Assembly: GCA_903831255.1 (NCBI GenBank)
Contig: CAIKWZ010000009.1
Coordinates: 1-64,000, forward strand
Origin: an uncultured Alphaproteobacteria bacterium
GTDB taxonomy: Bacteria; Pseudomonadota; Alphaproteobacteria; Caulobacterales; Hyphomonadaceae
Length of the DNA: 64,000 nucleotides
Reading direction: 5' to 3'
Part shown: positions 1 through 64,000 of the stretch, piece after piece
Numbering within the stretch: position 1 is the first letter of the stretch
Layout of the letters: the number at the start of each line of letters is the position of its first letter
The notes under the pieces: generated by a model
The model's input: the letters and a program-made list of their open reading frames with translations, nothing else
Database searches by the model: none
What the model was told of the DNA's origin: nothing
Made by a program: the position numbers and the translations under genes

Positions 1-671
1 CGGGTGACCAGCGGCAGCCAGGTCGCCATCGGGACGATCCAAAGCGCGGGCCAGACCCACCAAAGGCCAGCTACGGACAGAACCGCAATAGCCGCTCCGT
101 TCACGACCCAGAAGCGCAGGCCAGGCCGGTCAGCCACGCGGGGAGGCTTGAGGGTCTCGCCGCGGACCCGGGCGCCCAGCCTCTGGAGAGCCGGACGAAT
201 GCGTTGCTTGAAAAAAGTCTGTCCGGTCAGATCCCTGATCGCCTTGCGCGTCAGAGATCGTCTCGTTGTTGGAAAGGGAGCCGACAGGGATCGGTCGGGA
301 TCCTCCTCCTGTTCAGTGTATTTGTGGTGTGCGAGATGATAGGGACGATATCGCCTGAGGCTTCCTCCGACGGGCCCCCCGCACAGCCATTCCGCCATCC
401 AGTCATTGAACCTGCGGTTGGGGTGAAGCCCCCCATGGGCCGCCTCATGTTCGAGAATGCCGAGGCCCAGCTGTCTCGCCCCGATCAGAACCACGGCCAG
501 ACCGTAGGTCAGGACGTTCGGCCACAGGACGAACAGGCCGCCTGCGCCGATGATCACCGCCCAGGCGCCGAGAACAAGCGCGGGGCCGCGCCAGAATGAG
601 GGGGCGGACAAGCGATTCCACTCTTCCGGAGTGAAGATTGTCTTCGGGTCTATGCGAGCGACAGCTGCCAT
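1..671 (-). CDS. Fatty acid desaturase, C-terminally truncated by window edge
   Basis: The reading frame is open from the ATG at 671 to the window edge (223 codons), so the C-terminus lies outside. It is a membrane di-iron desaturase-type protein that would introduce a double bond into acyl chains at the inner membrane. Visible motifs are a first histidine box HEAAHGG (about residues 75-81) following a hydrophobic stretch (about residues 35-66), and a second box HLAHH (about 112-116). The third box expected near the C-terminus is not in view. An in-frame codon just upstream of the ATG is TAG, which fixes this start. The gene diverges from fbp. Family assignment is secure; the exact substrate is unknown. 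Confidence 0.85.
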   Translation of the reverse strand, partial: MAAVARIDPKTIFTPEEWNRLSAPSFWRGPALVLGAWAVIIGAGGLFVLWPNVLTYGLAVVLIGARQLGLGILEHEAAHGGLHPNRRFNDWMAEWLCGGPVGGSLRRYRPYHLAHHKYTEQEEDPDRSLSAPFPTTRRSLTRKAIRDLTGQTFFKQRIRPALQRLGARVRGETLKPPRVADRPGLRFWVVNGAAIAVLSVAGLWWVWPALWIVPMATWLPLVT

Positions 672-701
672 AGAATGGTTCTACATTAATTCCATGCGCG
701 A

Positions 702-718
702 GCGAAGGGATCCTTCGC
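702..718. promoter_or_regulatory. Perfect inverted repeat between divergent genes
   Basis: GCGAAGG-GAT-CCTTCGC is a 7-bp perfect dyad with a 3-base centre, lying in the 152-bp gap between the divergent desaturase and fbp genes. It could be an operator or just a small hairpin. No regulator can be named. Confidence 0.25.
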
Positions 719-823
719 CGGCATGCCTGGAAATCGTTCGCGGGAGGCTATGGGCGTCGGGCCGGAACATCGCTATCTCCCTCGATCAGGTCCGGTACGT
801 TTCCTGGACAGGCGGAGTGGTCG

Positions 824-1837
824 ATGACAGCGAGCGGTTTGAGAGAGTTTCTGGCTGATCCCGCGGGCGACGGGCGGCCGGCGGATCCGGCTCTGGCCAA
901 ACTCATCGAGGCGATCTCGGACTCGTGTCGGACGATCAGCTATCTCGTCTCACGCGGCGCGCTTGCCGACGTTCTGGGCGCCGCAGGGACAGGTAATATT
1001 CAGGGTGAGGAGCAAAAGAAGCTCGATGTCCTCGCGAATGAGGAAATGGTGGCCATGGCCAGAGCTTCCGGCGTCGTGGCTGCGGCTGCCTCAGAGGAGG
1101 AAGAGCATGCCGTGCTTCTTTCCCCTGCGGCGCCCTACCTGCTCCTGTTTGATCCTCTCGACGGATCCAGCAATGTCGATGTGAATGTCTCAATCGGGAC
1201 GATCTTCTCGGTCCTTCCGTCCCCGGGCGAGGTGCCCCCGGGGAATATCGACGCAGTCTTTCTCCAGCCCGGGAGGAGACAGATCGCCGCCGGCTACGCC
1301 CTCTACGGGCCCCAGAGCCTTCTGGTCCTGTCCCTCGGCTCGGGGGTTGTGACGTTCACGCTTGATCCGCCGACCGGGCAGTGGGTCCGGACCGCAGGTC
1401 CGGCGCGCGTGCCGGAGGCGACGCGGGAGTTCGCCATCAATATGTCGAACATGCGCCACTGGGACAAACCGGTCCAGGACTACGTCGCCGAGTGTCTGGC
1501 CGGAACTGGGGGGGCGAGGGGGAAGGATTTCAACATGCGTTGGATCGCTTCCATGGTGGCGGATGTGCATCGCATCCTCTGCAGAGGCGGTGTCTTCCTT
1601 TATCCGTGGGATCGACGGGAACCCGGAAAACCGGGAAAGCTCCGTCTGATGTACGAGGGCAATCCGATGAGCTTCCTCATTGAGCAGGCCGGCGGTCGGG
1701 CTTTCGACGGTTGCGGGGATATTCTCGAGGCTGTTCCCACCGGCCTTCATCAGCGAACGTCCGTGATGCTTGGGGCGAAGGAGGAGGTCGATCGCCTTGA
1801 GGTTCTGCATCGCTCCCAGGCTGCGCCACGAACCTGA
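824..1837 (+). CDS. fbp: Class 1 fructose-1,6-bisphosphatase
   Basis: Cytosolic Mg-dependent enzyme that removes the 1-phosphate from fructose-1,6-bisphosphate, the committed step of gluconeogenesis. At 337 aa it has the usual class 1 length. The diagnostic metal/phosphate motif DPLDGSSN is at about residues 110-117, preceded by an acidic EEEE cluster near 91-94. Near the C-terminus a substrate-binding [10 protein letters not shown] segment is seen, close to the family's usual KLRLLYE. The ATG has a GGAG six bases upstream. It stands alone, divergent from the desaturase and followed by a hairpin. Nothing looks degenerate. Confidence 0.95.
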
Positions 1838-1843
1838 GTCGCT

Positions 1844-1865
1844 CCGGGAGCGTTAACTCTCCCGG
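1844..1865 (+). terminator. Hairpin downstream of fbp
   Basis: CCGGGAG and CTCCCGG form a 7-bp stem around an 8-base loop a few bases after the fbp stop codon. There is no U-run, so intrinsic termination is uncertain. The rest of the gap (to 2072) presumably holds the promoter of the next gene. Confidence 0.35.
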
Positions 1866-2072
1866 CCATTTGCCAGACCTTATCGCCTGATTTCAGGACG
1901 TTTCGCCTAAGAGCTGTCACTCTTCCGTCACACAGCATGGTAAACTGGTCACTTGCCGGGCGAAAACGGCTTATTCCGTTTGAACCTCGTCAGCGCCCCG
2001 CCCATTGTTTGTCACATCTGTGATTGAGCAGGCGCCCGAGGGTGGGCGCGCAGCAAACCAGGGGATGGTTTT

Positions 2073-4559
2073 ATGAGAGTTACAACGAGACTTGCGGCGC
2101 TCGCCGGGGTGGCCCTGTCGGCTATCTCTGCGGCTCAGGCTCAGCAGGCGCCGGCGCCGGCTTCCAAGGGCGATGTGGTGGTTGTCACCGGGACCCGCGT
2201 TGGAGACCGATCGGTTCTCGACACTGCGGTGGCCGTGGACGTTCTGTCCGCCGAGGCGCTTGAGAAAGTCGGCGTTGCGGAAGTCAACCAGGCGCTCGCG
2301 ATCAGCCTGCCGTCGTTCAACTTCCCCCGTCCGGCTCTGGCCGATGGAACGGACACGATCCGTCCGGCGGCTCTGCGAGGCCTCGCTCCTGACCAGACCC
2401 TCGTTCTCGTCAACTCGAAGCGCCGTCACGCCGCCTCTCTCGTGAACGTCAACGGCACGATCGGCCGCGGCGCATCGTCGGTCGACCTCAACACCGTGCC
2501 GACCGGCGCGGTTCAGGCGATTGAAGTCCTTCGCGACGGCGCCTCGGCTCAGTATGGCTCCGACGCTATCGCGGGCGTGATCAATGTCCGTCTGCGTGAG
2601 GCCAGCGATGGCGGCGCGGTGACGACCTCTTACGGCTGGCGCCAGTCGACCTATGAGGTTCCGGTGACCGCTCCGGTGGCGGGCCTTCCGATCACTGTCG
2701 GCGCCACGAAGTCCCGCGATGTCGAGGACGGCGAGGTCCTCACCGTTTCCGGCTGGAAGGGCCTTGCCCTCGGCGAAGGTGGGTTCCTGACCATTTCGGG
2801 CGAGTACAAAACTCAGCAGCACACTGAGCGCAGCGGTTTCGACACCCGTCAGAACTATCCGAAGACCTCGACGGGCGCGTTCGATCCGAAGGAAGCGACC
2901 TTCAACCGGTATAATGCGTGGACGGGCGAGCCTGAGCTCGACCAGTACACCGTGTTCGCCAATGGCGGTTATGACCTGAAGAGCGGCGCCGAGCTTTATG
3001 GCTGGGCGAGCTATCAGACCCGCGAATCCGTGACGGCCGGCTTCTTCCGCCGCGCCCTTGACGATCGCAACACGATCTCGATCTACCCGGACGGCTTCCT
3101 GCCGAAGATCAACCCGACTGTGACCGATGCGTCTCTGGCGGGCGGATCGCGCTGGACGGCCGGCGAGTGGGACATGGACGCCTCCCTCGTCTGGGGCTCC
3201 AACAAGATGGACTTCACCATCATCGACACGCTGAACCGCTCGCTTGGCGCATCCTCCAAGAAGTCGTTTGACGCCGGTGGGTTCCAGCTTGACCAGGTCG
3301 TCGCCAACCTCTCCGGCGTGCGCGGGTACGATGTGGGGCTTGCATCGCCCCTTAACGTCGCGGCCGGCGTCGAGGCCCGTCAGGAAACCTACCAGATCTT
3401 CGCCGGCGAGCCGGACAGCTACCGCAATGGCGGCGTTCTGCTGCCGAGCGGTTCGCCCACGGCCTCGGGTGCTCAGGTGTTCCCTGGCTTCCGCCCCGCG
3501 AACGCACTTGAAGAAAGCCGCACGGCGGTTGGCGTTTATGTCGATCTTGAAGCGAACGTCACGGCGAACCTTCTGGTTTCGGGCGCGGTTCGCGCCGAAT
3601 CCTATTCGGATTTCGGCGAGACGGTGACCGGCAAGCTCGCAGGCCGTTATGATTTCTCCGACGCCTTCGCTCTCCGGGGTTCTATCCAGAACGGCTTCCG
3701 GGCCCCCTCGCTCCAGCAGCAGTTCTTCGAGACGACCTCCACTAACTTCATCGGCGGCATTCCGTTCGACATCACCACCTTCCCGGTGACAGACCCAATC
3801 GCGGTCGCTCTCGGCGCCAAGCCGCTTGAGGCTGAAGATTCGGTCAACTACTCGCTCGGCGCTGTTATCCAGGCCGGCGCGTTCAACGTCACGATCGACG
3901 CTTACCGCATCGATGTGAATGATCGTATCGTCCTGTCGGAGAACCTCACCCAGGCCAACGTCCGGGCATTCCTCGGAACCAAAGGCTTCATCGGAGCCGG
4001 CGGCGGTCGCTTCTTCATCAACGGCGTCGACACCGAGACGCAGGGCGTTGATATCGTCGCCAACTACAGCACCGGCGAGACCGATCTTGGCAAGTTCGAC
4101 TTCACGTTCGGCGCGAACTTCTCGCAGACGGACGTGACGGCGATCCCGGCCATCCCGGTCCTGACCGCTCTGAGCCCTGCGCCGGAACTCTTCGGTCGGG
4201 TGAACGTCAAGACCTTCGAAGAAGGAACCCCGGCGGACAAGTTCACCGGATCCGTCGACTGGTCGATGGGGCCCTTCGCCGCCACGGTTCGCGCCGTGCG
4301 CTACGGCGAAGTGCTGGTGCCGAACGCCAATGCAGCGCTCGACGTCACGCTCTCGCCGCGGACGCTCCTGGACCTTGAAGGCCGCTGGTCGGTCAACGAC
4401 ATGGTCACCGTGTCCGTCGGTGCGGACAACCTGTTCGACGAATATCCGGACGCGTTCCCGGCTTCTCTCAACTCGACCGGCAATACGCCGTTCTCGACGT
4501 ATTCGCCCTTCGGATACTCGGGTCGGTTCGTGTACGGGAAGGTCAACTTCGCGTTCTAA
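2073..4559 (+). CDS. TonB-dependent outer-membrane receptor
   Basis: An 828-aa protein with a clear signal peptide (cleavage probably after ...AISAAQA, about residue 23). A plug domain follows: VVVTGTRVG early, then RGLAPDQTLVLVNSKRR and the typical EVLRDGASAQYGSDAIAGVI stretch. After it comes a long beta-barrel rich in alternating and aromatic residues, ending VNFAF, a typical C-terminal outer-membrane insertion signal. Such proteins import siderophores, vitamins, sugars or peptides using TonB energy; the ligand cannot be read from sequence. It is monocistronic: a 235-bp gap upstream and strong hairpins downstream. RBS AGGGGA precedes the ATG. It is only distantly related to the two receptors at 42-49 kb. 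Confidence 0.92.
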   Translation: MRVTTRLAALAGVALSAISAAQAQQAPAPASKGDVVVVTGTRVGDRSVLDTAVAVDVLSAEALEKVGVAEVNQALAISLPSFNFPRPALADGTDTIRPAALRGLAPDQTLVLVNSKRRHAASLVNVNGTIGRGASSVDLNTVPTGAVQAIEVLRDGASAQYGSDAIAGVINVRLREASDGGAVTTSYGWRQSTYEVPVTAPVAGLPITVGATKSRDVEDGEVLTVSGWKGLALGEGGFLTISGEYKTQQHTERSGFDTRQNYPKTSTGAFDPKEATFNRYNAWTGEPELDQYTVFANGGYDLKSGAELYGWASYQTRESVTAGFFRRALDDRNTISIYPDGFLPKINPTVTDASLAGGSRWTAGEWDMDASLVWGSNKMDFTIIDTLNRSLGASSKKSFDAGGFQLDQVVANLSGVRGYDVGLASPLNVAAGVEARQETYQIFAGEPDSYRNGGVLLPSGSPTASGAQVFPGFRPANALEESRTAVGVYVDLEANVTANLLVSGAVRAESYSDFGETVTGKLAGRYDFSDAFALRGSIQNGFRAPSLQQQFFETTSTNFIGGIPFDITTFPVTDPIAVALGAKPLEAEDSVNYSLGAVIQAGAFNVTIDAYRIDVNDRIVLSENLTQANVRAFLGTKGFIGAGGGRFFINGVDTETQGVDIVANYSTGETDLGKFDFTFGANFSQTDVTAIPAIPVLTALSPAPELFGRVNVKTFEEGTPADKFTGSVDWSMGPFAATVRAVRYGEVLVPNANAALDVTLSPRTLLDLEGRWSVNDMVTVSVGADNLFDEYPDAFPASLNSTGNTPFSTYSPFGYSGRFVYGKVNFAF

Positions 4560-4611
4560 GGTCCACCCAGAGGCTCTCGGGGATTTTCTGAGAGCCCTGG
4601 CCTGAAATACC

Positions 4612-4647
4612 GAGCGCGCGCAGCCAGCTGCGCGCGCTCATTTTTTT
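4612..4647 (+). terminator. Rho-independent terminator after TonB receptor
   Basis: GAGCGCGCGCAG and CTGCGCGCGCTC form a perfect 12-bp stem with a 4-base loop, followed one base later by seven T. A second, weaker hairpin (GGCTCTC/GAGAGCC, about 4572-4596) lies just upstream. Confidence 0.9.
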
Positions 4648-4772
4648 GGGGCGTTTGATTGAACTCCTTGTCGTCGCCTGTTTCCGCAGACAGTCTGTGT
4701 TGCGTTGACTGTTCAGCGTCCGTTCAGATGGAATCGGATGACGTTGGAGCGCTCGTGTTCAGGGAGTGAAAG

Positions 4773-5189
4773 ATGAAGCATCCGCTTATGGTCTCCATGC
4801 TGGGGCTTTCCGTCCTTGCGGCGTGTCAGATTCCCGAAAGCGACAAGCCTCCGTCTCCTCCGGATCCGCGGCAGGGCGCTGAGGTCTCGCGTATCTGCTT
4901 TGCAAGTCAGATCCGGAGCTGGGAGAGCCTCGACAGGGACTCGGTGATCGTCGAAGCCGGGCGTGACAAGAAATACAGGCTTGAGCTGATCGGCGCCTGC
5001 CAGCCCGATGACGCCTTCACCTCCATAGGATTGATTTCCCGCGGCGGCGGGTCCTGCCTGACGCGAGGGGACAGTCTGGTCACGGACACGCGATACACGG
5101 GCGGACCGTGTACGATCATGAAGATCTATGAGTGGAACCCGGATGCAGCGAAGCCGGCTGAGAAGGACGTCGCTGCGCCTAAGACATGA
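4773..5189 (+). CDS. Small lipoprotein, DUF6491-like
   Basis: A 138-aa predicted lipoprotein. The N-terminus is a short hydrophobic signal with lipobox LAAC, the acylated cysteine being about residue 18, followed by a proline-rich linker. The body has CFASQIRSWESLDRDSVIV and YRLELIGACQ segments and paired cysteines further on, a pattern I associate with the DUF6491 family of periplasmic proteins of unknown function. It converges tightly on the enoyl-CoA hydratase gene (4 bases apart). Function unknown; family assignment moderate. Confidence 0.7.
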   Translation: MKHPLMVSMLGLSVLAACQIPESDKPPSPPDPRQGAEVSRICFASQIRSWESLDRDSVIVEAGRDKKYRLELIGACQPDDAFTSIGLISRGGGSCLTRGDSLVTDTRYTGGPCTIMKIYEWNPDAAKPAEKDVAAPKT

Positions 5190-5193
5190 CGTT

Positions 5194-6084
5194 TCAGGAG
5201 AAGGGCCGTTCCGGCCACCAGGGGAAGAAGGTCGGCATGTCGCCGGACACCTTGTCAGGGTAGACCGGTTGGCGTTTTTCCAGGAATGAGCTCACACCCT
5301 CGCGCGCGTCCGCCTGCTGACCTCTGGCGAAGATCCCCCGACTGTCGATCTTGTGGGCCTCCATCGGGTGGTCTGCGCCGAGCATTCTCCATAGCATCTG
5401 TCGGGACAGGGCGACCGAGACCGGTGCCGTGTTGTCGGCGATCTCCCTCGCCAGGGCTCGGGCGGTGGGCAGGAGGTCGTCCGGGCTCACCACGCGCGAG
5501 ACGAGGCCGCGTGAAAGCGCCTCGGCGGCATCGAACACCCGACCGGTGAAACACCATTCGGCAGCTGCGGAAATGCCGACGATTCTGGGAAGAAACCAGC
5601 TTGAGCAGGCTTCTGGCACGACGCCGCGCCGGGTGAAGACGAAGCCGAAACGGGCCGCCTCGGAGGCGATTCTGATATCCATCGGAAGCTGCATGGTCGC
5701 CCCGACGCCGACAGCGGGGCCGTTCACCGCGGCGATCACCGGCTTCAGGCATTCGAAGATACGAAGGGAGACTTTGCCGCCCCCGTCCCGGATGCGTGGA
5801 TCGGCTCCATCGGGCTGGGATCCGTCCGGCGCATCGCTCACCGCCTTGCTGAAATTGAAGGTCTCGGCGCCGCCGGAGAGGTCGGCGCCCGCGCAGAAGC
5901 CTCGTCCGGCGCCGGTCACAATCACGCATCGCACGTCATCGTCAGCGTCAATCCGGTCAAAGGCCTCGATCAGTTCATCCTGCATGGTCTGTGTGAACGC
6001 GTTCAGACGATCGGGACGGTTCAACGTGATCTGCGCAATGCCGTCTTTGACGTCATAAAGGATGTGCTCGAACGATTTCGACAT
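5194..6084 (-). CDS. Enoyl-CoA hydratase/crotonase family protein
   Basis: A 296-aa crotonase-fold protein expected to act on acyl-CoA thioesters, typically hydrating trans-2-enoyl-CoA in beta-oxidation or a related pathway. Visible features are TLNRPDRLNAF near residue 20, the CoA-binding/oxyanion motif GAGRGFCAGADLSGG at about 57-71, and a second oxyanion segment around VNGPAVGVGATM. The second catalytic region reads FVFTRRGVVPEACSSWFLP. One acidic residue (in VPEA) is retained, but the first glutamate position of classical hydratases appears to be non-acidic. It may therefore be an isomerase- or hydrolase-like member. It stands alone, convergent with the lipoprotein gene. Confidence 0.85.
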   Translation of the reverse strand: MSKSFEHILYDVKDGIAQITLNRPDRLNAFTQTMQDELIEAFDRIDADDDVRCVIVTGAGRGFCAGADLSGGAETFNFSKAVSDAPDGSQPDGADPRIRDGGGKVSLRIFECLKPVIAAVNGPAVGVGATMQLPMDIRIASEAARFGFVFTRRGVVPEACSSWFLPRIVGISAAAEWCFTGRVFDAAEALSRGLVSRVVSPDDLLPTARALAREIADNTAPVSVALSRQMLWRMLGADHPMEAHKIDSRGIFARGQQADAREGVSSFLEKRQPVYPDKVSGDMPTFFPWWPERPFS

Positions 6085-6213
6085 GGTCTGCTCCGGTCTG
6101 GGCCCCGAGGAAGGCGACAGGCTAAAGGATTTTTCCGGATGTTAGGAGGCCGTCCCTGTCCTCGCGAGCGGGATTTTCGTGATGAGTGGGGGGCTTTGGG
6201 CTTTGATGGCCTG

Positions 6214-7542
6214 TCAGAGGGCGCGGAAGACGGCCGCCAGCTCCTCGTTGTCGAGCCGCGCGCCGATCTGGTCGCGCGCCTTTTGGCTACGCTTTAAGCG
6301 ACCGGCGTCGTCGTCAAGCAGATCGGCCAGACGCGCGGCGAAGGCGTCGGGACCTTCAACGGTGTCGGCGAGATCATCCAGCGCCCGTCCAAACCCTTCC
6401 AGGGCCACCGGGTAGGCGATGCAGGGCATGCCCAGACGAAGATACTCTGCAACCTTGATGCTCACACCGCTGGCGATGCGGGTCGGCGCCAGTCCTATTG
6501 AGGCCGGGCCGCCGATCGAGGCGAGGTCTCCGACCCTTCCGAGCGCCCGCACGCCTGGTCGGGTGTGATCGTCAGGCGTCATCACTGAACAGGTCGATCC
6601 TGCAATCCAGAGCTGGGCCTCTGGGCGTCGGGCGAGAACCCGGGGCCAGATATCATCCAGGAGATGGCGCAGCGCATCCGTATTGCCCGCGTGCCGCGTT
6701 CCAAGAAAGACTGCGCGCGGTGTCACGTCATCTGTCCGCACATCCGGGTAGTCCGGCACATCCGGACGCATCCAGACGCCTCTTGCTCCTGGTGTCAGAG
6801 GGCTAAGGGCGGCCAGCTCATTTGCGGAGGCGTAGATCTGAACGTCCGCCGGCCGCACCCAGGCAGCCTCCTCCTCAAGCGAGATATCCGCGTGGTCGGG
6901 GGCTTCTCCACGCGCCCTGAAGGCCTGCGCCCGCAGGGAGAACAGGTCATGCAGGAACACCGATTTTACGGCGCCGCTTTTCATGACATCGAGGACAGGC
7001 GCGAGGTTCGAATACTCTGCAATGACCAGCGCGCACGCATGACGGTCTGAGGCCGAGGCGAGGCTTGAGGCTTCTGTAAGGTCCAGAGGCGCTGACAGCA
7101 GGCTTCGGATCGGTACGTGCCCGCCTGTCCGCCTGCGGGCCTCGCGGAGCAGGCGAATGATGAAACGTCCCCATACGGTCGGCGAGAGGGATATGTAGAC
7201 CTCGCCGATCCGAAGGCTTTGCGGACAGACCACCTCTCCGATCTCCGCCTGCACCTGAGGGTGAATGCGCATGAATGGCCGATTGCCGAAGGATCTGCGG
7301 GGAGCGAACACGACCCGGACAGATAATCCGCCCCGCCTCATGGTTCGCAGGAGAACCAGAAGGTAGGCGGTGTTGCCGGCGTTCATGTCGTCGAGCTGGC
7401 GAGCCACAATCAGGTTCGCCCATCGCGGAGCCGGCGAGGCGGTTCCCTCTGGGCGCGGCCCTGTGTCTCCCGGACCTTCCTTCTTTCTGACCGTCATATC
7501 GAGGTTAATCTCCGCAAGAGATGGTCCTTGGCCTCGGCGCAT
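6214..7542 (-). CDS. Glycosyltransferase, GT4-like
   Basis: Taken from the ATG at 7542, preceded by AGGA at good spacing, which gives 442 aa. A longer in-frame start at 7794 would overlap the divergent gene and adds low-complexity Arg/Ser/Pro sequence, so it is rejected. The fold is GT-B: an N-terminal half with NLIVARQLDDMNAGNT, and a C-terminal sugar-nucleotide half with AVFLGTRHAGNTDALRHLL and SGVSIKVAEYLRLGMPCIAY. It probably transfers a sugar to a lipid-linked exopolysaccharide intermediate at the cytoplasmic face of the inner membrane. It is divergent from the next gene and marks the left edge of the polysaccharide region. Donor sugar unknown. Confidence 0.82.
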   Translation of the reverse strand: MRRGQGPSLAEINLDMTVRKKEGPGDTGPRPEGTASPAPRWANLIVARQLDDMNAGNTAYLLVLLRTMRRGGLSVRVVFAPRRSFGNRPFMRIHPQVQAEIGEVVCPQSLRIGEVYISLSPTVWGRFIIRLLREARRRTGGHVPIRSLLSAPLDLTEASSLASASDRHACALVIAEYSNLAPVLDVMKSGAVKSVFLHDLFSLRAQAFRARGEAPDHADISLEEEAAWVRPADVQIYASANELAALSPLTPGARGVWMRPDVPDYPDVRTDDVTPRAVFLGTRHAGNTDALRHLLDDIWPRVLARRPEAQLWIAGSTCSVMTPDDHTRPGVRALGRVGDLASIGGPASIGLAPTRIASGVSIKVAEYLRLGMPCIAYPVALEGFGRALDDLADTVEGPDAFAARLADLLDDDAGRLKRSQKARDQIGARLDNEELAAVFRAL

Positions 7543-7672
7543 GTCTTTTCCTGTGGTCCGGACCATGCAAGACCATGGCCGCGACGCCGCTCGCCCATAG
7601 TCCGTCACTCGGAACCGGGGCGAACGCGGGCTACAGTGATCTATCCTTGAAGCAGGGCTTCTGAACACCGCA

Positions 7673-8431
7673 ATGATCAAACAGGGTTCCACGCAGGACA
7701 GCTCGGAGGGAAGCGTCCTTGACCCAGCCCCGCTCCCCGGGAGCGAGGCAGGTCCGGCCGATCGCGTCGGGCGCGGGCGCCGGCTTGCGGCCATCGGCGG
7801 CTGGGCTGTCCTTCTTGTGGCTCTGATTGTCGCTCTGGCGGGGACGCTTGCGGCGACGAGACGGGCCTATGTCACTCACAGCATCGTCACCGCCAGCGGC
7901 CAGGCGGCCCTCGATATTCTGTCGCGTCCGATGCCCCGAGGCGCCTCAGCGGACGCCTATGAGGCCTATTCGGAACTCGTCCTGGCGGCTGACCCCCTGG
8001 CGATCGACCTTGCCGCGCTCGCGAGCGAGCAGGTTCTTGAGCGAGCGAGTGATCGTCCGTTCGTCTGGGCCCGGCTTGCCTACAGTCTCTCTCAGTCGGC
8101 GACAGACGGCGGGCCGCTGCCCGCGCGCGCCGTTGAGGCCCTGGCTCGTTCCATGGAGCTGTGCGCGGTCTGCAGCGCGGACCTCGTCCGATGGCGGCTC
8201 AATTTTGTTCTCGCTCATTGGCGGAGTATCCCAGACAGTCTCAGGCGACAGGCCTTCCGTGACGCCGAGAGTCTAAGGCTGAGCGGAGAGGACGCCGAGT
8301 TTTTCGCTGATCTCCGGGCGATAGCTCGTCGTGATGGGATCCCGTTTGACGCCTATCGTGAGGAGGCGGCTCGTGCGGTCCCCGGACAGCGGCAGGTGTC
8401 TGATCCCGCTCAGGCCGTGGCCCCTGGTTAG
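7673..8431 (+). CDS. Single-pass membrane protein of polysaccharide cluster
   Basis: A 252-aa protein of unknown family. A charged 35-residue N-terminus is followed by one strong transmembrane helix (about residues 38-60, AAIGGWAVLLVALIVALAGT). A soluble, mainly helical domain comes next and resembles a TPR-like solenoid (repeated Ala-rich helices such as LAALASEQVLERASDRPFVWARLAYSL). Orientation suggests a periplasmic C-terminal domain. It precedes the ExoA-like glycosyltransferase by 59 bases on the same strand, so a role in polysaccharide assembly is likely but inferred from context only. The RBS is weak, so the exact start is uncertain. Confidence 0.65.
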   Translation: MIKQGSTQDSSEGSVLDPAPLPGSEAGPADRVGRGRRLAAIGGWAVLLVALIVALAGTLAATRRAYVTHSIVTASGQAALDILSRPMPRGASADAYEAYSELVLAADPLAIDLAALASEQVLERASDRPFVWARLAYSLSQSATDGGPLPARAVEALARSMELCAVCSADLVRWRLNFVLAHWRSIPDSLRRQAFRDAESLRLSGEDAEFFADLRAIARRDGIPFDAYREEAARAVPGQRQVSDPAQAVAPG

Positions 8432-8490
8432 GCGCCATGCCGGGAGCGTCACGATGATCGCAGGGACGTCTGGGGAGGAGCGAGAGAACC

Positions 8491-9576
8491 ATGGAGGTCA
8501 TTGAAGGGCAGGCGAACGCAGAGGCGGAGCACGTCGTCGCGAATGGAGGGCGATCGGTTCAGGGGCGCGATGTGCTGGCGGCCATTCCTGTTCTGAACGA
8601 GGCGTCCCATATCGAGACATGCCTTCGGGATCTTCTGGTCGGGGATGATCGTCTGGCGGACGTTCTGTTCGTTGTGGCCGACGGCGGCAGCACGGATGGA
8701 ACGCCTGATCTCGTGAGAGAGCTGATGAAGGTCTATCCGAATCTGCGCCTGGTCGAGAATCCCGCTCGTTTGCAATCCGCCGCGGTCAATCTTGTCGCCC
8801 GGCGATTTTCCGAGGATCGACGCGTTCTGGTCCGTTGCGATGCCCATGCCCTTTATCCACCCGGCTATATAATGACGGTCGCCGACAGCCTGGTTCGCCA
8901 CGGGGTTGAGTCCCTCGTCACACCGATGGATGCGATCGGTCAGACCTGCTTTCAGAAGGCGAATGCGCTCATCGTCGACACGCCGCTTGGATCCGGCGGT
9001 TCCGCCCATCGCGGAGGACGACGATCAGGCTTTGTCGACACGGGGCATCATGCCGGCTTTGATCTTCGTTCGTTTCTTGAGATCGGCGGTTATGACGAGA
9101 CCTTCTCGCACAATGAGGACGCAGAGTACGACCGCCGGCTGCGAGCCGCGTCCGGTCGCATCTTTCTCGATGCGGAGATCCGGCTTCAGTATTTTCCCCG
9201 TTCAGGCGCCAAGGCGCTTGCGCGTCAGTACTACAATTACGGTCGGGGGCGGGCGCGTACTCTTCTGAAGCACAGGGACGTCCCGCGCGCCCGGCAGATG
9301 ATCCCGCCTTTTGTCCTTCTCGTCTGCTGTCTCAGTCTGGCGATTTCACCTCTATGGCCATGGAGCCTTTCGGCTCCCGCCGGTTATGTCGCCGCCCTTT
9401 CGTGCGCGTCGATCTGGGGCGCGCTGAAGCTGGGCTCGCCTTGCGGATTGTTTGCCGGGCCCGCCTCCGGGATCATGCATATGGCCTGGGCGGCAGGGTT
9501 CTTCCGGCAGGCCGCGCTCCTCGGTGCGCGCTCCGGGCGCTCCGCCGCCGGGGTCTCATCCCCGGCCTCTCGCTGA
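8491..9576 (+). CDS. Glycosyltransferase family 2, ExoA-like
   Basis: A 361-aa GT-A glycosyltransferase. Near residue 30 the nucleotide-sugar binding segment AAIPVLNEASHIETCL is seen, followed by DGGSTDGT, a DAHALYPPGY segment that fits the metal-binding DXD region, and GGYDETFSHNEDAEYDRRLR, the acceptor/catalytic region. Two hydrophobic helices follow near the C-terminus (PPFVLLVCCLSLAIS and a Gly/Ala-rich one). This layout matches ExoA-type beta-glucosyl/galactosyl transferases of succinoglycan-like pathways. A strong GGGAGGAG precedes the ATG. It is likely co-transcribed with the membrane-protein gene upstream. Sugar specificity is not readable. Confidence 0.88.
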   Translation: MEVIEGQANAEAEHVVANGGRSVQGRDVLAAIPVLNEASHIETCLRDLLVGDDRLADVLFVVADGGSTDGTPDLVRELMKVYPNLRLVENPARLQSAAVNLVARRFSEDRRVLVRCDAHALYPPGYIMTVADSLVRHGVESLVTPMDAIGQTCFQKANALIVDTPLGSGGSAHRGGRRSGFVDTGHHAGFDLRSFLEIGGYDETFSHNEDAEYDRRLRAASGRIFLDAEIRLQYFPRSGAKALARQYYNYGRGRARTLLKHRDVPRARQMIPPFVLLVCCLSLAISPLWPWSLSAPAGYVAALSCASIWGALKLGSPCGLFAGPASGIMHMAWAAGFFRQAALLGARSGRSAAGVSSPASR

Positions 9577-9650
9577 CGCACGCCTCAGGGCTTCTGCGCT
9601 CTTGCCTTGAAGGCCGTCATGGGCGTTCCTCAGACATCTCGTTCTGCGTC

Positions 9651-9656
9651 AGGAGG
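9651..9656 (+). promoter_or_regulatory. Perfect Shine-Dalgarno before a CTG start
   Basis: AGGAGG lies five bases before CTG at 9662. No ATG, GTG or TTG exists in that frame between the in-frame stop at 9608-9610 and the GTG at 9788. This site therefore decides the likely start of the acetyltransferase gene. Confidence 0.55.
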
Positions 9657-9661
9657 TTTAT

Positions 9662-10288
9662 CTGAGCGCTCCGCCTCTATCCCGTCTTGATGTCACGGCT
9701 GAGGAAGCCGCCCGGATCCGCGCGGCTGTCCGCTCCGCGGATCTGTCCCTGCTGGGGCCTCATCAGGTTCGTGCTGGAGCGGAGCATGTGGACGGGCTGA
9801 TCGCTCTCTTCAAAGACACGGCCGTTTCCGATCCCATCTACGATCTCCCGCGACCTTTCACTGTCGAGGTCATAGGGCGGTGGGTGGATGAGGCCCGCAA
9901 ACGCCGGGAGGCTGGTGAGGCGCTGCTGGCTGTCAGCCTCGATGAGAGGGGTCAGGTGGCGGGCTATTCCTACTTCACGGTCTGGCCCGAGCTGTCGGCG
10001 GCGGAAATTGCAGGCGCCCGCCGGGCGGATCTTCAGAACAGCGGCGAAGGCGGGCGCGGAGCTGCGCGAAGTTTCGGGTGGATGTTTGAGCATCTCGGGG
10101 TGCGTCTGATCGGGCTCACAGCCTCCCTCGACAATATACGGTCCGCCCGTGTGATCGAGGCTGCGGGCTTCGCTCCCATGGGCGAGCGGCGCAGCGTTCG
10201 GCCCGACGGCTCCGAGCGCCGGTCACGTTACTGGGAGATGACCCGGGAGAGCTGGCGCGCACGCGCCGTTCGGTCAGAAGAACGTTGA
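9662..10288 (+). CDS. GNAT-family N-acetyltransferase, probable CTG start
   Basis: A 208-aa protein if translation begins at CTG 9662; 166 aa from the first conventional codon (GTG 9788). The longer form is preferred because the segment PHQVRAGAEHVDGLIALF is the usual first beta-strand and helix of a GNAT domain and lies upstream of the GTG. AAARSFGWMFEHLGVRLIGL-like core residues and the C-terminal NIRSARVIEAAGFAPMGERR motif, the acetyl-CoA/loop region of RimJ-like enzymes, are present. It acetylates an unknown amine, perhaps a sugar precursor given the polysaccharide context. Its 3' end overlaps the convergent small gene by 15 bases. Confidence 0.7.
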   Translation: MSAPPLSRLDVTAEEAARIRAAVRSADLSLLGPHQVRAGAEHVDGLIALFKDTAVSDPIYDLPRPFTVEVIGRWVDEARKRREAGEALLAVSLDERGQVAGYSYFTVWPELSAAEIAGARRADLQNSGEGGRGAARSFGWMFEHLGVRLIGLTASLDNIRSARVIEAAGFAPMGERRSVRPDGSERRSRYWEMTRESWRARAVRSEER

Positions 10289-10642
10289 TTTGCGTTCGCT
10301 GATCTTTGACGAGGCTCTGCGAAAGAGCATATCCACGAGCTCTTCGGTGGTCTTTCCTCTGACATCGACCGAGGTCGCCAGATTATTCTCGCGCAGAACG
10401 CGCCGGATTTCATTCGGCTTCAACCCGGAGAAGACCGAATAGAATTTGGATTTCGAACCGGAGGCGGCGAGGAGATAGGGGTTCGCCAGATCAGCCTTGA
10501 GTTCGTCTCCGAACACCACTTCGCCACCCAGCGCGCGCGTGAGACGCTCGGCCAGCTTCGGGTTTGAACGAACTTCCGCACGAAGCTCGTCAAAGAAGCG
10601 GTCGAGATACTCCGCGGGGGTCAGTCTCTTATCTTCTGCCAT
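10274..10642 (-). CDS. Small helical partner of ParA, SAP-like C-terminus
   Basis: A 122-aa, charged, mostly helical protein with no signal or membrane helix. The C-terminal half contains GLKPNEIRRVLRENNLATSV followed by KTTEELVDMLFRRA. This pattern of two short helices with a conserved Leu spacing resembles SAP/Rho-N-like helical domains that bind nucleic acid or proteins; that reading is tentative. It overlaps the upstream parA gene by 22 bases, indicating translational coupling, and is the last gene of a four-gene run with a polymerase-like protein and a glycosyltransferase. It is probably the ParA adaptor or cargo factor. Family unnamed. Confidence 0.68.
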   Translation of the reverse strand: MAEDKRLTPAEYLDRFFDELRAEVRSNPKLAERLTRALGGEVVFGDELKADLANPYLLAASGSKSKFYSVFSGLKPNEIRRVLRENNLATSVDVRGKTTEELVDMLFRRASSKISERKSTFF

Positions 10643-11541
10643 GTCGCGCCTGTTCTCTGGCCAAGAAAGTCGGTGAAGCGTTCTGCAAGCCGTCGGACGT
10701 CCGTTCGGACGCCGCCATACTTTCCCTTGAATGTGTTGTAGCTGTCGGGAGCGGCCCGGTCCATCGCGTTGAGGACATGCACCGATTCCGGGATGACGGG
10801 TCCGAACCAGCGATCTTTCAGGTAGATGTCCCGCAGGTCTGCAACGATCTGGCGCGAATAGCGCGTATCCCGGAAACGCGTGATCAGGATGAAATTTCGG
10901 GACGGCAGGTCAGGCGCGATGAAGCGTCCTACCCACTCAGAAAACTGCTTGGTTCCCCATGTCGATACGCTGTCGGCGATGGTCGGCGTGAGGAATACAT
11001 CGGCGATCGACAGGCCTGCTCGCGCGAGGGGCGAGAGGTGAGGCGGGCAGTCCAGAAGGATCACGTCGTAAAGCGGCAGGAGGGGCTCGAAGGCCGCTCG
11101 AAAATGCTTTGCCAGGGCTTCGGACAGCGTCGTGGGAGTGCCGGATTTTCCGTACCACTCCTCCTCGAGGGTCAGTTCCGACATGCGCAGCTTCGGATGC
11201 GACGGCAGAATGGAGATCCATCCCTGCCGTTCGTCCTGCTCCTCGGCGATGCGGAGTTCTTCCAGGGTCACCGCATTGGGCATGATGAACGGCGCTGCCG
11301 ATGGCGGGGCGCCCGCCATGAACTGGGCGAGCAGATGGTGTCCGCCCTTTCCCTGTTCGGAGGCGTCCTGGACGCCCTCTTCGGTGAGGAGCATCTGGCT
11401 CGAGTTGGCCTGTGGATCGAGATCGATCACAAGAACATGCATGCCGTAGAAGTAGGCGAGGCCGTCGGCCAGCATGACGGTGGTTGTCGACTTGCCCACG
11501 CCTCCTTTCAGGTTGGCGATCGCTGCGGTGATAGCTGTCAT
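10621..11541 (-). CDS. ParA-family ATPase within polysaccharide operon
   Basis: A 306-aa ParA/MinD-superfamily ATPase. The deviant Walker A motif KGGVGKST is at residues 12-19, with both signature lysines. Switch I/A' VIDLDPQANSS is near 38-48 and Walker B DVILLDCPPHLSPL is in the middle. Such proteins form ATP-dependent dimers that bind DNA or membrane and position plasmids, chromosomes or protein machines. No ParB or parS-like gene is adjacent. Instead it overlaps the polymerase-like gene by 4 bases and the small helical gene by 22. It is not the chromosomal ParA by context. A role in placing or controlling the polysaccharide machinery is inference. Confidence 0.9.
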   Translation of the reverse strand: MTAITAAIANLKGGVGKSTTTVMLADGLAYFYGMHVLVIDLDPQANSSQMLLTEEGVQDASEQGKGGHHLLAQFMAGAPPSAAPFIMPNAVTLEELRIAEEQDERQGWISILPSHPKLRMSELTLEEEWYGKSGTPTTLSEALAKHFRAAFEPLLPLYDVILLDCPPHLSPLARAGLSIADVFLTPTIADSVSTWGTKQFSEWVGRFIAPDLPSRNFILITRFRDTRYSRQIVADLRDIYLKDRWFGPVIPESVHVLNAMDRAAPDSYNTFKGKYGGVRTDVRRLAERFTDFLGQRTGATWQKIRD

Positions 11542-12893
11542 GGGGCGACTCCGCTCCGGGTCAGGTCCGGAGCCGTTGGTAGGCCGGCGTCGGACCCCGG
11601 TGATGGAAATGATCGGATCGGATCTCTAACCGGGGAGCGTCCGCCCGCACGCTGCGGGATATCTGAGCCTGCAGCGATTCCAAGAAGGAACACATAAAGC
11701 CATCCGATGACGGGCGTGTCGAGGGAGGAGGATGTCAACGCCCAGAGGAGCATCGCCGCGCCCGTCGCCAGAGCCATGCGCGAAGCGCTGCGTGCGAAGC
11801 GGGGCGAGGCCTGGTTCGGAGTGATCGGCTGGTGAATGAAGATAAGTCCCGCCGTCATTATCACCGTCCCCAGGATGCCCCACTCCACCAGATGATGGAT
11901 GAGGGCGTTTCGCACGCCCCCGGGAGATGCGAGGATCGATGCATTGCTCAGGGTCATCGACCGATCGGCAATTTCCCGAATGGACCCCGGGCCATGGCCC
12001 GTCATAAGCGCTTCCGGAACGGCCCCCAGATAGATGCTCCAGCGTTGAGTGGCGCTGGTGGCGAAGCTGAATGGTTCTGTTCCAAGCGTTTCCATCGGAA
12101 GGAATGCGGCTGCAAGGCTCGCCAGGCCCAGCGCCGCGGCGACGGCCAGACCCGGAACGGATCTCCTGACTTTCCGATCTTCGGCGGGGCGCATGAAAAT
12201 CAGCAGACAGATTCCCGCGAGGGCGGCCAGCACGCCTTGCGCGGATGCGCACAGAATAAGTCCTGTCAGGGATACGCCAGCCAGCAGAAGCGCGCCGACG
12301 CCGCGGTGAATGAGTTCCTCCGTCCAGATCACCGGCGTGATGTCGAGCCTTGGCGCTCGTCCGTGAATCTGAAGGAGGCGCCCGGCCGCCACGATCAGGA
12401 ACAGCGTGAAAAGAAGCGGGATGTCGGCCGGCGATGCGAATGACCCCAGAAGCGTGTCCCGTGGAGGGAGTGTCCCGTTTGATGCGGTGACCAGGCGCAC
12501 GCAACAGAACAGGAATGATGTCCAGATGACGGCGTCCACTGCAAAGTCGGCGTCGACGGGCCTGCGGGCTGTGAGCGCCCCGATCAGCCAGATGCCGCCT
12601 CCCGCCAGGCCTGCCGCCGCCGCAGGCGCCGCCGGCTCGCCATGGATGACGATCAGAAGGGTCGCCGCCAGTGTTGCAAGAACGGCTGCAACGGTCAGTC
12701 CCGGAGTGATGAACGAGGGTCCCGTGAGCGCTGCGACGAGGACGGTGAGGACAAGAAAGGCGCCTGACATCGACAGGCTGATGAGAGGGGAGGATGCGCC
12801 GCCCAGAAGCTCTGCCGCCATAAGGAGAACCGCCAGCGCGAGAACCGGTACGGCGATCCGTCGCTTGAGACGAGAGGACCTCCTGGCGCTCAT
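11538..12893 (-). CDS. Polysaccharide polymerase/O-antigen ligase-like membrane protein
   Basis: A 451-aa multi-pass membrane protein with roughly ten hydrophobic segments starting right after an arginine-rich N-terminus. A longer loop in the second half contains GHGPGSIREIADRS and HHLVEWGILGTVIM, resembling the periplasmic loop of Wzy/WaaL proteins, where a conserved histidine acts on undecaprenyl-linked sugars. It would polymerise or ligate repeat units at the outer face of the inner membrane. It overlaps the glycosyltransferase gene upstream and parA downstream by 4 bases each, so all are co-translated. The family is recognised by topology and loop motifs, not by strong sequence identity. 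Confidence 0.75.
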   Translation of the reverse strand: MSARRSSRLKRRIAVPVLALAVLLMAAELLGGASSPLISLSMSGAFLVLTVLVAALTGPSFITPGLTVAAVLATLAATLLIVIHGEPAAPAAAAGLAGGGIWLIGALTARRPVDADFAVDAVIWTSFLFCCVRLVTASNGTLPPRDTLLGSFASPADIPLLFTLFLIVAAGRLLQIHGRAPRLDITPVIWTEELIHRGVGALLLAGVSLTGLILCASAQGVLAALAGICLLIFMRPAEDRKVRRSVPGLAVAAALGLASLAAAFLPMETLGTEPFSFATSATQRWSIYLGAVPEALMTGHGPGSIREIADRSMTLSNASILASPGGVRNALIHHLVEWGILGTVIMTAGLIFIHQPITPNQASPRFARSASRMALATGAAMLLWALTSSSLDTPVIGWLYVFLLGIAAGSDIPQRAGGRSPVRDPIRSFPSPGSDAGLPTAPDLTRSGVAP

Positions 12894-14068
12894 CGCGCGC
12901 GTTCCGCGGCTGTCAGCAGGGATGTCCCATGCAGCGGCGTCGTGGAGAGACCGAGGGCGCCTTCAATCACGCCGCGAAGCTCGCCCTCGGGCTGGATGAA
13001 CACGTCGTCCGGCAGAGACAGAAGCTTCTCTCGCCGTTCAGCGATGACAGCTCTTGTTTCAATCAGCTGCGCGATAAGCTGGGGGAGAGATAGGCCAAGG
13101 TCCTCGGGAAGCGTGAAACCGGCTCCCACTGTCTCAATCCATTCCGCTGTCCGGGTTCCCTGTGGGGCTATCGCCGGAACGCCGTAATATCCGCCCTCGT
13201 AGAGGCGGTTGGGAAGAAGCCAGAGCGAATTGAAGCCGGCTTCCATGAAGTCTCCCGCCCAGACAACGTCCAGACCGGCATAGATCCGGCTCAGATCCTC
13301 CGGCGCCTTGTAGCGACCATGAAAGGTCATGCCTGGCGTTTCTGAAACACGCTCATGAAAGTCAGGGATCTCAGTGAGAGCCGGCATTCCATGGAGGTCT
13401 ATGTGGATTGCATCGCCGAACTGACGGACAAGCGCTCTCATCAAGTCGAGGCTTCGTGCGCATCGAAGTACGCCCACCCACCCGATGCGAAGCGGACCTG
13501 TGCGCTCCGGGGTCTGTCCCGGGCGAGGACCGTAACCGGTTCCCGGCGCCATCCGGTTCTCAACCAGGACGGCCGGGCAGATGTCTCCGTAACGCGCTTC
13601 GAAATGGCGACGGATGAAGGCGTCTGATGAAACGACGAGGCGCCTGCAGCTCCTGAGGAGGGACTTTTCGATACCCCTCATCGCCGATCCGATCGGATCG
13701 GATCGGGTCAGAAGCCGATGAACGTCCAGACATTCATAAACGACCGGTGTGGACAGTCCCGCCCAGGACCTGGCGAGAAAGGCCGTCGCCAGCATGTCCA
13801 GATTTCGCGCATAGATCACGTCCGAGGACGCCAGCAGACCCTTCTGGCCCGCGGCGATGCGGGCGCCCGCAAAGATGCGAGCAAGTCTCTGGAGGTAGTT
13901 TGCGTCGAAGGTCCTTCCAAGATCGATGTCTGTTTCGTCATCGCGCGCCGTATCGCTCCGGCGCATCATGAACCGCACCACCTCGAGGCCGTCCCGCCGA
14001 AACCCCTCCACGCGCCGCCGCACCGCGGCGTCGCCCGCATCATGTCCGAAAAAGGCGATACGCATCAT
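12890..14068 (-). CDS. Glycosyltransferase, GT1/GT4 type
   Basis: A 392-aa GT-B glycosyltransferase taken from the first of two adjacent ATG codons at 14068; a GTG at 14092 is possible. The N-terminus MMRIAFFGHDAGDAAVRRRV and FMMRRSD segment are typical of an alphaproteobacterial exopolysaccharide glycosyltransferase group. The C-terminal half has RIGWVGVLRCARSLDLM and WLLPNRLYEGGYYGVPAIAP, the donor-nucleotide region. It acts in the cytoplasm on a lipid-linked acceptor. It is the first gene of the minus-strand run shared with the polymerase-like protein and ParA, and is divergent from the phosphatase gene across 249 bases that presumably hold promoters for both directions. Confidence 0.82.
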   Translation of the reverse strand: MMRIAFFGHDAGDAAVRRRVEGFRRDGLEVVRFMMRRSDTARDDETDIDLGRTFDANYLQRLARIFAGARIAAGQKGLLASSDVIYARNLDMLATAFLARSWAGLSTPVVYECLDVHRLLTRSDPIGSAMRGIEKSLLRSCRRLVVSSDAFIRRHFEARYGDICPAVLVENRMAPGTGYGPRPGQTPERTGPLRIGWVGVLRCARSLDLMRALVRQFGDAIHIDLHGMPALTEIPDFHERVSETPGMTFHGRYKAPEDLSRIYAGLDVVWAGDFMEAGFNSLWLLPNRLYEGGYYGVPAIAPQGTRTAEWIETVGAGFTLPEDLGLSLPQLIAQLIETRAVIAERREKLLSLPDDVFIQPEGELRGVIEGALGLSTTPLHGTSLLTAAERAR

Positions 14069-14317
14069 CACCGGCGGATCTGCAAAAGCCACGCCCCGTC
14101 GCAGGAGGCGATCGGGCAGCCGGAACGGGTTATGCCTGTGCTTCGGGGCCGCTGTAACCGTCTTTCTCTTTCGGGTTGAAGGCTTTTTTCTTTTCCATTC
14201 GTTTGACGCAGTATCGCATGTTCGCCATGCTGGACCGTCGCCGTCTCCGAGGGTAAGGGGGCGAAGGGCGTCTTCAGGGGCGGTCCTCGCCGGCCAGCGA
14301 CGTCAAAGGGTGATCGG

Positions 14318-15238
14318 GTGACCATCGGTCTGTCTCGTCTTCGGGAAGCGGCCGCCGACGCCATCCGGTCCCTCCTGGAGGATTTCGGAGCGTGGGTGGA
14401 TAACCTTGCCCGACGCATGGCTCGGCCCCTGCCTGAGCGCCGCCCGGTGTGGACGCCTGGTCGGACCGCCTCGATTCCTGACGGACGGCGGGTTTACGCG
14501 GTGGGCGATATCCATGGACGGGCCGACCTTTTGTTCCGTTTGCTCAAGGTCATCGATGAGGATGTCAGCCAGGGCGGCTTCTCCGGAAAACCTGTCCTCG
14601 TTTTTCTGGGAGACTATGTCGACCGGGGATTTCAGTCGCGAGATGTCCTGGATGTGCTCATCGCGCGAGACATGGCGCGGTATGAGACGTACTTCCTTAA
14701 AGGAAACCATGAGGCGGCGATGCTGCAGTTTCTTGAGGATTCCCGGGTTGGACCCAGATGGGCCGAGTTCGGAGGGGTGGAGACGCTGGTCTCGTACGGC
14801 GTACGTCCCCCGCGCAACCGGACCAGTCCTGAGGAGTGGGAGAGGGCGCGCGAGGAGCTGGCCGGTCTGGCGCCGCCCTCTCATCTGGAGTTTCTCAAGG
14901 CCCTTCATCTGAGCGCGCGGATCGGGGATTACCTTTTCGTCCATGCAGGGGTGAAGCCTGGCGTTTCGCTCGAGGATCAGGCGGAACGGGATCTTCTGTG
15001 GATCCGAAATGAGTTTCTGGAAGATCGTCAGCCTTTTGAGGCTGTCATTGTGCATGGTCACACGCCTGCTACGAGGCCCTATCGGGATTCCCGTCGCATC
15101 GGTATCGATACGGGAGCTTATCTCAGCGGCCGGCTGACGGCTGTGCGCTTTCAGGGTGAGAGTGTGGAGTTTTTCATGACAGGTTCACGTGTCGAGACCG
15201 GGCCTGCGGCTCAGGGACAGTCGGGGGGGCGAGGATGA
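14318..15238 (+). CDS. PPP-family metallophosphoesterase (Ser/Thr phosphatase type)
   Basis: A 306-aa protein with the three hallmark motifs of PPP phosphatases in order: GDIHGRADLL (residues 63-72), GDYVDRG (98-104) and GNHE (129-132). The later metal histidines sit in FVHAGV and HGHTPATRP. It would hydrolyse phosphoserine/threonine, or possibly phosphotyrosine, in the cytoplasm. GTG start with a weak RBS. It overlaps the Wza-like gene as ATGA, so the two are translationally coupled. A PPP phosphatase within a polysaccharide cluster recalls PssZ of Rhizobium leguminosarum. A role opposing the Wzc-like kinase downstream is plausible but inferred. Confidence 0.88.
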   Translation: MTIGLSRLREAAADAIRSLLEDFGAWVDNLARRMARPLPERRPVWTPGRTASIPDGRRVYAVGDIHGRADLLFRLLKVIDEDVSQGGFSGKPVLVFLGDYVDRGFQSRDVLDVLIARDMARYETYFLKGNHEAAMLQFLEDSRVGPRWAEFGGVETLVSYGVRPPRNRTSPEEWERAREELAGLAPPSHLEFLKALHLSARIGDYLFVHAGVKPGVSLEDQAERDLLWIRNEFLEDRQPFEAVIVHGHTPATRPYRDSRRIGIDTGAYLSGRLTAVRFQGESVEFFMTGSRVETGPAAQGQSGGRG

Positions 15239-15870
15239 TCAGCATCAAGAAGGGAATTCTGGCGTTCGCCAGCGCGGTCGTTCTCTGGGCCTGCGCAACG
15301 CCGGCCCCCGCTGATCCGGCGCCCAGAGCGCCCGAGCAGGTTTCCGCTGCGCCCCAGGCGGGGCGTTCAGCCAGTCCCTCCGGGGCGCCAGCCGGACCTG
15401 CGGCGGGTCTTGCCGAGTATCGTCTGGACAGCGGCGATCAACTCCGGATCACGGTGTTCGGCGAGCCTGACCTTTCGGGCAATTTCATTGTCGACGGGCA
15501 GGGCGTGATCTCAATGTCGCTGATCGGCGAGGTCACGGCTAAAAATCTCACCATTCGCGAACTTCAGCGTCTCATCGAGGTCAAGCTGAAGGACGGCTTT
15601 GTCCGTGAGCCGCAAGTGAGTGCGGAGGTGATGAATTACCGACCGTATTACATCCTCGGCGAAATCAACAAACCTGGCGAATATCCATATATATCAGGAC
15701 TCACTGTGATGAACGCTATCGCCAGCGCCGGGGATTTCACCTACCGCGCTGACAAGCGGCGGATCTTTATCAAGAGCACAGACAGTCCGGATGAGCGTGA
15801 GCTGACGCTGACCCCTTCGACGCTCGTCAAGCCAGGGGACACAATCCGGATCCGGGAGCGCTTTTTCTGA
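15235..15870 (+). CDS. Polysaccharide export lipoprotein, Wza/HfsD-like
   Basis: A 211-aa outer-membrane export protein. The signal peptide ends at cysteine 20 (LWAC; the -2 Trp is unusual for a lipobox), followed by a Pro/Ala-rich linker. The polysaccharide export domain begins at YRLDSGDQLRITVFGEPDLSG and contains the GEVTAKNLTIRELQRLIEVK helix. A SLBB-like beta-grasp follows (YYILGEINKPGEYPYISGLT). The protein is short, with a single SLBB-like unit and no long C-terminal helix, so the barrel protein encoded downstream may supply the outer-membrane passage. It is coupled to the phosphatase gene through an ATGA overlap. Confidence 0.9.
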   Translation: MISIKKGILAFASAVVLWACATPAPADPAPRAPEQVSAAPQAGRSASPSGAPAGPAAGLAEYRLDSGDQLRITVFGEPDLSGNFIVDGQGVISMSLIGEVTAKNLTIRELQRLIEVKLKDGFVREPQVSAEVMNYRPYYILGEINKPGEYPYISGLTVMNAIASAGDFTYRADKRRIFIKSTDSPDERELTLTPSTLVKPGDTIRIRERFF

Positions 15871-15974
15871 TCCTTTCGCTTCATCTCCTGAAGGGCGAAT
15901 CCCTTTGACGCCGCCCGACCGGCGGGGTCTTTCACGCCTTTCAAATTCCGGCGACGGGGGCGGGGCGGATTGGA

Positions 15975-16325
15975 ATGGGTCGGCGTTGCGAAGCGGTGCA
16001 GTCAGCTTGGGCGAGATCTTCGTTCTGTCGGCTTGCTTGCGGAGCGGCTTTTGTGACCCTCCTGGTCGCCGGCCTGTGTCCCGCGACGGCACAATCTGCG
16101 TCAGGCCCTGAGAGATGTCCGACTTCCGCGGACCTCTCCGTGCAGGAGGTCTGTGCGGGGGGGGGGCGGGATGGATCAGGGAGCCTCGCCATGAAGCCGA
16201 CCGGAGGGGCTGAGGACATTCTCCGGGAGGCTGTGTCTGAGGCGAGGAGCCGGACGAACGGCCTTCGGTTCAAGGTTGAGCCGCCGCCGAGACGTCTCAC
16301 GGAAGGGGAGAGGCCGAGGACTTGA
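15975..16325 (+). CDS. Small secreted protein containing a G10 tract
   Basis: A 116-aa open frame in the 591-base gap between the export lipoprotein and the barrel gene. A hydrophobic stretch (about residues 20-38) ending PATAQS looks like a signal peptide, and the C-terminal half contains an amphipathic helix EDILREAVSEARSR. A run of ten G (16157-16166) lies in the reading frame, encoding Gly-Gly-Gly. A slip of one base would change the frame. No family recognised and the RBS is weak, so coding status is not certain. A weak CCGCC/GGCGG hairpin followed by GTCTTT (15911-15930) precedes it and might terminate the upstream gene. Confidence 0.45.
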   Translation: MGRRCEAVQSAWARSSFCRLACGAAFVTLLVAGLCPATAQSASGPERCPTSADLSVQEVCAGGGRDGSGSLAMKPTGGAEDILREAVSEARSRTNGLRFKVEPPPRRLTEGERPRT

Positions 16326-16461
16326 TACTCCTCAATCGTCGCCTGTGCGAACCGTGTTCACGGGGAGAAGGCGGCCCGGAACTTGCTGCATCGAGAGTTA
16401 AATGTGTGGTCGTAATGCTAATCCGGGTCTTGTCGATCCGGACGGACAGGGGTGAAGGTTC

Positions 16462-17706
16462 ATGAAATCCGTTGTTTCCTCGCTGGCGCTGGCGTTAGCC
16501 CTCGCCGGTTTCGCTGCGGCTCCGGCAGTCGCCCAGGCAACCTCTGGTCAGTTCGATCGTAATCGCTATGTGTCAGCCGCCGAGCGTCCGCAGCCCGAAT
16601 TTGACCCGCTCCCCCTTCGCGCCGGAGCCTTCGAAATCCGGTCTCGTCTCGGGCTCGCGGTTCGATCCAACGACAATATCTATGCAGAGGCCTCCAACAC
16701 GACCGAGGATGTGATCATCGGAGCGACCCCGGAGCTTGAGCTCAAGAGCACCTGGTCGGTGCATGAGATTTCCGCGGGCGTCCGTGCGGATCATCGGGAG
16801 TATCTCGATCAGGGCGAGGAATCCTCTACCGATTTCACCGGTTTCCTGCGCGGTCGGCTTGATGTGACCCGCGAGTTCTGGGTGGGCGGGTCAATCGACG
16901 GCGGGCGGATCACTGAGCAGCGCTATGAGCCGGCTGCGCGCACAGGCGCCGATCTGACCGAATATGATCGCGCGGACACCGCCCTTCTGGCGGCTTTCCG
17001 TCGGGATCGTTTTCAGGTTGAGGGACGCCTGGGTTCGGCGTCCAGCGATTTCGACACTGCTCAGAGTTTCCGTGATGTGACTGAGACTTATGCGGCCGGA
17101 CGGGCGTCCTACGCCATCTCTCCTGACGTCGCGGTTTATGTCCAGGGACGGGTATCCGACCAGGATTATGACTTCGTCGGCTCAGCTCTCAATCCCAGCC
17201 GTGACGGTCGTCGCACCACGGGTCAGATCGGCCTCAATTTCGAGCTCGCGGCGCCGTTCCGGGGGGATATCGCTTTTGGCTATGTGGAAGAAGAGAAGGA
17301 TGCGCTTTCGCGTCCTGACACGAACGGAATGAGTGTCGACGGCCGCCTCGAATGGTTCCCGACCCAGCTCACAACGCTTACGTTCACCGGCCAGCGCGAC
17401 ATCTTCGATCCCGGTCTGGTTAATTCGAGCACCGCCTACAATACGTCGTTCGGGGTACGCATCGATCATGAGCTTCGACGCAATGTGCTGCTGTTCGGAG
17501 AGGCCCGGTCCCGGAGCATCGACTTCCAGGATATCGATCGTACCGACGATCAGGGTGAGTTCGGGATTGGTCTGGGGTACAAACTCAACCGCCGTGCGCG
17601 CCTCGATCTGTCGTACATGATGCGAACTCAGGATTCGAGCGGCCTTCAGTCGGAGAGAGACTTCGATCAGAACATCCTCAGCGCAGCTCTCGTGATCTAT
17701 CCTTGA
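16462..17706 (+). CDS. Outer-membrane beta-barrel protein of polysaccharide cluster
   Basis: A 414-aa protein with a signal peptide (cleavage near AAPAVAQA, about residue 25) and then regular alternating beta-strands with aromatic girdle residues, ending LVIYP. This is the pattern of the outer-membrane beta-barrel group (BBP2-like) often found beside Wza/Wzc genes in alphaproteobacteria, where it is thought to serve as the polysaccharide exit porin. SNDNIYAEASN near residue 70 is typical of the first extracellular region. RBS AGGGG/GAAGG lies upstream. The gene stands between the export lipoprotein and the autokinase, in the order expected of an export operon. Confidence 0.8.
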   Translation: MKSVVSSLALALALAGFAAAPAVAQATSGQFDRNRYVSAAERPQPEFDPLPLRAGAFEIRSRLGLAVRSNDNIYAEASNTTEDVIIGATPELELKSTWSVHEISAGVRADHREYLDQGEESSTDFTGFLRGRLDVTREFWVGGSIDGGRITEQRYEPAARTGADLTEYDRADTALLAAFRRDRFQVEGRLGSASSDFDTAQSFRDVTETYAAGRASYAISPDVAVYVQGRVSDQDYDFVGSALNPSRDGRRTTGQIGLNFELAAPFRGDIAFGYVEEEKDALSRPDTNGMSVDGRLEWFPTQLTTLTFTGQRDIFDPGLVNSSTAYNTSFGVRIDHELRRNVLLFGEARSRSIDFQDIDRTDDQGEFGIGLGYKLNRRARLDLSYMMRTQDSSGLQSERDFDQNILSAALVIYP

Positions 17707-17778
17707 GGGATTGTCGCCGGGCGTTGGGGTTAAGGGGCTCACCCTGACCACCCCTGCCGAGGATCGGAGAATGTCGAC

Positions 17779-20052
17779 GTGAACATGCCCTACTCACCGG
17801 ACGGGTCTTCGGTTTATCCGGCGGGTGGACTTGCGCCCTCGGAGGCTCCGGGCGGCCTTGATCTGCAGTCCGTCATCCGGGCTGTCCGTCGTCGACTTAA
17901 TCTCATGGCAGGCGTGTTTCTGTGCGTCTTCGCCCTGGCGACGCTGTTCACTCTGACCCTGAAGCCGCGTTACACGGCCACCTCGAGCGTGATCGTCAAC
18001 ACTCAGAGCGCCAAGGTCATCGATATCGGAGCGGTGATGCAGGGCCTTGCGCCCAACAGCGCTGTCATCGACACCGAGGCGGAGATCCTCAAGAGCCGAT
18101 CGCTTCTGTCAAAGGTGGTCAAGCGGCTGGATCTGGTGGAGAATCCTGAGTTCAACCCGGCTCGGGTTCCTCCCTCCGGAATGGATCAGTTCAAGAACGG
18201 CCTCAAGTCCTTCATCAAATCGGTGCTGCCTGGCGGCGGGGATGAGGCGACAGATGAGGCGCTGAGCGAAGAGGACATCCTCAAAGCCGAACAGGCTGAA
18301 CTCGACGGTGTGATCGCCGCGGTCCAGGGGGCGATTTCGATCAATCGGCTCGGTCCGACCTACATTATTGAAATCAATGCGACGAGTTCCACGCCCGACA
18401 TGGCGGCGCTGCTCGCGAATACGGTCGCGGATGTCTATCTCGACAATCAGCTGGAGACGAAGTTCGATGCGACGCGTCGGGCCAAGTCGTGGCTGGATGA
18501 TCGTGTTGTCGCCTTGCGTGACGAGGTGCGTGAAGCGGAGAGCAAGGTCGAGGCTCACAGGGCGCGTACGGGCCTCCTGTCTGCGGAAGGTTCAACCCTG
18601 ACCGAGCAGGCTATCCGGGATCTCAATGCGCAGCTGACCGTGCAGCAGGCTGATCTGGCCGAGAAGCGGGCCAGACTTCAGAATGTTCAGAACCAGCTGG
18701 CCGCCGGCGGCGGGGTCGATACGATTTCGGAGGCTCTCGCGTCAGGGAATATCAGCGCCCTTCGTGTTCAGCAGGCAGAGATCCTTCGTCGGAAGGCGGA
18801 TCTCAGGGCGCGCTATCTGGACGGCCATCCTGATGTCATCCGCGTTCTCAGCGAGGAGCGGGACGTCGAACGCCAGATCAGCGCCGAACTGCAGAGAATT
18901 GTGTCCGCCCTTGAGCAGGACGTTCTGGTCTCCCGCGAGCGGGTGAATGCGCTTCAGTCACGTCTGAATTCGCAGAAGGGCGAGCTTGCGGTCAATAACC
19001 GCGCCAGTGTCGTGCTGAACGAACTTCAGAGGGACGCGGACGCCAGCCGGGCGCTTTATGAGGAGTTTCTCAACCGGTTCAAGGAGACGAGCGAGCTTGA
19101 CGGCATCACGGAGGCCGATGCGCTGATCAACGCCTATGCGGCGACGCCGACGGGCCCAAGCTTTCCCAACACCACGCTCAACCTTGCGCTGGGCTTTATT
19201 CTCGGCGCCGCACTCGCCGGTCTCGCCGGACTGATTGTGGAGCTTATGGATAGCTTCTTCTCATCTCCTGAGGATGTGGAGCAGTACACGGGGGCTCCCT
19301 ATCTGGTTTCTGTGCCGCTGCTGGCGCCTTCGGGAACCTTCGCAAAGGCCCGGATCAAGCCTGCGGATTACCTTCTTGAAAAGCCTCATTCCGGCTACGC
19401 GGAAGCCTTCCGGAACCTCCGGGCCTCCATTCTCTTCGCAGATGTCGATCATCCGGCGAAAACGGTCGCAGTCGTCTCTTCTCTGCCGGATGAGGGAAAG
19501 ACGAGCATGACCTACTGTCTCGGCCGAATGGCCGCCATGTCAGGCACGAAGACGATCGTGATTGATGGGGACATCCGGCGCCGCCAGCTCACCGAGGTTT
19601 CCGGCGTTCCCGCCGAGGCCGGTCTTCTTGAGTACCTTTTCGGCGAAAGCCGGCTGTCTGATGTGATTGTGACGGACGAGGCGACCGGGCTTCATATTCT
19701 TCCGCTGGCCGACCGTAAGCATACGCCGAAGGATGTCTTTGGCAGCCGCGCGTTCGATGCGCTGATGACCATGCTGAAACAGACCTATGATCTCATTATC
19801 ATCGACACGGGCCCTGTTCTGCTCATGGCTGAGACCCGCGTGGTGACGCGCAAGGTGGACCAGGTTGTCGTCGCCGCCCGCTGGCGCAAGACCAATCGGG
19901 CGACGCTCCGGGAAACCCTCAAAATCCTGCGCGAGTTCAAGGCCAATGTGGCGGGTGTGGCGCTGACCTTTGTCGATCTCCGGCGGCGCGGCCAGTACGC
20001 CTACACAGCCGCCGATTACAAAGCCTACCGGAAGTATTACACGGATGACTGA
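17779..20052 (+). CDS. Polysaccharide co-polymerase with tyrosine autokinase, Wzc-like
   Basis: A 757-aa inner-membrane protein. A cytoplasmic N-terminus is followed by TM1 (about residues 45-65, GVFLCVFALATLFTLTL), a Wzz domain and a long periplasmic coiled-coil region (residues about 240-430). TM2 (LNLALGFILGAALAGLAGLI) leads into the BY-kinase domain. The kinase has Walker A SLPDEGKTSMT (lysine near 574), Walker A' VIDGDIRRRQL and Walker B LIIIDTGPVLLM. The C-terminus carries a tyrosine cluster (YAYTAADYKAYRKYY) for autophosphorylation. It sets chain length and couples polymerisation to export. GTG start with GGAGA eight bases upstream; ATG at 17785 is possible. Confidence 0.92.
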   Translation: MNMPYSPDGSSVYPAGGLAPSEAPGGLDLQSVIRAVRRRLNLMAGVFLCVFALATLFTLTLKPRYTATSSVIVNTQSAKVIDIGAVMQGLAPNSAVIDTEAEILKSRSLLSKVVKRLDLVENPEFNPARVPPSGMDQFKNGLKSFIKSVLPGGGDEATDEALSEEDILKAEQAELDGVIAAVQGAISINRLGPTYIIEINATSSTPDMAALLANTVADVYLDNQLETKFDATRRAKSWLDDRVVALRDEVREAESKVEAHRARTGLLSAEGSTLTEQAIRDLNAQLTVQQADLAEKRARLQNVQNQLAAGGGVDTISEALASGNISALRVQQAEILRRKADLRARYLDGHPDVIRVLSEERDVERQISAELQRIVSALEQDVLVSRERVNALQSRLNSQKGELAVNNRASVVLNELQRDADASRALYEEFLNRFKETSELDGITEADALINAYAATPTGPSFPNTTLNLALGFILGAALAGLAGLIVELMDSFFSSPEDVEQYTGAPYLVSVPLLAPSGTFAKARIKPADYLLEKPHSGYAEAFRNLRASILFADVDHPAKTVAVVSSLPDEGKTSMTYCLGRMAAMSGTKTIVIDGDIRRRQLTEVSGVPAEAGLLEYLFGESRLSDVIVTDEATGLHILPLADRKHTPKDVFGSRAFDALMTMLKQTYDLIIIDTGPVLLMAETRVVTRKVDQVVVAARWRKTNRATLRETLKILREFKANVAGVALTFVDLRRRGQYAYTAADYKAYRKYYTDD

Positions 20053-20072
20053 GGTCGTCCCGCCGGTCCCGG

Positions 20073-21233
20073 TTAAAGGCTGTCGAACGCCTGCCGCAGG
20101 TCGGCGATCAGGTCGTCGGGTTCCTCCAGGCCGATGCTGAAACGCAGGAGCGGCCCTTCCAGTCCGACGGATGCCGAAGCGGCTCTCTTCAGCTGGGGAT
20201 CGCAGTGAATGACGAGGCTCTCGAACCCGCCCCATGAGAAACCCAGTCCGAACAGTTTCAGCTGGTCAAGAAACTGAGATGTCCGTCCGGCGAGGTCGGG
20301 TGATAAACAGCATCCGAACAGGCCGGCTGCCCCTGTGAAATCCCTCTTCCACAATTTGTGAAAGGGGTCTGTCTCGAGGGCTGGATGCAGGATCCTCGCA
20401 ACCTCCGCCCGACCCTGCAGCCAGTGAGCCACTTTGAGACCCGAGGCGCCGTGTCGTTCGAGACGCAAGGGCAGGGTCCGCAGGCCTCTGAGGATCAGAT
20501 AGGCGTCGTCCGGAGAGACGCTGAGGCCCAGATCGCTGGCGGCGTCCTTAAGTTTTGAGGCCAGGCGATCGCTGCGGGTGAACAGAGCGCCGCCGAGCGT
20601 GTCGGCGGATCCGCTGACATACTTGCTGGTCGACTGGACCGATACGTCGATCCCCAGTTCGATCGGTTTGAGGAAAACGCCTGCGCTCCAGGTATTGTCG
20701 ATCACCGAGATGACGCCCGCCCTGCGGCAGACAGCTGCGATCGCGGGCACATCCGCGATCTCGAAGGTGAGAGAGCCGGGGCTTTCGAGAAAGACCAGCC
20801 GTGTGTTGGGGCGGATACGTGTTTCAATATCGCCGCCGATGGTCGGGTCGATGTATTCGACCTCGCATCCCCATCGTCGAAGAAACCGGTCGCAGAAACG
20901 TCGCGTCGGTCCGTAGACGTTGTCGCTCACCAGCACATGGTCGCCCGGCTCGGCGAACGCCATAAAGGGCAGCGTGCACGCCAGAAGGCCGGAGCTGACG
21001 AGGGCGCAGCACGGCGCATTCTCGAGCTCAGACAAGGCCTCCTTCAGGGCCCTGTGCGTGGCTGTCCCGTGACGTCCGTAGGTCCATGTGTCAGGGTCGT
21101 AGAGATCGTCGGCGGAGGCCACCAGGACGGTGGACGCGCGCTGGAGAACGGGGTTGACGCCTCCCTGGGTCAGGGCTTCGTCCCGTGCCGCATGAGACAG
21201 ACGCGTTGCGAGGTGATCAGGTTTCTCAACCAT
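20073..21233 (-). CDS. metC: Cystathionine beta-lyase
   Basis: A 386-aa PLP enzyme of the Cys/Met metabolism family that cleaves cystathionine to homocysteine, pyruvate and ammonia. The PLP lysine lies in QSTSKYVSGSADTLGG; the upstream FLESPGSLTFEIAD and VIDNTWSAG segments contact the cofactor. The N-terminal ARDEALTQGGVNPVLQRAST is typical of the alphaproteobacterial MetC subgroup. It starts 3 bases after the sseA stop codon and ends 20 bases from the convergent Wzc-like gene, so it shares an operon with sseA and interrupts the polysaccharide region. Confidence 0.92.
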   Translation of the reverse strand: MVEKPDHLATRLSHAARDEALTQGGVNPVLQRASTVLVASADDLYDPDTWTYGRHGTATHRALKEALSELENAPCCALVSSGLLACTLPFMAFAEPGDHVLVSDNVYGPTRRFCDRFLRRWGCEVEYIDPTIGGDIETRIRPNTRLVFLESPGSLTFEIADVPAIAAVCRRAGVISVIDNTWSAGVFLKPIELGIDVSVQSTSKYVSGSADTLGGALFTRSDRLASKLKDAASDLGLSVSPDDAYLILRGLRTLPLRLERHGASGLKVAHWLQGRAEVARILHPALETDPFHKLWKRDFTGAAGLFGCCLSPDLAGRTSQFLDQLKLFGLGFSWGGFESLVIHCDPQLKRAASASVGLEGPLLRFSIGLEEPDDLIADLRQAFDSL

Positions 21234-21236
21234 ACC

Positions 21237-22109
21237 TCAGAGCGACGCCACCGGGGCGCCGCTGGCGGGATCGCCCCACTCACACCAGGATCCGTCATAG
21301 ACGGACGCCGTCTCACAGCCGCAGATCGCCTCCGCCAGAGCGAGCACTGCTGCGGTGACGCCCGAGCCGCAGGTGTTCACGATCGGGCGGGTGAGGTCGA
21401 CGCCGCTGGATGCGAACTGAGATCGCATTTCATCGACGGGCAGAAAGCGGCCGTCAGGGGCCAGCAGGCGCGTATAGGGAAGGTTCAGGGCGCCTGCCAT
21501 GTGCCCGCGACGCAGGCCCGGTCGCGGCTCTTCGGCGGCTCCGGTGAACCGCGCGGCCGATCTCGCGTCGAGGACCTGCGCTGAGCCGGTCTCCAGGGCC
21601 TTCCCGACCTGTTCGAGATTACGGACCAGATCGGAGCGCATACGGACGGTGAAGTGACGATCCGAGTGGGGCGTCGGGGGGAGGTCCTCAATGTCTCCTC
21701 CAGCCGCCTTCCAGGCTTCAAAGCCTCCATCCAGAACGGCCACATCGTCATGCCCCATGGTCCGGAACATCCACCACACTCTCGCCGACGCCATGTAGTT
21801 GTTCTGATCGTAACAAATGATCCGATGACCATCTCCCAGACCCAGTCTCCGGGCCCTGGATGCGAACTTTTCCGGAGAGGGGAGCATGTGGGGGAGCGGG
21901 TTCGTCGTGTCCGCGATATCGTCAATGTCGAAGAAGCGCGCGCCGGGAATATGATGGGCGGCGTAGGTCTCCCCGCCGGTCTGCGCTTCGCCAGGTCTGA
22001 ATGTGGTCATGTAGGTTGCATCCAGCACCCGAACATCCGGAGCGCTCAGATGCGATTTCAGCCACTCGGCCGATACGAGAGGGCTTTCGGGAGCGAGGCG
22101 GGCGACCAT
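21237..22109 (-). CDS. sseA: 3-mercaptopyruvate/thiosulfate sulfurtransferase
   Basis: A 290-aa two-domain rhodanese. The N-terminal inactive domain has VLDATYMTTFRPGEAQTGG and HIPGARFFDIDDIAD; the C-terminal domain carries the active-site cysteine in NTCGSGVTA, the CGSGVTA form characteristic of mercaptopyruvate sulfurtransferases. It transfers sulfur from 3-mercaptopyruvate to thiol or cyanide acceptors in the cytosol. It sits immediately upstream of metC with a 3-base gap, giving a sulfur amino acid operon. A GC-rich inverted repeat lies just upstream of its start. Confidence 0.92.
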   Translation of the reverse strand: MVARLAPESPLVSAEWLKSHLSAPDVRVLDATYMTTFRPGEAQTGGETYAAHHIPGARFFDIDDIADTTNPLPHMLPSPEKFASRARRLGLGDGHRIICYDQNNYMASARVWWMFRTMGHDDVAVLDGGFEAWKAAGGDIEDLPPTPHSDRHFTVRMRSDLVRNLEQVGKALETGSAQVLDARSAARFTGAAEEPRPGLRRGHMAGALNLPYTRLLAPDGRFLPVDEMRSQFASSGVDLTRPIVNTCGSGVTAAVLALAEAICGCETASVYDGSWCEWGDPASGAPVASL

Positions 22110-22131
22110 GACCGGTTCATCCTTCCGGGGG

Positions 22132-22165
22132 GGTGAGTCGGGCCGGCGGCCCAGCAGGGATCACC
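22132..22165. promoter_or_regulatory. Interrupted inverted repeat upstream of sseA
   Basis: Outer arms GGTGA/TCACC enclose inner arms GGGCC/GGCCC. The element lies between the sseA start and the end of the small minus-strand gene. It has no T-run and does not match a SAM riboswitch that I recognise, so it may be a hairpin of unknown role. Confidence 0.3.
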
Positions 22166-22502
22166 TAGCCAAACCCGGGCCTGCGACGCAAGGCGAGACC
22201 GGGTGCTTCGCCTCATGGTTGAAGTCCGGGTCGATTATCGTTGTGATTTCGCCCGCCTCGGGAAACCATTTGAGGCATCCCCGCGATTGTCCCAAGACGA
22301 TCCACGTTGGCATCGGCTCGAAACCCTCTGGTTCAGACAGCCACACGATTTCCGTGGCGGTCTTGGGGAATTTCCACCGTCGATGGAGGGAGAAGCTGAG
22401 CTCGGTGGCATGGCTGTTGCTGCCATCCAGCGACGCTTCGGGCGAGAAAGGCGGATCGGATGAAGAACGGTCAAGGCGTCGAGGCTGAAAGGATCGCCTC
22501 AT
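22161..22502 (-). CDS. Hypothetical 113-aa protein upstream of sseA
   Basis: The frame has codon third positions dominated by G/C, like the proven genes around it, whereas the overlapping plus-strand frame does not. This supports coding on the minus strand. The protein has no signal or membrane helix. Its middle is tryptophan- and charge-rich (HRRWKFPKTATEIVWL, GCLKWFPEAGEITTI). No family recognised. Its start region overlaps the divergent priming-transferase gene by 43 bases, and it ends 51 bases before sseA, so it could be the first gene of that operon. The RBS is weak. It could also be a decayed gene fragment. Confidence 0.42.
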   Translation of the reverse strand: MRRSFQPRRLDRSSSDPPFSPEASLDGSNSHATELSFSLHRRWKFPKTATEIVWLSEPEGFEPMPTWIVLGQSRGCLKWFPEAGEITTIIDPDFNHEAKHPVSPCVAGPGLAR

Positions 22503-23155
22503 CGTCAGGATTGCGCTTCGATTCTGCAGTGATGTCGCCGGTTTATTCGAGCCTGGCGAAGCGCTCCATGGATCTTGTGCTGGCGTCTCTGGCGTTCGTG
22601 TTTCTGCTGCCCCTCATGGCTGTCATTTGTCTCGGGATCCGACTGAGCGGGCGCGGACCGGTGATCTTCACGCAGAAGCGCTGCGGCGCCAACGGGCGCT
22701 TTTTCAACTGCTACAAGTTTCGGACGATGCGAACCGATGCGGCCGAGCGCCTTGAGGCCCTGCTTTCATCGGATCCGGCCGCAGCGGCCGAGTGGGCTCT
22801 CTACCAGAAGCTGAGGCTGGACCCCCGGATCACTCCGATCGGACGTTTGCTCAGGCGGACCAGTCTGGATGAGCTTCCCCAGCTGATCAACATTCTTCGC
22901 GGAGAGATGTCGATCATCGGACCCCGGCCCATCACTTCGGGCGAGATTTTCCGATATGGGACAGATTTTGCTTACTATACGGCGGTTCGGCCCGGGGTTC
23001 TGGGGCTGTGGCAGGTCAATGGCAGAAATTCCCTGACCTACGACCAGCGTGTCCGGATGGATGTCGAATATGTCCGCACCTGGTCGATGAGCAAGGATCT
23101 GAGGATTCTGGCGAAGGCGGTCCCCGCCGTGATGTTCGGCTCGGACGCCTACTAA
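22460..23155 (+). CDS. Polyprenyl-phosphate sugar-1-phosphate transferase (priming enzyme)
   Basis: A 231-aa bacterial sugar transferase of the short, single-helix (WbaP C-terminal/PglC-like) type. One hydrophobic segment (about residues 36-56, VLASLAFVFLLPLMAVICLG) is followed by the catalytic domain with VIFTQKRCGANGRFFNCYKF, the acidic RRTSLDELPQL pair, NILRGEMSIIGPRP and VRPGVLGLWQVNGRN. It loads the first sugar phosphate onto undecaprenyl phosphate to start polysaccharide synthesis at the inner membrane. AAAGGCGGA precedes the ATG; a start at the later ATG (residue 25) is possible. It belongs functionally to the polysaccharide region although metC/sseA separate it. Confidence 0.93.
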   Translation: MKNGQGVEAERIASSSGLRFDSAVMSPVYSSLAKRSMDLVLASLAFVFLLPLMAVICLGIRLSGRGPVIFTQKRCGANGRFFNCYKFRTMRTDAAERLEALLSSDPAAAAEWALYQKLRLDPRITPIGRLLRRTSLDELPQLINILRGEMSIIGPRPITSGEIFRYGTDFAYYTAVRPGVLGLWQVNGRNSLTYDQRVRMDVEYVRTWSMSKDLRILAKAVPAVMFGSDAY

Positions 23156-23346
23156 GCTGTCTTTCGGCTCGCGGCTCTTTGCAGCCGCAACTGCGCTGCA
23201 GTCTTGCCGCAGGAGGTCGTTTGTCCCGATATGTCGAAATGCCTGTGAGTTATTGACCCGATGTTAAATGGGTTGGGGGACCATAGTCAGGTCCGGAAAT
23301 CGGGGGCGTTCCCGTCATTTCCGGCCCTCAGCGGGAGGTTCCTGAC

Positions 23347-23568
23347 GTGCAAGCGAGAAAACTCTCCTCTCCCCCGGTCAGGGTCAACGCCGAACGCGCC
23401 CGTGTGCCCGGCGCGGTCCCCGAGGTCCTTCTGGGTCTTCCCGGACGCGCAGACATGGAGGCCGGCGAGGCCCGCTGGCCGGCGTGGAAAGTCACCGTGT
23501 TCGTGACTGTCTTCTGCAGCGTATTCTGGGGCGGCGTCGCCTACGCCGTGACCACGATCGCGGGCTGA
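23347..23568 (+). CDS. Small single-pass membrane protein
   Basis: A 73-aa protein from a GTG preceded by GGGAGG. The basic N-terminal half is followed by one C-terminal transmembrane helix, VTVFVTVFCSVFWGGVAYAV. Small proteins of this shape occur next to priming sugar transferases in some alphaproteobacteria, from memory and unverified. It lies 191 bases downstream of the priming enzyme; that gap includes a GCGGCT/AGCCGC hairpin (23171-23188) without a T-run. Function unknown. Confidence 0.55.
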   Translation: MQARKLSSPPVRVNAERARVPGAVPEVLLGLPGRADMEAGEARWPAWKVTVFVTVFCSVFWGGVAYAVTTIAG

Positions 23569-23647
23569 GCGATCTTTCAGCCCGACCTGTGAGACTGCCC
23601 GGATCTGTCATTCGACGGTTCGTCTGGCGCGCCTTGCGGCGACGTCT

Positions 23648-24646
23648 TCAGCTCAGCCACTCCGGGACTGGCAGGCCTTTTTCGGTCAGGAAAGCCCTGT
23701 TGTAGAGCTTGGAGACATACCGGGATCCGTAGTCGCAAAGGATGGTGACGACCGTCGACCCGGGACCGAGCTTCCGGGCGAGGGCCATGGCCCCAGCGAC
23801 ATTGATCCCTGAAGAGCCGCCAAGACACATGCCTTCATTCTTCGTGAGGTCGAACATGACGCTCAGCGCTTCCTCGTCGCTGATCCGGAAGGCGTCGTCG
23901 ATCGTCACTCCTTCAAGGTTGGCCGTGATGCGAGACTGACCGATGCCTTCCATGATCGAGGATCCTTCCGCCTTCAGTTCCCCTGTGAGGCGCCAGGAGT
24001 AGAGGGCCGCTCCATGAGGGTCCGCAAGCCCGATCCTGACAGCGGGATTGCGCTCCTTGAGGGCGAGAGAGACGCCTCCGAGGGTTCCGCCGGATCCGAC
24101 GGCGCAGATGAAGCCGTCGATCCGGCCATCTGTCTGACGCCAGATTTCCGGACCGGTCGTTTCATAGTGCGCCTGACGATTGGCGACATTGTCGAACTGG
24201 TTGGCCCATATCGCCCCGCCTGGTTCGGATATCGCCAGTTCCTCCGCCAGACGGCGGGAATACTTCACGTAATGATTCGGATTTGCATAGGGAACCGCAT
24301 CCACCTCGACCAGACGTGCGCCGTGACTGCGAATGGCGTCCTTCTTCTCCTGCGACTGGGTTCTCGGCATCACGATCAGGGTGCGATAGCCTAGGGCGTT
24401 GCCCACCACGGCGAGGCCGATGCCTGTGTTGCCCGCTGTTCCTTCCACGATCAGGCCGCCCGGTCTCAGAGCTCCGCTCCGTTCAGCGTCCCGAATGATG
24501 CCCAGAGCGGCTCTGTCCTTGACCGACTGGCCCGGATTGAGGAACTCGGCTTTGCCCAGAATGGTCGCTCCGGTCGCGTCGGAAGCGGCCTTCAGCCGCA
24601 CCAGAGGCGTGTTCCCGATGGCGTCAATGACCGAATTCAGGATCAT
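23648..24646 (-). CDS. cysK: Cysteine synthase (O-acetylserine sulfhydrylase)
   Basis: A 332-aa PLP enzyme that makes cysteine from O-acetylserine and sulfide. The PLP lysine is in GQSVKDRAAL. The substrate loop EGTAGNTGIGLA is the alphaproteobacterial variant of TSGNTG, and the phosphate-binding loop GSGGTLGG follows. The start at 24646 (MILNSVIDAIGNTPLVRL) aligns with family N-termini and has AAGGAG 12 bases upstream. In-frame ATGs at 24703 and 24712 would add about 20 residues unlike the family. The protein also has a C-terminal extension typical of the approx. 330-aa group. It stands alone, divergent from the ChrR-like gene. Confidence 0.92.
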   Translation of the reverse strand: MILNSVIDAIGNTPLVRLKAASDATGATILGKAEFLNPGQSVKDRAALGIIRDAERSGALRPGGLIVEGTAGNTGIGLAVVGNALGYRTLIVMPRTQSQEKKDAIRSHGARLVEVDAVPYANPNHYVKYSRRLAEELAISEPGGAIWANQFDNVANRQAHYETTGPEIWRQTDGRIDGFICAVGSGGTLGGVSLALKERNPAVRIGLADPHGAALYSWRLTGELKAEGSSIMEGIGQSRITANLEGVTIDDAFRISDEEALSVMFDLTKNEGMCLGGSSGINVAGAMALARKLGPGSTVVTILCDYGSRYVSKLYNRAFLTEKGLPVPEWLS

Positions 24647-24780
24647 GTCGAGGCCCAGCTCCTTCTCTTGAGCCTCTGCATACGGGAAGTCGCCCCCTTT
24701 CATCAATCGCATACCAGGCTGATCCGTCCGGGGTGACAGTGCGTAGGCTGTGTTCGTCGCGGTTGCAAAGCGGGTCTGTC

Positions 24781-25422
24781 ATGACGCTCCACGATAACGC
24801 CTATGCGGCGTTTATGCTGGATTACGCCGCCGGCGCTCTGGCGCCGGCTGAGAGTCTGGCTGCGGATCTGCATGTGAGCCTGTCGTCCGAGGGGAGATGC
24901 TCCCTGTCTCTGCTGGAGGCGATCGGAGGACGGATGCTGGAGGCACAGGCCCCCGCCCCGATCGCAAGCGGGGCGGCTGGTCCTTCAGAAGAGCGCCCAG
25001 GACCGCCCGGGGCGTGTCCGCTCGCTTCGGACGGGCGTCATGAGCTCAGGGACAGGCTGTTGAGATCTGATCTTGTGGCTCTGTCGTGGAGACGCGGCTG
25101 GTTCGGGGTCGGCTCCCTGCCGGTCGGCGTTCCGGACGCGAGGCTGCTGAGGCTTGACCCAAGGCAGAGGGCCCCCCAGCATGGTCATCATCGTCGGGAC
25201 GTGACCGTTGTGATTCATGGGTCGTTTGCAGATGAGTTCGGCGTTTATGAGCGAGGGGATCTGGCGTTCGCAGAGCCCGGAATGAAGCATGAGCCGCGAG
25301 CGGTCGGGGATACCCCCTGCATCTGTCTGATCGCAACTGAGCGTCGGTCGGGCTGGACGTCTCTCTTGCCGTCTTTCGTTGTAGCTGGATCGCCTTCAGG
25401 CCCTGGAGCGACTTATCGATGA
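24781..25422 (+). CDS. ChrR-like cupin protein lacking zinc-knuckle cysteines
   Basis: A 213-aa protein related to the ChrR anti-sigma factor/cupin family. The C-terminal cupin has RLDPRQRAPQHGHHRRDVTV, GSFADEFGVYERGDLAF and KHEPRA, giving the histidine/glutamate metal set. The N-terminal region keeps the helix AYAAFMLDYAAGALAPAESL and a histidine, but where ChrR has HxxxCxxC it reads HVSLSSEGR, so the zinc-binding cysteines are absent. There is no ECF sigma gene next to it. It may be a stand-alone cupin or a degenerate anti-sigma protein. It overlaps the downstream DUF6134 gene as ATGA. Confidence 0.78.
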   Translation: MTLHDNAYAAFMLDYAAGALAPAESLAADLHVSLSSEGRCSLSLLEAIGGRMLEAQAPAPIASGAAGPSEERPGPPGACPLASDGRHELRDRLLRSDLVALSWRRGWFGVGSLPVGVPDARLLRLDPRQRAPQHGHHRRDVTVVIHGSFADEFGVYERGDLAFAEPGMKHEPRAVGDTPCICLIATERRSGWTSLLPSFVVAGSPSGPGATYR

Positions 25423-26150
25423 GGCCAGGTGTTAGCGCATGGGTTGCGATGCTGGCGCTGTCCGGCATTCTTTCGGTGGCGACGGCTGGCCCGGCTGCCG
25501 CTGCGCCACAGGGAGCTGGCGCGCCTGCGTCCGCCACGCTCGCCGGCGGGGGCGTTGGTCGCTGGAAGCCCGCAGACGGATCACGGATCGAGTTTGACGT
25601 CCTCCGGAATGGCCAGCCGTTCGGACGGCATGTCGTAGCGTTTCGTCGCAAGGGCGACACGCTGAATGTAGAGACCGATATCGATCTCAAAGTGATGATC
25701 GGGCCGCTCACGGTCTACCATTATGTTCATGACGCTACCGAGACCTGGATCGGCGGAGCGCTCGAGCGTGTTGAGGCCCGAACCAAAAAGGACGGTCGCT
25801 GGCGTGAAGTGGCGGCAAAAGCTGTCCAGGGCGGTCTCGATGTTGCCGGGTCAGCTTTCCGCGGCGTTCTGAACAAGCCCGTCATTCCCTCAACACACTG
25901 GAATATCGAGCAGATGAGCGAGCCGGCGATGCTGTCGACCGAGACCGGCGAGATGCTCAAGATGACCGTTGTTGATAAGGGGCTTGAGACTGTCCGGATC
26001 GGATCGGGGGAGATTCAGGCCCGCCGGTATCTGGTGAAGTCTGATCTTGACGCCGAGTTCTGGTATGACGCCCGGGGGCGATGGGTGAAGTGCGCCTTCA
26101 CGGCGGAGGGCTCGCGGGTAGAGTACGTGCTGCGCGAGCTTCCAGCCTGA
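25419..26150 (+). CDS. Secreted DUF6134-like protein
   Basis: A 243-aa protein with a signal peptide (cleavage near GPAAAA, about residue 28) and a beta-rich domain. It includes RIEFDVLRNGQPFGRHVVAF, a VETDIDLKVMIG strand pair and a C-terminal EFWYDARGRWVKCAF. This is the layout I associate with DUF6134, periplasmic proteins of unknown function that resemble DUF3108-type domains. It is translationally coupled on both sides: ATGA overlap with the ChrR-like gene and TGATG overlap with the SDR gene, so the three form an operon. Function unknown. Confidence 0.75.
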   Translation: MRPGVSAWVAMLALSGILSVATAGPAAAAPQGAGAPASATLAGGGVGRWKPADGSRIEFDVLRNGQPFGRHVVAFRRKGDTLNVETDIDLKVMIGPLTVYHYVHDATETWIGGALERVEARTKKDGRWREVAAKAVQGGLDVAGSAFRGVLNKPVIPSTHWNIEQMSEPAMLSTETGEMLKMTVVDKGLETVRIGSGEIQARRYLVKSDLDAEFWYDARGRWVKCAFTAEGSRVEYVLRELPA

Positions 26151-26941
26151 TGGCCAGGCGTCCCGCATCTCCTTCCCACGGTTGCGCCTGGGTCACCGGC
26201 GCCAGTTCGGGTATCGGTTACGAGCTGGTCGGAGAACTCGTTCGACGAGGCTGGCGCGTGGCGGCCAGCGCCCGCAGCGAAGCGGTTCTGGCGAAGCTGG
26301 CGGACGCCTTTCCGGGGCGTGTCATTGCTGCGCCCTGCGATGTGGCGATCGCCTCCGAGGTCGAGACGGCCGCCAGTCTTGCGCGCTCCGCCTTTGGCCC
26401 GATTGGTCTCGCGATCTCCAACGCCGGGGTTTATCTGCCGTTCGAGGGTCAGTCGTTTTCCATTGATCTGTTCGAACGCACGGTCCGAGCTAATCTTCTC
26501 GGGGCCTCTCATGTCACGGGCGCTGTGCTTCCTGATTTCTGTTCCCGGCAGGAAGGACACATCCATTTCGTGTCGTCGGCCACAGGCTTCGGCGGAATGC
26601 CCACGTCCTCCGCTTATGGGGCGACCAAGGCGGGGCTTATCAATATGGCGGAGTGCCTGAAGATTGAAGTCGATCGTTATCGCGTCGGCGTGTCGGTCTC
26701 CACGCCGGGATTTGTCGAAACGCCTGCACAGGATCACAACACGTTTCCAAAACCGTTCATGATCCAGCCTTCTGAGGCCGCCCGCCGGATCGCCGATGCG
26801 GTGATGCGGGGCGGTTTTGAAACCAGCTTCCCGCGGCGCTTCACCTGGCCGCTCAAGGCGATCTACGCGCTTCCCAAGTTCGTCTATCTGCCTCTGGTGC
26901 GCGCACAGACGGGATGGAACCGGCCGCCGGACAGCCGCTAG
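26150..26941 (+). CDS. Short-chain dehydrogenase/reductase
   Basis: A 263-aa classical SDR from the ATG at 26150, which overlaps the upstream stop by one base. The cofactor motif TGASSGIG is near residue 17, NAG (SNAGVY) is mid-protein, and the catalytic serine and Tyr/Lys are in HFVSSATGFGG and YGATKAG. An arginine (AASARSE) after beta-2 suggests NADP(H) preference. It is the third gene of the ChrR-like/DUF6134 operon and its end overlaps the convergent HDAC-like gene by 4 bases. In many bacteria a similar SDR sits with ECF-sigma/ChrR photooxidative-stress genes, which fits the neighbours. Substrate unknown. Confidence 0.88.
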   Translation: MARRPASPSHGCAWVTGASSGIGYELVGELVRRGWRVAASARSEAVLAKLADAFPGRVIAAPCDVAIASEVETAASLARSAFGPIGLAISNAGVYLPFEGQSFSIDLFERTVRANLLGASHVTGAVLPDFCSRQEGHIHFVSSATGFGGMPTSSAYGATKAGLINMAECLKIEVDRYRVGVSVSTPGFVETPAQDHNTFPKPFMIQPSEAARRIADAVMRGGFETSFPRRFTWPLKAIYALPKFVYLPLVRAQTGWNRPPDSR

Positions 26942-27867
26942 ACGTCCGATGACGCTCTGGCCGATGCGAAGCCGGAAAATGTCTCAAAGACAATCATGTG
27001 TCTCCGGGCGATGACGTCCGGATCCGGTCCGTAACCGCCTCCCAGAACCGCTGCCAGGGGGAGGCTGTTGCGGGCGCAGGTCTCGAGGACCAGACGTTCG
27101 CGGTCTCTGAGACCCTGATCGCTCAGAGAAAGGCGGCCTAAGCGATCCTCGATGTGGGGGTCGACCCCGGCATTGAAGATGACCAGATCCGGACGCGCCC
27201 GAGGCAGGCTTTTCTGCAGCGCCGCCCCGAGCGCTTCAAGATAGATCTCATCGGTCGATCCCGGCTCAAGCTCTATATCGAGGTCGCTCGGCGGCTTCTC
27301 GAGTGGCCAGTTGGTCCGGCAGTGGAGCGAGACCGTGAAGACCCTTGGGTCGCCGGCGAAGATGAGAGCGGTGCCGTCGCCCTGATGGACGTCGCAGTCG
27401 AGCACCAGAATGCGCTGAGCCGAGCCGGAGGCGAGCAGATCGAGGGCGGCGACAGCGACATCGTTGAACAGGCAGAAGCCCGCTCCCTGCGAGCGCGCGG
27501 CGTGATGAGAGCCGCCTGCGAGATTGACGCTCAGGCCGCGTTCGAGGGCGAGACGTGTGGTCAGAATGGTTCCGCCGCACGAGGCGAGCGCCCGGCGAAC
27601 GATGGAGTCCGTCAGGGGGAGGCCGATCCGACGCACGGAGCGCGCATCCAGGCTCAGAGACAGGATCGCGTCGACATAGGTTTCATCATGAGCTCTCAGG
27701 AGCTGCTCGCGCGAGGCCGGAGAGGGGGTCTTCCAGTCGAGGCGTCCATGGAAGGAGGGATCCTGGAGACGCCGCGACAGGTGAGCATACTTGTCCATCG
27801 GGAAGCGTCGCTCATCGACGGGGGTCTCCGGGTGATAGTCGGGATGGTGCACCACAGGCAGCGACAT
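26938..27867 (-). CDS. Histone deacetylase-family deacetylase/amidohydrolase
   Basis: A 309-aa zinc hydrolase of the arginase/deacetylase superfamily. The start at 27867 (MSLPVVHHPDYHPETPVDER) has AAAGGCGAG upstream; in-frame upstream ATGs add basic low-complexity sequence. Catalytic features in order are NLAGGSHHA (tandem histidines), DCDVHQGDGTA (zinc Asp and His) and NAGVDPH (zinc Asp), with a terminal GGGYG glycine motif. Bacterial members deacetylate acetyl-lysine, acetoin-related or polyamine substrates in the cytosol. It stands alone, convergent with the SDR and divergent from recO. Substrate not predictable. Confidence 0.9.
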   Translation of the reverse strand: MSLPVVHHPDYHPETPVDERRFPMDKYAHLSRRLQDPSFHGRLDWKTPSPASREQLLRAHDETYVDAILSLSLDARSVRRIGLPLTDSIVRRALASCGGTILTTRLALERGLSVNLAGGSHHAARSQGAGFCLFNDVAVAALDLLASGSAQRILVLDCDVHQGDGTALIFAGDPRVFTVSLHCRTNWPLEKPPSDLDIELEPGSTDEIYLEALGAALQKSLPRARPDLVIFNAGVDPHIEDRLGRLSLSDQGLRDRERLVLETCARNSLPLAAVLGGGYGPDPDVIARRHMIVFETFSGFASARASSDV

Positions 27868-28156
27868 GGGATGCTCGCCTTTCGACCTTTCGTGATCCTT
27901 GTCCGGAAACGGACGGGGGATCGATCCTTTTCGGGTATGACGATTTTTCCGAGCGATGTCTCGGGTCATTGACGCGGATCCCGGGCGATCCATAGTCGCA
28001 CGGATCATGCTACGTTTTTTTACGCGCGCTGTCGGATGATTGGGTCCGGCGGGGATCAGGGAAGGGGGCGCACCTTGGAGATGCATTCGCGCTCCCGATC
28101 TGGTTCTGCGTCTCTACGAGGCGCCTGCGGGTTTCCCCTGTCCGGGCGCGCAAGCC

Positions 28157-28909
28157 ATGGTTGAGTGGACCGATCGCGCCTTGTGTCTGGGCTTGCGTCC
28201 GTTTGGCGAGACGGGGGCGATCCTTGAAGTGTTCGGACGGACGCGAGGGCGGGTGAGAGGGCTTGTCTATGGCGGGGCCGGCCGCCGCAAGCGCGCGGCC
28301 CTTCAGCCCGGGAACACGGCTGCGGTCACCTGGCGGGCCCGGATGGAGGATAGCCTCGGTCATTTCGCCATGACGGAGCCGGAGGCCGAACGTGCGGCGC
28401 GTCACCTTTCCGATCCGTGCGAACTCAGCGCGCTGTCTGCGGTCGCTGACCTTCTGACCGCCTGCACGCCCGAGGGCGAGGCGTGGCCGGGGTTGTTCGA
28501 CGCCACCGAAACCCTGCTCGATGCCCTTGGGGAGCCGGGCGTCTGGCCAGCCCTTTTCGTTCGCTGGGAATTAGGTCTGCTTTCTGTGCTTGGATATGGC
28601 GTCGACCTCTCAATATGCGCGATCAGCGGGGCCAATGACGGACTTACGCATGTCAGCCCCCGAACCGGACGGGCGGTCCGGGGAAGCGAGGCGGGGCCTT
28701 ATCTCGATCGGCTCCTCGCTCTGCCGGCGTTCCTTCTCGACCCGCGGGCTCCTGCGGGGGCTGTGGATATCCGGGCCGGGCTGCGTCTGACGGGACACTT
28801 TCTGGCCAGCCGACTGCTTGGAGATCTCAATCGGGGGTTGCCTGAGGCCAGATATCTGATGATTGACCGACTGGAGCGGGCGGGGAGAGTCTCCGCGGAC
28901 GGGGCGTGA
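28157..28909 (+). CDS. recO: DNA repair protein RecO
   Basis: A 250-aa protein; the start at 28157 (MVEWTDRALCLGLRPFGETG) matches the family's N-terminal OB-fold, in which the ALVL..R.YGE.. pattern is typical. The OB-fold is followed by the helical domain, with LSAVADLLTACTPEGEAWPG and VRWELGLLSVLGYGVDLSICA. RecO loads RecA onto SSB-coated DNA with RecR in the RecF pathway. The zinc-finger cysteines seen in some RecO proteins are not all present, as in many proteobacteria. parC follows 63 bases later on the same strand. Confidence 0.9.
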   Translation: MVEWTDRALCLGLRPFGETGAILEVFGRTRGRVRGLVYGGAGRRKRAALQPGNTAAVTWRARMEDSLGHFAMTEPEAERAARHLSDPCELSALSAVADLLTACTPEGEAWPGLFDATETLLDALGEPGVWPALFVRWELGLLSVLGYGVDLSICAISGANDGLTHVSPRTGRAVRGSEAGPYLDRLLALPAFLLDPRAPAGAVDIRAGLRLTGHFLASRLLGDLNRGLPEARYLMIDRLERAGRVSADGA

Positions 28910-28972
28910 TTCGCTTTGTCGGTCCCGGGGTCGTCTCGTTGGCGATCCGTCCATTGATGGGAAGGCCTCGAG

Positions 28973-31225
28973 ATGAGCGATGACATCCTGACAGGGGGCT
29001 CGGGTCGCGGCGGTTCCGGGCACGTGATCGACGAACCGATGGCGGAGGCCCTCTCGCGCCGATATCTCGCCTACGCCCTCTCAACCATCACCTCGCGCGC
29101 GCTGCCGGATGTGCGGGACGGTCTGAAGCCGGTTCACCGGCGGCTTCTCTACTCAATGAATGATCTCAAGCTGTCGCCGCAGGATGCGTTCAAGAAATGC
29201 GCTCGGGTCGTGGGCGACGTGATCGGCCGCTTTCATCCTCACGGAGACCAGTCGATCTACGATGCGCTCGTGAGGCTGGCGCAGGACTTTAACGTCCGCC
29301 ACCCGCTGATCGACGGCCAGGGCAATTTCGGGAACATCGATGGAGATTCGCCAGCGGCCTTCCGTTACACGGAAAGCCGCCTGACTGCGGCCGCGATGCT
29401 TCTTCTGGAGGGGCTGGAGGAGGATGCGGTCGATTTTCGCGACACCTATGACGGAGAGAACCGCGAGCCCGTAGTGCTGGCGGCCGGTTTTCCCAACCTG
29501 CTCGCCAACGGCGCCTCCGGGATCGCCGTCGGCATGGCGTGCTCCATCCCGCCGCATAACGCTGCTGAATGCATCGATGCAGCGATCCATCTTCTCGAAA
29601 ACCCCAAGGCCAGTCTGGACGATCTCCTGAAAATCATTCCCGGACCTGATTTCCCGACGGGGGGGGTGATCGTCGAACCGCCCGAGAGTCTTCGTGAGGC
29701 TTATGCCACCGGCCGGGGCGGGGTGCGGATCCGCGCACGCTGGCGCAAGGAGGATATGGGGCGCGGGGTCTGGCGGATTGTTGTCACCGAGATCCCTTAT
29801 CAGGTGCAGAAGTCCAAGCTGATGGAGCGCCTCGCTGAACTGATTGAGACGCGCAAGGCGCCGCTTCTTGAAGATGCGATGGACGAAAGCGCGGAGGATG
29901 TCCGTGTGGTTCTCACGCCGAAGTCCCGGACGGTGGATCCCGAGGTCCTCATGGCGAGCCTGTTCCGCGCCTGCGATCTCGAGACCCGCTTCCCGATCAA
30001 CATCAATGTGCTTGATCACGGCGTTCCGAAGGTCATGGGGCTGAAGGATGTTCTGCGGGCCTATCTCGATCACCGCCGGGAGGTGATCACGCGCCGGGCG
30101 CGTCACCGGCTGGGCAAGATCGAGCGCCGTCTGGAGATCCTCGAGGGACTCCTCAAGGCGTATCTGAACATCGACGAAGTGATCCGGATCATTCGTTATG
30201 AGGATGATCCGAAGGCGGAGCTGATGCGTCGCTTCGGGCTGTCGGACGTGCAGGTTGAGGCGATCCTCAACATGCGTCTTCGAGCCCTGCGGAAGCTTGA
30301 GGAGATCGAGATCCGGCGGGAGCATGAAGAGCTCGCGCAGGAGCGCGAAAGCCTTCTGGCTCTTCTCAATTCGACGGGGCGGCAGTGGACCGAAGTCAAG
30401 CGTCAGCTCAAGGCGGCGCGCGATGTGTTCGGGTCCGACGCAAAGCTCGGACCGCGGCGCTCCAAGTTCGAGACTGCGGCCGAGGTCGATGAGGACGCGG
30501 CGCTCGAAGCGCTTGTCGTTCGCGAGCCGGTCACGGTGGTGCTATCGAGGATGGGATGGATCCGGGCTCTTAAGGGCCACAATCAGAAGCTGGACGGCCT
30601 GAAGTTCAAAGAGGGCGATGAGTTCCTCTTCGCTCTCGAGTGCCAGACCAGCGACCGGATCATCCTTATGGCGTCGGGGGGGCGCGCCTTCACGCTTGGC
30701 GCGGATAAACTGCCGGGGGGACGCGGCCATGGCGAGCCGATCCGTCTGAGCCTTGATCTGCCGGAGGAAGAGACCATCGTCGAGATGTTCACGCCTGAAG
30801 AGGGCGTGCGCAGACTTCTCGCGTCCTCGACCGGATATGGGTTCATCGTCCCGGATGAGGAGCTTCTGTCCTCGACCCGAAAGGGCAAGATCATCATGGC
30901 GCCGGGAGCCGACGGGAGCCTTGCGGTCTGCGTCCGGGCGACAGGGGAGTATGTTGCGGTCATCGGAGATAATCGGAAGCTCCTCTTCTTCCGAATGTCG
31001 GAGGTTCCAGAGATGAACCGGGGCAAGGGCGTCCGTCTCCAGTCCTTCAAGGATGGGGGGCTCGCCGATGCGGCGACCTTTGCGAAGGCTGACGGCTTTT
31101 CCTGGAGGGACGGATCCGGGCGGCAGATGCAGCATGCTGACTGGAAAGACTGGGTCGGACGACGCGCTCAGTCCGGACGGATCGCGCCTAAAGGGTTTAA
31201 TCGCAACGGTCGTTTCACCGGCTGA
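28973..31225 (+). CDS. parC: DNA topoisomerase IV subunit A
   Basis: A 750-aa type IIA topoisomerase A subunit that decatenates daughter chromosomes together with ParE. The N-terminal ALSRRYLAYALSTITSRALP and the GFHPHGD-like segment RFHPHGDQSIYDALVR (quinolone-resistance region, residues about 83-98) are present. The catalytic tyrosine lies in AAFRYTESRLT. The C-terminal half has the shortened beta-pinwheel expected of ParC (not GyrA), with no GyrA box. The position equivalent to E. coli GyrA Ser83 is Gln, which I recall as common in alphaproteobacterial ParC. Alone or co-transcribed with recO. Confidence 0.95.
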   Translation: MSDDILTGGSGRGGSGHVIDEPMAEALSRRYLAYALSTITSRALPDVRDGLKPVHRRLLYSMNDLKLSPQDAFKKCARVVGDVIGRFHPHGDQSIYDALVRLAQDFNVRHPLIDGQGNFGNIDGDSPAAFRYTESRLTAAAMLLLEGLEEDAVDFRDTYDGENREPVVLAAGFPNLLANGASGIAVGMACSIPPHNAAECIDAAIHLLENPKASLDDLLKIIPGPDFPTGGVIVEPPESLREAYATGRGGVRIRARWRKEDMGRGVWRIVVTEIPYQVQKSKLMERLAELIETRKAPLLEDAMDESAEDVRVVLTPKSRTVDPEVLMASLFRACDLETRFPININVLDHGVPKVMGLKDVLRAYLDHRREVITRRARHRLGKIERRLEILEGLLKAYLNIDEVIRIIRYEDDPKAELMRRFGLSDVQVEAILNMRLRALRKLEEIEIRREHEELAQERESLLALLNSTGRQWTEVKRQLKAARDVFGSDAKLGPRRSKFETAAEVDEDAALEALVVREPVTVVLSRMGWIRALKGHNQKLDGLKFKEGDEFLFALECQTSDRIILMASGGRAFTLGADKLPGGRGHGEPIRLSLDLPEEETIVEMFTPEEGVRRLLASSTGYGFIVPDEELLSSTRKGKIIMAPGADGSLAVCVRATGEYVAVIGDNRKLLFFRMSEVPEMNRGKGVRLQSFKDGGLADAATFAKADGFSWRDGSGRQMQHADWKDWVGRRAQSGRIAPKGFNRNGRFTG

Positions 31226-31313
31226 TCCGCCGACGTTGGATGTGGCGAGGTGTTGATATAGTGTCTCAAGTCAGAGTCGCCCGACAGAGGGGCGCGAACA
31301 GGGAGGGGTGAAC

Positions 31314-31877
31314 ATGTCCGTGGTGGTAGTCGCGCTCGTCGCAGTGGCGATTGGTCTGATCGCGGTTGTCCTCATCTACAACGACCTGGTCGCAAAGCGG
31401 CAGCGGGTGAATGAAGCTTTTTCGGGGATCGATGTGCAGCTCAAGCTGCGCCGCGAGCTGGTGCCTAATCTAGTCGAGACCGTCAAAGGCTACGCCGCCC
31501 ATGAGGCGGCGACGTTTGATGCGGTGATACAGGCGAGGAACGTCGCCAGTCAGGCTGAGGGTCCGTCGGCTCTGGGCGCGGCCGAAGGCGCGCTCACCTC
31601 CGCTCTCGGTCGCGTCTTTGCGCTTGCAGAGGCCTATCCTGATCTCAAGGCGAGCCAGAATTTTGTGCAGCTTCAGTCCGAACTGGCCATTATTGAGGAC
31701 AAGGTCGCCGCCGCCCGGCGTTTCTATAACTCCGCCACCGGAGACTTCAACACGGCGATCGAGCAGTTTCCCGGGTCTCTGCTCACGGGGCTGGGTCGTT
31801 TTGAAGCCCGGGAATTCTTTGACGTCGGAGCCGCCGCCCGGGCTGAGCTTAATACTGCACCGGAGGTGCGCTTCTGA
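31314..31877 (+). CDS. LemA family protein
   Basis: A 187-aa protein with an N-terminal transmembrane helix (VVVVALVAVAIGLIAVVLIYN) and the long helical LemA domain. Diagnostic segments are RVNEAFSGIDVQLKLRRELV, PNLVETVKGYAAHE and the C-terminal AARRFYNSATGDFNTAIEQF. The ATG at 31314 has GGGAGG at seven bases and is preferred over the GTG at 31308. LemA proteins are membrane-anchored with an otherwise unknown role. A TATAGT at 31257-31262, with a poor -35, may be the promoter. Convergent with bpt. Confidence 0.92.
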   Translation: MSVVVVALVAVAIGLIAVVLIYNDLVAKRQRVNEAFSGIDVQLKLRRELVPNLVETVKGYAAHEAATFDAVIQARNVASQAEGPSALGAAEGALTSALGRVFALAEAYPDLKASQNFVQLQSELAIIEDKVAAARRFYNSATGDFNTAIEQFPGSLLTGLGRFEAREFFDVGAAARAELNTAPEVRF

Positions 31878-31954
31878 TCTGACAGTCGGTCTCAGGTCGG
31901 CCCCGTCGGCGCAGGCGTGTCCGTCTCTGGCTGCTGTCTTTCCTCTCGTCAGCC

Positions 31955-32734
31955 TCAGGCGGTCAGGTCGTCGTCGGTGACCGGCCTCCAGTCGTCTCCA
32001 TCGAGCATTTCGAGGGGCCTGTAATCGGATTTGTAGGCCATTTTGGCCGATCCTCGCACCCAGTAACCCAGATAGACGTAGGGCAGGCCGAGTTCGGCTG
32101 CGAGGCGCACATGGTCCAGAATCAGAAAGGCGCCCGGGCTTTGGCGGCTGCGCTCGGGACTGAAGAAGCTGTAGACCATAGACAACCCGTCCCGAAGAAC
32201 GTCCGTCAGCGCGGCGGCCTCAAGGGCGGGTTCCGATCCGGACGCGGTTTTGTCAGAGCGATATTCGAAGATCACGGTTCTGACCGGGCTTGCGCCGACC
32301 ATGCTTGAAAAATCGCGATAGGTCATGTCGGCCATGCCGCCTTCGGCGTGTCGCGTGTCCAGATACCTCTTCAGCAGGCGGAACTGCTCGCGAGTGGCCT
32401 CTGTCTCGTGCGGCGAGCGGTGGAGGTCGGCGTTGGCCGACAGAATGCGTCGCCGACGGCGCGTGAACTCGAAATTGCGCACGTCGATGCGAACCGATCG
32501 GCAGGCCTGGCAGGCTACGCAGGCGGGGCGATAGGCGATTGACTGAGACCGTCGAAACCCTGACCTCGTCAGGCTGTCATGCAGATTGACCGCATTCTCC
32601 ACAGCCAGATTGGCGAACACCTTGCGTTCGGTCTGTTCAGGGAGATACGGGCAGGGCTGAGGCGTAGTGAGGTAAAACTTCATCCGGCGGATGAAGTCTG
32701 AGGGCAGGGTTGTTCGTGGCTCGCTTTCCTTCAT
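31955..32734 (-). CDS. bpt: Aspartate/glutamate leucyl(arginyl)-tRNA-protein transferase
   Basis: A 259-aa N-end-rule aminoacyl-tRNA-protein transferase that adds Leu (Bpt type) to N-terminal Asp/Glu, marking proteins for ClpAP. N-terminal CPYLPEQTERKVFANL and the cysteine cluster CVACQACRSVRIDV are characteristic; the C-terminal GNAT-like fold includes SMVYSFFSPERSRQS and LGYWVRGSAKMAYKSDYRPLE. Bacterial ATE/Bpt homologues are confused by name; the length fits Bpt. It stands alone, convergent with lemA, and follows a hairpin that may end motB transcription. Confidence 0.9.
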   Translation of the reverse strand: MKESEPRTTLPSDFIRRMKFYLTTPQPCPYLPEQTERKVFANLAVENAVNLHDSLTRSGFRRSQSIAYRPACVACQACRSVRIDVRNFEFTRRRRRILSANADLHRSPHETEATREQFRLLKRYLDTRHAEGGMADMTYRDFSSMVGASPVRTVIFEYRSDKTASGSEPALEAAALTDVLRDGLSMVYSFFSPERSRQSPGAFLILDHVRLAAELGLPYVYLGYWVRGSAKMAYKSDYRPLEMLDGDDWRPVTDDDLTA

Positions 32735-32840
32735 GAGGAAAGAAGACTAACCGCGGCGCGGGTCTGAGCGCCAGAGGAAATCCTGTCCTGGCCGTCCGCA
32801 TCGCCTCAGGCGCGCCTTGTTTGATGCGACGTTCGTCCGA

Positions 32841-32861
32841 CGCGCCGCACCTGGCGGCGCG
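32841..32861 (-). terminator. Hairpin downstream of motB
   Basis: CGCGCCGC and GCGGCGCG form a perfect 8-bp stem with a 5-base loop, starting 12 bases after the motB stop codon on the minus strand. No T-run follows, so termination may be inefficient. Confidence 0.45.
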
Positions 32862-32872
32862 ATGGGGCTTAA

Positions 32873-33757
32873 TCAGAGATCATGGTCTCTGGGAAGCACG
32901 GGCGCCTCCCGCATCAGCACGATGCTGACCCGACGGTTCGCCGGCAGGCTCGGATCATCAGGGTAGAGAGGATCGCTGGAGCCTTTTCCGCTGACCTGCA
33001 CGACCCGATCGTCCTCGACGCCGTTGGCCTGCAGAATGCGCAGCGCTGCGTTGGCGCGATCCGCCGACAGGTTCCAGTTGTTGTAGCCAGGCTTTTCAGG
33101 ACCGTTGGGGTCGGTATGTCCCGAAATGGATATCCGGTTGGGCAGGCGTTCGATCACCTTGGCTACGGTTTCGAGCAGGCGCTGGGTGCGCGGCAGCGGG
33201 TCCGCCGATGCGCCTGAGAACATGGCGCGTCCCTCCTGGTCGATCAGCTGTATTCTGAGCCCCTCGGGGGTCTGGTCGACAATAAGATGTCGTGAGAGCT
33301 CCGCCAGATCGGGCATGTCCTCGAGCGCCTGACGGAGCGAGGCCTCGGCGCTGTCGAATTCCGCGCCCTCGACGCGGGCGGCGAGGGCCCGGGCGACAGC
33401 GTCCTCGCTGTCTTCTTCCGACTCTTCTGCGATCGTGATTTCCTGATTGCTGTCGGCCTGAAGGCGGGCGCTTTCCTGGTTGGATCCGGATGCGCGGGCG
33501 CCGTCGGTCTGAAAGGCCGTTCCGCCCAGAAGACCGTCAGCGCCCTGGGAGCTGCGCGACACGCTTGCCGGGGCGAAGTAATCGGCGATCCCCCGCTTCT
33601 GCTCGGGTGAGGTGGTGTTGATCAGCCACATGAGAAGGAAAAACGCCATCATGGCGGTCACAAAGTCCGCATAGGCCACTTTCCAGGCGCCGCCGTGATG
33701 CCCGCCGCCGCTGACCTTTTTGATTTTCTTGATGATCACGGATTTATTGTTGTTCAT
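32873..33757 (-). CDS. motB: Flagellar motor stator protein MotB
   Basis: A 294-aa stator protein. A basic N-terminus (MNNNKSVIIKKIKKVSGGGH) precedes the single transmembrane helix with the proton-channel aspartate in AYADFVTAMMAFFLLMWLIN. A disordered linker leads to a C-terminal OmpA-like peptidoglycan-binding domain (ISISGHTDPNG, LSADRANAALRIL, NRRVSIVLMRE). It anchors the proton-driven stator to the wall. Upstream in-frame starts to 34246 overlap the flavin reductase gene on the other strand and are rejected. No motA is adjacent. As I recall, motA and motB are also unlinked in Caulobacter. Confidence 0.92.
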   Translation of the reverse strand: MNNNKSVIIKKIKKVSGGGHHGGAWKVAYADFVTAMMAFFLLMWLINTTSPEQKRGIADYFAPASVSRSSQGADGLLGGTAFQTDGARASGSNQESARLQADSNQEITIAEESEEDSEDAVARALAARVEGAEFDSAEASLRQALEDMPDLAELSRHLIVDQTPEGLRIQLIDQEGRAMFSGASADPLPRTQRLLETVAKVIERLPNRISISGHTDPNGPEKPGYNNWNLSADRANAALRILQANGVEDDRVVQVSGKGSSDPLYPDDPSLPANRRVSIVLMREAPVLPRDHDL

Positions 33758-33847
33758 CGTGATGATCGACCCTGTCAGGCGGTCCGGAGTGGCTCGTTCC
33801 GGCGTATGAAGGCCGTTTATACTCCTGGTTGAGTTAAGGGCCGGTGC

Positions 33848-34348
33848 ATGATCGTGAACGACATTGCGTTTGATGAGCTGGCCTACAGGCGCGCGTTGGG
33901 CGGTTTTGGCACAGGCGTGGTCCTGATCGCCGCCCATGACGCCCTCGGGAGGGCCCATGGGGTGATCGTCAACTCTCTGACCTCGGTCTCTCTGGCTCCG
34001 CCGGTCATCCTCTGGTGTCTGGGAGGCGGATGCGCAGCGTTCGAGGTGTTCACCTCCTGCCGGTCGTTTTCGGTCAATATTCTGGGCGCCGGGGACGAGG
34101 CTCTGGCGCGGCAGTTCTCGCGGCGCGGAGAACGGCTGCTTCCGGCGGATCGTCTGACCGAGATGCAGACAGGGGCGCCCGTGCTGTCCGGGGCTCTCGC
34201 CAGTCTGGATTGCCGGATGCGCTCGCGCGCCCAGGTCGGCGATCATGAAGTGATTTATGGCGATGTGGCGGCGTTTCGTGCGATGGGCGCCGGCGATGCT
34301 CTGGGCTATTTCCGCGGGGGGTATGTCACACTCGCTTCAGGAGCCTGA
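33848..34348 (+). CDS. Flavin reductase-like domain protein
   Basis: A 166-aa single-domain FMN-binding reductase. The split-barrel core is visible as ALGGFGTGVVLIAAHDALGR, IVNSLTSVSLAPPVILWCL, CRSFSVNILG and the C-terminal YFRGGY. Such proteins use NAD(P)H to reduce FMN/FAD for a partner monooxygenase, or act as heme/flavin reductases. The start shows a short gap (90 bases) from divergent motB. A TTG-start dehydrogenase follows one base after the stop codon, suggesting an operon. Partner unknown. Confidence 0.85.
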   Translation: MIVNDIAFDELAYRRALGGFGTGVVLIAAHDALGRAHGVIVNSLTSVSLAPPVILWCLGGGCAAFEVFTSCRSFSVNILGAGDEALARQFSRRGERLLPADRLTEMQTGAPVLSGALASLDCRMRSRAQVGDHEVIYGDVAAFRAMGAGDALGYFRGGYVTLASGA

Positions 34349-34349
34349 C

Positions 34350-35219
34350 TTGGCTGGACACAATTGCGCTTTTCTGGGGCTTGGAGTGATGGGCGGTCCG
34401 ATGGCCCGTCATCTGGGGGCTGCGGGTCATGAGGTGCGGGTCTGGAACCGCTCTCCTGCGCGGGCGGAGGCGTGGGCGGCCGCCGGCGGACTGGGGCGGG
34501 TCGTGTCGCTGAGCGAGGCTGTCAGAGGCGCTGAATTTGTTTTCCTCTGCCTTGGCGATGATCCCGACGTGGAGGAGGTCTTCGCCCGCATTGAGGCCGA
34601 TCTTTCTGAAGGTGCGGTTGTCGTTGACCACACGACGGGATCGGCAGGGCTTGCACGACGTCTCGAGGCCCGCTGCGCCGAGCGGGGGGCGGGCTTCATC
34701 GACGCCCCGGTTTCCGGCGGTCAGGCAGGCGCTGAGGCGGGCCGCCTCACGGTGATGTGCGGGGGAGAGGAGAGCGTCTTTCTCAGAGTGGAGCCGGTGA
34801 TGAGCGCCTACGCCCGGTCCATCACCCGGATCGGCGAAGCGGGCGCCGGACAACTGGCCAAATCTGTCAATCAGATCTGTATCGCCGGGGTTGTTCAGGG
34901 TCTTGCCGAGGGGCTTCATTTCGCCCGCCGGGCGGGCCTCGATGAGGCGCGGGTGATCGAGGCGATTTCGAAGGGTGCGGCGCAGAGCTGGCAGATGGAA
35001 AATCGCTGGAAGACCATGGTTGCCGGCGAGTTCGAGTTCGGTTTCGCGGTCGACTGGATGAGGAAGGACCTCCGGATCGCCCTCGAAGCGGCCCGCGCCA
35101 CCGGCGCGTCTGCTCCGCTTACCGCGCTGATCGATCAGTTCTACGCCGATGTGCAGGCTCAGGGGGGCGGGCGATGGGATACCTCCAGCCTCATCTCGCG
35201 CCTCAATCGCGGAGACTAA
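34350..35219 (+). CDS. NAD-binding beta-hydroxyacid dehydrogenase (HIBADH-like)
   Basis: A 289-aa enzyme of the 3-hydroxyisobutyrate dehydrogenase family. N-terminal Rossmann motif GLGVMGGPMARHL, the family signature around VVDHTTGSAGLARR/FIDAPVSGGQAGAEAG, and the catalytic lysine region GQLAKSVNQ are present. It oxidises or reduces a 3-hydroxyacid or tartronate-like substrate with NAD(P). The start is taken as TTG 34350, with AGGAG six bases upstream, because it directly follows the flavin reductase stop and gives the usual approx. 290 aa. ATG 34323 would overlap that gene. arfB follows 4 bases later. Confidence 0.88.
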   Translation: MAGHNCAFLGLGVMGGPMARHLGAAGHEVRVWNRSPARAEAWAAAGGLGRVVSLSEAVRGAEFVFLCLGDDPDVEEVFARIEADLSEGAVVVDHTTGSAGLARRLEARCAERGAGFIDAPVSGGQAGAEAGRLTVMCGGEESVFLRVEPVMSAYARSITRIGEAGAGQLAKSVNQICIAGVVQGLAEGLHFARRAGLDEARVIEAISKGAAQSWQMENRWKTMVAGEFEFGFAVDWMRKDLRIALEAARATGASAPLTALIDQFYADVQAQGGGRWDTSSLISRLNRGD

Positions 35220-35223
35220 CGTC

Positions 35224-35634
35224 GTGTCCAGCCTCATGGAGCGGATCGAGGGGGAACTTGAGGAGAAGTTTCTCACCGCCGGCGGTCCGGGCGGGCAGAA
35301 TGTCAACAAGGTCGCAACCGCGGTCCAGCTTCGTTTCAATCTGTCGCGCTCGGAGGTCTTCAGTGACGATGATCGCGAACGTCTGCTCAGGGCTCTCGCC
35401 TCCCGACTGACAGCGGCCGGAGAGCTCGTCATCTTCGTCCAGACCCATCGCTCCCAGCAGCGAAACCGGGAGGAGGCCCGTGAACGTCTCAAGGGCCTTC
35501 TGGAGGCGGCTCTGGTGCGTCGTCGGAAGCGCGTGGCGACGAAACCTACCCGCGCCTCGCGCGAACGGCGCCTGGAGGGCAAGACCCGGCGGTCGGAGGT
35601 CAAGAAGGGACGAGGTCGTGTGGCGGACGACTAG
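35224..35634 (+). CDS. arfB: Alternative ribosome-rescue factor ArfB (peptidyl-tRNA hydrolase domain)
   Basis: A 136-aa protein that frees ribosomes stalled on non-stop mRNA. The catalytic motif AGGPGGQNVNKV (GGQ) is near residue 20. The basic C-terminal tail (ALVRRRKRVATKPTRASRER...) inserts into the empty mRNA channel and is complete. The start is taken as GTG 35224 with GGAG nine bases upstream; ATG 35236 is also possible. It follows the dehydrogenase gene and is likely in the same transcript. Close in size to E. coli YaeJ. Confidence 0.93.
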   Translation: MSSLMERIEGELEEKFLTAGGPGGQNVNKVATAVQLRFNLSRSEVFSDDDRERLLRALASRLTAAGELVIFVQTHRSQQRNREEARERLKGLLEAALVRRRKRVATKPTRASRERRLEGKTRRSEVKKGRGRVADD

Positions 35635-35651
35635 CGCTCGGGGGCCTTCGC

Positions 35652-36605
35652 TCAGGCGGTAAGGCCGATTTCCCGCAGACGTTCGACGAGAAAATCCTGG
35701 GACATCAGAGGTTCAGGATATCGGTCAGGCCTGTCGGCGGTGATGCAGGAGGGGAGGGTCCGGATCATGAAATCCGGACGGAAATGAAGGAAGTAGGGTG
35801 TCGAGTAGCGGGGAAAGGCGGCGCGTTCGGGCGCTGGATTCACCACGCGATGGGATGTCGAGGGCAGCACATGGTTGGTCAGACGCTGGAGCATGTCTCC
35901 GATGTTGACCACCAGGGATCCCGGAGGCGGATTGACCGGCAGCCAGCCAAGCGTCCGATGAAGGACTTCCAGCCCTCCCTCCTCAGCCCCAAGGAGCAGG
36001 GTGATGACGTTTATGTCCTCATGGGCGCCGGCTCGAACGGATCCCTCCGGAGGCGGTGAGGGCTGGGGCGGGTAGTGGAGCATGCGCAGGATCGAGTTTC
36101 CGTCCCGGACCGGGTCGGCGAAGAATTCAGGATCGAGGGAGAGATCGCGGGCGATCGCTCTCAGAAGTTCCGCTCCCATCGCGTCGAGTGCGAGGAACAT
36201 CGCCTGCGTCGCCTCTCTCCACGCCGGAATTTCGGCGACGACAAGGTTGTCGGGCATGATCTCTGCGTAAGGATGGCCCTGCGGGAGATCGCGGCCGACA
36301 TGCCAGAACTCCTTGAGGTCGCGGGCTGTGGCGCCTTTGGCGATTTCGACGCCGAAGGCGGTGTAACCTCTTTGACCGCCGCCATTCGCGAGGATGTAGG
36401 ATCTCTTGGTTTCCTCAGGCAGGGCGAAGAACGCCTTTGCGGCTTTCAGGCCGCGATCCAGCACGCGCTCGTCGATCCCATGGTCGCTGATAACGGCGAA
36501 GCCCGTGCTGCGAAACGAGGCCCCGAGACGCTGCGCGAAGCCGCCCGGATCCTGCGCGGCAAGGGCGAAGCTGATGGGCTCGAAAGGGCGTTCCGGGACA
36601 GTCAT
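35652..36605 (-). CDS. 2-oxoglutarate/Fe(II) oxygenase, isopenicillin N synthase-like
   Basis: A 317-aa oxygenase. The N-terminal DIOX_N-like domain has GFAVISDHGIDERVLDRGLK and FFALPEETKRSY. The catalytic jelly-roll has the iron ligands HED (AGAHEDINVITLLLG) and a distal His in TSHRVVNP, with the co-substrate arginine in RYSTPYFLHF. It hydroxylates or oxidises a small molecule; the substrate is not readable. It stands alone, convergent with arfB (17 bases apart) and followed on the 5' side by a 596-base gap. Confidence 0.9.
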   Translation of the reverse strand: MTVPERPFEPISFALAAQDPGGFAQRLGASFRSTGFAVISDHGIDERVLDRGLKAAKAFFALPEETKRSYILANGGGQRGYTAFGVEIAKGATARDLKEFWHVGRDLPQGHPYAEIMPDNLVVAEIPAWREATQAMFLALDAMGAELLRAIARDLSLDPEFFADPVRDGNSILRMLHYPPQPSPPPEGSVRAGAHEDINVITLLLGAEEGGLEVLHRTLGWLPVNPPPGSLVVNIGDMLQRLTNHVLPSTSHRVVNPAPERAAFPRYSTPYFLHFRPDFMIRTLPSCITADRPDRYPEPLMSQDFLVERLREIGLTA

Positions 36606-37201
36606 TGGTGTTGGGGTCCTTGCCGTCAGCCGCGTCCATGCGATTGCCGACGTTGTTCATTCCGCATTCTGGCGCCGCTTTGCGCGTTTCGCCATACCAA
36701 CTCAGCCGAAGCGGGCCCATTCTGTTCTCCGGAGCGTCTTTTAAGGGGAGGGGAGCGTCTCGCTGCTGTCAGTATTCTCAGGGCCCGGCCTCTTAAGGCC
36801 AACGACATCAGGGTCTGAAGATGCGAGTTTATCAGGCCCCCTTGTTCGCCGGTTTCGTTGGCGCGATCGACACAATACGTTTTCTCGACCTCCTGACGGC
36901 CTCTGTGATCGTCCCTGGTCCGCGCGACCGTCGCCTTTCCGCTCCAGGCAGATGGCTTGGCGCCCCGGGGCGTGCGTCCTGGTCATATTTGATTCATCAA
37001 GCAACAACACATGATTCAGACACGTGAATTTCTGTATACTCAAATAAATCTCAAATTAATAACAAAACTTGTCTGTATTAACTACAACGCAAAGCTTGTT
37101 CTATTGAGTGGTTCTGTCGCGAGTATTGCGATGAGCGTGATGAGGCGGCGATCCCGGAGACAATCCGCCGGGGGCCGTTTCTCCAGCAAAGGACTGCCGG
37201 A
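36606..37201. other. 596-base gap with an AT-rich block
   Basis: No convincing gene. It must hold the 2OG oxygenase promoter on the left and that of the Sel1 gene on the right. A GGCCT/AGGCC hairpin (36787-36800) is present. The stretch 37021-37080 has only 15 G/C in 60 bases, in striking contrast with the surrounding G+C-rich DNA. No CtrA, IHF or DnaA site could be identified with confidence. Confidence 0.5.
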
Positions 37202-37474
37202 ATGGCGTATTCTGAAATTCTTCTCGAGGCTCCCGAGGCGGGTCTGACCCGCGAGGCGCCAGCCGAAGAACTCTATCGGGTGGGCCTCATCTACTCCACC
37301 GGGATGGGCGTTTCGGTTGATTATCTCGCCGCGCACAAATGGTTCAATCTCGCCGCTGCTCTGGGGCATGACGAGGCCAAGGTCTGTCGGCAGGAAATGG
37401 CTGATTACCTCTCCCCGATCGAAATCGTCAAAGCCCAGCGCTCGGCCCGCGAGTGGCTGCGTCAGGCGAACTGA
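37202..37474 (+). CDS. Small Sel1-repeat protein
   Basis: A 90-aa protein carrying essentially one Sel1-like repeat: ELYRVGLIYSTGMGVSVDYL AAHKWFNLAAALGHDEA (Gly-Leu/Tyr, tetratricopeptide-like spacing). Sel1 repeats are helical scaffolds for protein binding, so the protein may be an adaptor. AAAGGA precedes the ATG. Its 3' end overlaps the convergent racemase gene by 13 bases. The AT-rich block lies just upstream. Confidence 0.75.
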   Translation: MAYSEILLEAPEAGLTREAPAEELYRVGLIYSTGMGVSVDYLAAHKWFNLAAALGHDEAKVCRQEMADYLSPIEIVKAQRSAREWLRQAN

Positions 37475-38190
37475 TCAGACTTTCTCAGTGCGCCGCCGGC
37501 CACGATGATCACGCGCTCGACGAGCGCATCGGTGGAGCTGATCAGGGGGACGGGCGCGTCGCGGCTGTGCAGGACAAGCGGTATTTCCGTACACCCCGCT
37601 ATGATCGCTTCGGCTCCCTGGAGGGTCAGCTCCTGAACTGCGGCCCGCATCCGGCGTGCCGGCTCATCACCCGCCTCTCCCGCCTTGATGGCGTTTATGG
37701 CGGTCATAAATGAGGCCTGAGCGCCTCCCTCGAGGATGACCGCGCTGCGCCCTCCGGCGGCAAGACTCTTCTGATAAAGCTCCGCCTCAAGACATGCGTC
37801 GACCGCGAGGACCCCGACGGTCCGCGCCTGAGGACAACGTCGAGACGTTTCCTCGAGGGTTGCATCGATCATGCTCAAAAATGGACGTCGGATCGCCGCC
37901 CGGATGTCCCGCTCATAAGCGTGCGCAGTGTTGCAGGCCATGCAGAGAATTTCTGCTCCTGCGCTTTCCAGGCGCTGCGCCGATGCGGCCAGATCCGGCG
38001 CTGGGGAGGGACCTCCTCCCTTTCGCGCGGCGTTGCGATCCGGGATGAGAGGATTGTTGTCGATGATGATGTGGAGATGATCCTGATCGCGCCGGGCTTC
38101 GGTCCGGCTGACGAGACGAAAGAAGAAGTCGGCTGTCGCAGCCGGGCCGAGGCCGCCTATGACGCCGACAGTCCTGCGCGAGGCCGACAT
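37462..38190 (-). CDS. Aspartate/glutamate racemase family protein
   Basis: A 242-aa cofactor-independent racemase. The two catalytic cysteines are in CMACNTAHAY and IIAGCTEIPLV, and the N-terminal RTVGVIGGLGPAATADFF motif is typical. It interconverts D and L aspartate or glutamate, supplying D-amino acids. It begins one base inside the stop of the D-cysteine desulfhydrase gene (TGATG) and is thus co-translated with another D-amino-acid enzyme. The exact substrate is inferred from family only. Confidence 0.9.
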   Translation of the reverse strand: MSASRRTVGVIGGLGPAATADFFFRLVSRTEARRDQDHLHIIIDNNPLIPDRNAARKGGGPSPAPDLAASAQRLESAGAEILCMACNTAHAYERDIRAAIRRPFLSMIDATLEETSRRCPQARTVGVLAVDACLEAELYQKSLAAGGRSAVILEGGAQASFMTAINAIKAGEAGDEPARRMRAAVQELTLQGAEAIIAGCTEIPLVLHSRDAPVPLISSTDALVERVIIVAGGALRKSDQFA

Positions 38191-39185
38191 CAGGATGCCA
38201 GTGTGGACTGGTAGGCGAACAGGGAGGGCGCCCCTCCGGTATGGACGAAGAGCACTCTGTCCGTTTTTGAAAACCGTCCCTGACGGATCAGGCCCAGCAG
38301 TCCGGCCGCGGCCTTGCCGGTGTAGACCGGATCTAGAAGTATTCCTTCGGTGCGTGCAAAAAGCTTCACCGCCTCGATCATTTCGTCCGTGGGGAGGGAG
38401 TATCCCGGACCAACCCAGTCGCCGAGAGCCTCAACAGCCGACGCCGTCGGGGCTGGCAGGCCAAGAGCTGCGGCGGTGTCTGCCGCCAGTCGAAGAACAT
38501 TGGCTTCCTGTTCGGCCCGAGGGCGGCGGACATTGATGCCGATGAGAGGCGTTCCCGCCTGCGCGCCGGTCAGTCCGACGAGAAGGCCCGCATGAGTGCC
38601 TGCGCTTCCGCTTGCTGTGACGATCGCATCGAAGGCGAGGGTCTGCTCCATGCACTGGGCGAGGATTTCCCGCGCGCAGACGACATATCCAAGGGCTCCC
38701 AGGGGCGTCGATCCCCCGCCCGGAATGATGTAGGCCCGGCGGCCCTCCGTGATGAGGTCGGCGGCCAGTTTGTCCATCTCCCCGCCGAGATCGGCTCCGC
38801 CTTCGACGACCCGGATCGCCTCGGCGCCGAGCAGATCGAAGAGGAAATTGTTGCCTGAAGCGTCGGGTCGATAGCTTCCAGGTACGCGCTGTTCGAGCAC
38901 AAGGCGGCATTTCAGGCCTTCGGCCGCGGCGGCTGCGAGGGTCAGGCGGCAATGATTGGACTGAACCGCTCCCACGGTGACGAGGGTATCTGCGCCCGAG
39001 GCCAGTGCGTCTGCGACCAGAAACTCCAGCTTGCGTGTCTTGTTTCCACCGCCGGCGAGGCCCGTGAGATCGTCCCGCTTGATCCAGATTTCCGGTCCGC
39101 CGAGGTGGGCGCTCAGGCGAGACAGGGGATGGATCGGCGTCGGGGCGGGTGTGTAGCGGCGCCGGGGGAAGCGAGCCAGTTTCAT
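38190..39185 (-). CDS. dcyD: D-cysteine desulfhydrase (PLP, ACC deaminase family)
   Basis: A 331-aa fold-type II PLP enzyme that breaks D-cysteine into pyruvate, ammonia and sulfide. The PLP lysine is in IKRDDLTGLAGGGNKTRKLEF, the serine region in VGAVQSNHCRLT, and the phosphate cup in IIPGGGSTPLGALGY. The start at 39185 (MKLARFPRRRYTPAPTPIHP) matches family N-termini. The symbol is by family; ACC deaminase activity cannot be excluded. It is the first gene of a two-gene run with the racemase. Confidence 0.85.
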   Translation of the reverse strand: MKLARFPRRRYTPAPTPIHPLSRLSAHLGGPEIWIKRDDLTGLAGGGNKTRKLEFLVADALASGADTLVTVGAVQSNHCRLTLAAAAAEGLKCRLVLEQRVPGSYRPDASGNNFLFDLLGAEAIRVVEGGADLGGEMDKLAADLITEGRRAYIIPGGGSTPLGALGYVVCAREILAQCMEQTLAFDAIVTASGSAGTHAGLLVGLTGAQAGTPLIGINVRRPRAEQEANVLRLAADTAAALGLPAPTASAVEALGDWVGPGYSLPTDEMIEAVKLFARTEGILLDPVYTGKAAAGLLGLIRQGRFSKTDRVLFVHTGGAPSLFAYQSTLAS

Positions 39186-39351
39186 GCAGAACCTGTCAGG
39201 AGAGGATGTCGAAGGGACGGGAGCCACCTTGCGCCCATAAAAGCCCGATTCACAATGGATAATCGCTTGTTAACGGCCATGGGCGAAGTGTGATTCTGAG
39301 TGCGACTCGCCTGATCCTGCGGGTCGCTGAGGTCAGCGGAAGAGGCGGCGT

Positions 39352-40800
39352 GTGAAGGGCTCGGCGTCAGGCATGGAGGAGCCCTTCGCACAACTTCGGC
39401 GAGGGGCTGTCGGCCTTGAAGTCCTGCTTCAACTTTGGCGCTCCAAGTGGTTGATTTTGCTTCTTTTCATGCCGCCATTCGTGGTCTCGGCAGCGGTCGT
39501 CATGACGACCCCTTCGCCTTATGTCGCCACGGTCTCGCTGCTCATCGCGCCCGAGCCGGGTCGGGGATATGATCTGCTCGTGGGCATGCGGGGCGCCGGC
39601 GCAGTCGTCGCGCAGGAAGATCTTGTCAACGCTGAGCGGGATCTGGCCCTGTCGGAGGGCGTCCTTGCGGCGCTCAAGGAGACCGTCGGCGTCGGGCGTC
39701 TGGATCCGGGTCTCGCCACCCAGATGCTCGCTTCCAATCCTCAGGCGAAGGGCCTGCTTGAGCGTCGGGCCCTGGATGGGCTTGCCCGTTCTCTGGGTGC
39801 GGAGGCGGAAAAGGGGTCCTCGGTTCTCCATCTCAGCGTTCGCCATGCCGATCGCGGCGCCGCCCGCGATATTCTGGCCGCATGGCTCAAAGTCTATCTC
39901 GCTGCTCGCGACGGCGCCCTGGAGGCGGACGAGGCGGGCGGGGCTTCTCCTCTCCTCGAGCAAAGGCGTGCGGTTGAGGGGCGCCTGAAGGAGGCCGAGG
40001 CGGCGATCGCCGGCGTTCTCGCCGGGCGCGGGCTCTCCGATCTTGTCGCTGAACGCGAACGTCTGCAGGCCCTTGACGTGTCGCTTGCCCGGGAAACATC
40101 GCTCGTCGAGGCGGATATTCGGCAGGAGGAGGCGAGGGCGGCGGCTCTTGGGCGTCAGATGGCGTCGACGCCTTCGATGACGGAACTTTTTGCGGAGGCG
40201 CCAGTCTTCGTTCCTCCAGGGGGCGGGCTGGAGCCAGCTCTCGGATCCGCCGGAGCCGATCTTGACGCGAGGGTGTCCCGACTGGAGCAGGCGGTCGCCT
40301 CCCGAGGCTCGGGCGCGGTTCGGCGAATCGGACCCAATCCCCTCTATCAGGATATGGCGAAGGATGCGGCCCGAACCCGACAGACCCTTGCCGCCCTGCG
40401 GGCCCGTTCTGAGGATCTCGCCCGTCAGAGGCGTGAGACGGATGCCCGGCTCGCGGAGGTCGCCGCCGCTGCGCCTGATTATGATGTTCTCGCGCGCGAT
40501 CGTGACGCGCTGCGGCGAACCGCCGACGAGCTGGCCTCGGTCGAAGAGGCGAGGCGAGCGTCCCGGGACGTCTCCGCCCGGCAGGCCGGGCGCCAGGCGA
40601 CCTCCGAACGTATTCGTTTGTCGGGAGGCGGCGCCTCCCGGCGATGGGGGTTAATGGTCGGGACGCTCCTCTCCGCAGGCTTCGCTCTTGGGACCGGGAT
40701 CATCCTCTCCATGTTCCGGCGAGGTCTTCCATCCGCCAGCGCGTTGTCGAGACGGACTGGACTTTCTGTCATCGGCGCCGTGAGCGAGCGTCGCTCATGA
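39352..40800 (+). CDS. Chain-length determinant (Wzz/GumC-like), HfsA-like
   Basis: A 482-aa inner-membrane polysaccharide co-polymerase without a kinase domain. TM1 (WLILLLFMPPFVVSAAVVM, near residue 33) is followed by a Wzz-like domain with TPSPYVATVSLLIAPEPG. A long Ala/Arg-rich coiled coil (about residues 205-420) and TM2 (MVGTLLSAGFALGTGIILSM) complete it. It regulates chain length or opens the export channel together with the separate cytoplasmic partner encoded next. GTG start; ATG 39373 is possible. The split two-gene architecture resembles hfsA-hfsB of holdfast clusters; this is inference. It overlaps the next gene as ATGA. Confidence 0.82.
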   Translation: MKGSASGMEEPFAQLRRGAVGLEVLLQLWRSKWLILLLFMPPFVVSAAVVMTTPSPYVATVSLLIAPEPGRGYDLLVGMRGAGAVVAQEDLVNAERDLALSEGVLAALKETVGVGRLDPGLATQMLASNPQAKGLLERRALDGLARSLGAEAEKGSSVLHLSVRHADRGAARDILAAWLKVYLAARDGALEADEAGGASPLLEQRRAVEGRLKEAEAAIAGVLAGRGLSDLVAERERLQALDVSLARETSLVEADIRQEEARAAALGRQMASTPSMTELFAEAPVFVPPGGGLEPALGSAGADLDARVSRLEQAVASRGSGAVRRIGPNPLYQDMAKDAARTRQTLAALRARSEDLARQRRETDARLAEVAAAAPDYDVLARDRDALRRTADELASVEEARRASRDVSARQAGRQATSERIRLSGGGASRRWGLMVGTLLSAGFALGTGIILSMFRRGLPSASALSRRTGLSVIGAVSERRS

Positions 40801-41489
40801 TTCTTCCTGACCATGAGGCCCGTCTCATCCTCGCTCGTCTTCGGCGCCAGCTTGGGGCTGACGCCGGAGGGACGGTGATGGTCGTCTCGGCCCGGTCCGG
40901 AGAAGGCGTGTCCACCCTTTCGGCTTCTCTGGCCCTCAGGGCTGGGGAGGAAGCTCGTCGTCCTGTCTGGCTGCTGGATCTCGAATTTGGGGCCAATCGC
41001 ATGTTCGAGCGCTTCTCGAGTGGCGAACTCGCCCGTCGGCTGGGTCCTCTCGGGCCTCCCTATTCGGCCTCCCTGCGGACGGAGCCGCCGTTCCGACTGA
41101 GCCCTGAACCGTCCCATCCCCCAGCGGGAGCGTTCACGGCGCATCGTGTCGGCGACACCCGGGTCATGGTCACCCGCTTCGATCATGGGGTCCTTGAGCG
41201 TGGCGTCGTCGTCCGGGTCGCACCGAGGCCGGCCTACTGGGAGGCTGTCCGCGCTGCGACGGATTTCACGGTTGTGGATGCACCTGCCCTGGAGACCTCG
41301 GACGCCTCTCTTGTCGTCGCCCGCGATGTGGATGCGTGCCTCATCGTGGTTCAGGCGGACCGGACGGACGCCCGTATGGTCAAGCTGGCCGCCTCGCGGC
41401 TGCGCGAGGCGGGAGGACGGGTCGTCGGGGCTGTCCTTAATCGGCGTCGCGAGGACGCCGCCCGGATCGATCGTCTGGCGTTCACTTGA
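40797..41489 (+). CDS. CpsD/HfsB-like P-loop protein with altered Walker A
   Basis: A 230-aa BY-kinase-like cytoplasmic protein from the ATG that overlaps the upstream stop. The nucleotide-binding loop reads VVSARSGEGVSTLSAS, with Val 38 where the invariant lysine of GEGKST is expected. A' region LLDLEFGANRMF and Walker B-like FTVVDAPAL remain. There is no C-terminal tyrosine cluster. It is therefore unlikely to be an active autokinase and may be a structural partner of the co-polymerase. Such degenerate loops also occur in HfsB-type proteins as I recall. Confidence 0.82.
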   Translation: MILPDHEARLILARLRRQLGADAGGTVMVVSARSGEGVSTLSASLALRAGEEARRPVWLLDLEFGANRMFERFSSGELARRLGPLGPPYSASLRTEPPFRLSPEPSHPPAGAFTAHRVGDTRVMVTRFDHGVLERGVVVRVAPRPAYWEAVRAATDFTVVDAPALETSDASLVVARDVDACLIVVQADRTDARMVKLAASRLREAGGRVVGAVLNRRREDAARIDRLAFT

Positions 41490-41510
41490 TGAACTCCTCG
41501 AAGTCACATG

Positions 41511-41552
41511 AAGATCGACGTTCAGAGGATTGATTTTGCGATCTTTTCTTTA
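41511..41552 (+). terminator. Possible terminator after second polysaccharide pair
   Basis: AAGATCG and CGATCTT pair across a 21-base loop, followed by TTCTTTA. The long loop makes it less certain. It runs into the end of the convergent redoxin gene. Confidence 0.4.
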
Positions 41553-42221
41553 TCCCGCCCGGGTCTGCAGACGGGCGTGCTCCGGCTCTACGAAATTGAT
41601 GATGCAGCCGTCCGCTTCCTGACGAATCAGGGGAACATCCGCCCCAGAGAGCACCGCGTTCAGCACGTCCGAGACATAGTTGGTGTCTGCGGCCGCTTTT
41701 TCCCGACCGTAGGTGAGCCGATCATTGAGCGGTCCGTGATAGACGATCGTCCAAGTTGCCGGGTCTACCACGAAGACTTCCGCCGTGCGCACCGCGCCCA
41801 GCTTTCGACCCACTGACTGGTCGGCATCTTTGAGTATCGGAAGGTTGAGTTCGAAATTCGTCGCCTCGGCGGCGATCAGTTCAGGGGTATCCTGAATGTT
41901 GGAGTTGATCATCATGAAGGCGACGTTGCGGTCCGCAAACTCCGCCTGAACCGCCTTGAGATCAGGGGTCATCTTCTGAACGATCGGGCAGCCGACGCCC
42001 TGCATGACGAGGACGATCGCTTTCGCATCGGTCATTGCATAGAGCTCCTTCACGGCGCCGGTCTGGTCGGTCAGCCTGAAGTTGTCGATGAGGGTGGGCG
42101 CCGGAGCGGCGGATTCGATCGAGTTTTCCGCCTCGCTGACGGCGGGAGGCGAGGGGGGAGAACATCCCGCTATCGTCAGAGCCACGGTCAGAAGGCTTGC
42201 AGCGAGGGGGCGGCGAAGCAT
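41550..42221 (-). CDS. Thioredoxin-like redoxin lipoprotein
   Basis: A 223-aa protein with a signal sequence ending at a lipobox cysteine (LTIAGC, about residue 20) and a thioredoxin-fold AhpC/TSA-like domain. A single cysteine occurs in MQGVGCPIVQKM, and a motif INSNIQDTPELIAAEA follows. A C-terminal DGCIINF tail provides another cysteine. The protein could be a membrane-tethered thiol/peroxide reductase or an electron-transfer partner. It lies alone between a terminator and the convergent HfsB-like gene. The family is clear; the job is not. Confidence 0.82.
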   Translation of the reverse strand: MLRRPLAASLLTVALTIAGCSPPSPPAVSEAENSIESAAPAPTLIDNFRLTDQTGAVKELYAMTDAKAIVLVMQGVGCPIVQKMTPDLKAVQAEFADRNVAFMMINSNIQDTPELIAAEATNFELNLPILKDADQSVGRKLGAVRTAEVFVVDPATWTIVYHGPLNDRLTYGREKAAADTNYVSDVLNAVLSGADVPLIRQEADGCIINFVEPEHARLQTRAG

Positions 42222-42356
42222 GAGCGGTGTCCTTCTCTAAGACAGTGCGACCACTTCAAACCTATCTGCTGGATTTCAAGGCCGTCAAATGCTCCGGCTC
42301 ATTTCTGAGGCTCGTCTCTGTTCAGATCCGTGTGAACGGCCTTCTTTCCGACAGAT

Positions 42357-42386
42357 AAACGAAACCAGGCGGCCCGAGGGCCGCCT
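42357..42386 (-). terminator. Terminator after first tandem TonB receptor
   Basis: On the minus strand AGGCGGCC and GGCCGCCT (42367-42386) form an 8-bp stem with a 4-base loop, followed by a T-rich TTTCGTTT. It lies 34 bases after the receptor stop codon. Confidence 0.75.
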
Positions 42387-42420
42387 GTCTCGTTTATCCC
42401 TGATGATAGGGCTCTGACTA

Positions 42421-45400
42421 TCAGAACGTCTTCTTTACGCTCACCTCGAAGGTCCGTCCGAGGGGGCTACCCACGAGCGGGTCGTAGGCGAGCTCCTGAC
42501 GGGCGAAGGGGGGCTTGCGATCGAGGAGGTTCACGATCGAGGCCGACAGACGCATCGTGTCCGACAGGTCGAAGTTGTAGTAGAGGTCCTGGCTGAACCA
42601 GTCCTTGCCGTCGACGCCGAAGCGTGAGGCGCCCACTGTGCTGCCGGCCGGAGTGAACGGGCCGCGTTCATCGACCACGCCGCTCACATAGTTGAACTGC
42701 AGACGGATGGAGTGCTTGTCCATCTTGTAGGCGGCGTAGGCGGTCGCTCTCCACTCGGGAGCCGCCGCGTTGGCGGCGGCGAAGTTGGAGAAGCCGAGAC
42801 GATTGTCCGAGGCGCTGACCACAACCCCATCCAGAACGCGGGCTGAGGTCATCAGTTCGGTCATCCGGGTTGCGGTCGCATCGAGGATCAGGTCTCCGCC
42901 GCCAAGAGGAAGCGAGTACTGAGCCTGGATATCGTAGCCGGCTGTCGTCTGACCGAAGGCGTTGCCCTGGACTGTGCTGATCACCGAGAAGTTGTCGGCG
43001 TTGGTCTGACCCTGAACGCACGCGCCGCCCGGAGAGGTCGGCGTGTCGCTGAAGGTCACCCGGCCAATCAGCGGATGCGAGCAGTTGGCAGACGCAAAAC
43101 CACTCACGGCCGGACCCGTGAAGATGGCGCTCGCGATCTGGTTGAAGTTCGCAAGCGTGCCGATCTCATCCTTCGTCTCGATGTTGAAGTAATCGACGAT
43201 GAGGCGGAAGTCGTGGTCGCTGGCGAAGCCCTGGGACTGCCAGATCACCCCGATGTTCGAAGCCGTCGCCGTTTCCGGGCTCAGGTCCGCAGCTGTCACG
43301 GTGTTGCTGCCTCTCCAGTTTCCGTTGGCTACCGTATAGCTGGTGGTGCCGTTGGTGGAGCGGCCGGGCGTGATGCCAAGCGGGGGGGTCTGGTAGTTGG
43401 TGCCGTAGGAGCCGCGCACCGAGATCGGTCCCCAGACATCCCAGTTACCGGACACTTTGTAGACGGTGGCGGCGAGGTTGCCCGAGAACTCCTCACGGCG
43501 AACCGCCGCCTGGAAGTTCAGGGTGTCGAGGACGGGCAGGCTGAACTCCGCAAAATAGGAGATCTGCTGACGGTCGGCGGCATCCGGAACGTTGGTCGCG
43601 AAGAAGACGAACGGTCCGGGATTGTCAGGCGTGCAGCCGTTGAAGAACGGGTCCGTGTTCGCACGGGGCTGCTGAGCCGTCACCACGATATCCGGATCGG
43701 TCCCGAGGTCGGGGCCATCCGGCCGTGTGACGCCCGAGGTTGAGGTTGAGGGCCACTCGCAGGGCGTGCTTCCGTTGAAGAAATTGCTGCGGACCGTCTC
43801 GGCGAATTCAACCTGGCCCCACTGAGCTCCGGCCGCCCAGCCGATCGTGCCGCCCGGAAGTTCGATCCCCGTCTGGCCGTCGAAGACCATATCGACATAG
43901 AGGCTCTGGGTCTGGGACTCCGTTTTCCGCGGATCCGTGATCCACCGGTAGAGGACCGGATCGTTCTCGCTGCCTGGTTTATAGTTAGGATTGGCCAGAC
44001 CCATCTCCGGCTGGTTCGGGAAGGACGAGGCGAAGGGGTTCCACCACAGGCATCCGTTCGTGCCGGCTGCCGCCGGGTTCTGAATGCCAAGGCGGAGGGG
44101 ATCGAGGTCAGCGGCGTTGCAGCTGGGGCCGCCAAAGCCGTTGATCGCGTCCTGAAGCCGGAAGCCCATGATGTCGGCCGCGTCGCCTTCATTCTGCAGC
44201 TGGTTGAAGGTCGTCGCGAAGGTGTAGTTGACCTCCGAGAGCGGGCCTGCCCACTCGCCGAGCGTTCCTTTAAGTTCGCCCATGGCGCGCCAGTTGAGGC
44301 TGTTGATGCGCGAGGGCACCCCAAATCCGCCGCCTTCGCCAAGAACCGGGTTGCCGCCGTGAGCGAGCGCGCGATAGCTCAGCGCCGTCACGCCCGAGAC
44401 GTTGTTGTAGAAAGACGCCGCTGCAAGGCCGCTTCGCGCTGCGAATTCTGCGAAATAGGGGTTGGTCTTCGGCACATAGAACTGGTGCGAGAGGCCCTGG
44501 GTCTGCGCCGGTCCACGGGTGACGGGCTGAGAGGGCGAGCCGAAGATCTGAGGTGTCGAGACCCCGCCCACCAGGACTTCGCCGTGGAAGTCCATGTTGT
44601 CGTTCACGCGGGTGTTGACCTGGGCGAACAGGCGGTAGGTGTCGGTGTTCTCGACGAGGTTGTAATAGGAAATGTAGTTGTAAGCGCAGGCCGAGGTGCT
44701 GACGTAGAAACCGCCGACTGCAGAGCAGCTGGCCGGCGTGAAATCGGAGAACGTGCCAGTGAACGGGGTTCCCCATTCCGTATTGGCGGTGTTGCCGGGA
44801 GCGGTCGGGAGCGTCGGACGGGCGGTCCAGCCGGCGAGGTTGGTCAGGGTCGACCAGGCCGCGTTGCTGACCCGGTAATCCTGAGACACCCAGTCCCGGT
44901 CGAGAACGTCCAGTTGCGAGCGATGTTCCCACTCGGCCGACCAGAGGAAATTGGTTTCTCCCTCGCCGAACCCTCCGAGGAGGCTGACGCCATAATCGCC
45001 GCCCGATCCGTCAATGTATTTGTACTGGGCTTTGGCTTCGAAGCCGGTGAAATCATCGCGCGTGATGAAGTTGACGACCCCGCCGGTGGCGTCCGCGCCG
45101 TACGTCACTGCGGCGCCGTCCTTGAGGATCTCGGTTCGCGCTATGGCGGCGCCGGGGATGTTGGCGAGGTTCTCGCTCATCCGGCGGCCGTTCAGAAGCG
45201 TCAGCGTTTTGTCGGCGCCGATCCCGCGCAGGTTGAAGCCGGGAGCGCCGTTGGAGCCTGCGCCCGCGAAGTAATAGGCTTCGCCTGCAGTCGGTCCTGA
45301 AATCGACAGCGTCTTGACGAACTCAAGGGCTGTCGGCGAGCCCTGATCTTCAAGATCCTCGGCGGTGTAGATCTCCACCGGAAGGGCGGCGTCCTCGGGC

Positions 45401-45621
45401 GTACCCTGAATGAACGATCCGGTGACGACGACGCGCTCGGTCGAGCCGCTCTGCGGCGCCGGCGTAGCTGTCTGCTCCACGGTTGCAGAGCTTCCCGCCT
45501 GTTGCGGGCCCGCCTCAGCGGATGTCAGCACCGTGGCGGGCGCCTGAGCCCAGACCGGCATTACGCCGGCCAAACCGGCGATGATCGCAACGCTTGATGC
45601 GCCGCGTAATGTGAATTTCAT
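42421..45621 (-). CDS. TonB-dependent receptor, tandem copy 1
   Basis: A 1066-aa outer-membrane receptor. The signal peptide MKFTLRGASSVAIIAGLAGV ends near residue 25, followed by a Gln/Ala/Thr-rich linker and the conserved start VVVTGSFIQGTPEDAALPVE. The plug has FNLRGIGADKTLTLLNGRRM and EILKDGAAVTYGADATGGVV, and the barrel ends VKKTF. Cysteines are spaced in the long extracellular loops. It closely resembles the downstream-numbered neighbour (45830-48928), so the two arose by duplication. It probably imports peptides or other ligands; specificity unknown. GGGGAGAG precedes the ATG. Confidence 0.92.
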   Translation of the reverse strand: MKFTLRGASSVAIIAGLAGVMPVWAQAPATVLTSAEAGPQQAGSSATVEQTATPAPQSGSTERVVVTGSFIQGTPEDAALPVEIYTAEDLEDQGSPTALEFVKTLSISGPTAGEAYYFAGAGSNGAPGFNLRGIGADKTLTLLNGRRMSENLANIPGAAIARTEILKDGAAVTYGADATGGVVNFITRDDFTGFEAKAQYKYIDGSGGDYGVSLLGGFGEGETNFLWSAEWEHRSQLDVLDRDWVSQDYRVSNAAWSTLTNLAGWTARPTLPTAPGNTANTEWGTPFTGTFSDFTPASCSAVGGFYVSTSACAYNYISYYNLVENTDTYRLFAQVNTRVNDNMDFHGEVLVGGVSTPQIFGSPSQPVTRGPAQTQGLSHQFYVPKTNPYFAEFAARSGLAAASFYNNVSGVTALSYRALAHGGNPVLGEGGGFGVPSRINSLNWRAMGELKGTLGEWAGPLSEVNYTFATTFNQLQNEGDAADIMGFRLQDAINGFGGPSCNAADLDPLRLGIQNPAAAGTNGCLWWNPFASSFPNQPEMGLANPNYKPGSENDPVLYRWITDPRKTESQTQSLYVDMVFDGQTGIELPGGTIGWAAGAQWGQVEFAETVRSNFFNGSTPCEWPSTSTSGVTRPDGPDLGTDPDIVVTAQQPRANTDPFFNGCTPDNPGPFVFFATNVPDAADRQQISYFAEFSLPVLDTLNFQAAVRREEFSGNLAATVYKVSGNWDVWGPISVRGSYGTNYQTPPLGITPGRSTNGTTSYTVANGNWRGSNTVTAADLSPETATASNIGVIWQSQGFASDHDFRLIVDYFNIETKDEIGTLANFNQIASAIFTGPAVSGFASANCSHPLIGRVTFSDTPTSPGGACVQGQTNADNFSVISTVQGNAFGQTTAGYDIQAQYSLPLGGGDLILDATATRMTELMTSARVLDGVVVSASDNRLGFSNFAAANAAAPEWRATAYAAYKMDKHSIRLQFNYVSGVVDERGPFTPAGSTVGASRFGVDGKDWFSQDLYYNFDLSDTMRLSASIVNLLDRKPPFARQELAYDPLVGSPLGRTFEVSVKKTF

Positions 45622-45704
45622 CGATGTCTCTCCCCTAGCAAGGCTTGTTGGCAGCCTTTGCGGGAAGAGTTGACCATGATTTTGGAAACGTCAATTCCAT
45701 ACTC

Positions 45705-45716
45705 GGTCCATGGACC
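45705..45716. promoter_or_regulatory. 12-bp perfect palindrome upstream of TonB receptor
   Basis: GGTCCATGGACC lies 84 bases upstream of the first tandem receptor start, between it and the terminator of the second receptor. It could be an operator for a dimeric regulator; no copy was noticed before the other receptors. Confidence 0.3.
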
Positions 45717-45770
45717 ACTGTCCCAGTCCCGAGAATTCAGGTCTGTTCACTCCCTTTCGGGGAGCGCGGC

Positions 45771-45802
45771 AAAAAAAACAGGCGGCCGAAGCCGCCTGTT
45801 TC
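45771..45802 (-). terminator. Strong intrinsic terminator with UUCG loop
   Basis: On the minus strand AAACAGGCGGC and GCCGCCTGTTT form an 11-bp stem around a TTCG tetraloop, followed by a run of T. It lies just after the second tandem receptor gene. The stem shares the AGGCGGC core with the terminator at 42357-42386. Confidence 0.92.
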
Positions 45803-45829
45803 CGATCCTGAGGTCAACCTGGGTTGATC

Positions 45830-48800
45830 TCAGAAGGTTTTCTTGACGCCGATCTCGAAGGTCCGTCCGAGCGGATTTCCGAGACGGGGGTCGTACCCCA
45901 GCTCTTCCTGCGCCGGGGGCGGATCCTTGTCGAACAGGTTCTGGATGCTGGCGGTGAGGCGCAGCGTATCGGTCAGGTCGAAGAGATAGTTGACGTCTGT
46001 CGTCAGCCAGTCTTCTCCGAACTCACCATACTGAATGCCAGGACGCTCATCCCTGACCGCGCTCACATAGCTGACGCCCACTCGGACGTTGTGCTTTTCG
46101 AGGCGGTAGTTCGCCGAGAGGTTCGCTCTCCACTCGGGCGCGGCCGCTGCAACGGTGGCGAAGTTCAGCGTGCCAAGGCGGTCGTCGCCCGTGCTCACCG
46201 TCACGCCGTCGAGAGAGGTCGGACCTGTGCGAAGCTCCGTCACGTTGGTGGCCGTCAACGCCAGCGACAGGTCGCCGGCGCCGAGGGGCATCGTGTAGTT
46301 CGCCTGAACGTCGAAGCCGTTGGTCGTCTGGCCGGGGCCGTTGCCGAAGGCGGTTGAGATCGAGGCGAAGCTTCCGACGGCGCTCATTCCGACCGTGCAA
46401 CCGTTGTTGAACGTCACCCGACGAAGAAGCGGCTGGACTGCCGGATCGCAGGTCGTCGTTCGGCCGCCCGCTCCGTTGAACACCAGGTTCGCGATCTGGT
46501 TGGGATCGGCGATCTGGGTGATCTCATCCTGAGTCTCGATGTTGAAGTAATCGACGATCAGGGTGAAGTCATGGTCGGCGGAGAAGCCCTGCGACTGCCA
46601 GATCGCTCCGGCGTTCCAGGAGGTTGCGGTTTCAGGAACCAGGCTCGCATCCGTGATGAACTGCGCGCCCAGCCAGTTTCCGCCCGCGATGGTGTAGCTG
46701 CGGACTGCGTTGTCCACTTCGCCTGGGATCACGCCGACAGGCGGCGCCTGATAGTTGGTGCCGTAAGATCCGCGAAGCGAGAGCGGGCCCCAGACATCCC
46801 ACTTGCCCGAGATCTTGTAGACGGTCGCGCCCAGCCCGCCGGAGAACTCCTCGCGGCGAACGGCGGCCTGCAGGTTCACGTTGTCGAGAACCGGAAGGCT
46901 CGTCTCGCCGAAGAAGGAGTACTGCTGCTGGTCGTTGTAGTCAGGCGGATTGATTCCGAAGAACACGAACGGACCGGGACGGTCGGGCGTGCAGCCGCGG
47001 AAGTCGGCGGAGGTGGTCGCAACCGGGCTCTGGCCGATGGCCGGGCTGCCGCCGGTCGTGTTGCTCGGCCAGTCGCAGGGCTGATTGCCGTTGTAGATGT
47101 TGCTGTTGACGACTTCACGCAGCTCAAGCTGGCGGATCTGTCCGCCGAGCGCCCATCCGATCTCCCCGCCGGGAAGATTGATGCCCGTCATGCCGTTGAA
47201 CACGAGGTCTGCGGTCAGAGACGAGTTGATGTTCTCGCTTGCACGATCATCGAACAGCCAGCGGGAGAGTTCCAGCGGGTTTTCCGACCCGGGCCTGTAG
47301 TTCGGGTTGGCAAGGCCCAGTTCCGGCATGCTGGCGAAGGAGCTGGCGAAGGGGTTCCACCAGAGGCAGCCGTTCTTGCCGGCGGCGCCCGGGTTCTGGG
47401 TGCCGAAACGGGCAGGGTCGAGATCGGCCGCGTTGCATCCCGGACCGCCGAAGCCGTTCAAGGCCTGCTGCAGACGGAAGCCGATGACGTCAGGGGAGTC
47501 CGCGTAGGAAATCGACTGGTTGTAGGTCAGGGCGGCGTCGAAGCCGACATCCGCAAGAGCTCCTGCCCACTCGCCAAGCGTTCCGTTGAACCCGGCGGAG
47601 ACCCTCCAGACCTGGTTGTCGATCTTCGAGGGGACGCCATAGCCGTTCCCGTCGCCGAAGACCGGGTTGCCGCCGTGAGCGAAGGCCCGGTAGGTGACCG
47701 GGGTGAAGCCCTGGGTGGAGGCCGGGGCCCCGTTGGCGGTCGCGAATGCGGCTGCGAAGGGGTTGGTGATCGGAACGTAGAACTGGTAGGTCGCGCCCGT
47801 CGCCATCGCCGGTCCGCGGATCACGGGCTGGGCGGGCGAGCCGAACACCTGCGGGGACAGGACCTGTCCGTACGAGGCGTCCATATGGAAGGACACGTTA
47901 TCGGAGATATCGGAGTTGATCTGGCCGTAAACGCGGAAAATGTCGTTTTCTTCGACCAGGTTGTAATACGGAATGTAGTTATACCGGCAGGTGAAGCTGT
48001 CGGCGTAGGAGCCGCCGACGGCCGCGCATGAAGCCGGCGTGAAGTCGGAGATGATCCCCCCGACAGCCGTGCCCCATTCGCCGTTCGCCGATGCGGTGGG
48101 AACCGCCGGCAGCGTGCCGCGCGGGAGCCAGCCTGCAAGGTTGGTCAGGGTCGACCAGGGAGCCGGGTTCACGGCGAAGTTCAGGCTGTCCATCGCGAAA
48201 TCGCGAGCCTCGGTCTCAAGGCGCGAGCGGTGTTCCCACTCGGCCGACCACAGGAAGTTGGTCGAGCCTTCGCCGAAGCCGCCGAGAACGCTGACGCCAT
48301 AATCGCCGTCGGAGCCGTCGATCGCCTTGAAATTCCCCTTGACCTCAAGGCCGTTGAAATTGTCACGCGTGATGAAGTTCACGACGCCGCCGGTGGCGTC
48401 CGCGCCGTAGATAACGGCAGCGCCGTCCTTCAGGATTTCCGTACGGGCAAGTGCGGCCGAGGGAATGTTCGAGGTGTTCGAGCTCATCCTGCGGCCGTTG
48501 AGGAGCGTCAGGGTCTTGTCGAAGCCGATGCCGCGGAGGTTGTAGTTGACCGAGCCGGTCAGGGCTGCGCCAGAGAAGTAATAGGCTTCACCGGTGGTCG
48601 GGCCTGCGATGGTCAGGCTCTTGGCGAACTCCAGGGCGCTGGGCGCACCCTGTTCTTCCAGCTCTTCGGCGGAGAACACCTCGACCGGGAGCGCCGCGTC
48701 TTCGGGCGTTCCCTGGATGAAGGATCCCGTCACCACCACGCGGTCGCCTGATGCTGCGGGCGCTGCAGGGGCGGCTGTCTGCTCCACCTGAGCTGAGGAG

Positions 48801-48928
48801 GCCGTCTGCTGCGGACCCGACTGAGCGCTGGTGAAAACCGTCTGCGCCGTCTGTGCGGAAACCGGCAGAGCGCCTGCGAGACCTGCGAGGATCGCAACGC
48901 CCGATGCGCTGCGGAGCGTGAACTTCAT
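45830..48928 (-). CDS. TonB-dependent receptor, tandem copy 2
   Basis: A 1032-aa outer-membrane receptor, started at the ATG at 48928 because MKFTLRSASGVAILAGLAGA is a clear signal peptide and mirrors the tandem copy; upstream in-frame codons to 49171 are not protein-like. The mature start VVVTGSFIQGTPEDAALPVE is identical over 20 residues to copy 1. The plug contains YNLRGIGFDKTLTLLNGRRM and EILKDGAAVIYGADATGGVV, and the barrel ends VKKTF. It is followed by its own UUCG terminator, so it is transcribed separately. The M14 peptidase gene is upstream on the same strand, separated by 292 bases. Confidence 0.92.
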   Translation of the reverse strand: MKFTLRSASGVAILAGLAGALPVSAQTAQTVFTSAQSGPQQTASSAQVEQTAAPAAPAASGDRVVVTGSFIQGTPEDAALPVEVFSAEELEEQGAPSALEFAKSLTIAGPTTGEAYYFSGAALTGSVNYNLRGIGFDKTLTLLNGRRMSSNTSNIPSAALARTEILKDGAAVIYGADATGGVVNFITRDNFNGLEVKGNFKAIDGSDGDYGVSVLGGFGEGSTNFLWSAEWEHRSRLETEARDFAMDSLNFAVNPAPWSTLTNLAGWLPRGTLPAVPTASANGEWGTAVGGIISDFTPASCAAVGGSYADSFTCRYNYIPYYNLVEENDIFRVYGQINSDISDNVSFHMDASYGQVLSPQVFGSPAQPVIRGPAMATGATYQFYVPITNPFAAAFATANGAPASTQGFTPVTYRAFAHGGNPVFGDGNGYGVPSKIDNQVWRVSAGFNGTLGEWAGALADVGFDAALTYNQSISYADSPDVIGFRLQQALNGFGGPGCNAADLDPARFGTQNPGAAGKNGCLWWNPFASSFASMPELGLANPNYRPGSENPLELSRWLFDDRASENINSSLTADLVFNGMTGINLPGGEIGWALGGQIRQLELREVVNSNIYNGNQPCDWPSNTTGGSPAIGQSPVATTSADFRGCTPDRPGPFVFFGINPPDYNDQQQYSFFGETSLPVLDNVNLQAAVRREEFSGGLGATVYKISGKWDVWGPLSLRGSYGTNYQAPPVGVIPGEVDNAVRSYTIAGGNWLGAQFITDASLVPETATSWNAGAIWQSQGFSADHDFTLIVDYFNIETQDEITQIADPNQIANLVFNGAGGRTTTCDPAVQPLLRRVTFNNGCTVGMSAVGSFASISTAFGNGPGQTTNGFDVQANYTMPLGAGDLSLALTATNVTELRTGPTSLDGVTVSTGDDRLGTLNFATVAAAAPEWRANLSANYRLEKHNVRVGVSYVSAVRDERPGIQYGEFGEDWLTTDVNYLFDLTDTLRLTASIQNLFDKDPPPAQEELGYDPRLGNPLGRTFEIGVKKTF

Positions 48929-49220
48929 GTGTTTCTCTCCCAAAATGGATCGCTTCCCGACCCATGTCGTAGGGGAGTGTTTCCGTGAACGGCGCCCAAG
49001 GTCAATTCGCCCTCTCTCTGCGAGACCCCCCCAAGACGAGGTTGCCGTAGGGGCAAAAGGGGGAGTTTGGACGCCGTCTGACGTCCGCGGCGGGTCTTGG
49101 GCGCCCAATTTATGGGCATTTCGAAGCTTTTGCGCCCCCTGACTGGTCTTTCCGTTGCGATAATGCCGCATGTCTCAAAAAAACGTCGACACAGAGATCT
49201 GTTTCGCCACCGAAGCTCCG

Positions 49221-51908
49221 TCACCGCATCCGGTCGACATGAGCGGGGGCCAGAAGGAGCGTATTCGCCAGAAGCAGATTGAGGCCGTTCAGGTAGGCTC
49301 GCACCGCGGGCGTCTGGGTGAAGCTGACAATCATTCCTGCGCCTTCCCGTTCCACCGTCAGATAGGGCTTGTAGGCCAGCTGAAGGCGGTTTTCCTCCCA
49401 GAGGTGGCCGCCGGCCAGAAGGGTCTCGGGTGACGCAAAACGAATCACCGTGGCGCCGTCGGCCTCATTGAGCGGCGCATAAATGTCGGATCCTGAGACC
49501 AGCACCGCGGTGCGGTCATAGCCTGCCGAAAGCCAGTGGCTGGAGGCGGCGTCTGTCCATGCGAGGGCGCCGGGCAGGGAGTCTGGGCTCGCGTTCCGGT
49601 CCGCCGTTCGGGCGCGGAGATCGTTTTCAGAGGCAATGCGCTCTCCGGGAATGCTCGCGTCCTCGCCGGTTCCCGCTTCCGGGGATGCTGCGAGGTCCGG
49701 ATCGAGCCAAGCTGTCTCGCGACGAAGCGCGGAAAGATCGTTTTCGGGGCGGGTGAGAAAGGCGACAGCGGAGCCTAACCCCACCAGTACGCCTCCGTTC
49801 GCCGCGAAAGTCCTCAGCGCTGCAGTCTCCCCGGGACGGAGATCGCCTGCGTAATCACCCTCGGGAAGGATCAGCACGTCATAGGCGCCGAGGTCCGCGC
49901 GGCCGAGCGAGGAGGTCCGGATCGGCGTGACGGGAACGCCGAGGCGATGTTCGATGACAAAGCGCACGGCGCCGGCCGAGAGCGGGTCGACATCGCCATC
50001 CCAGGCAAGCGCAACCTTTGGCAGTCTGAGGTCCCTCGCCTCCGAGCTCCCATAGTTGATCCCCTCGGAGACCCAGCCTTCCGCAAGAGGCACGAGTTCA
50101 GCCCCGACGCCAGCCGCCATCGAACGGAGCTGGTCGGCCATGGACGGGGGATTGCCCGCAGTCGGAAAGACAACGGTTCCCCTTGGAAAGGTCCGCCCGC
50201 CGGAGGTGAAAGAGCGATCGAAGGATCGACCCCTGATGCCTGCCGACAGGGCGGAGATGACGAGTTTCGCCTGTCCTTCGTCGGTCCACGGTATGGCGTA
50301 GCCGAAGGAGGCCTCGCCTCCCGTTGCGACAGCTGAAATCGGCTCGTCGGAACCGATCGGAACACCTGCAGCCGCCTGCCTGCAGCTGATCGCCGAGACC
50401 CCGTCCATCAGAGGCAGAGACCACGCCGTCACGTCATAAAGTTCATGGGGCAGGCCGTCTGCGCGGCGCTGCTCCTGACGGGTCATGAAGGCGGCGGGGA
50501 GCTCTGTTGTTGAAGCCAGGAGGGTTCGTATCAGGCGGCGAGTGGGCTGAGCGGTGTCGATAACCAGAGCGCCGGACGGGTAGGCTCGTCCACACAGGCG
50601 GGCGTCGGGGGCGGCTCTTGAGACCCTGACCCCCTGGAAGGCGAGGCGACGCGCAAGATCCTCGGCCTGCCATCGCCTCACGGCGAGGTCGATCACGTAG
50701 TATCGGTCGTCCGCCGCCCGGCCGTCCTCGACCGCCTGTTTTCGATAATCTGAAAAGGTCCTCAGAAAGGTCTCCCTTGCGTCCGAGACCGTCAGGGCCG
50801 TCGTGTAGGTCGCCACGAGATGACGCATGACCCCGTCGGCGTAGGTGAGGACCGTTCCGTTCTTGCGCCTGAAGACCAGCCCCCTCGCCGATCCCTGTTC
50901 ATAGGTCAGGGCGATCGCTCCATTGAGCTTCGGCCACATGTCGCCATAGCCGGGGTAGAAGGCGTCGAAGACCTCGCGTGTGAAGTAGTCGAACCCGAAG
51001 CGGTCGAACGCCCGGGCGTTCCCGCGGCCGATCAGCTCCTCCAGATCCATCTGCGCCGGGGTTACGTTCGGGTTCACCGGATCGGCGACCGGCGGGAAGA
51101 AGTAGGTCTCATCGCCTCCCATTTCATGTGCGTCGACGACCGCCACCGGGTTCCACTCCAGCATAGCCTTAACCCGACCCCGGGTTTCGGGCTGGGTGAG
51201 GGAGAACCAGTCCCGGTTCATGTCGAAAAGCGCATGGTTGAAGCGCCCGCCAGGCCAGGGCTGGTCGTGCTCAGCCGCGAACCGATCGGCGCTTGGAGCG
51301 ATCCCGCGAGCCGCTGTGAATGAAGTGAGGAACCTGTTGCGGCCGTCGGGATTCTGCATCGGGTCGATGATAATCACCACATTGCTCAGGATCCTCGATA
51401 CTTCCGGATCCCGTCCGGCGGCCAGTAGGTGATGAGAGAGAGCGATCGCCGCGTCGCTTGAGGAGATCTCATCGCCGTGCACGCCGTAGCTCAGCCAGAC
51501 CACGGGCGGGGTGCGGGCGATCACGGCGTTCCGGTCGGCCAGCGGAAGGCCGGAGGCGAGGCGGGCGGTGTCCGCCTTGATGTCTTCAATCCGGCTGAGG
51601 TTCTCCGGCGAGGCGATCACGGCGTAGATAAGTTCCCGATCTTCCCATGAGCGGGCGTAGGAGACGATCTTCACGCGATCGGGCGCCGCCCCGGCGAGCG
51701 TCCGGAACCATTTCAGCACATCGTCCGGCGATGTGATTTCGGTCCCCGGGGCATGGCCGATGACGCTTTCGATCGAGGGGATTCCCGGGTCGACACTCCT
51801 GGCCGGCAAAGCGACCGTCTGGGCGTGAGCGGAGATCTGAAGGACGCCGAGCCAGATGAGGGCGATCCATCCCGAAAGGCGGGCTTTCTTTCCGGCGGCG
51901 AGCGTCAC
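49221..51908 (-). CDS. M14 zinc carboxypeptidase, secreted
   Basis: An 895-aa exported peptidase. The signal peptide (about residues 1-30, ends ISAHAQT) is followed by the M14 domain. Zinc ligands appear as HGDE in SYGVHGDEISSSDAAIALSH, with VDAHEMGGDETYFFPP later holding another histidine, and the segment IIDPMQNPDGRNRFL is characteristic of the family. A long C-terminal half contains a Rossmann/GATase-like stretch (VLILPEGDYAGDL, LVGLGSAVAFLTRPEND) found in large M14 proteins. It trims C-terminal residues from peptides in the periplasm. It is upstream of two receptor genes and may feed them. Confidence 0.88.
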   Translation of the reverse strand: MTLAAGKKARLSGWIALIWLGVLQISAHAQTVALPARSVDPGIPSIESVIGHAPGTEITSPDDVLKWFRTLAGAAPDRVKIVSYARSWEDRELIYAVIASPENLSRIEDIKADTARLASGLPLADRNAVIARTPPVVWLSYGVHGDEISSSDAAIALSHHLLAAGRDPEVSRILSNVVIIIDPMQNPDGRNRFLTSFTAARGIAPSADRFAAEHDQPWPGGRFNHALFDMNRDWFSLTQPETRGRVKAMLEWNPVAVVDAHEMGGDETYFFPPVADPVNPNVTPAQMDLEELIGRGNARAFDRFGFDYFTREVFDAFYPGYGDMWPKLNGAIALTYEQGSARGLVFRRKNGTVLTYADGVMRHLVATYTTALTVSDARETFLRTFSDYRKQAVEDGRAADDRYYVIDLAVRRWQAEDLARRLAFQGVRVSRAAPDARLCGRAYPSGALVIDTAQPTRRLIRTLLASTTELPAAFMTRQEQRRADGLPHELYDVTAWSLPLMDGVSAISCRQAAAGVPIGSDEPISAVATGGEASFGYAIPWTDEGQAKLVISALSAGIRGRSFDRSFTSGGRTFPRGTVVFPTAGNPPSMADQLRSMAAGVGAELVPLAEGWVSEGINYGSSEARDLRLPKVALAWDGDVDPLSAGAVRFVIEHRLGVPVTPIRTSSLGRADLGAYDVLILPEGDYAGDLRPGETAALRTFAANGGVLVGLGSAVAFLTRPENDLSALRRETAWLDPDLAASPEAGTGEDASIPGERIASENDLRARTADRNASPDSLPGALAWTDAASSHWLSAGYDRTAVLVSGSDIYAPLNEADGATVIRFASPETLLAGGHLWEENRLQLAYKPYLTVEREGAGMIVSFTQTPAVRAYLNGLNLLLANTLLLAPAHVDRMR

Positions 51909-52081
51909 GGCGTCTCCTTGCGATCCGGGCCCCCGTCCAGATCCGGCGACAGATCTCAGAGGCTGCCTTGAAAAACCTGTCTTCGCAGGTTTGATCGCCT
52001 CGGGGAACCGGCTTTGCGCCAGAGCGATAGACTTTGTGTGAGCCGCTCCCGGCGCTCGTCAGGAACGGAGGTCTTCGGAAA

Positions 52082-53179
52082 TCACCCTCTCCGAACGGGA
52101 AGGACCGGCTTTTCCGCTTCGGGTTGGGCGGACGGGGGGGACGACAAACCCCAGACGCCGGCGTTCTGAGGCTGGCGGCGGCCTGCCGACGAGGCGAGGC
52201 GCACCAGACGTCCGGCGACCTGCCCGATGCTCTGCTGCCTGAGCAGTTCGGTCATGCGCCGGGGCTGGTAAAGGCCGTTATTCCAGTCTCCGAAGCGCTG
52301 CTTCAGACCGGGGCGTCCCTCGCCTGCCGCATGGCGCCCGATGAAACCGGAAACGGCTTTTGGCCAGGCTGACTTCCGTTCCCGCCACCACTCCTGCGTC
52401 TCCTGCTGGAGGCGGTCGAGGCGCGATGGATCGGCACGAAGGGTCCGAACGAAGGCGGCCGCCTCTTTCCAGCTGGAGAAGGACGGCAAGGGATGGGGAC
52501 CCAGAGCGGTGCGGTACATGTCCGCGAGCGCACGCCTGGGCAGAAGCGGTATGGCGCCGTATTCCAGCGCCTCATAGGGTCTTACGGTCTCCAGGGTGAC
52601 GTTTCCTTCGCCGCACGGGACAAAAACGCTGTCGGCCATGGCCGAACAATACTCTCCCCGGCTGATGTGGGTCTCTCCCTTCTGTGTGTCCGGGAGGCTC
52701 AGAAGATGCGGGTCGATATCCGCGAAGCACGCCGCCATCGCGGTTCTCCAGGGACGGCGGCCTCCGGCGAAGGACCAGAGATACCGGCGCCGGCTCGCCG
52801 GAATGAACGGCAGGTCGGGCAGGTCGTTTGAATAGCCGATCGGAACATTGAGAAGGCCAGGTCCTTCAAGGTGCGCGGCCGCCGAGTTCCGGATCACGTA
52901 GCTGAATGAGCCGTAGATCCGGAAATCGCCGCTGAAGCGCTCATCGCCGAGGTGCAGGAGGCCGCAGCCGTCGGCGCCGCTGATCTTCTCCAGAAAGTCT
53001 GCGGGCAGGCTGAGGCGTCGGTGGTTGTAGATCGAGTAGAGCGCGCCGGGGCGTATCACGCTGAAATCAGGCGCCCTGATCACTTCGAGCCGGAAATCAG
53101 ACAGAAGAAAGCGGATCCAGTCGCGCTCCGAGGCGTCCCCGGCGTTCAGTTCGATCAGGGTCAGAGAGGATGAGGTCAT
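52082..53179 (-). CDS. Exostosin-like glycosyltransferase (GT47 type)
   Basis: A 365-aa protein with an exostosin-like C-terminal GT-B half: ADSVFVPCGEGNVTLETVRP followed by YEALEYGAIPLLPRRA, a typical nucleotide-sugar binding layout. The N-terminal half contains YIRNSAAAHLE-type sequence (VIRNSAAAHLEGPGLLNVPI). It is cytoplasmic by appearance. It may modify a polysaccharide or lipid sugar. It lies alone between the peptidase and MFS transporter genes, outside both polysaccharide clusters. A proline-rich tail ends the protein. Confidence 0.78.
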   Translation of the reverse strand: MTSSSLTLIELNAGDASERDWIRFLLSDFRLEVIRAPDFSVIRPGALYSIYNHRRLSLPADFLEKISGADGCGLLHLGDERFSGDFRIYGSFSYVIRNSAAAHLEGPGLLNVPIGYSNDLPDLPFIPASRRRYLWSFAGGRRPWRTAMAACFADIDPHLLSLPDTQKGETHISRGEYCSAMADSVFVPCGEGNVTLETVRPYEALEYGAIPLLPRRALADMYRTALGPHPLPSFSSWKEAAAFVRTLRADPSRLDRLQQETQEWWRERKSAWPKAVSGFIGRHAAGEGRPGLKQRFGDWNNGLYQPRRMTELLRQQSIGQVAGRLVRLASSAGRRQPQNAGVWGLSSPPSAQPEAEKPVLPVRRG

Positions 53180-53267
53180 GGAGCAGGCCCGTTCCGTGAC
53201 TTCACGGATGCACGTTTTATACCGTCGCGTTCAGACGCCTGTTTGATCGCGATCGGTCAAGAGGACC

Positions 53268-54656
53268 TCAGGGCGCTGATTTCCCGCGTGAGGCGAAGGC
53301 GAGCATCAGAACTCCCGCCGCAGAGACAAGGGCGAAGGGTGTCATCGCGCTCACGACCGCGGCTGAGGTGGATCCGGACTGCATCAGAAAGCCGCCGACC
53401 AGAGGACCCGCGACGGATCCGAGGCGGCCCCACGCGATGGCCGCCCCCGACCCTCGCCCACGCATCTCCTGGGGGTAGAGGCCGGATCCTGCGCCATAGA
53501 GGGCGTAGTTGCAGCCGAGAAGCAGGAAGCCGACCCCGCCGCTGAGACACAGGACGAGGACGGGATCGGTCGCGGCCGACAGGGCCGCGATCACTGCGAG
53601 GAGAGCGATGAACCCGACCGTCAGGGGGATACGCAGTCCGAATCTGTCTGCGGATGCGCCCATGACAAGGGCCCCGACGACGCCTGCAAAGTTGAATGCG
53701 GCCGAGGCGAGGCCGGCGATTTCAGGAAGCCCCTTGCCTGCAATCAGGGTCGGCAGCCAGTTGAGGATCAGGTAGAGCATGAGCAGGGTCGGGAAAAAGA
53801 CGACCCAGAGACTGATTGATATGAAGGCCCGCCCCTCTGCAAACAGAACCCTGGCGTGGACCAGCAGATAGGCGCCGAGGACGCCAAGGACGGCGGCGAT
53901 CCAGGGCGCTGAAAGGCTCAGCGTCTTGAGGTCTGGCGAAGCTGCGAGGGCCTGAAGCGTCCACCAGGCGAGACCGCCCAAAGGAAGAGCCGCCAGCCAG
54001 AGCCAGGAGAGGCCGTTTGTTCCCCCTTTCGCGCGTTCAACCGGCGTCAGGGCGAGGCTGGTCGCCAGAATCGGCGCCAGCGCGAGGGGCAGCCCCCCTC
54101 CGATGAAAAACAGCGCCCTCCAGTCCTCCACCCCGCCAAAGTGACTGAGAAGGGCCACCAGTCCTCCGCCGACAGGCATTCCGCAGAACATCACCGCCGC
54201 CGTCAGCCCGGCCTTTCCGCGTGGCGCGATTTCTCCGGCGATCGCCATGATGTTGGCGAGGGCCGCGCCGAAGCCGATCCCCGCTCCAAGGCGGGCAGCG
54301 AAAAGGGTGGCGAAGTCGGTCGCGGCCGTTGTCAGGAGGGTGAACACGCCAAACAGAGCGACTGAAGCGGCAAGCACGCGCCGACGTCCCAGACTATCGG
54401 CAAGCCAGCCGCCGAGAACAGCCCCGAAAACGAGGCCGATATTGCTCGCGGCGAGGGCCTGTCCGAGCAGGTCTCGAGACAGGCCGAGACCGGATGCGAG
54501 GCCTCCGGCTGCGAGGCCCATGGCCTGAATGTCGAACCCTTCAAGGATCATCGCTGCAAAGCAGAGCGCGGCTGTTCGCGTGCGCCCGTGCGCGGCTTCT
54601 GAAGCTGGAGGCGTTGGGGTCTGACCGCCTCGCCCCGGATCGGATGTCTCTGTCAT
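53268..54656 (-). CDS. MFS transporter, aromatic acid:H+ symporter-like
   Basis: A 462-aa, roughly 12-helix major facilitator. The start at 54656 is chosen because upstream in-frame residues are not protein-like. Motif A is seen as GGWLADSLGRRRV between TM2 and TM3. ILEGFDIQAMGLAAGGLA in TM1 (the D-F-D/GFD region) and the second-half motif MGASADRFGLRI are typical of the AAHS (PcaK/MhpT) group. It likely takes up aromatic or other organic acids with protons. It is divergent from glpS and not obviously linked to it. Substrate uncertain. Confidence 0.85.
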   Translation of the reverse strand: MTETSDPGRGGQTPTPPASEAAHGRTRTAALCFAAMILEGFDIQAMGLAAGGLASGLGLSRDLLGQALAASNIGLVFGAVLGGWLADSLGRRRVLAASVALFGVFTLLTTAATDFATLFAARLGAGIGFGAALANIMAIAGEIAPRGKAGLTAAVMFCGMPVGGGLVALLSHFGGVEDWRALFFIGGGLPLALAPILATSLALTPVERAKGGTNGLSWLWLAALPLGGLAWWTLQALAASPDLKTLSLSAPWIAAVLGVLGAYLLVHARVLFAEGRAFISISLWVVFFPTLLMLYLILNWLPTLIAGKGLPEIAGLASAAFNFAGVVGALVMGASADRFGLRIPLTVGFIALLAVIAALSAATDPVLVLCLSGGVGFLLLGCNYALYGAGSGLYPQEMRGRGSGAAIAWGRLGSVAGPLVGGFLMQSGSTSAAVVSAMTPFALVSAAGVLMLAFASRGKSAP

Positions 54657-54870
54657 GGGAGTGTCGATCCTCACGCCTGACCCGGGATGGACTGGATCCG
54701 AGCGACCATAATCGAAGGCGTTCGGGCGTCCAGAGCGAAGGCGCTCATGGTCGCAGAAGACCGCGCCCTGAAGGCGGTTTGACGAAGGCGAACCGGCCGT
54801 CGTAGGCATGGTTGGGACGTCGACCTTGAGTTGACCGTCACGGGCCGGAACGGAGCGCGGATCGGACAGG

Positions 54871-55944
54871 ATGCTGGAGCTTCAGGACGTCTCCTTTCGG
54901 AACGGCGGCGAGGTGCATATTCACCCGACCTCACTCAGCCTGTCGCCGGGCGAGATCAATGTGCTTCTGGGCCCGACCGGATCGGGCAAGACCAGTCTGA
55001 TGCGTCTGATGGCGGGTCTCGACCGACCTGCCTCTGGCCGCCTTCTGTTCCGAGGCGCGGATGTCACGGGCGTTCCGGTTCGGCGAAGAAATGTGGCGAT
55101 GGTCTATCAGCAGTTCATCAATTATCCGACTTGGACTGTCAGACGGAATATAGCATCGCCCCTTCAGGTCCGGGGCGTTTCGCGCGATGAGATCGACGAG
55201 GCCGTCGCCCGGGCCGCCCGGCTTCTGGGCCTGACCCATCTTCTCGATCGTCTGCCGACACAGCTCTCCGGGGGGCAGCAACAGCGCGTAGCGCTGGCGC
55301 GCGCCATCGTCCGCAAGGCCGATCTTGTCCTTCTGGATGAGCCCCTCGCCAATCTCGATTACAAGCTGCGCGAAGAGCTGCGCGAAGAGCTTCCCGCACT
55401 TTTTCGCGACGCTGGATCGGTCGTGGTCTATGCGACGACTGAACCAGCGGAAGCCCTGCTTCTGGGCGGACGGACAGCGACCCTCAGCGAGGGGCGCATC
55501 ACTCAGTTCGGGCCGACGCTCGAAGTCTATCGAACGCCCGCCAGCCTCTCGTCTGCACACACGTTTTCAGATCCTCCGCTGAACGTGCTGGCGGTTCGCA
55601 ATGAGGGGGGGCGGCCTTTTCCGGATAATGAGATTCCAGAGATCGCCTGTCGGTTGGGGCTCACGCCTGCGGGGCGCACGACCCTCGCCTTTCGCCCTCA
55701 CCATCTGCGTCGTGGCGAAGGTTCGCAGGACGCTCACCGCTTCGAGGTCGAGGTTGTGTCGAGCGAGATCATGGGGTCGGAGAGTTATATCCACGTGGCT
55801 CTCGGCCCAGTTCGCTGGGTGATGCTCGTCGAGGGCGTGTACGCGCCGGCGCCGGGGGAGCGTCTCCAGGTCAGTCTGGACGCCCGCTCTGCTATGTTCT
55901 TCAGCGAGGCCGGTCTCGCCCTGTCTGGCGCAAAGGCGGAGTAA
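54871..55944 (+). CDS. glpS: Glycerol ABC importer ATP-binding protein GlpS
   Basis: A 357-aa ATPase. Walker A GPTGSGKT is at 34-41, the Q-loop at MVYQQF, an intact signature LSGGQQQR at 132-139, and Walker B LVLLDEP at 152-158 with a D-loop NLD. Where the switch histidine is expected the sequence reads YATTEPAEAL, i.e. threonine at about 190. This is a family feature I recall for GlpS. A C-terminal regulatory/TOBE-like domain follows. It works in the cytoplasm with GlpT to power glycerol uptake. GGACAGG precedes the ATG. First gene of the operon. Confidence 0.88.
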   Translation: MLELQDVSFRNGGEVHIHPTSLSLSPGEINVLLGPTGSGKTSLMRLMAGLDRPASGRLLFRGADVTGVPVRRRNVAMVYQQFINYPTWTVRRNIASPLQVRGVSRDEIDEAVARAARLLGLTHLLDRLPTQLSGGQQQRVALARAIVRKADLVLLDEPLANLDYKLREELREELPALFRDAGSVVVYATTEPAEALLLGGRTATLSEGRITQFGPTLEVYRTPASLSSAHTFSDPPLNVLAVRNEGGRPFPDNEIPEIACRLGLTPAGRTTLAFRPHHLRRGEGSQDAHRFEVEVVSSEIMGSESYIHVALGPVRWVMLVEGVYAPAPGERLQVSLDARSAMFFSEAGLALSGAKAE

Positions 55945-55948
55945 GGCG

Positions 55949-57022
55949 ATGGCGCGGATCGAGATCTCAGGCGTCAGGCATTCCTATCTGCGGGCGCCGC
56001 AGAGCGATGAGGATTACGCTCTGAGGCGGATTGATCATGTCTGGGAGACGGGCGGAGCTTACGCGCTTCTGGGGCCCTCAGGATGTGGCAAGACCAGCCT
56101 GCTCAATATCATGTCGGGCCTTGTGAGGCCTACCGAAGGGCGGATTCTGTTTGACGGTCGTGACGTCACAGATCTGCCGACCGAGCGCCGGAATATCGCG
56201 CAGGTGTTTCAGTTTCCGGTCATCTACGACACCATGACGGTTGCCGAGAATCTGGCCTTCCCCCTGCGCAATCGCGGCGTCAGGGATGCAGAGGTCGGCC
56301 GCCGTGTGGACGAGATGCTGGCTATCCTCGGGCTTGCCGATCGCGGCCGGCAGCGGGCCCGGGGGTTGTCTGCGGAGGACAAGCAGAAGATCTCGCTCGG
56401 ACGCGGCCTGATCCGGTCGGATGTGAACGCCATTCTCTTTGATGAGCCTCTGACAGTGATCGATCCCCTGATGAAGTGGGAGCTGAGGACGCAGCTGCGG
56501 CAGCTGCACCAGAGGCTGGGGCACACCATGGTCTATGTGACCCATGACCAGACCGAGGCGCTCACCTTCGCCGATCAGGTTGTGGTCATGCATGAGGGAA
56601 TGATCGTACAGGTGGGAACGCCCGCCGATCTCTTCGAGCGACCTCAGCACACCTTCGTAGGTTATTTCATCGGATCGCCAGGGATGAATGTGCTGCCGGT
56701 GCGCGCCGATGGAGATGGCCTCAGCGCAGGCGGAGTTCGCCTCGATCCGTCCCCTCTTTCTCTTTCAACTGAAGGGCGTCTTGAGGCTGGCGTTCGGCCC
56801 GAGCATGTGCGGCTCGGCCGGGAGGGCGCTCCGGCCCGTCTCCTGAGGGTCGATGATCTCGGCAGGAGGCGGATCGCCCGTCTCGATCTTTCCGGGGTCA
56901 TGCTTCTCGCCGCTCTTCCTGAGGGAAGCGAGATTCCTTCCGATCCCTGTGTGACCTTCGAGCCGGGCATGGTCCATCTTTATCGCGACAGCTGGCGTGT
57001 GTCCGGGGAGCGTCTGCCATGA
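55949..57022 (+). CDS. glpT: Glycerol ABC importer ATP-binding protein GlpT
   Basis: A 357-aa ATPase (not the MFS glycerol-3-phosphate transporter of the same symbol). Walker A GPSGCGKT is at 42-49, Walker B AILFDEP at 161-167 and the switch histidine at 199 (YVTHDQTEAL). The signature is degenerate: LSAEDKQKISLGRGL replaces LSGGQ, and the D-loop is changed to TVIDP. This is the mirror image of GlpS. A TOBE-like C-terminal domain follows. It starts 4 bases after glpS and overlaps glpP by 4. Confidence 0.88.
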   Translation: MARIEISGVRHSYLRAPQSDEDYALRRIDHVWETGGAYALLGPSGCGKTSLLNIMSGLVRPTEGRILFDGRDVTDLPTERRNIAQVFQFPVIYDTMTVAENLAFPLRNRGVRDAEVGRRVDEMLAILGLADRGRQRARGLSAEDKQKISLGRGLIRSDVNAILFDEPLTVIDPLMKWELRTQLRQLHQRLGHTMVYVTHDQTEALTFADQVVVMHEGMIVQVGTPADLFERPQHTFVGYFIGSPGMNVLPVRADGDGLSAGGVRLDPSPLSLSTEGRLEAGVRPEHVRLGREGAPARLLRVDDLGRRRIARLDLSGVMLLAALPEGSEIPSDPCVTFEPGMVHLYRDSWRVSGERLP

Positions 57023-57900
57023 AGCCTGTCAATCAGAAGGCCTGGCTGCTGGTCGCTCCTGTGCTGGCGCTGGTTGCGTTCTCGGCTGTCATTCCGCTCA
57101 TGACAGTGGTCAATTACTCCGTTCAGGATACATTCGGCGCCAATCAGTTCTTCTGGGCGGGAACCGTCTGGTATGAGCAGGTGCTCGCCTCCGAGCGCTT
57201 CTGGAACGCTCTTGGCCGGAACCTGGTTTTTTCCTTCATCATTCTGCTGATCGAGATCCCTCTGGGCGTGTTCATCGCGCTCAACATGCCGAAAAAGGGT
57301 CCCGGTGTCGCGGCGTGCCTGGTTCTCATGGCGCTTCCGCTTCTTATCCCGTGGAATGTCGTGGGGACGATCTGGCAGGTCTTCGGCCGCGTCGATATCG
57401 GCCTTCTTGGTTCAAGCCTCGCTCTGGCGGGGGTCGACTATAATTACGTTCAGGATCCGGTGGATGCGTGGGTCACCCTCATTGTCATGGATGTCTGGCA
57501 CTGGACCTCTCTGGTCGCGCTGCTAGCGTATGCCGGCCTGGTTTCTATTCCGGACGCCTTCTATCAGGCGGCGCGCATTGACGGTGCGTCCGGCTGGGCG
57601 GTGTTCCGGTTTGTTCAGGCCCCCAAGATGGCGCGCGTGCTCACGATCGCCGTTCTTCTGCGGTTCATGGACAGCTTCATGATCTACACGGAGCCTTTCG
57701 TTGTGACGGGCGGAGGCCCCGGCAATTCAACGACGTTCCTGTCGATCGATCTTGTGCAGATGGCTGTGGGGCAGTTCGACCTCGGTCCTGCGGCCGCCAT
57801 GTCGATCATCTATTTTCTGATCATCCTTCTCTTCAGCTGGGTCTTTTACGCTGTGATGACGCGTCACGATGATGAAGGCGCAAAGGGGGGGCAGTCATGA
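57019..57900 (+). CDS. glpP: Glycerol ABC importer permease GlpP
   Basis: A 293-aa inner-membrane permease with six predicted helices of the BPD type (CUT1-like). The EAA loop is seen as FYQAARIDGASGWAVFRFVQ, which docks onto an ATPase. The hydrophobic start AWLLVAPVLALVAFSAVIPL contains no signal cleavage site. It forms the channel with GlpQ. It overlaps glpT and glpQ by 4 bases each, so all are translationally coupled. Confidence 0.88.
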   Translation: MKPVNQKAWLLVAPVLALVAFSAVIPLMTVVNYSVQDTFGANQFFWAGTVWYEQVLASERFWNALGRNLVFSFIILLIEIPLGVFIALNMPKKGPGVAACLVLMALPLLIPWNVVGTIWQVFGRVDIGLLGSSLALAGVDYNYVQDPVDAWVTLIVMDVWHWTSLVALLAYAGLVSIPDAFYQAARIDGASGWAVFRFVQAPKMARVLTIAVLLRFMDSFMIYTEPFVVTGGGPGNSTTFLSIDLVQMAVGQFDLGPAAAMSIIYFLIILLFSWVFYAVMTRHDDEGAKGGQS

Positions 57901-58697
57901 GAGGTGTGCGCGGACTGGTTCCTTTTCTCTACATCGTGTTTCTGCTGATCCCGATCTACTGGCTCGTGAACATGAGCTTCAAGACCAACACCGAGATCAC
58001 CAGCGGGGTCTCTCTGGTTCCTGCGGCGCCGACGCTGGAGAATTATCGGGTCATCTTCTCGGATCCGAGCTGGTATTCCGGCTATATCAACTCGATGATC
58101 TATGTCGGTCTCAACACCGTGATCTCGGTCGCCGTCGCTCTTCCCGCAGCTTACGCTTTCTCCCGCTATCGGTTCTTCGGAGACAAGCATCTCTTTTTCT
58201 GGCTGCTCACTAACCGCATGGCGCCTGCGGCGGTTTTCGCCTTGCCGTTCTTCCAGCTCTATTCGGCTTTCGGCCTGATCGACACGCACCTTGCCGTCGC
58301 TCTTGCGCACTGTCTGTTCAATGTGCCGCTGGCGGTCTGGATCCTTGAAGGGTTCATGTCAGGAATACCGCGCGAGATCGATGAAACGGCCTATATCGAC
58401 GGCTACTCCTTCCCGGTCTTCTTTGTGAAGATCTTCACCCCGCTGATCGCAAGCGGGATCGGCGTGGCCGCCTTCTTCTGTTTCATGTTCTCGTGGGTGG
58501 AGCTGCTCCTGGCCCGGACACTGACGACCACCGACGCAAAGCCGATCGCTGCGGTCATGACCCGAACGGTCTCCGCATCCGGGATGGACTGGGGTGTGCT
58601 CGCAGCGGCGGGCGTTCTGACGCTCATCCCGGGGGCGATCGTGATCTGGTTTGTTCGCAATCACATTGCGCGGGGCTTCGCCCTGGGGCGCGTCTGA
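57897..58697 (+). CDS. glpQ: Glycerol ABC importer permease GlpQ
   Basis: A 266-aa second permease subunit of the BPD family. N-terminal helix LVPFLYIVFLLIPIYWLVNM is followed by NTEITSGVSLVP, the ATPase contact IDETAYIDGYSFPVFFVKI (EAA loop), and further helices. It is unrelated to the E. coli phosphodiesterase of the same name. The protein pairs with GlpP in the membrane. Confidence 0.88.
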   Translation: MRGVRGLVPFLYIVFLLIPIYWLVNMSFKTNTEITSGVSLVPAAPTLENYRVIFSDPSWYSGYINSMIYVGLNTVISVAVALPAAYAFSRYRFFGDKHLFFWLLTNRMAPAAVFALPFFQLYSAFGLIDTHLAVALAHCLFNVPLAVWILEGFMSGIPREIDETAYIDGYSFPVFFVKIFTPLIASGIGVAAFFCFMFSWVELLLARTLTTTDAKPIAAVMTRTVSASGMDWGVLAAAGVLTLIPGAIVIWFVRNHIARGFALGRV

Positions 58698-58755
58698 TGG
58701 GCCTATTGCCGGTATTTTCAAGGATGGGCGTGTTCGATCATTCAGGAGATGTCTC

Positions 58756-59004
58756 ATGAGCGGCTCTGAGGACAAGGCGACGGCCATGCAGAAGGCCATC
58801 AGAACGGTCATGACCGGTCTTGCTCTGACCATGGTCGGAATGCTGCTGTGCGGGGGCGCTGCGATCGCCCTTCAGGTCGCCGGACTGCGTGAGGCCGGGC
58901 TGGTCGCCGCCGGGGTTGCGATGCTTGTCGTCGGGACCGGGGTCTTTATCCAGATTTCGGGGGTCCGGGCGTATCGGGCCGTGCATAAGGGAGATGGCGG
59001 ATGA
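58756..59004 (+). CDS. Small two-helix membrane protein in glycerol operon
   Basis: An 82-aa protein with two hydrophobic helices (about residues 20-42, VMTGLALTMVGMLLCGGAAI and 47-67, GLVAAGVAMLVVGTGVFIQI) and a basic tail ending KGDGG. No family is recognised and I do not recall it from other glycerol importer operons. AGGAG lies eight bases before the ATG, and its end overlaps the DUF2160 gene by 4 bases, so it is translated. Could be an accessory subunit of the importer. Confidence 0.7.
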   Translation: MSGSEDKATAMQKAIRTVMTGLALTMVGMLLCGGAAIALQVAGLREAGLVAAGVAMLVVGTGVFIQISGVRAYRAVHKGDGG

Positions 59005-59288
59005 GCCTTGCCTGGATGGCCTGGACGCCAGCCACAACCCTGTTTTTTATCGGGATCGCCTGCCTGCTTGTCGGTATGGCGGTCTGGGTCCGCCTTGACC
59101 CGCGCAATGAGCCCCGTCAGGGCGTTCTTGGTCTCGTGACGCAGCGCGGCGATCGTCTGTTTCTCTCTCTGCTGGGGGCGGCGTTTATCCATCTGGGCTG
59201 GATCGGGCTGACCCCGGAGGCGGTTCCTCTCTGGGGCGGAAGCCTGGTGTCGCTGGTTTACGCGGGCCTTGTTTTCCGGTTTGTATAG
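59001..59288 (+). CDS. DUF2160 small membrane protein
   Basis: A 95-aa protein with three hydrophobic segments. It contains WMAWTPATTLFFIGIACLLVG and RGDRLFLSLLGAAFIHLGWI, the DUF2160 pattern found in glycerol importer operons of alphaproteobacteria. Its molecular role is unknown; a membrane accessory of GlpPQ is the usual guess. It is coupled to the previous small gene by ATGA. Confidence 0.85.
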   Translation: MSLAWMAWTPATTLFFIGIACLLVGMAVWVRLDPRNEPRQGVLGLVTQRGDRLFLSLLGAAFIHLGWIGLTPEAVPLWGGSLVSLVYAGLVFRFV

Positions 59289-59355
59289 CGGGCGATCATA
59301 AAAGGGCGCGGCGAGGCCATGTGAGGCGTTCGCGCGGATAAGGGAGATTTACGGC

Positions 59356-61122
<1,767 letters not shown>

Positions 61123-61146
61123 CGTTGTCCCTGCACTGATATCCCT

Positions 61147-61176
61147 GACGGGGCGCAATCACACTTGCGCCCCGTC
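61147..61176 (+). terminator. Terminator after glpV
   Basis: GACGGGGCGCAA and TTGCGCCCCGTC form a perfect 12-bp stem with a 6-base loop, 25 bases after the glpV stop codon. No long T-run follows, but stem strength makes termination likely. Confidence 0.65.
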
Positions 61177-61220
61177 CGAATATCGTTAGGACTGCGGCGT
61201 CGCTTGTGTACGGCGCAAGC

Positions 61221-61310
61221 GGAGAGGTGGCCGAGCGGTCGAAGGCGCGCCCCTGCTAAGGGCGTATACCCTAACCGGTATCGTGGGTTCGAATCCCATC
61301 CTCTTCGCCA
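61221..61310 (+). tRNA. tRNA-Ser (anticodon GCU)
   Basis: A 90-base cloverleaf including the encoded CCA. The acceptor stem pairs GGAGAGG with the 3' CCTCTTC (one G-U pair). The anticodon stem CGCCC/GGGCG encloses loop CTGCTAA, giving anticodon GCT at 61255-61257 (reads AGC/AGU). A long variable arm, typical of serine tRNAs, follows, and the T-loop GTTCGAATCC is intact. The 239 bases after it to the next gene hold nothing else that I can identify. Confidence 0.97.
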
Positions 61311-61549
61311 GCCGAAGCTGCGACGACGCTTCCCGTGCGATTTCGACACCTTCCCGGCTCATCGCCCTGACGAGCGCTTCTCCGTTGGGCTCAGAGCGGC
61401 ACGGTCTGTCCGGACGGGCCTTGTCTTCGTCTGAGCCTGAGGCGCTCTCAGGCGAGGCCCATGACGAAGACCGGAGCGTGCGTCGGAAGAGTGCGGCCCC
61501 CTTTGCGACGGGACCAGCTGGAGCTGGTCACAGAGGGCGGCGTGACCGC

Positions 61550-63070
61550 CTAGCGTCTCCTGGCGATCATCTCGAGGGTCGTGTCCATCGCGATCGTGGC
61601 GCTTGCCGCCTCAGGCGGTCGATCGTTGGCGTACATGGCGAACGCCAGCATGCGACCGCTGTCTGCGATCATGTAACCGGCAAGCGCATTGACGCCGTTC
61701 AGCGTTCCGGTCTTGGCCCAGATCCGGCCCCTGAGCGGTCCGTCCCGAAAGCGGTTCGCCAGATTTCCGTCGACGCCGCCGATCGGCAGCGTGTTGCGCC
61801 AGGCGTCAGACCAGGATTGAGACGCCGCCCACCTGAGAAATCCAACCATCATTCGCGGGGTGACACGATTGTAGACCGACATGCCTGAGCCGTCCGCGAA
61901 GGTGAAGGACGGCGGAGCCTGCCCCGCCTCTTTAAGCATCGCCCCGATGCGCGCAAGGCCGTCGGCGGCCGATCCGGTTCCCTCCATAAGCCCAAGTCGT
62001 CTCAGAAGCAGCTCGGCATGGAGGTTCTGGCTCGTCTTGGTCGTCAGGCTCAGGTCCCCGATCAGCGGCGGGGGAATGAGGCGCGCGATCTCAATCCCGA
62101 CAGATTGCGGCGCTCGCATGGGTGTCTGGCCTCGTCGCGCCGGATCGTCCTCGAGTTGCGGCGGCCGGTGGCGGACCATGACCTTTCCCCGGACCTTCAC
62201 GCCCATGTCTTCCAGAATGCGCTTTAAGCGCTCCGCGGCGGCCGACGCCGGATCCTCAAGACTGACCACAAGCGTTCTCGGGGCGGATCCAATGGGCATT
62301 CGTCCGTAGAGCCTGATCGCTTCACCGCCCGGTCGCCTTTCCAGGGTCAGATCCATGGGACCCTCGAGGCCTGTCGTCGCCTCATTGAGGATCGGAAGAA
62401 GGTCGTCGCCTGTTCTCCATGCTGCCGTGACCCCGCCTCCCGGCGCTAAGGCAGGCGACACGGTGAGCCAGAGCTCATTGTTGTTGACGCTCAGGGCCGA
62501 TACCGCAGCGCCCGAGCGGGTCTCAAGATTGTTCCAGCTCCAGCCCGCTCCCCAGCGTTCATCGGGAAAAAGGGTGTCGTCTCCGATCAGATCATCGATC
62601 TCTGTGATTGAAGCTTGCCGGACCGACGCGGCGAGCTCCCTCAGACAGAAGACTTCGCAATCCGGTCCGTCTCCGAGCCGACCGTCCCCGCCGCCGACGA
62701 TCACAAGATCCGGCGCGCCCCCGGTTTCGTTCTCCTCAAGGCGAAGAGATGGGCCGAAGGAGGGATCAGGCGTCGAGACCTCTTTCAGACTGTGAAAGAG
62801 CGCAGCTGTTGTCAGAAGTTTGGTGTTTGAGGCGGGTGTGAAACGTTCCTCGGGCCTGATGGCGATCAGTTCCTCTCCATCGAGCGTCGCCACCACGAGG
62901 CCCCACCGGACGCCTTCAAGTCCGGGCGCGCTGAGCGGCGCCATGACGTCTCGCTTCAGTCCGGATCCTGACATGCATCCGCTCAGGGCCAGAGCGAGAC
63001 AGATAAGGCCCAGTTTATGGAACGCGCCGATATGTGAGAGCGCTCTGAGCGTGGTCTCCCGGTGGGTCAT
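61550..63070 (-). CDS. dacB: D-alanyl-D-alanine carboxypeptidase/endopeptidase, PBP4-type
   Basis: A 506-aa class C penicillin-binding protein. The N-terminal signal contains a lipobox LSGC (cysteine about 32). Active-site motifs are SNTK (81-84), SGMSVYN (SxN) and KTGTLNG (KTG), in the standard order; a large insertion between the first two is usual for PBP4/DacC-type enzymes. It trims or cuts peptidoglycan cross-links in the periplasm. The start at 63070 overlaps the stop of the DUF2891 gene (TGATG), so the two are co-translated. Upstream in-frame codons to 63235 lie within that gene. Confidence 0.9.
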   Translation of the reverse strand: MTHRETTLRALSHIGAFHKLGLICLALALSGCMSGSGLKRDVMAPLSAPGLEGVRWGLVVATLDGEELIAIRPEERFTPASNTKLLTTAALFHSLKEVSTPDPSFGPSLRLEENETGGAPDLVIVGGGDGRLGDGPDCEVFCLRELAASVRQASITEIDDLIGDDTLFPDERWGAGWSWNNLETRSGAAVSALSVNNNELWLTVSPALAPGGGVTAAWRTGDDLLPILNEATTGLEGPMDLTLERRPGGEAIRLYGRMPIGSAPRTLVVSLEDPASAAAERLKRILEDMGVKVRGKVMVRHRPPQLEDDPARRGQTPMRAPQSVGIEIARLIPPPLIGDLSLTTKTSQNLHAELLLRRLGLMEGTGSAADGLARIGAMLKEAGQAPPSFTFADGSGMSVYNRVTPRMMVGFLRWAASQSWSDAWRNTLPIGGVDGNLANRFRDGPLRGRIWAKTGTLNGVNALAGYMIADSGRMLAFAMYANDRPPEAASATIAMDTTLEMIARRR

Positions 63071-64000
63071 CAGCCTGTCTCCAGGGCGAGGGTCGCAAAT
63101 GTCGCGAGCCAGTGTTCGCCCGCATAATCGCCGGCGATGTGAGGCAGGCTCGCCTCGAGATGTCGGTCGGCTGCGGCGAGCGCCTGGTCGGTTCCCGGAC
63201 CTGGGCCGAGGGCCTGGGCGATCGATCGCCAGCACCAGGCGCGCGAGAGGTTCAATCCGTCCAGATGCGCGATCTTTCCATCCGACCGGTCGCTGACGAG
63301 CGCGGGCTCGAAAAGGTTCGCGGGTCTCCCCTCTTCGACCTGGGGAAGAAAGTCAGCAAACCAGCCGGGAAACGCGTCCGACGGGAGGAACCGACGCATG
63401 CACTCGGCTTCCATGAGCGCTGGCGAGAGAAAATCGTCCTGTGACGGCTCCCACGCCTGGCATCCCTGATCCTTCAGATACCAGGAGAGGCAGCGCTCCT
63501 GCATGAGATTGAAGAGGCCTTGATCGCATCGTTCAGCGTAGTCCGCGCTCAGACGCAGGGCGAAGGCTGTAGATGAGTGCACGCCTGTTCTCACCGGATA
63601 GGAGCACAGCGGGAGGAAGGTGCGGAAGCGCTCGGCGAACAGTTCCGTCAGCGGTCGCAGGCGGTCGGCTGCGGCGAGAAGACGGGGCTCGGGGCTCTGG
63701 TCCATCTCCGCCTGAAGCGCAAGCAGCCAGGCCCAGCCGTAAGGACGCTCGAAGCCTCGGGTCTCGGGGCGGGCAAGGTAATCGCACTCGGCCGCTATGT
63801 TATCCGTGCTGAAGCGTGACGCTATCAGGTCGATCGTCTGTCCCGTCTGAGAAAGGCCTGGCCAGCGGCGTACGATGCGGGAGAGAAGCCAGTACCCGTG
63901 AACGCAGGAGTGCCAGTCGAAGCTGCCGAAAAAGACGGGATGCAGATCTCGAGGACGCTTTGCGTCCGTCGGCCCTCCCAGGACATGATCCAGCTTGTGG
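63070..64000 (-). CDS. DUF2891 family protein, N-terminus outside window
   Basis: The frame is open from the window edge (at least 309 residues seen; the N-terminus is missing). The segment LHPVFFGSFDWHSCVHGYWL near the visible start is the strongest DUF2891 signature; further WSWGWAWLLALQAEMD-like and FLSPALMEAECMRRFLP segments follow. Its histidine and tryptophan conservation suggests a metal- or sugar-binding alpha-toroid, similar to unsaturated glucuronyl hydrolase-type folds, but the function is unknown. It overlaps dacB by one base. Confidence 0.8.
   Translation of the reverse strand, partial: HKLDHVLGGPTDAKRPRDLHPVFFGSFDWHSCVHGYWLLSRIVRRWPGLSQTGQTIDLIASRFSTDNIAAECDYLARPETRGFERPYGWAWLLALQAEMDQSPEPRLLAAADRLRPLTELFAERFRTFLPLCSYPVRTGVHSSTAFALRLSADYAERCDQGLFNLMQERCLSWYLKDQGCQAWEPSQDDFLSPALMEAECMRRFLPSDAFPGWFADFLPQVEEGRPANLFEPALVSDRSDGKIAHLDGLNLSRAWCWRSIAQALGPGPGTDQALAAADRHLEASLPHIAGDYAGEHWLATFATLALETG

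Follow-up and report, generated by a model that had tools for sequence, protein, structure and literature searches.

A PPP-family phosphatase gene beside a short OPX gene in alphaproteobacterial polysaccharide loci: a candidate counter-enzyme for the BY-kinase

Described systems and the focal locus

Capsules, slime and related polymers are under the control of BY-kinases, whose tyrosine phosphorylation can cycle only with the help of a phosphatase. In the Wzb-Wzc and CpsB-CpsD systems the phosphatase gene lies in the OPX/kinase locus and its product is credited with resetting the BY-kinase. These two phosphatases are a cysteine LMW-PTP (Wzb) and a PHP enzyme (CpsB). A phosphatase of another family has been connected with exopolysaccharide (EPS) in Rhizobium leguminosarum, where PssZ is described, in the available text of three papers (PMC6071215, PMC6628131, PMC7020829), as a PPP-family protein of 263 amino acids that has the three family motifs, is encoded in the EPS cluster and leaves the mutant without EPS when lost. 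An EPS-linked PPP is thus already known, and the 2019 PssZ paper presents itself, in the text available, as the first to link such phosphatase activity to bacterial EPS synthesis. The pssZ named in the accessible part of a Sphingomonas paper (PMC11340318) is a different protein of the same name, in Caulobacter, and was set aside.

Two further systems offer points of comparison. In Myxococcus xanthus the translocon is described in the available text as a composite of an OPX protein and a beta-barrel, the D1D2 OPX protein EpsY working with the barrel EpsX (PMC9601211). The plant phosphatase RLPH2, as far as the sections available state, prefers phosphotyrosine (PMC12817480) and has MAP kinases as its known substrates (PMC535813, PMC12817480); the plant Rhilphs were named for their closeness to alphaproteobacterial PPPs and were grouped with them in 2004 (PMC535813). 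The same source, in the part available, holds that the specificity of bacterial-like PPPs is not predictable without experiment (PMC535813).

The window, by which we mean the whole stretch of 64,000 nucleotides that was analysed, carries a gene for a PPP-family metallophosphatase of 306 amino acids (14318-15238, plus strand, GTG start; open reading frame list and Pfam), followed by one for a short OPX polysaccharide export lipoprotein of 211 amino acids (15235-15870, plus strand; Pfam and sequence). In the OPX protein Pfam finds Poly_export at residues 60-132, SLBB at 138-179 and nothing else up to the end of the chain at residue 211, and a lipobox-like LWAC can be read off the sequence. By its Pfam domains and sequence it has the make-up of a short (D1D2) OPX protein, with no outer-membrane-spanning domain and with a barrel gene nearby. 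The initial annotation had called it Wza-like, which is loose, the protein being short and a separate PF10082 barrel gene following it. The product of this barrel gene (16462-17706, plus strand; PF10082 BBP2_2, 1.1e-68 by Pfam), a putative outer-membrane beta-barrel, is the likely partner of the OPX protein. Between the two genes lies a small open reading frame of 116 amino acids with a signal-peptide-like start (15975-16325, plus strand), for which a clear relative was found in L031 only; several relatives have poorly conserved and somewhat larger open reading frames in a similar place.

As the initial annotation had stated, a BY-kinase gene follows in the same direction, 1.9 kb past the OPX stop (17779-20052, plus strand; Pfam and motif patterns). 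The kinase is fused to a polysaccharide co-polymerase, with Wzz, GNVR and AAA_31 matches, has its cytoplasmic kinase domain at about residues 520-757 and ends in a tyrosine cluster, QYAYTAADYKAYRKYYTDD (19993-20049, plus strand; translation). BY-kinases were recognised by Walker A, A' and B motifs and a C-terminal tyrosine cluster, with crude patterns taken from general knowledge, and the focal protein shows all three Walker patterns, with six tyrosines among its 30 C-terminal residues. Two opposite-strand open reading frames in the window separate the kinase gene from that of a WbaP-type polyprenyl-phosphate sugar transferase (22460-23155, plus strand; Pfam).

Upstream of the phosphatase gene, and on the opposite strand in the window, are genes for a divergent GT4-like glycosyltransferase (12890-14092, minus strand) and a Wzy/O-antigen-ligase-like membrane protein (11538-12893, minus strand), both below the Pfam cut-off and both syntenic in close relatives, and for a ParA/BcsQ-like ATPase (10621-11541, minus strand) that is present in 12 of the 14 loci L031-L044 and may help to position the export machine. 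An open reading frame of 122 amino acids (10274-10642, minus strand) lies beside the ATPase gene within the polysaccharide region, and a family 2 glycosyltransferase gene (8491-9576, plus strand; Pfam) is again syntenic in close relatives.

A short OPX protein, a separate outer-membrane barrel and a co-polymerase are likewise found together in the EpsY/EpsX system as its available text describes it, with the difference that in M. xanthus the kinase proposed as partner, WzeX, is a protein of its own, whereas the focal kinase is fused to the co-polymerase (PMC9601211). The word 'phosphatase' is absent from the main text of that paper, and the titles and abstracts of the open-licence literature searched contain no report of this phosphatase-OPX pair.

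The one Pfam domain found in the phosphatase is Metallophos (2e-16). Its translation contains the three PPP motifs reported initially, GDIHG, GDYVDRG and GNHE, which match the family patterns GDXHG, GDXXDRG and GNH(E/D), as well as VHAG and VHGHTP, and D64, H66, D99, N130 and H131 are invariant in the A1 phosphatases. The fourth motif, given for bacterial-type PPPs as (I/L/V)D(S/T)G in the accessible text of PMC535813, reads IDTG in the focal protein, and a slightly relaxed pattern occurs in 37/37 rows of the class A phosphatases described below. The AlphaFold model has a mean pLDDT of 88.2 overall and a good catalytic domain at about residues 53-291, preceded by a helix predicted with low confidence at residues 3-35. 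In all seven proteins examined this N-terminal stretch, whose sequence varies, shows a helical hydrophobic moment on the high side (shuffle fractions 0.018 to 0.1); that the helix may touch the membrane is offered as a lead only.

Ranked by Z, the closest solved fold is that of RLPH2 (5vjv; 24.1, 2.7 A over 222 residues, 30% identity), followed by PnkP (22.5), a putative Ap4A phosphatase (21.4), lambda PP (20.8), ApaH (20.1) and a Shewanella tyrosine phosphatase (19.8). The order by Foldseek E-value differs, with lambda PP first and RLPH2 fourth, and likeness of fold to RLPH2 does not by itself establish specificity. Assignment to the Rhilphs was rejected on two features. The Rhilph motif LXXAXPXXH, between GNH(E/D) and HAG, appears in the focal protein as LAGLAPPSH, with L for A (exact in 4/37 class A rows, relaxed in 36/37), and Rhilphs have no N- or C-terminal extension, whereas about 50 residues stand ahead of the focal catalytic domain. 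The insert of plant RLPH2 is also larger than that of the focal phosphatase.

Neighbours and co-occurrence of the phosphatase gene

The ATGA overlap between the two genes is real, the OPX ATG occupying 15235-15237 and the phosphatase TGA 15236-15238. Among 45 phosphatase-OPX rows, in which one locus and one gene pair (L022, L043) each appear twice, the overlap is found in three: the window, a 94% identical relative (L031) and L028. An in-frame GTG falls within the same four-base overlap in three more (L030, L034, L064), and the remaining rows show a gap or a different candidate start. This count, which reaches 6/45 when GTG starts are allowed, rules out ATGA as a means of coupling that is conserved; the translational coupling first proposed stands as an overlap at the focal locus, and what is general is adjacency on the same strand.

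Profile searches of 105 genomes of the focal family gave a PPP match in 101, an OPX match in 102 and a kinase match in 103, and the PPP matches were split into three score classes, A, B and C. Among the matches listed, the class A phosphatase, orthologous to the focal one (87 matches in 86 genomes), has an adjacent OPX gene in 80/87, of which 78 were found by the adjacency rule and two, the overlapping pairs of the window and its near twin, from coordinates; neighbour counts use the coordinates of the matches listed, with the weakest OPX and kinase rows left out. The seven exceptions are three g4 genomes with the genes apart or on different contigs, three genomes with no OPX match on the contig (G104, G069 and G073, the first two at contig ends) and G083, in which the OPX gene is 3.5 kb away. 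The class C paralogues, a control drawn from the same genomes, are near an OPX or BY-kinase gene in 0/44 among the matches listed, which are not all of the class; the Fisher test of OPX adjacency in class A against class C treats related genomes as independent.

The kinase was also considered as the conserved neighbour and ruled out, as it is the OPX gene that holds this place. Among the matches listed, a kinase gene lies within 6 kb downstream on the same strand for 28 of the 87 class A phosphatases, otherwise within 15 kb for 27, far away on the same contig for 8, and on another contig or not found for 24. The phosphatase gene of g5 genomes still adjoins the OPX gene, with the kinase gene on another contig, distant, or nearby on the opposite strand (L092, L093). 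All three genes are retained in the two-contig genome G033, where they are scattered or far apart, and close relatives of the focal locus are nearly uniform in arrangement; the cultured Henriciella aquimarina and Parvibaculum sedimenti also have this gene order.

When presence was set at 195 bits or more for the class A PPP and above 300 bits for the class A kinase, 85 of the 105 genomes had both, 17 had neither and three were discordant (G002, G101 and G052, each assembled in hundreds of contigs). Joint absence is spread over five of the ten genera of the focal family, and the phosphatase is present in 82/82 genomes with a class A OPX protein. Across the class as a whole (385 genomes; strong PPP at E <= 1e-45, kinase at E <= 1e-60), 98 genomes had both a strong PPP and a kinase, 55 the PPP only, 19 the kinase only and 213 neither, with a kinase profile that was built from PPP-bearing loci and may favour the kinases of such loci. 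In all four genome-size bands a kinase was found more often alongside a strong PPP match than alongside a weak one (17/25 vs 0/14, 18/34 vs 0/12, 35/55 vs 2/16 and 28/39 vs 8/16). Because the OPX adjacency of class A contrasts with that of the paralogues, because phosphatase and kinase are present and absent together, and because they co-occur at class level, a role of the phosphatase within this export system, as the initial annotation had proposed, is well supported by linkage and co-occurrence.

Among the matches listed, a second OPX gene lies no more than 15 kb away for 13 of the 19 in class B, and a second kinase gene for 14, suggesting a second pairing of a PPP with a polysaccharide kinase system. 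Loci L084-L088 have such a second OPX/BY-kinase cluster with its own class B PPP, and a WbaP-type gene stands beside it in four of the five. On a quick-method tree, built without L001-L017, which are duplicates, and without the short PPP rows, class B rows cluster apart from class A (supports 90-93, not starred), and the OPX-adjacent label changes 11 times against a shuffled mean of 40.6. Judged by coordinates, Hanks-type kinases are encoded no more than about 2.5 kb from at least 7 of the 44 class C PPPs listed (G007 C6, L097; G012 C1, L098; G021 C31, L099; and at least four more genomes), and Pfam confirmed the neighbour as a Hanks kinase at L099. Two PPP classes thus appear to be partnered with two kinds of kinase in the focal family.

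At class level 100 of about 150 PPP loci were listed, mostly the top ones with some rows skipped. An OPX, kinase or barrel gene lies within 10 kb in 47/100 (40/68 of those flanked by 8 kb or more on each side), in arrangements that vary, the PPP gene standing beside OPX, barrel, kinase or WbaP; the other 53/100 (28/68) have no such gene within 10 kb. That the latter are hidden glycan clusters was mostly ruled out in a sample of 30 flanking proteins from 18 loci, in which Pfam gave no match for nine, two-component proteins for five, HldE-like proteins for three, phosphodiesterases for two and other families, one case each, for the rest, with sugar-nucleotide-type genes in one locus (L056). Since these loci have no such gene and, where sampled, flanks mostly of other kinds, the wider PPP subfamily is not only a polysaccharide enzyme. 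PPP relatives at L191, L200 and L203 are close to HldE-like genes (PfkB plus cytidylyltransferase); HldE-like proteins have a role in ADP-heptose synthesis, and this neighbourhood is a possible link to LPS core synthesis. At L120, L165, L203 and L106 the neighbours of PPP relatives are PilS-like histidine kinases or response regulators that carry a Fis-type helix, which we take to resemble RegA/RegB.

Kinase tyrosines and other candidate substrates

The focal phosphatase is probably a dedicated part of an alphaproteobacterial polysaccharide system that combines an OPX protein of the short type with a PF10082 outer-membrane barrel and a BY-kinase co-polymerase. In the likeliest mechanism it would dephosphorylate the tyrosine cluster at the C-terminus of the kinase, which could then cycle during polymerisation and export, and the task that Wzb (LMW-PTP) or CpsB (PHP) performs in other systems would fall to a PPP fold related to the tyrosine-preferring RLPH2. 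That this PPP phosphatase does Wzb's job on the tyrosine cluster is a plausible reading that we hold tentatively, its tyrosine specificity and kinase substrate being proposed from sequence and a structural model. Linkage, co-occurrence, intact catalytic motifs and the kept kinase motifs and tyrosine cluster are evident in the sequences; the working role of the phosphatase in this pathway we infer. The initial annotation had named the kinase or a Ser/Thr-phosphorylated glycosyltransferase as a possible target. The kinase tyrosines are favoured as substrate by the RLPH2 fold match, the kept tyrosine cluster, the patchy occurrence of LMW-PTP and CpsB and the single weak Hanks-kinase match of the focal genome, none of which is proof.

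No tyrosine is found in the last 30 residues of 13 of 68 full-length kinases, and this loss proved mostly apparent, sequence having been added after the cluster; 15/68 miss at least one motif by the crude patterns used. All seven extended focal-family kinases examined keep the cluster ahead of the C-terminal extension, as do three class B kinases inspected, a set that does not include L086 and L088. Focal-family kinases with an extension past the cluster occur at L092-L096, L102 and L103, and the g5 kinase genes are also parted from the OPX gene.

Among the 105 focal-family genomes an LMW-PTP match occurs in 57 and a CpsB family match in one, and a search for CpsB in the focal genome found none. 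The LMW-PTP of the focal genome is nearest to a thioredoxin-type arsenate reductase (ArsC-like), below cut-off. LMW-PTP is missing from 42 of the 87 kinase-bearing genomes, 41 of which have the PPP phosphatase. A match to another PTP family, Y_phosphatase3, is found in 102/105 genomes, which rules out the notion that the focal family has no other tyrosine phosphatase; the focal genome has one weak match, an open reading frame of 222 amino acids with an HCKSGADR loop. Hanks kinases exceed the tool cut-off in 60/105 genomes and are strong (best E <= 1e-14) in 57.

Several observations count against the kinase as substrate. The phosphatase gene stays with the OPX gene and not with the kinase gene, which follows in the same orientation no more than 6 kb downstream for 28/87 among the matches listed. 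In family f136 the PPP gene adjoins a gene for a kinase-like co-polymerase that truly has no tyrosine cluster (L164; likewise L139, with one tyrosine) and is perhaps, judging by its sequence, a pseudokinase; L175 has the same adjacency at a contig end. At class level a strong PPP occurs without a kinase match in 55/153 genomes, and 53/100 PPP loci have no OPX, kinase or barrel gene near. To these may be added the near-universal Y_phosphatase3 (102/105), with its one possible tyrosine phosphatase in the focal genome, and the first place of lambda PP by Foldseek.

The last observation, lambda PP as top Foldseek match, also speaks for a Ser/Thr protein phosphatase acting on some other protein of the pathway, such as a glycosyltransferase, the export machinery or a regulator, and so do the keeping of the OPX rather than the kinase neighbour and the description of PssZ, in the available text, as a putative Ser/Thr phosphatase without which no EPS is made (PMC6071215). 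However, 36/86 phosphatase-bearing genomes have no strong Hanks match, the focal genome has one weak match (E 3.9e-5), and it is the other PPP class that lies near Hanks kinases in the focal family (at least 7/44 listed, with L099 checked by Pfam); we consider this alternative somewhat unlikely. We give less credence still to a regulator whose loss alters the transcription or signalling of surface polysaccharide and not the export machine directly. Such a regulator would agree with the wide transcriptome changes, pss genes included, reported for the PssZ mutant in the text available (PMC6628131) and with some class-level relatives beside response regulators or histidine kinases, but in the focal family the phosphatase gene is retained or lost along with the export genes and mostly sits directly beside them.

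A small molecule of polysaccharide synthesis (an Ap4A-like dinucleotide, a nucleotide sugar or another phosphate) is a quite improbable substrate; the fold does resemble ApaH and a putative Ap4A phosphatase, and there is weak NCBIfam similarity to PrpE and to the symmetrical Ap4A hydrolase model, but both equivalog cut-offs are missed widely (50.9 against 340 bits and 48.5 against 176 bits, respectively). An inherited accident of gene order with no functional link, to which shared descent and the near uniformity of close relatives would lend themselves, is hardly credible given that none of the 44 listed paralogue controls is near an OPX or kinase gene, that joint absence recurs in several genera, that the genes are retained when scattered, and that the association takes many arrangements across the class and recurs with a paralogue.

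Comparison with known phosphatases

What the present analysis adds to PssZ is a conserved and paralogue-controlled pairing of a PPP with a short-OPX/barrel/BY-kinase module across a family, a second pairing through the class B paralogue, and structural grounds for suspecting that the enzyme is specific for tyrosine. A PPP conserved as partner would close the counter-enzyme gap in the 42/87 kinase-bearing genomes without LMW-PTP, CpsB being almost absent; it would give PssZ a testable target, and it would tie the tyrosine preference of plant RLPH2 to bacterial relatives. It is possible that many Alphaproteobacteria have in this way a third kind of BY-kinase phosphatase, an RLPH2-related PPP instead of Wzb or CpsB, which may have been recruited on more than one occasion (classes A and B) and may be kept at the inner membrane by an amphipathic N-terminal helix.

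PssZ and the focal phosphatase are alike in being PPPs with three motifs encoded in an EPS cluster, a likeness of description; the first and third motifs of PssZ are given as SDVHG and GNHD, against GDIHG and GNHE in the focal protein. As described in the available text, PssZ comes without an OPX-adjacent, co-lost pair and without a substrate. With Wzb and CpsB the likeness is the presence of a phosphatase gene in an OPX/kinase locus, and the difference is that the enzyme here is a PPP metallophosphatase, in which a Pfam search found no PF01451, the LMW-PTP domain of the Wzb type. On the best reading, the focal phosphatase works like Wzb from outside Wzb's family.
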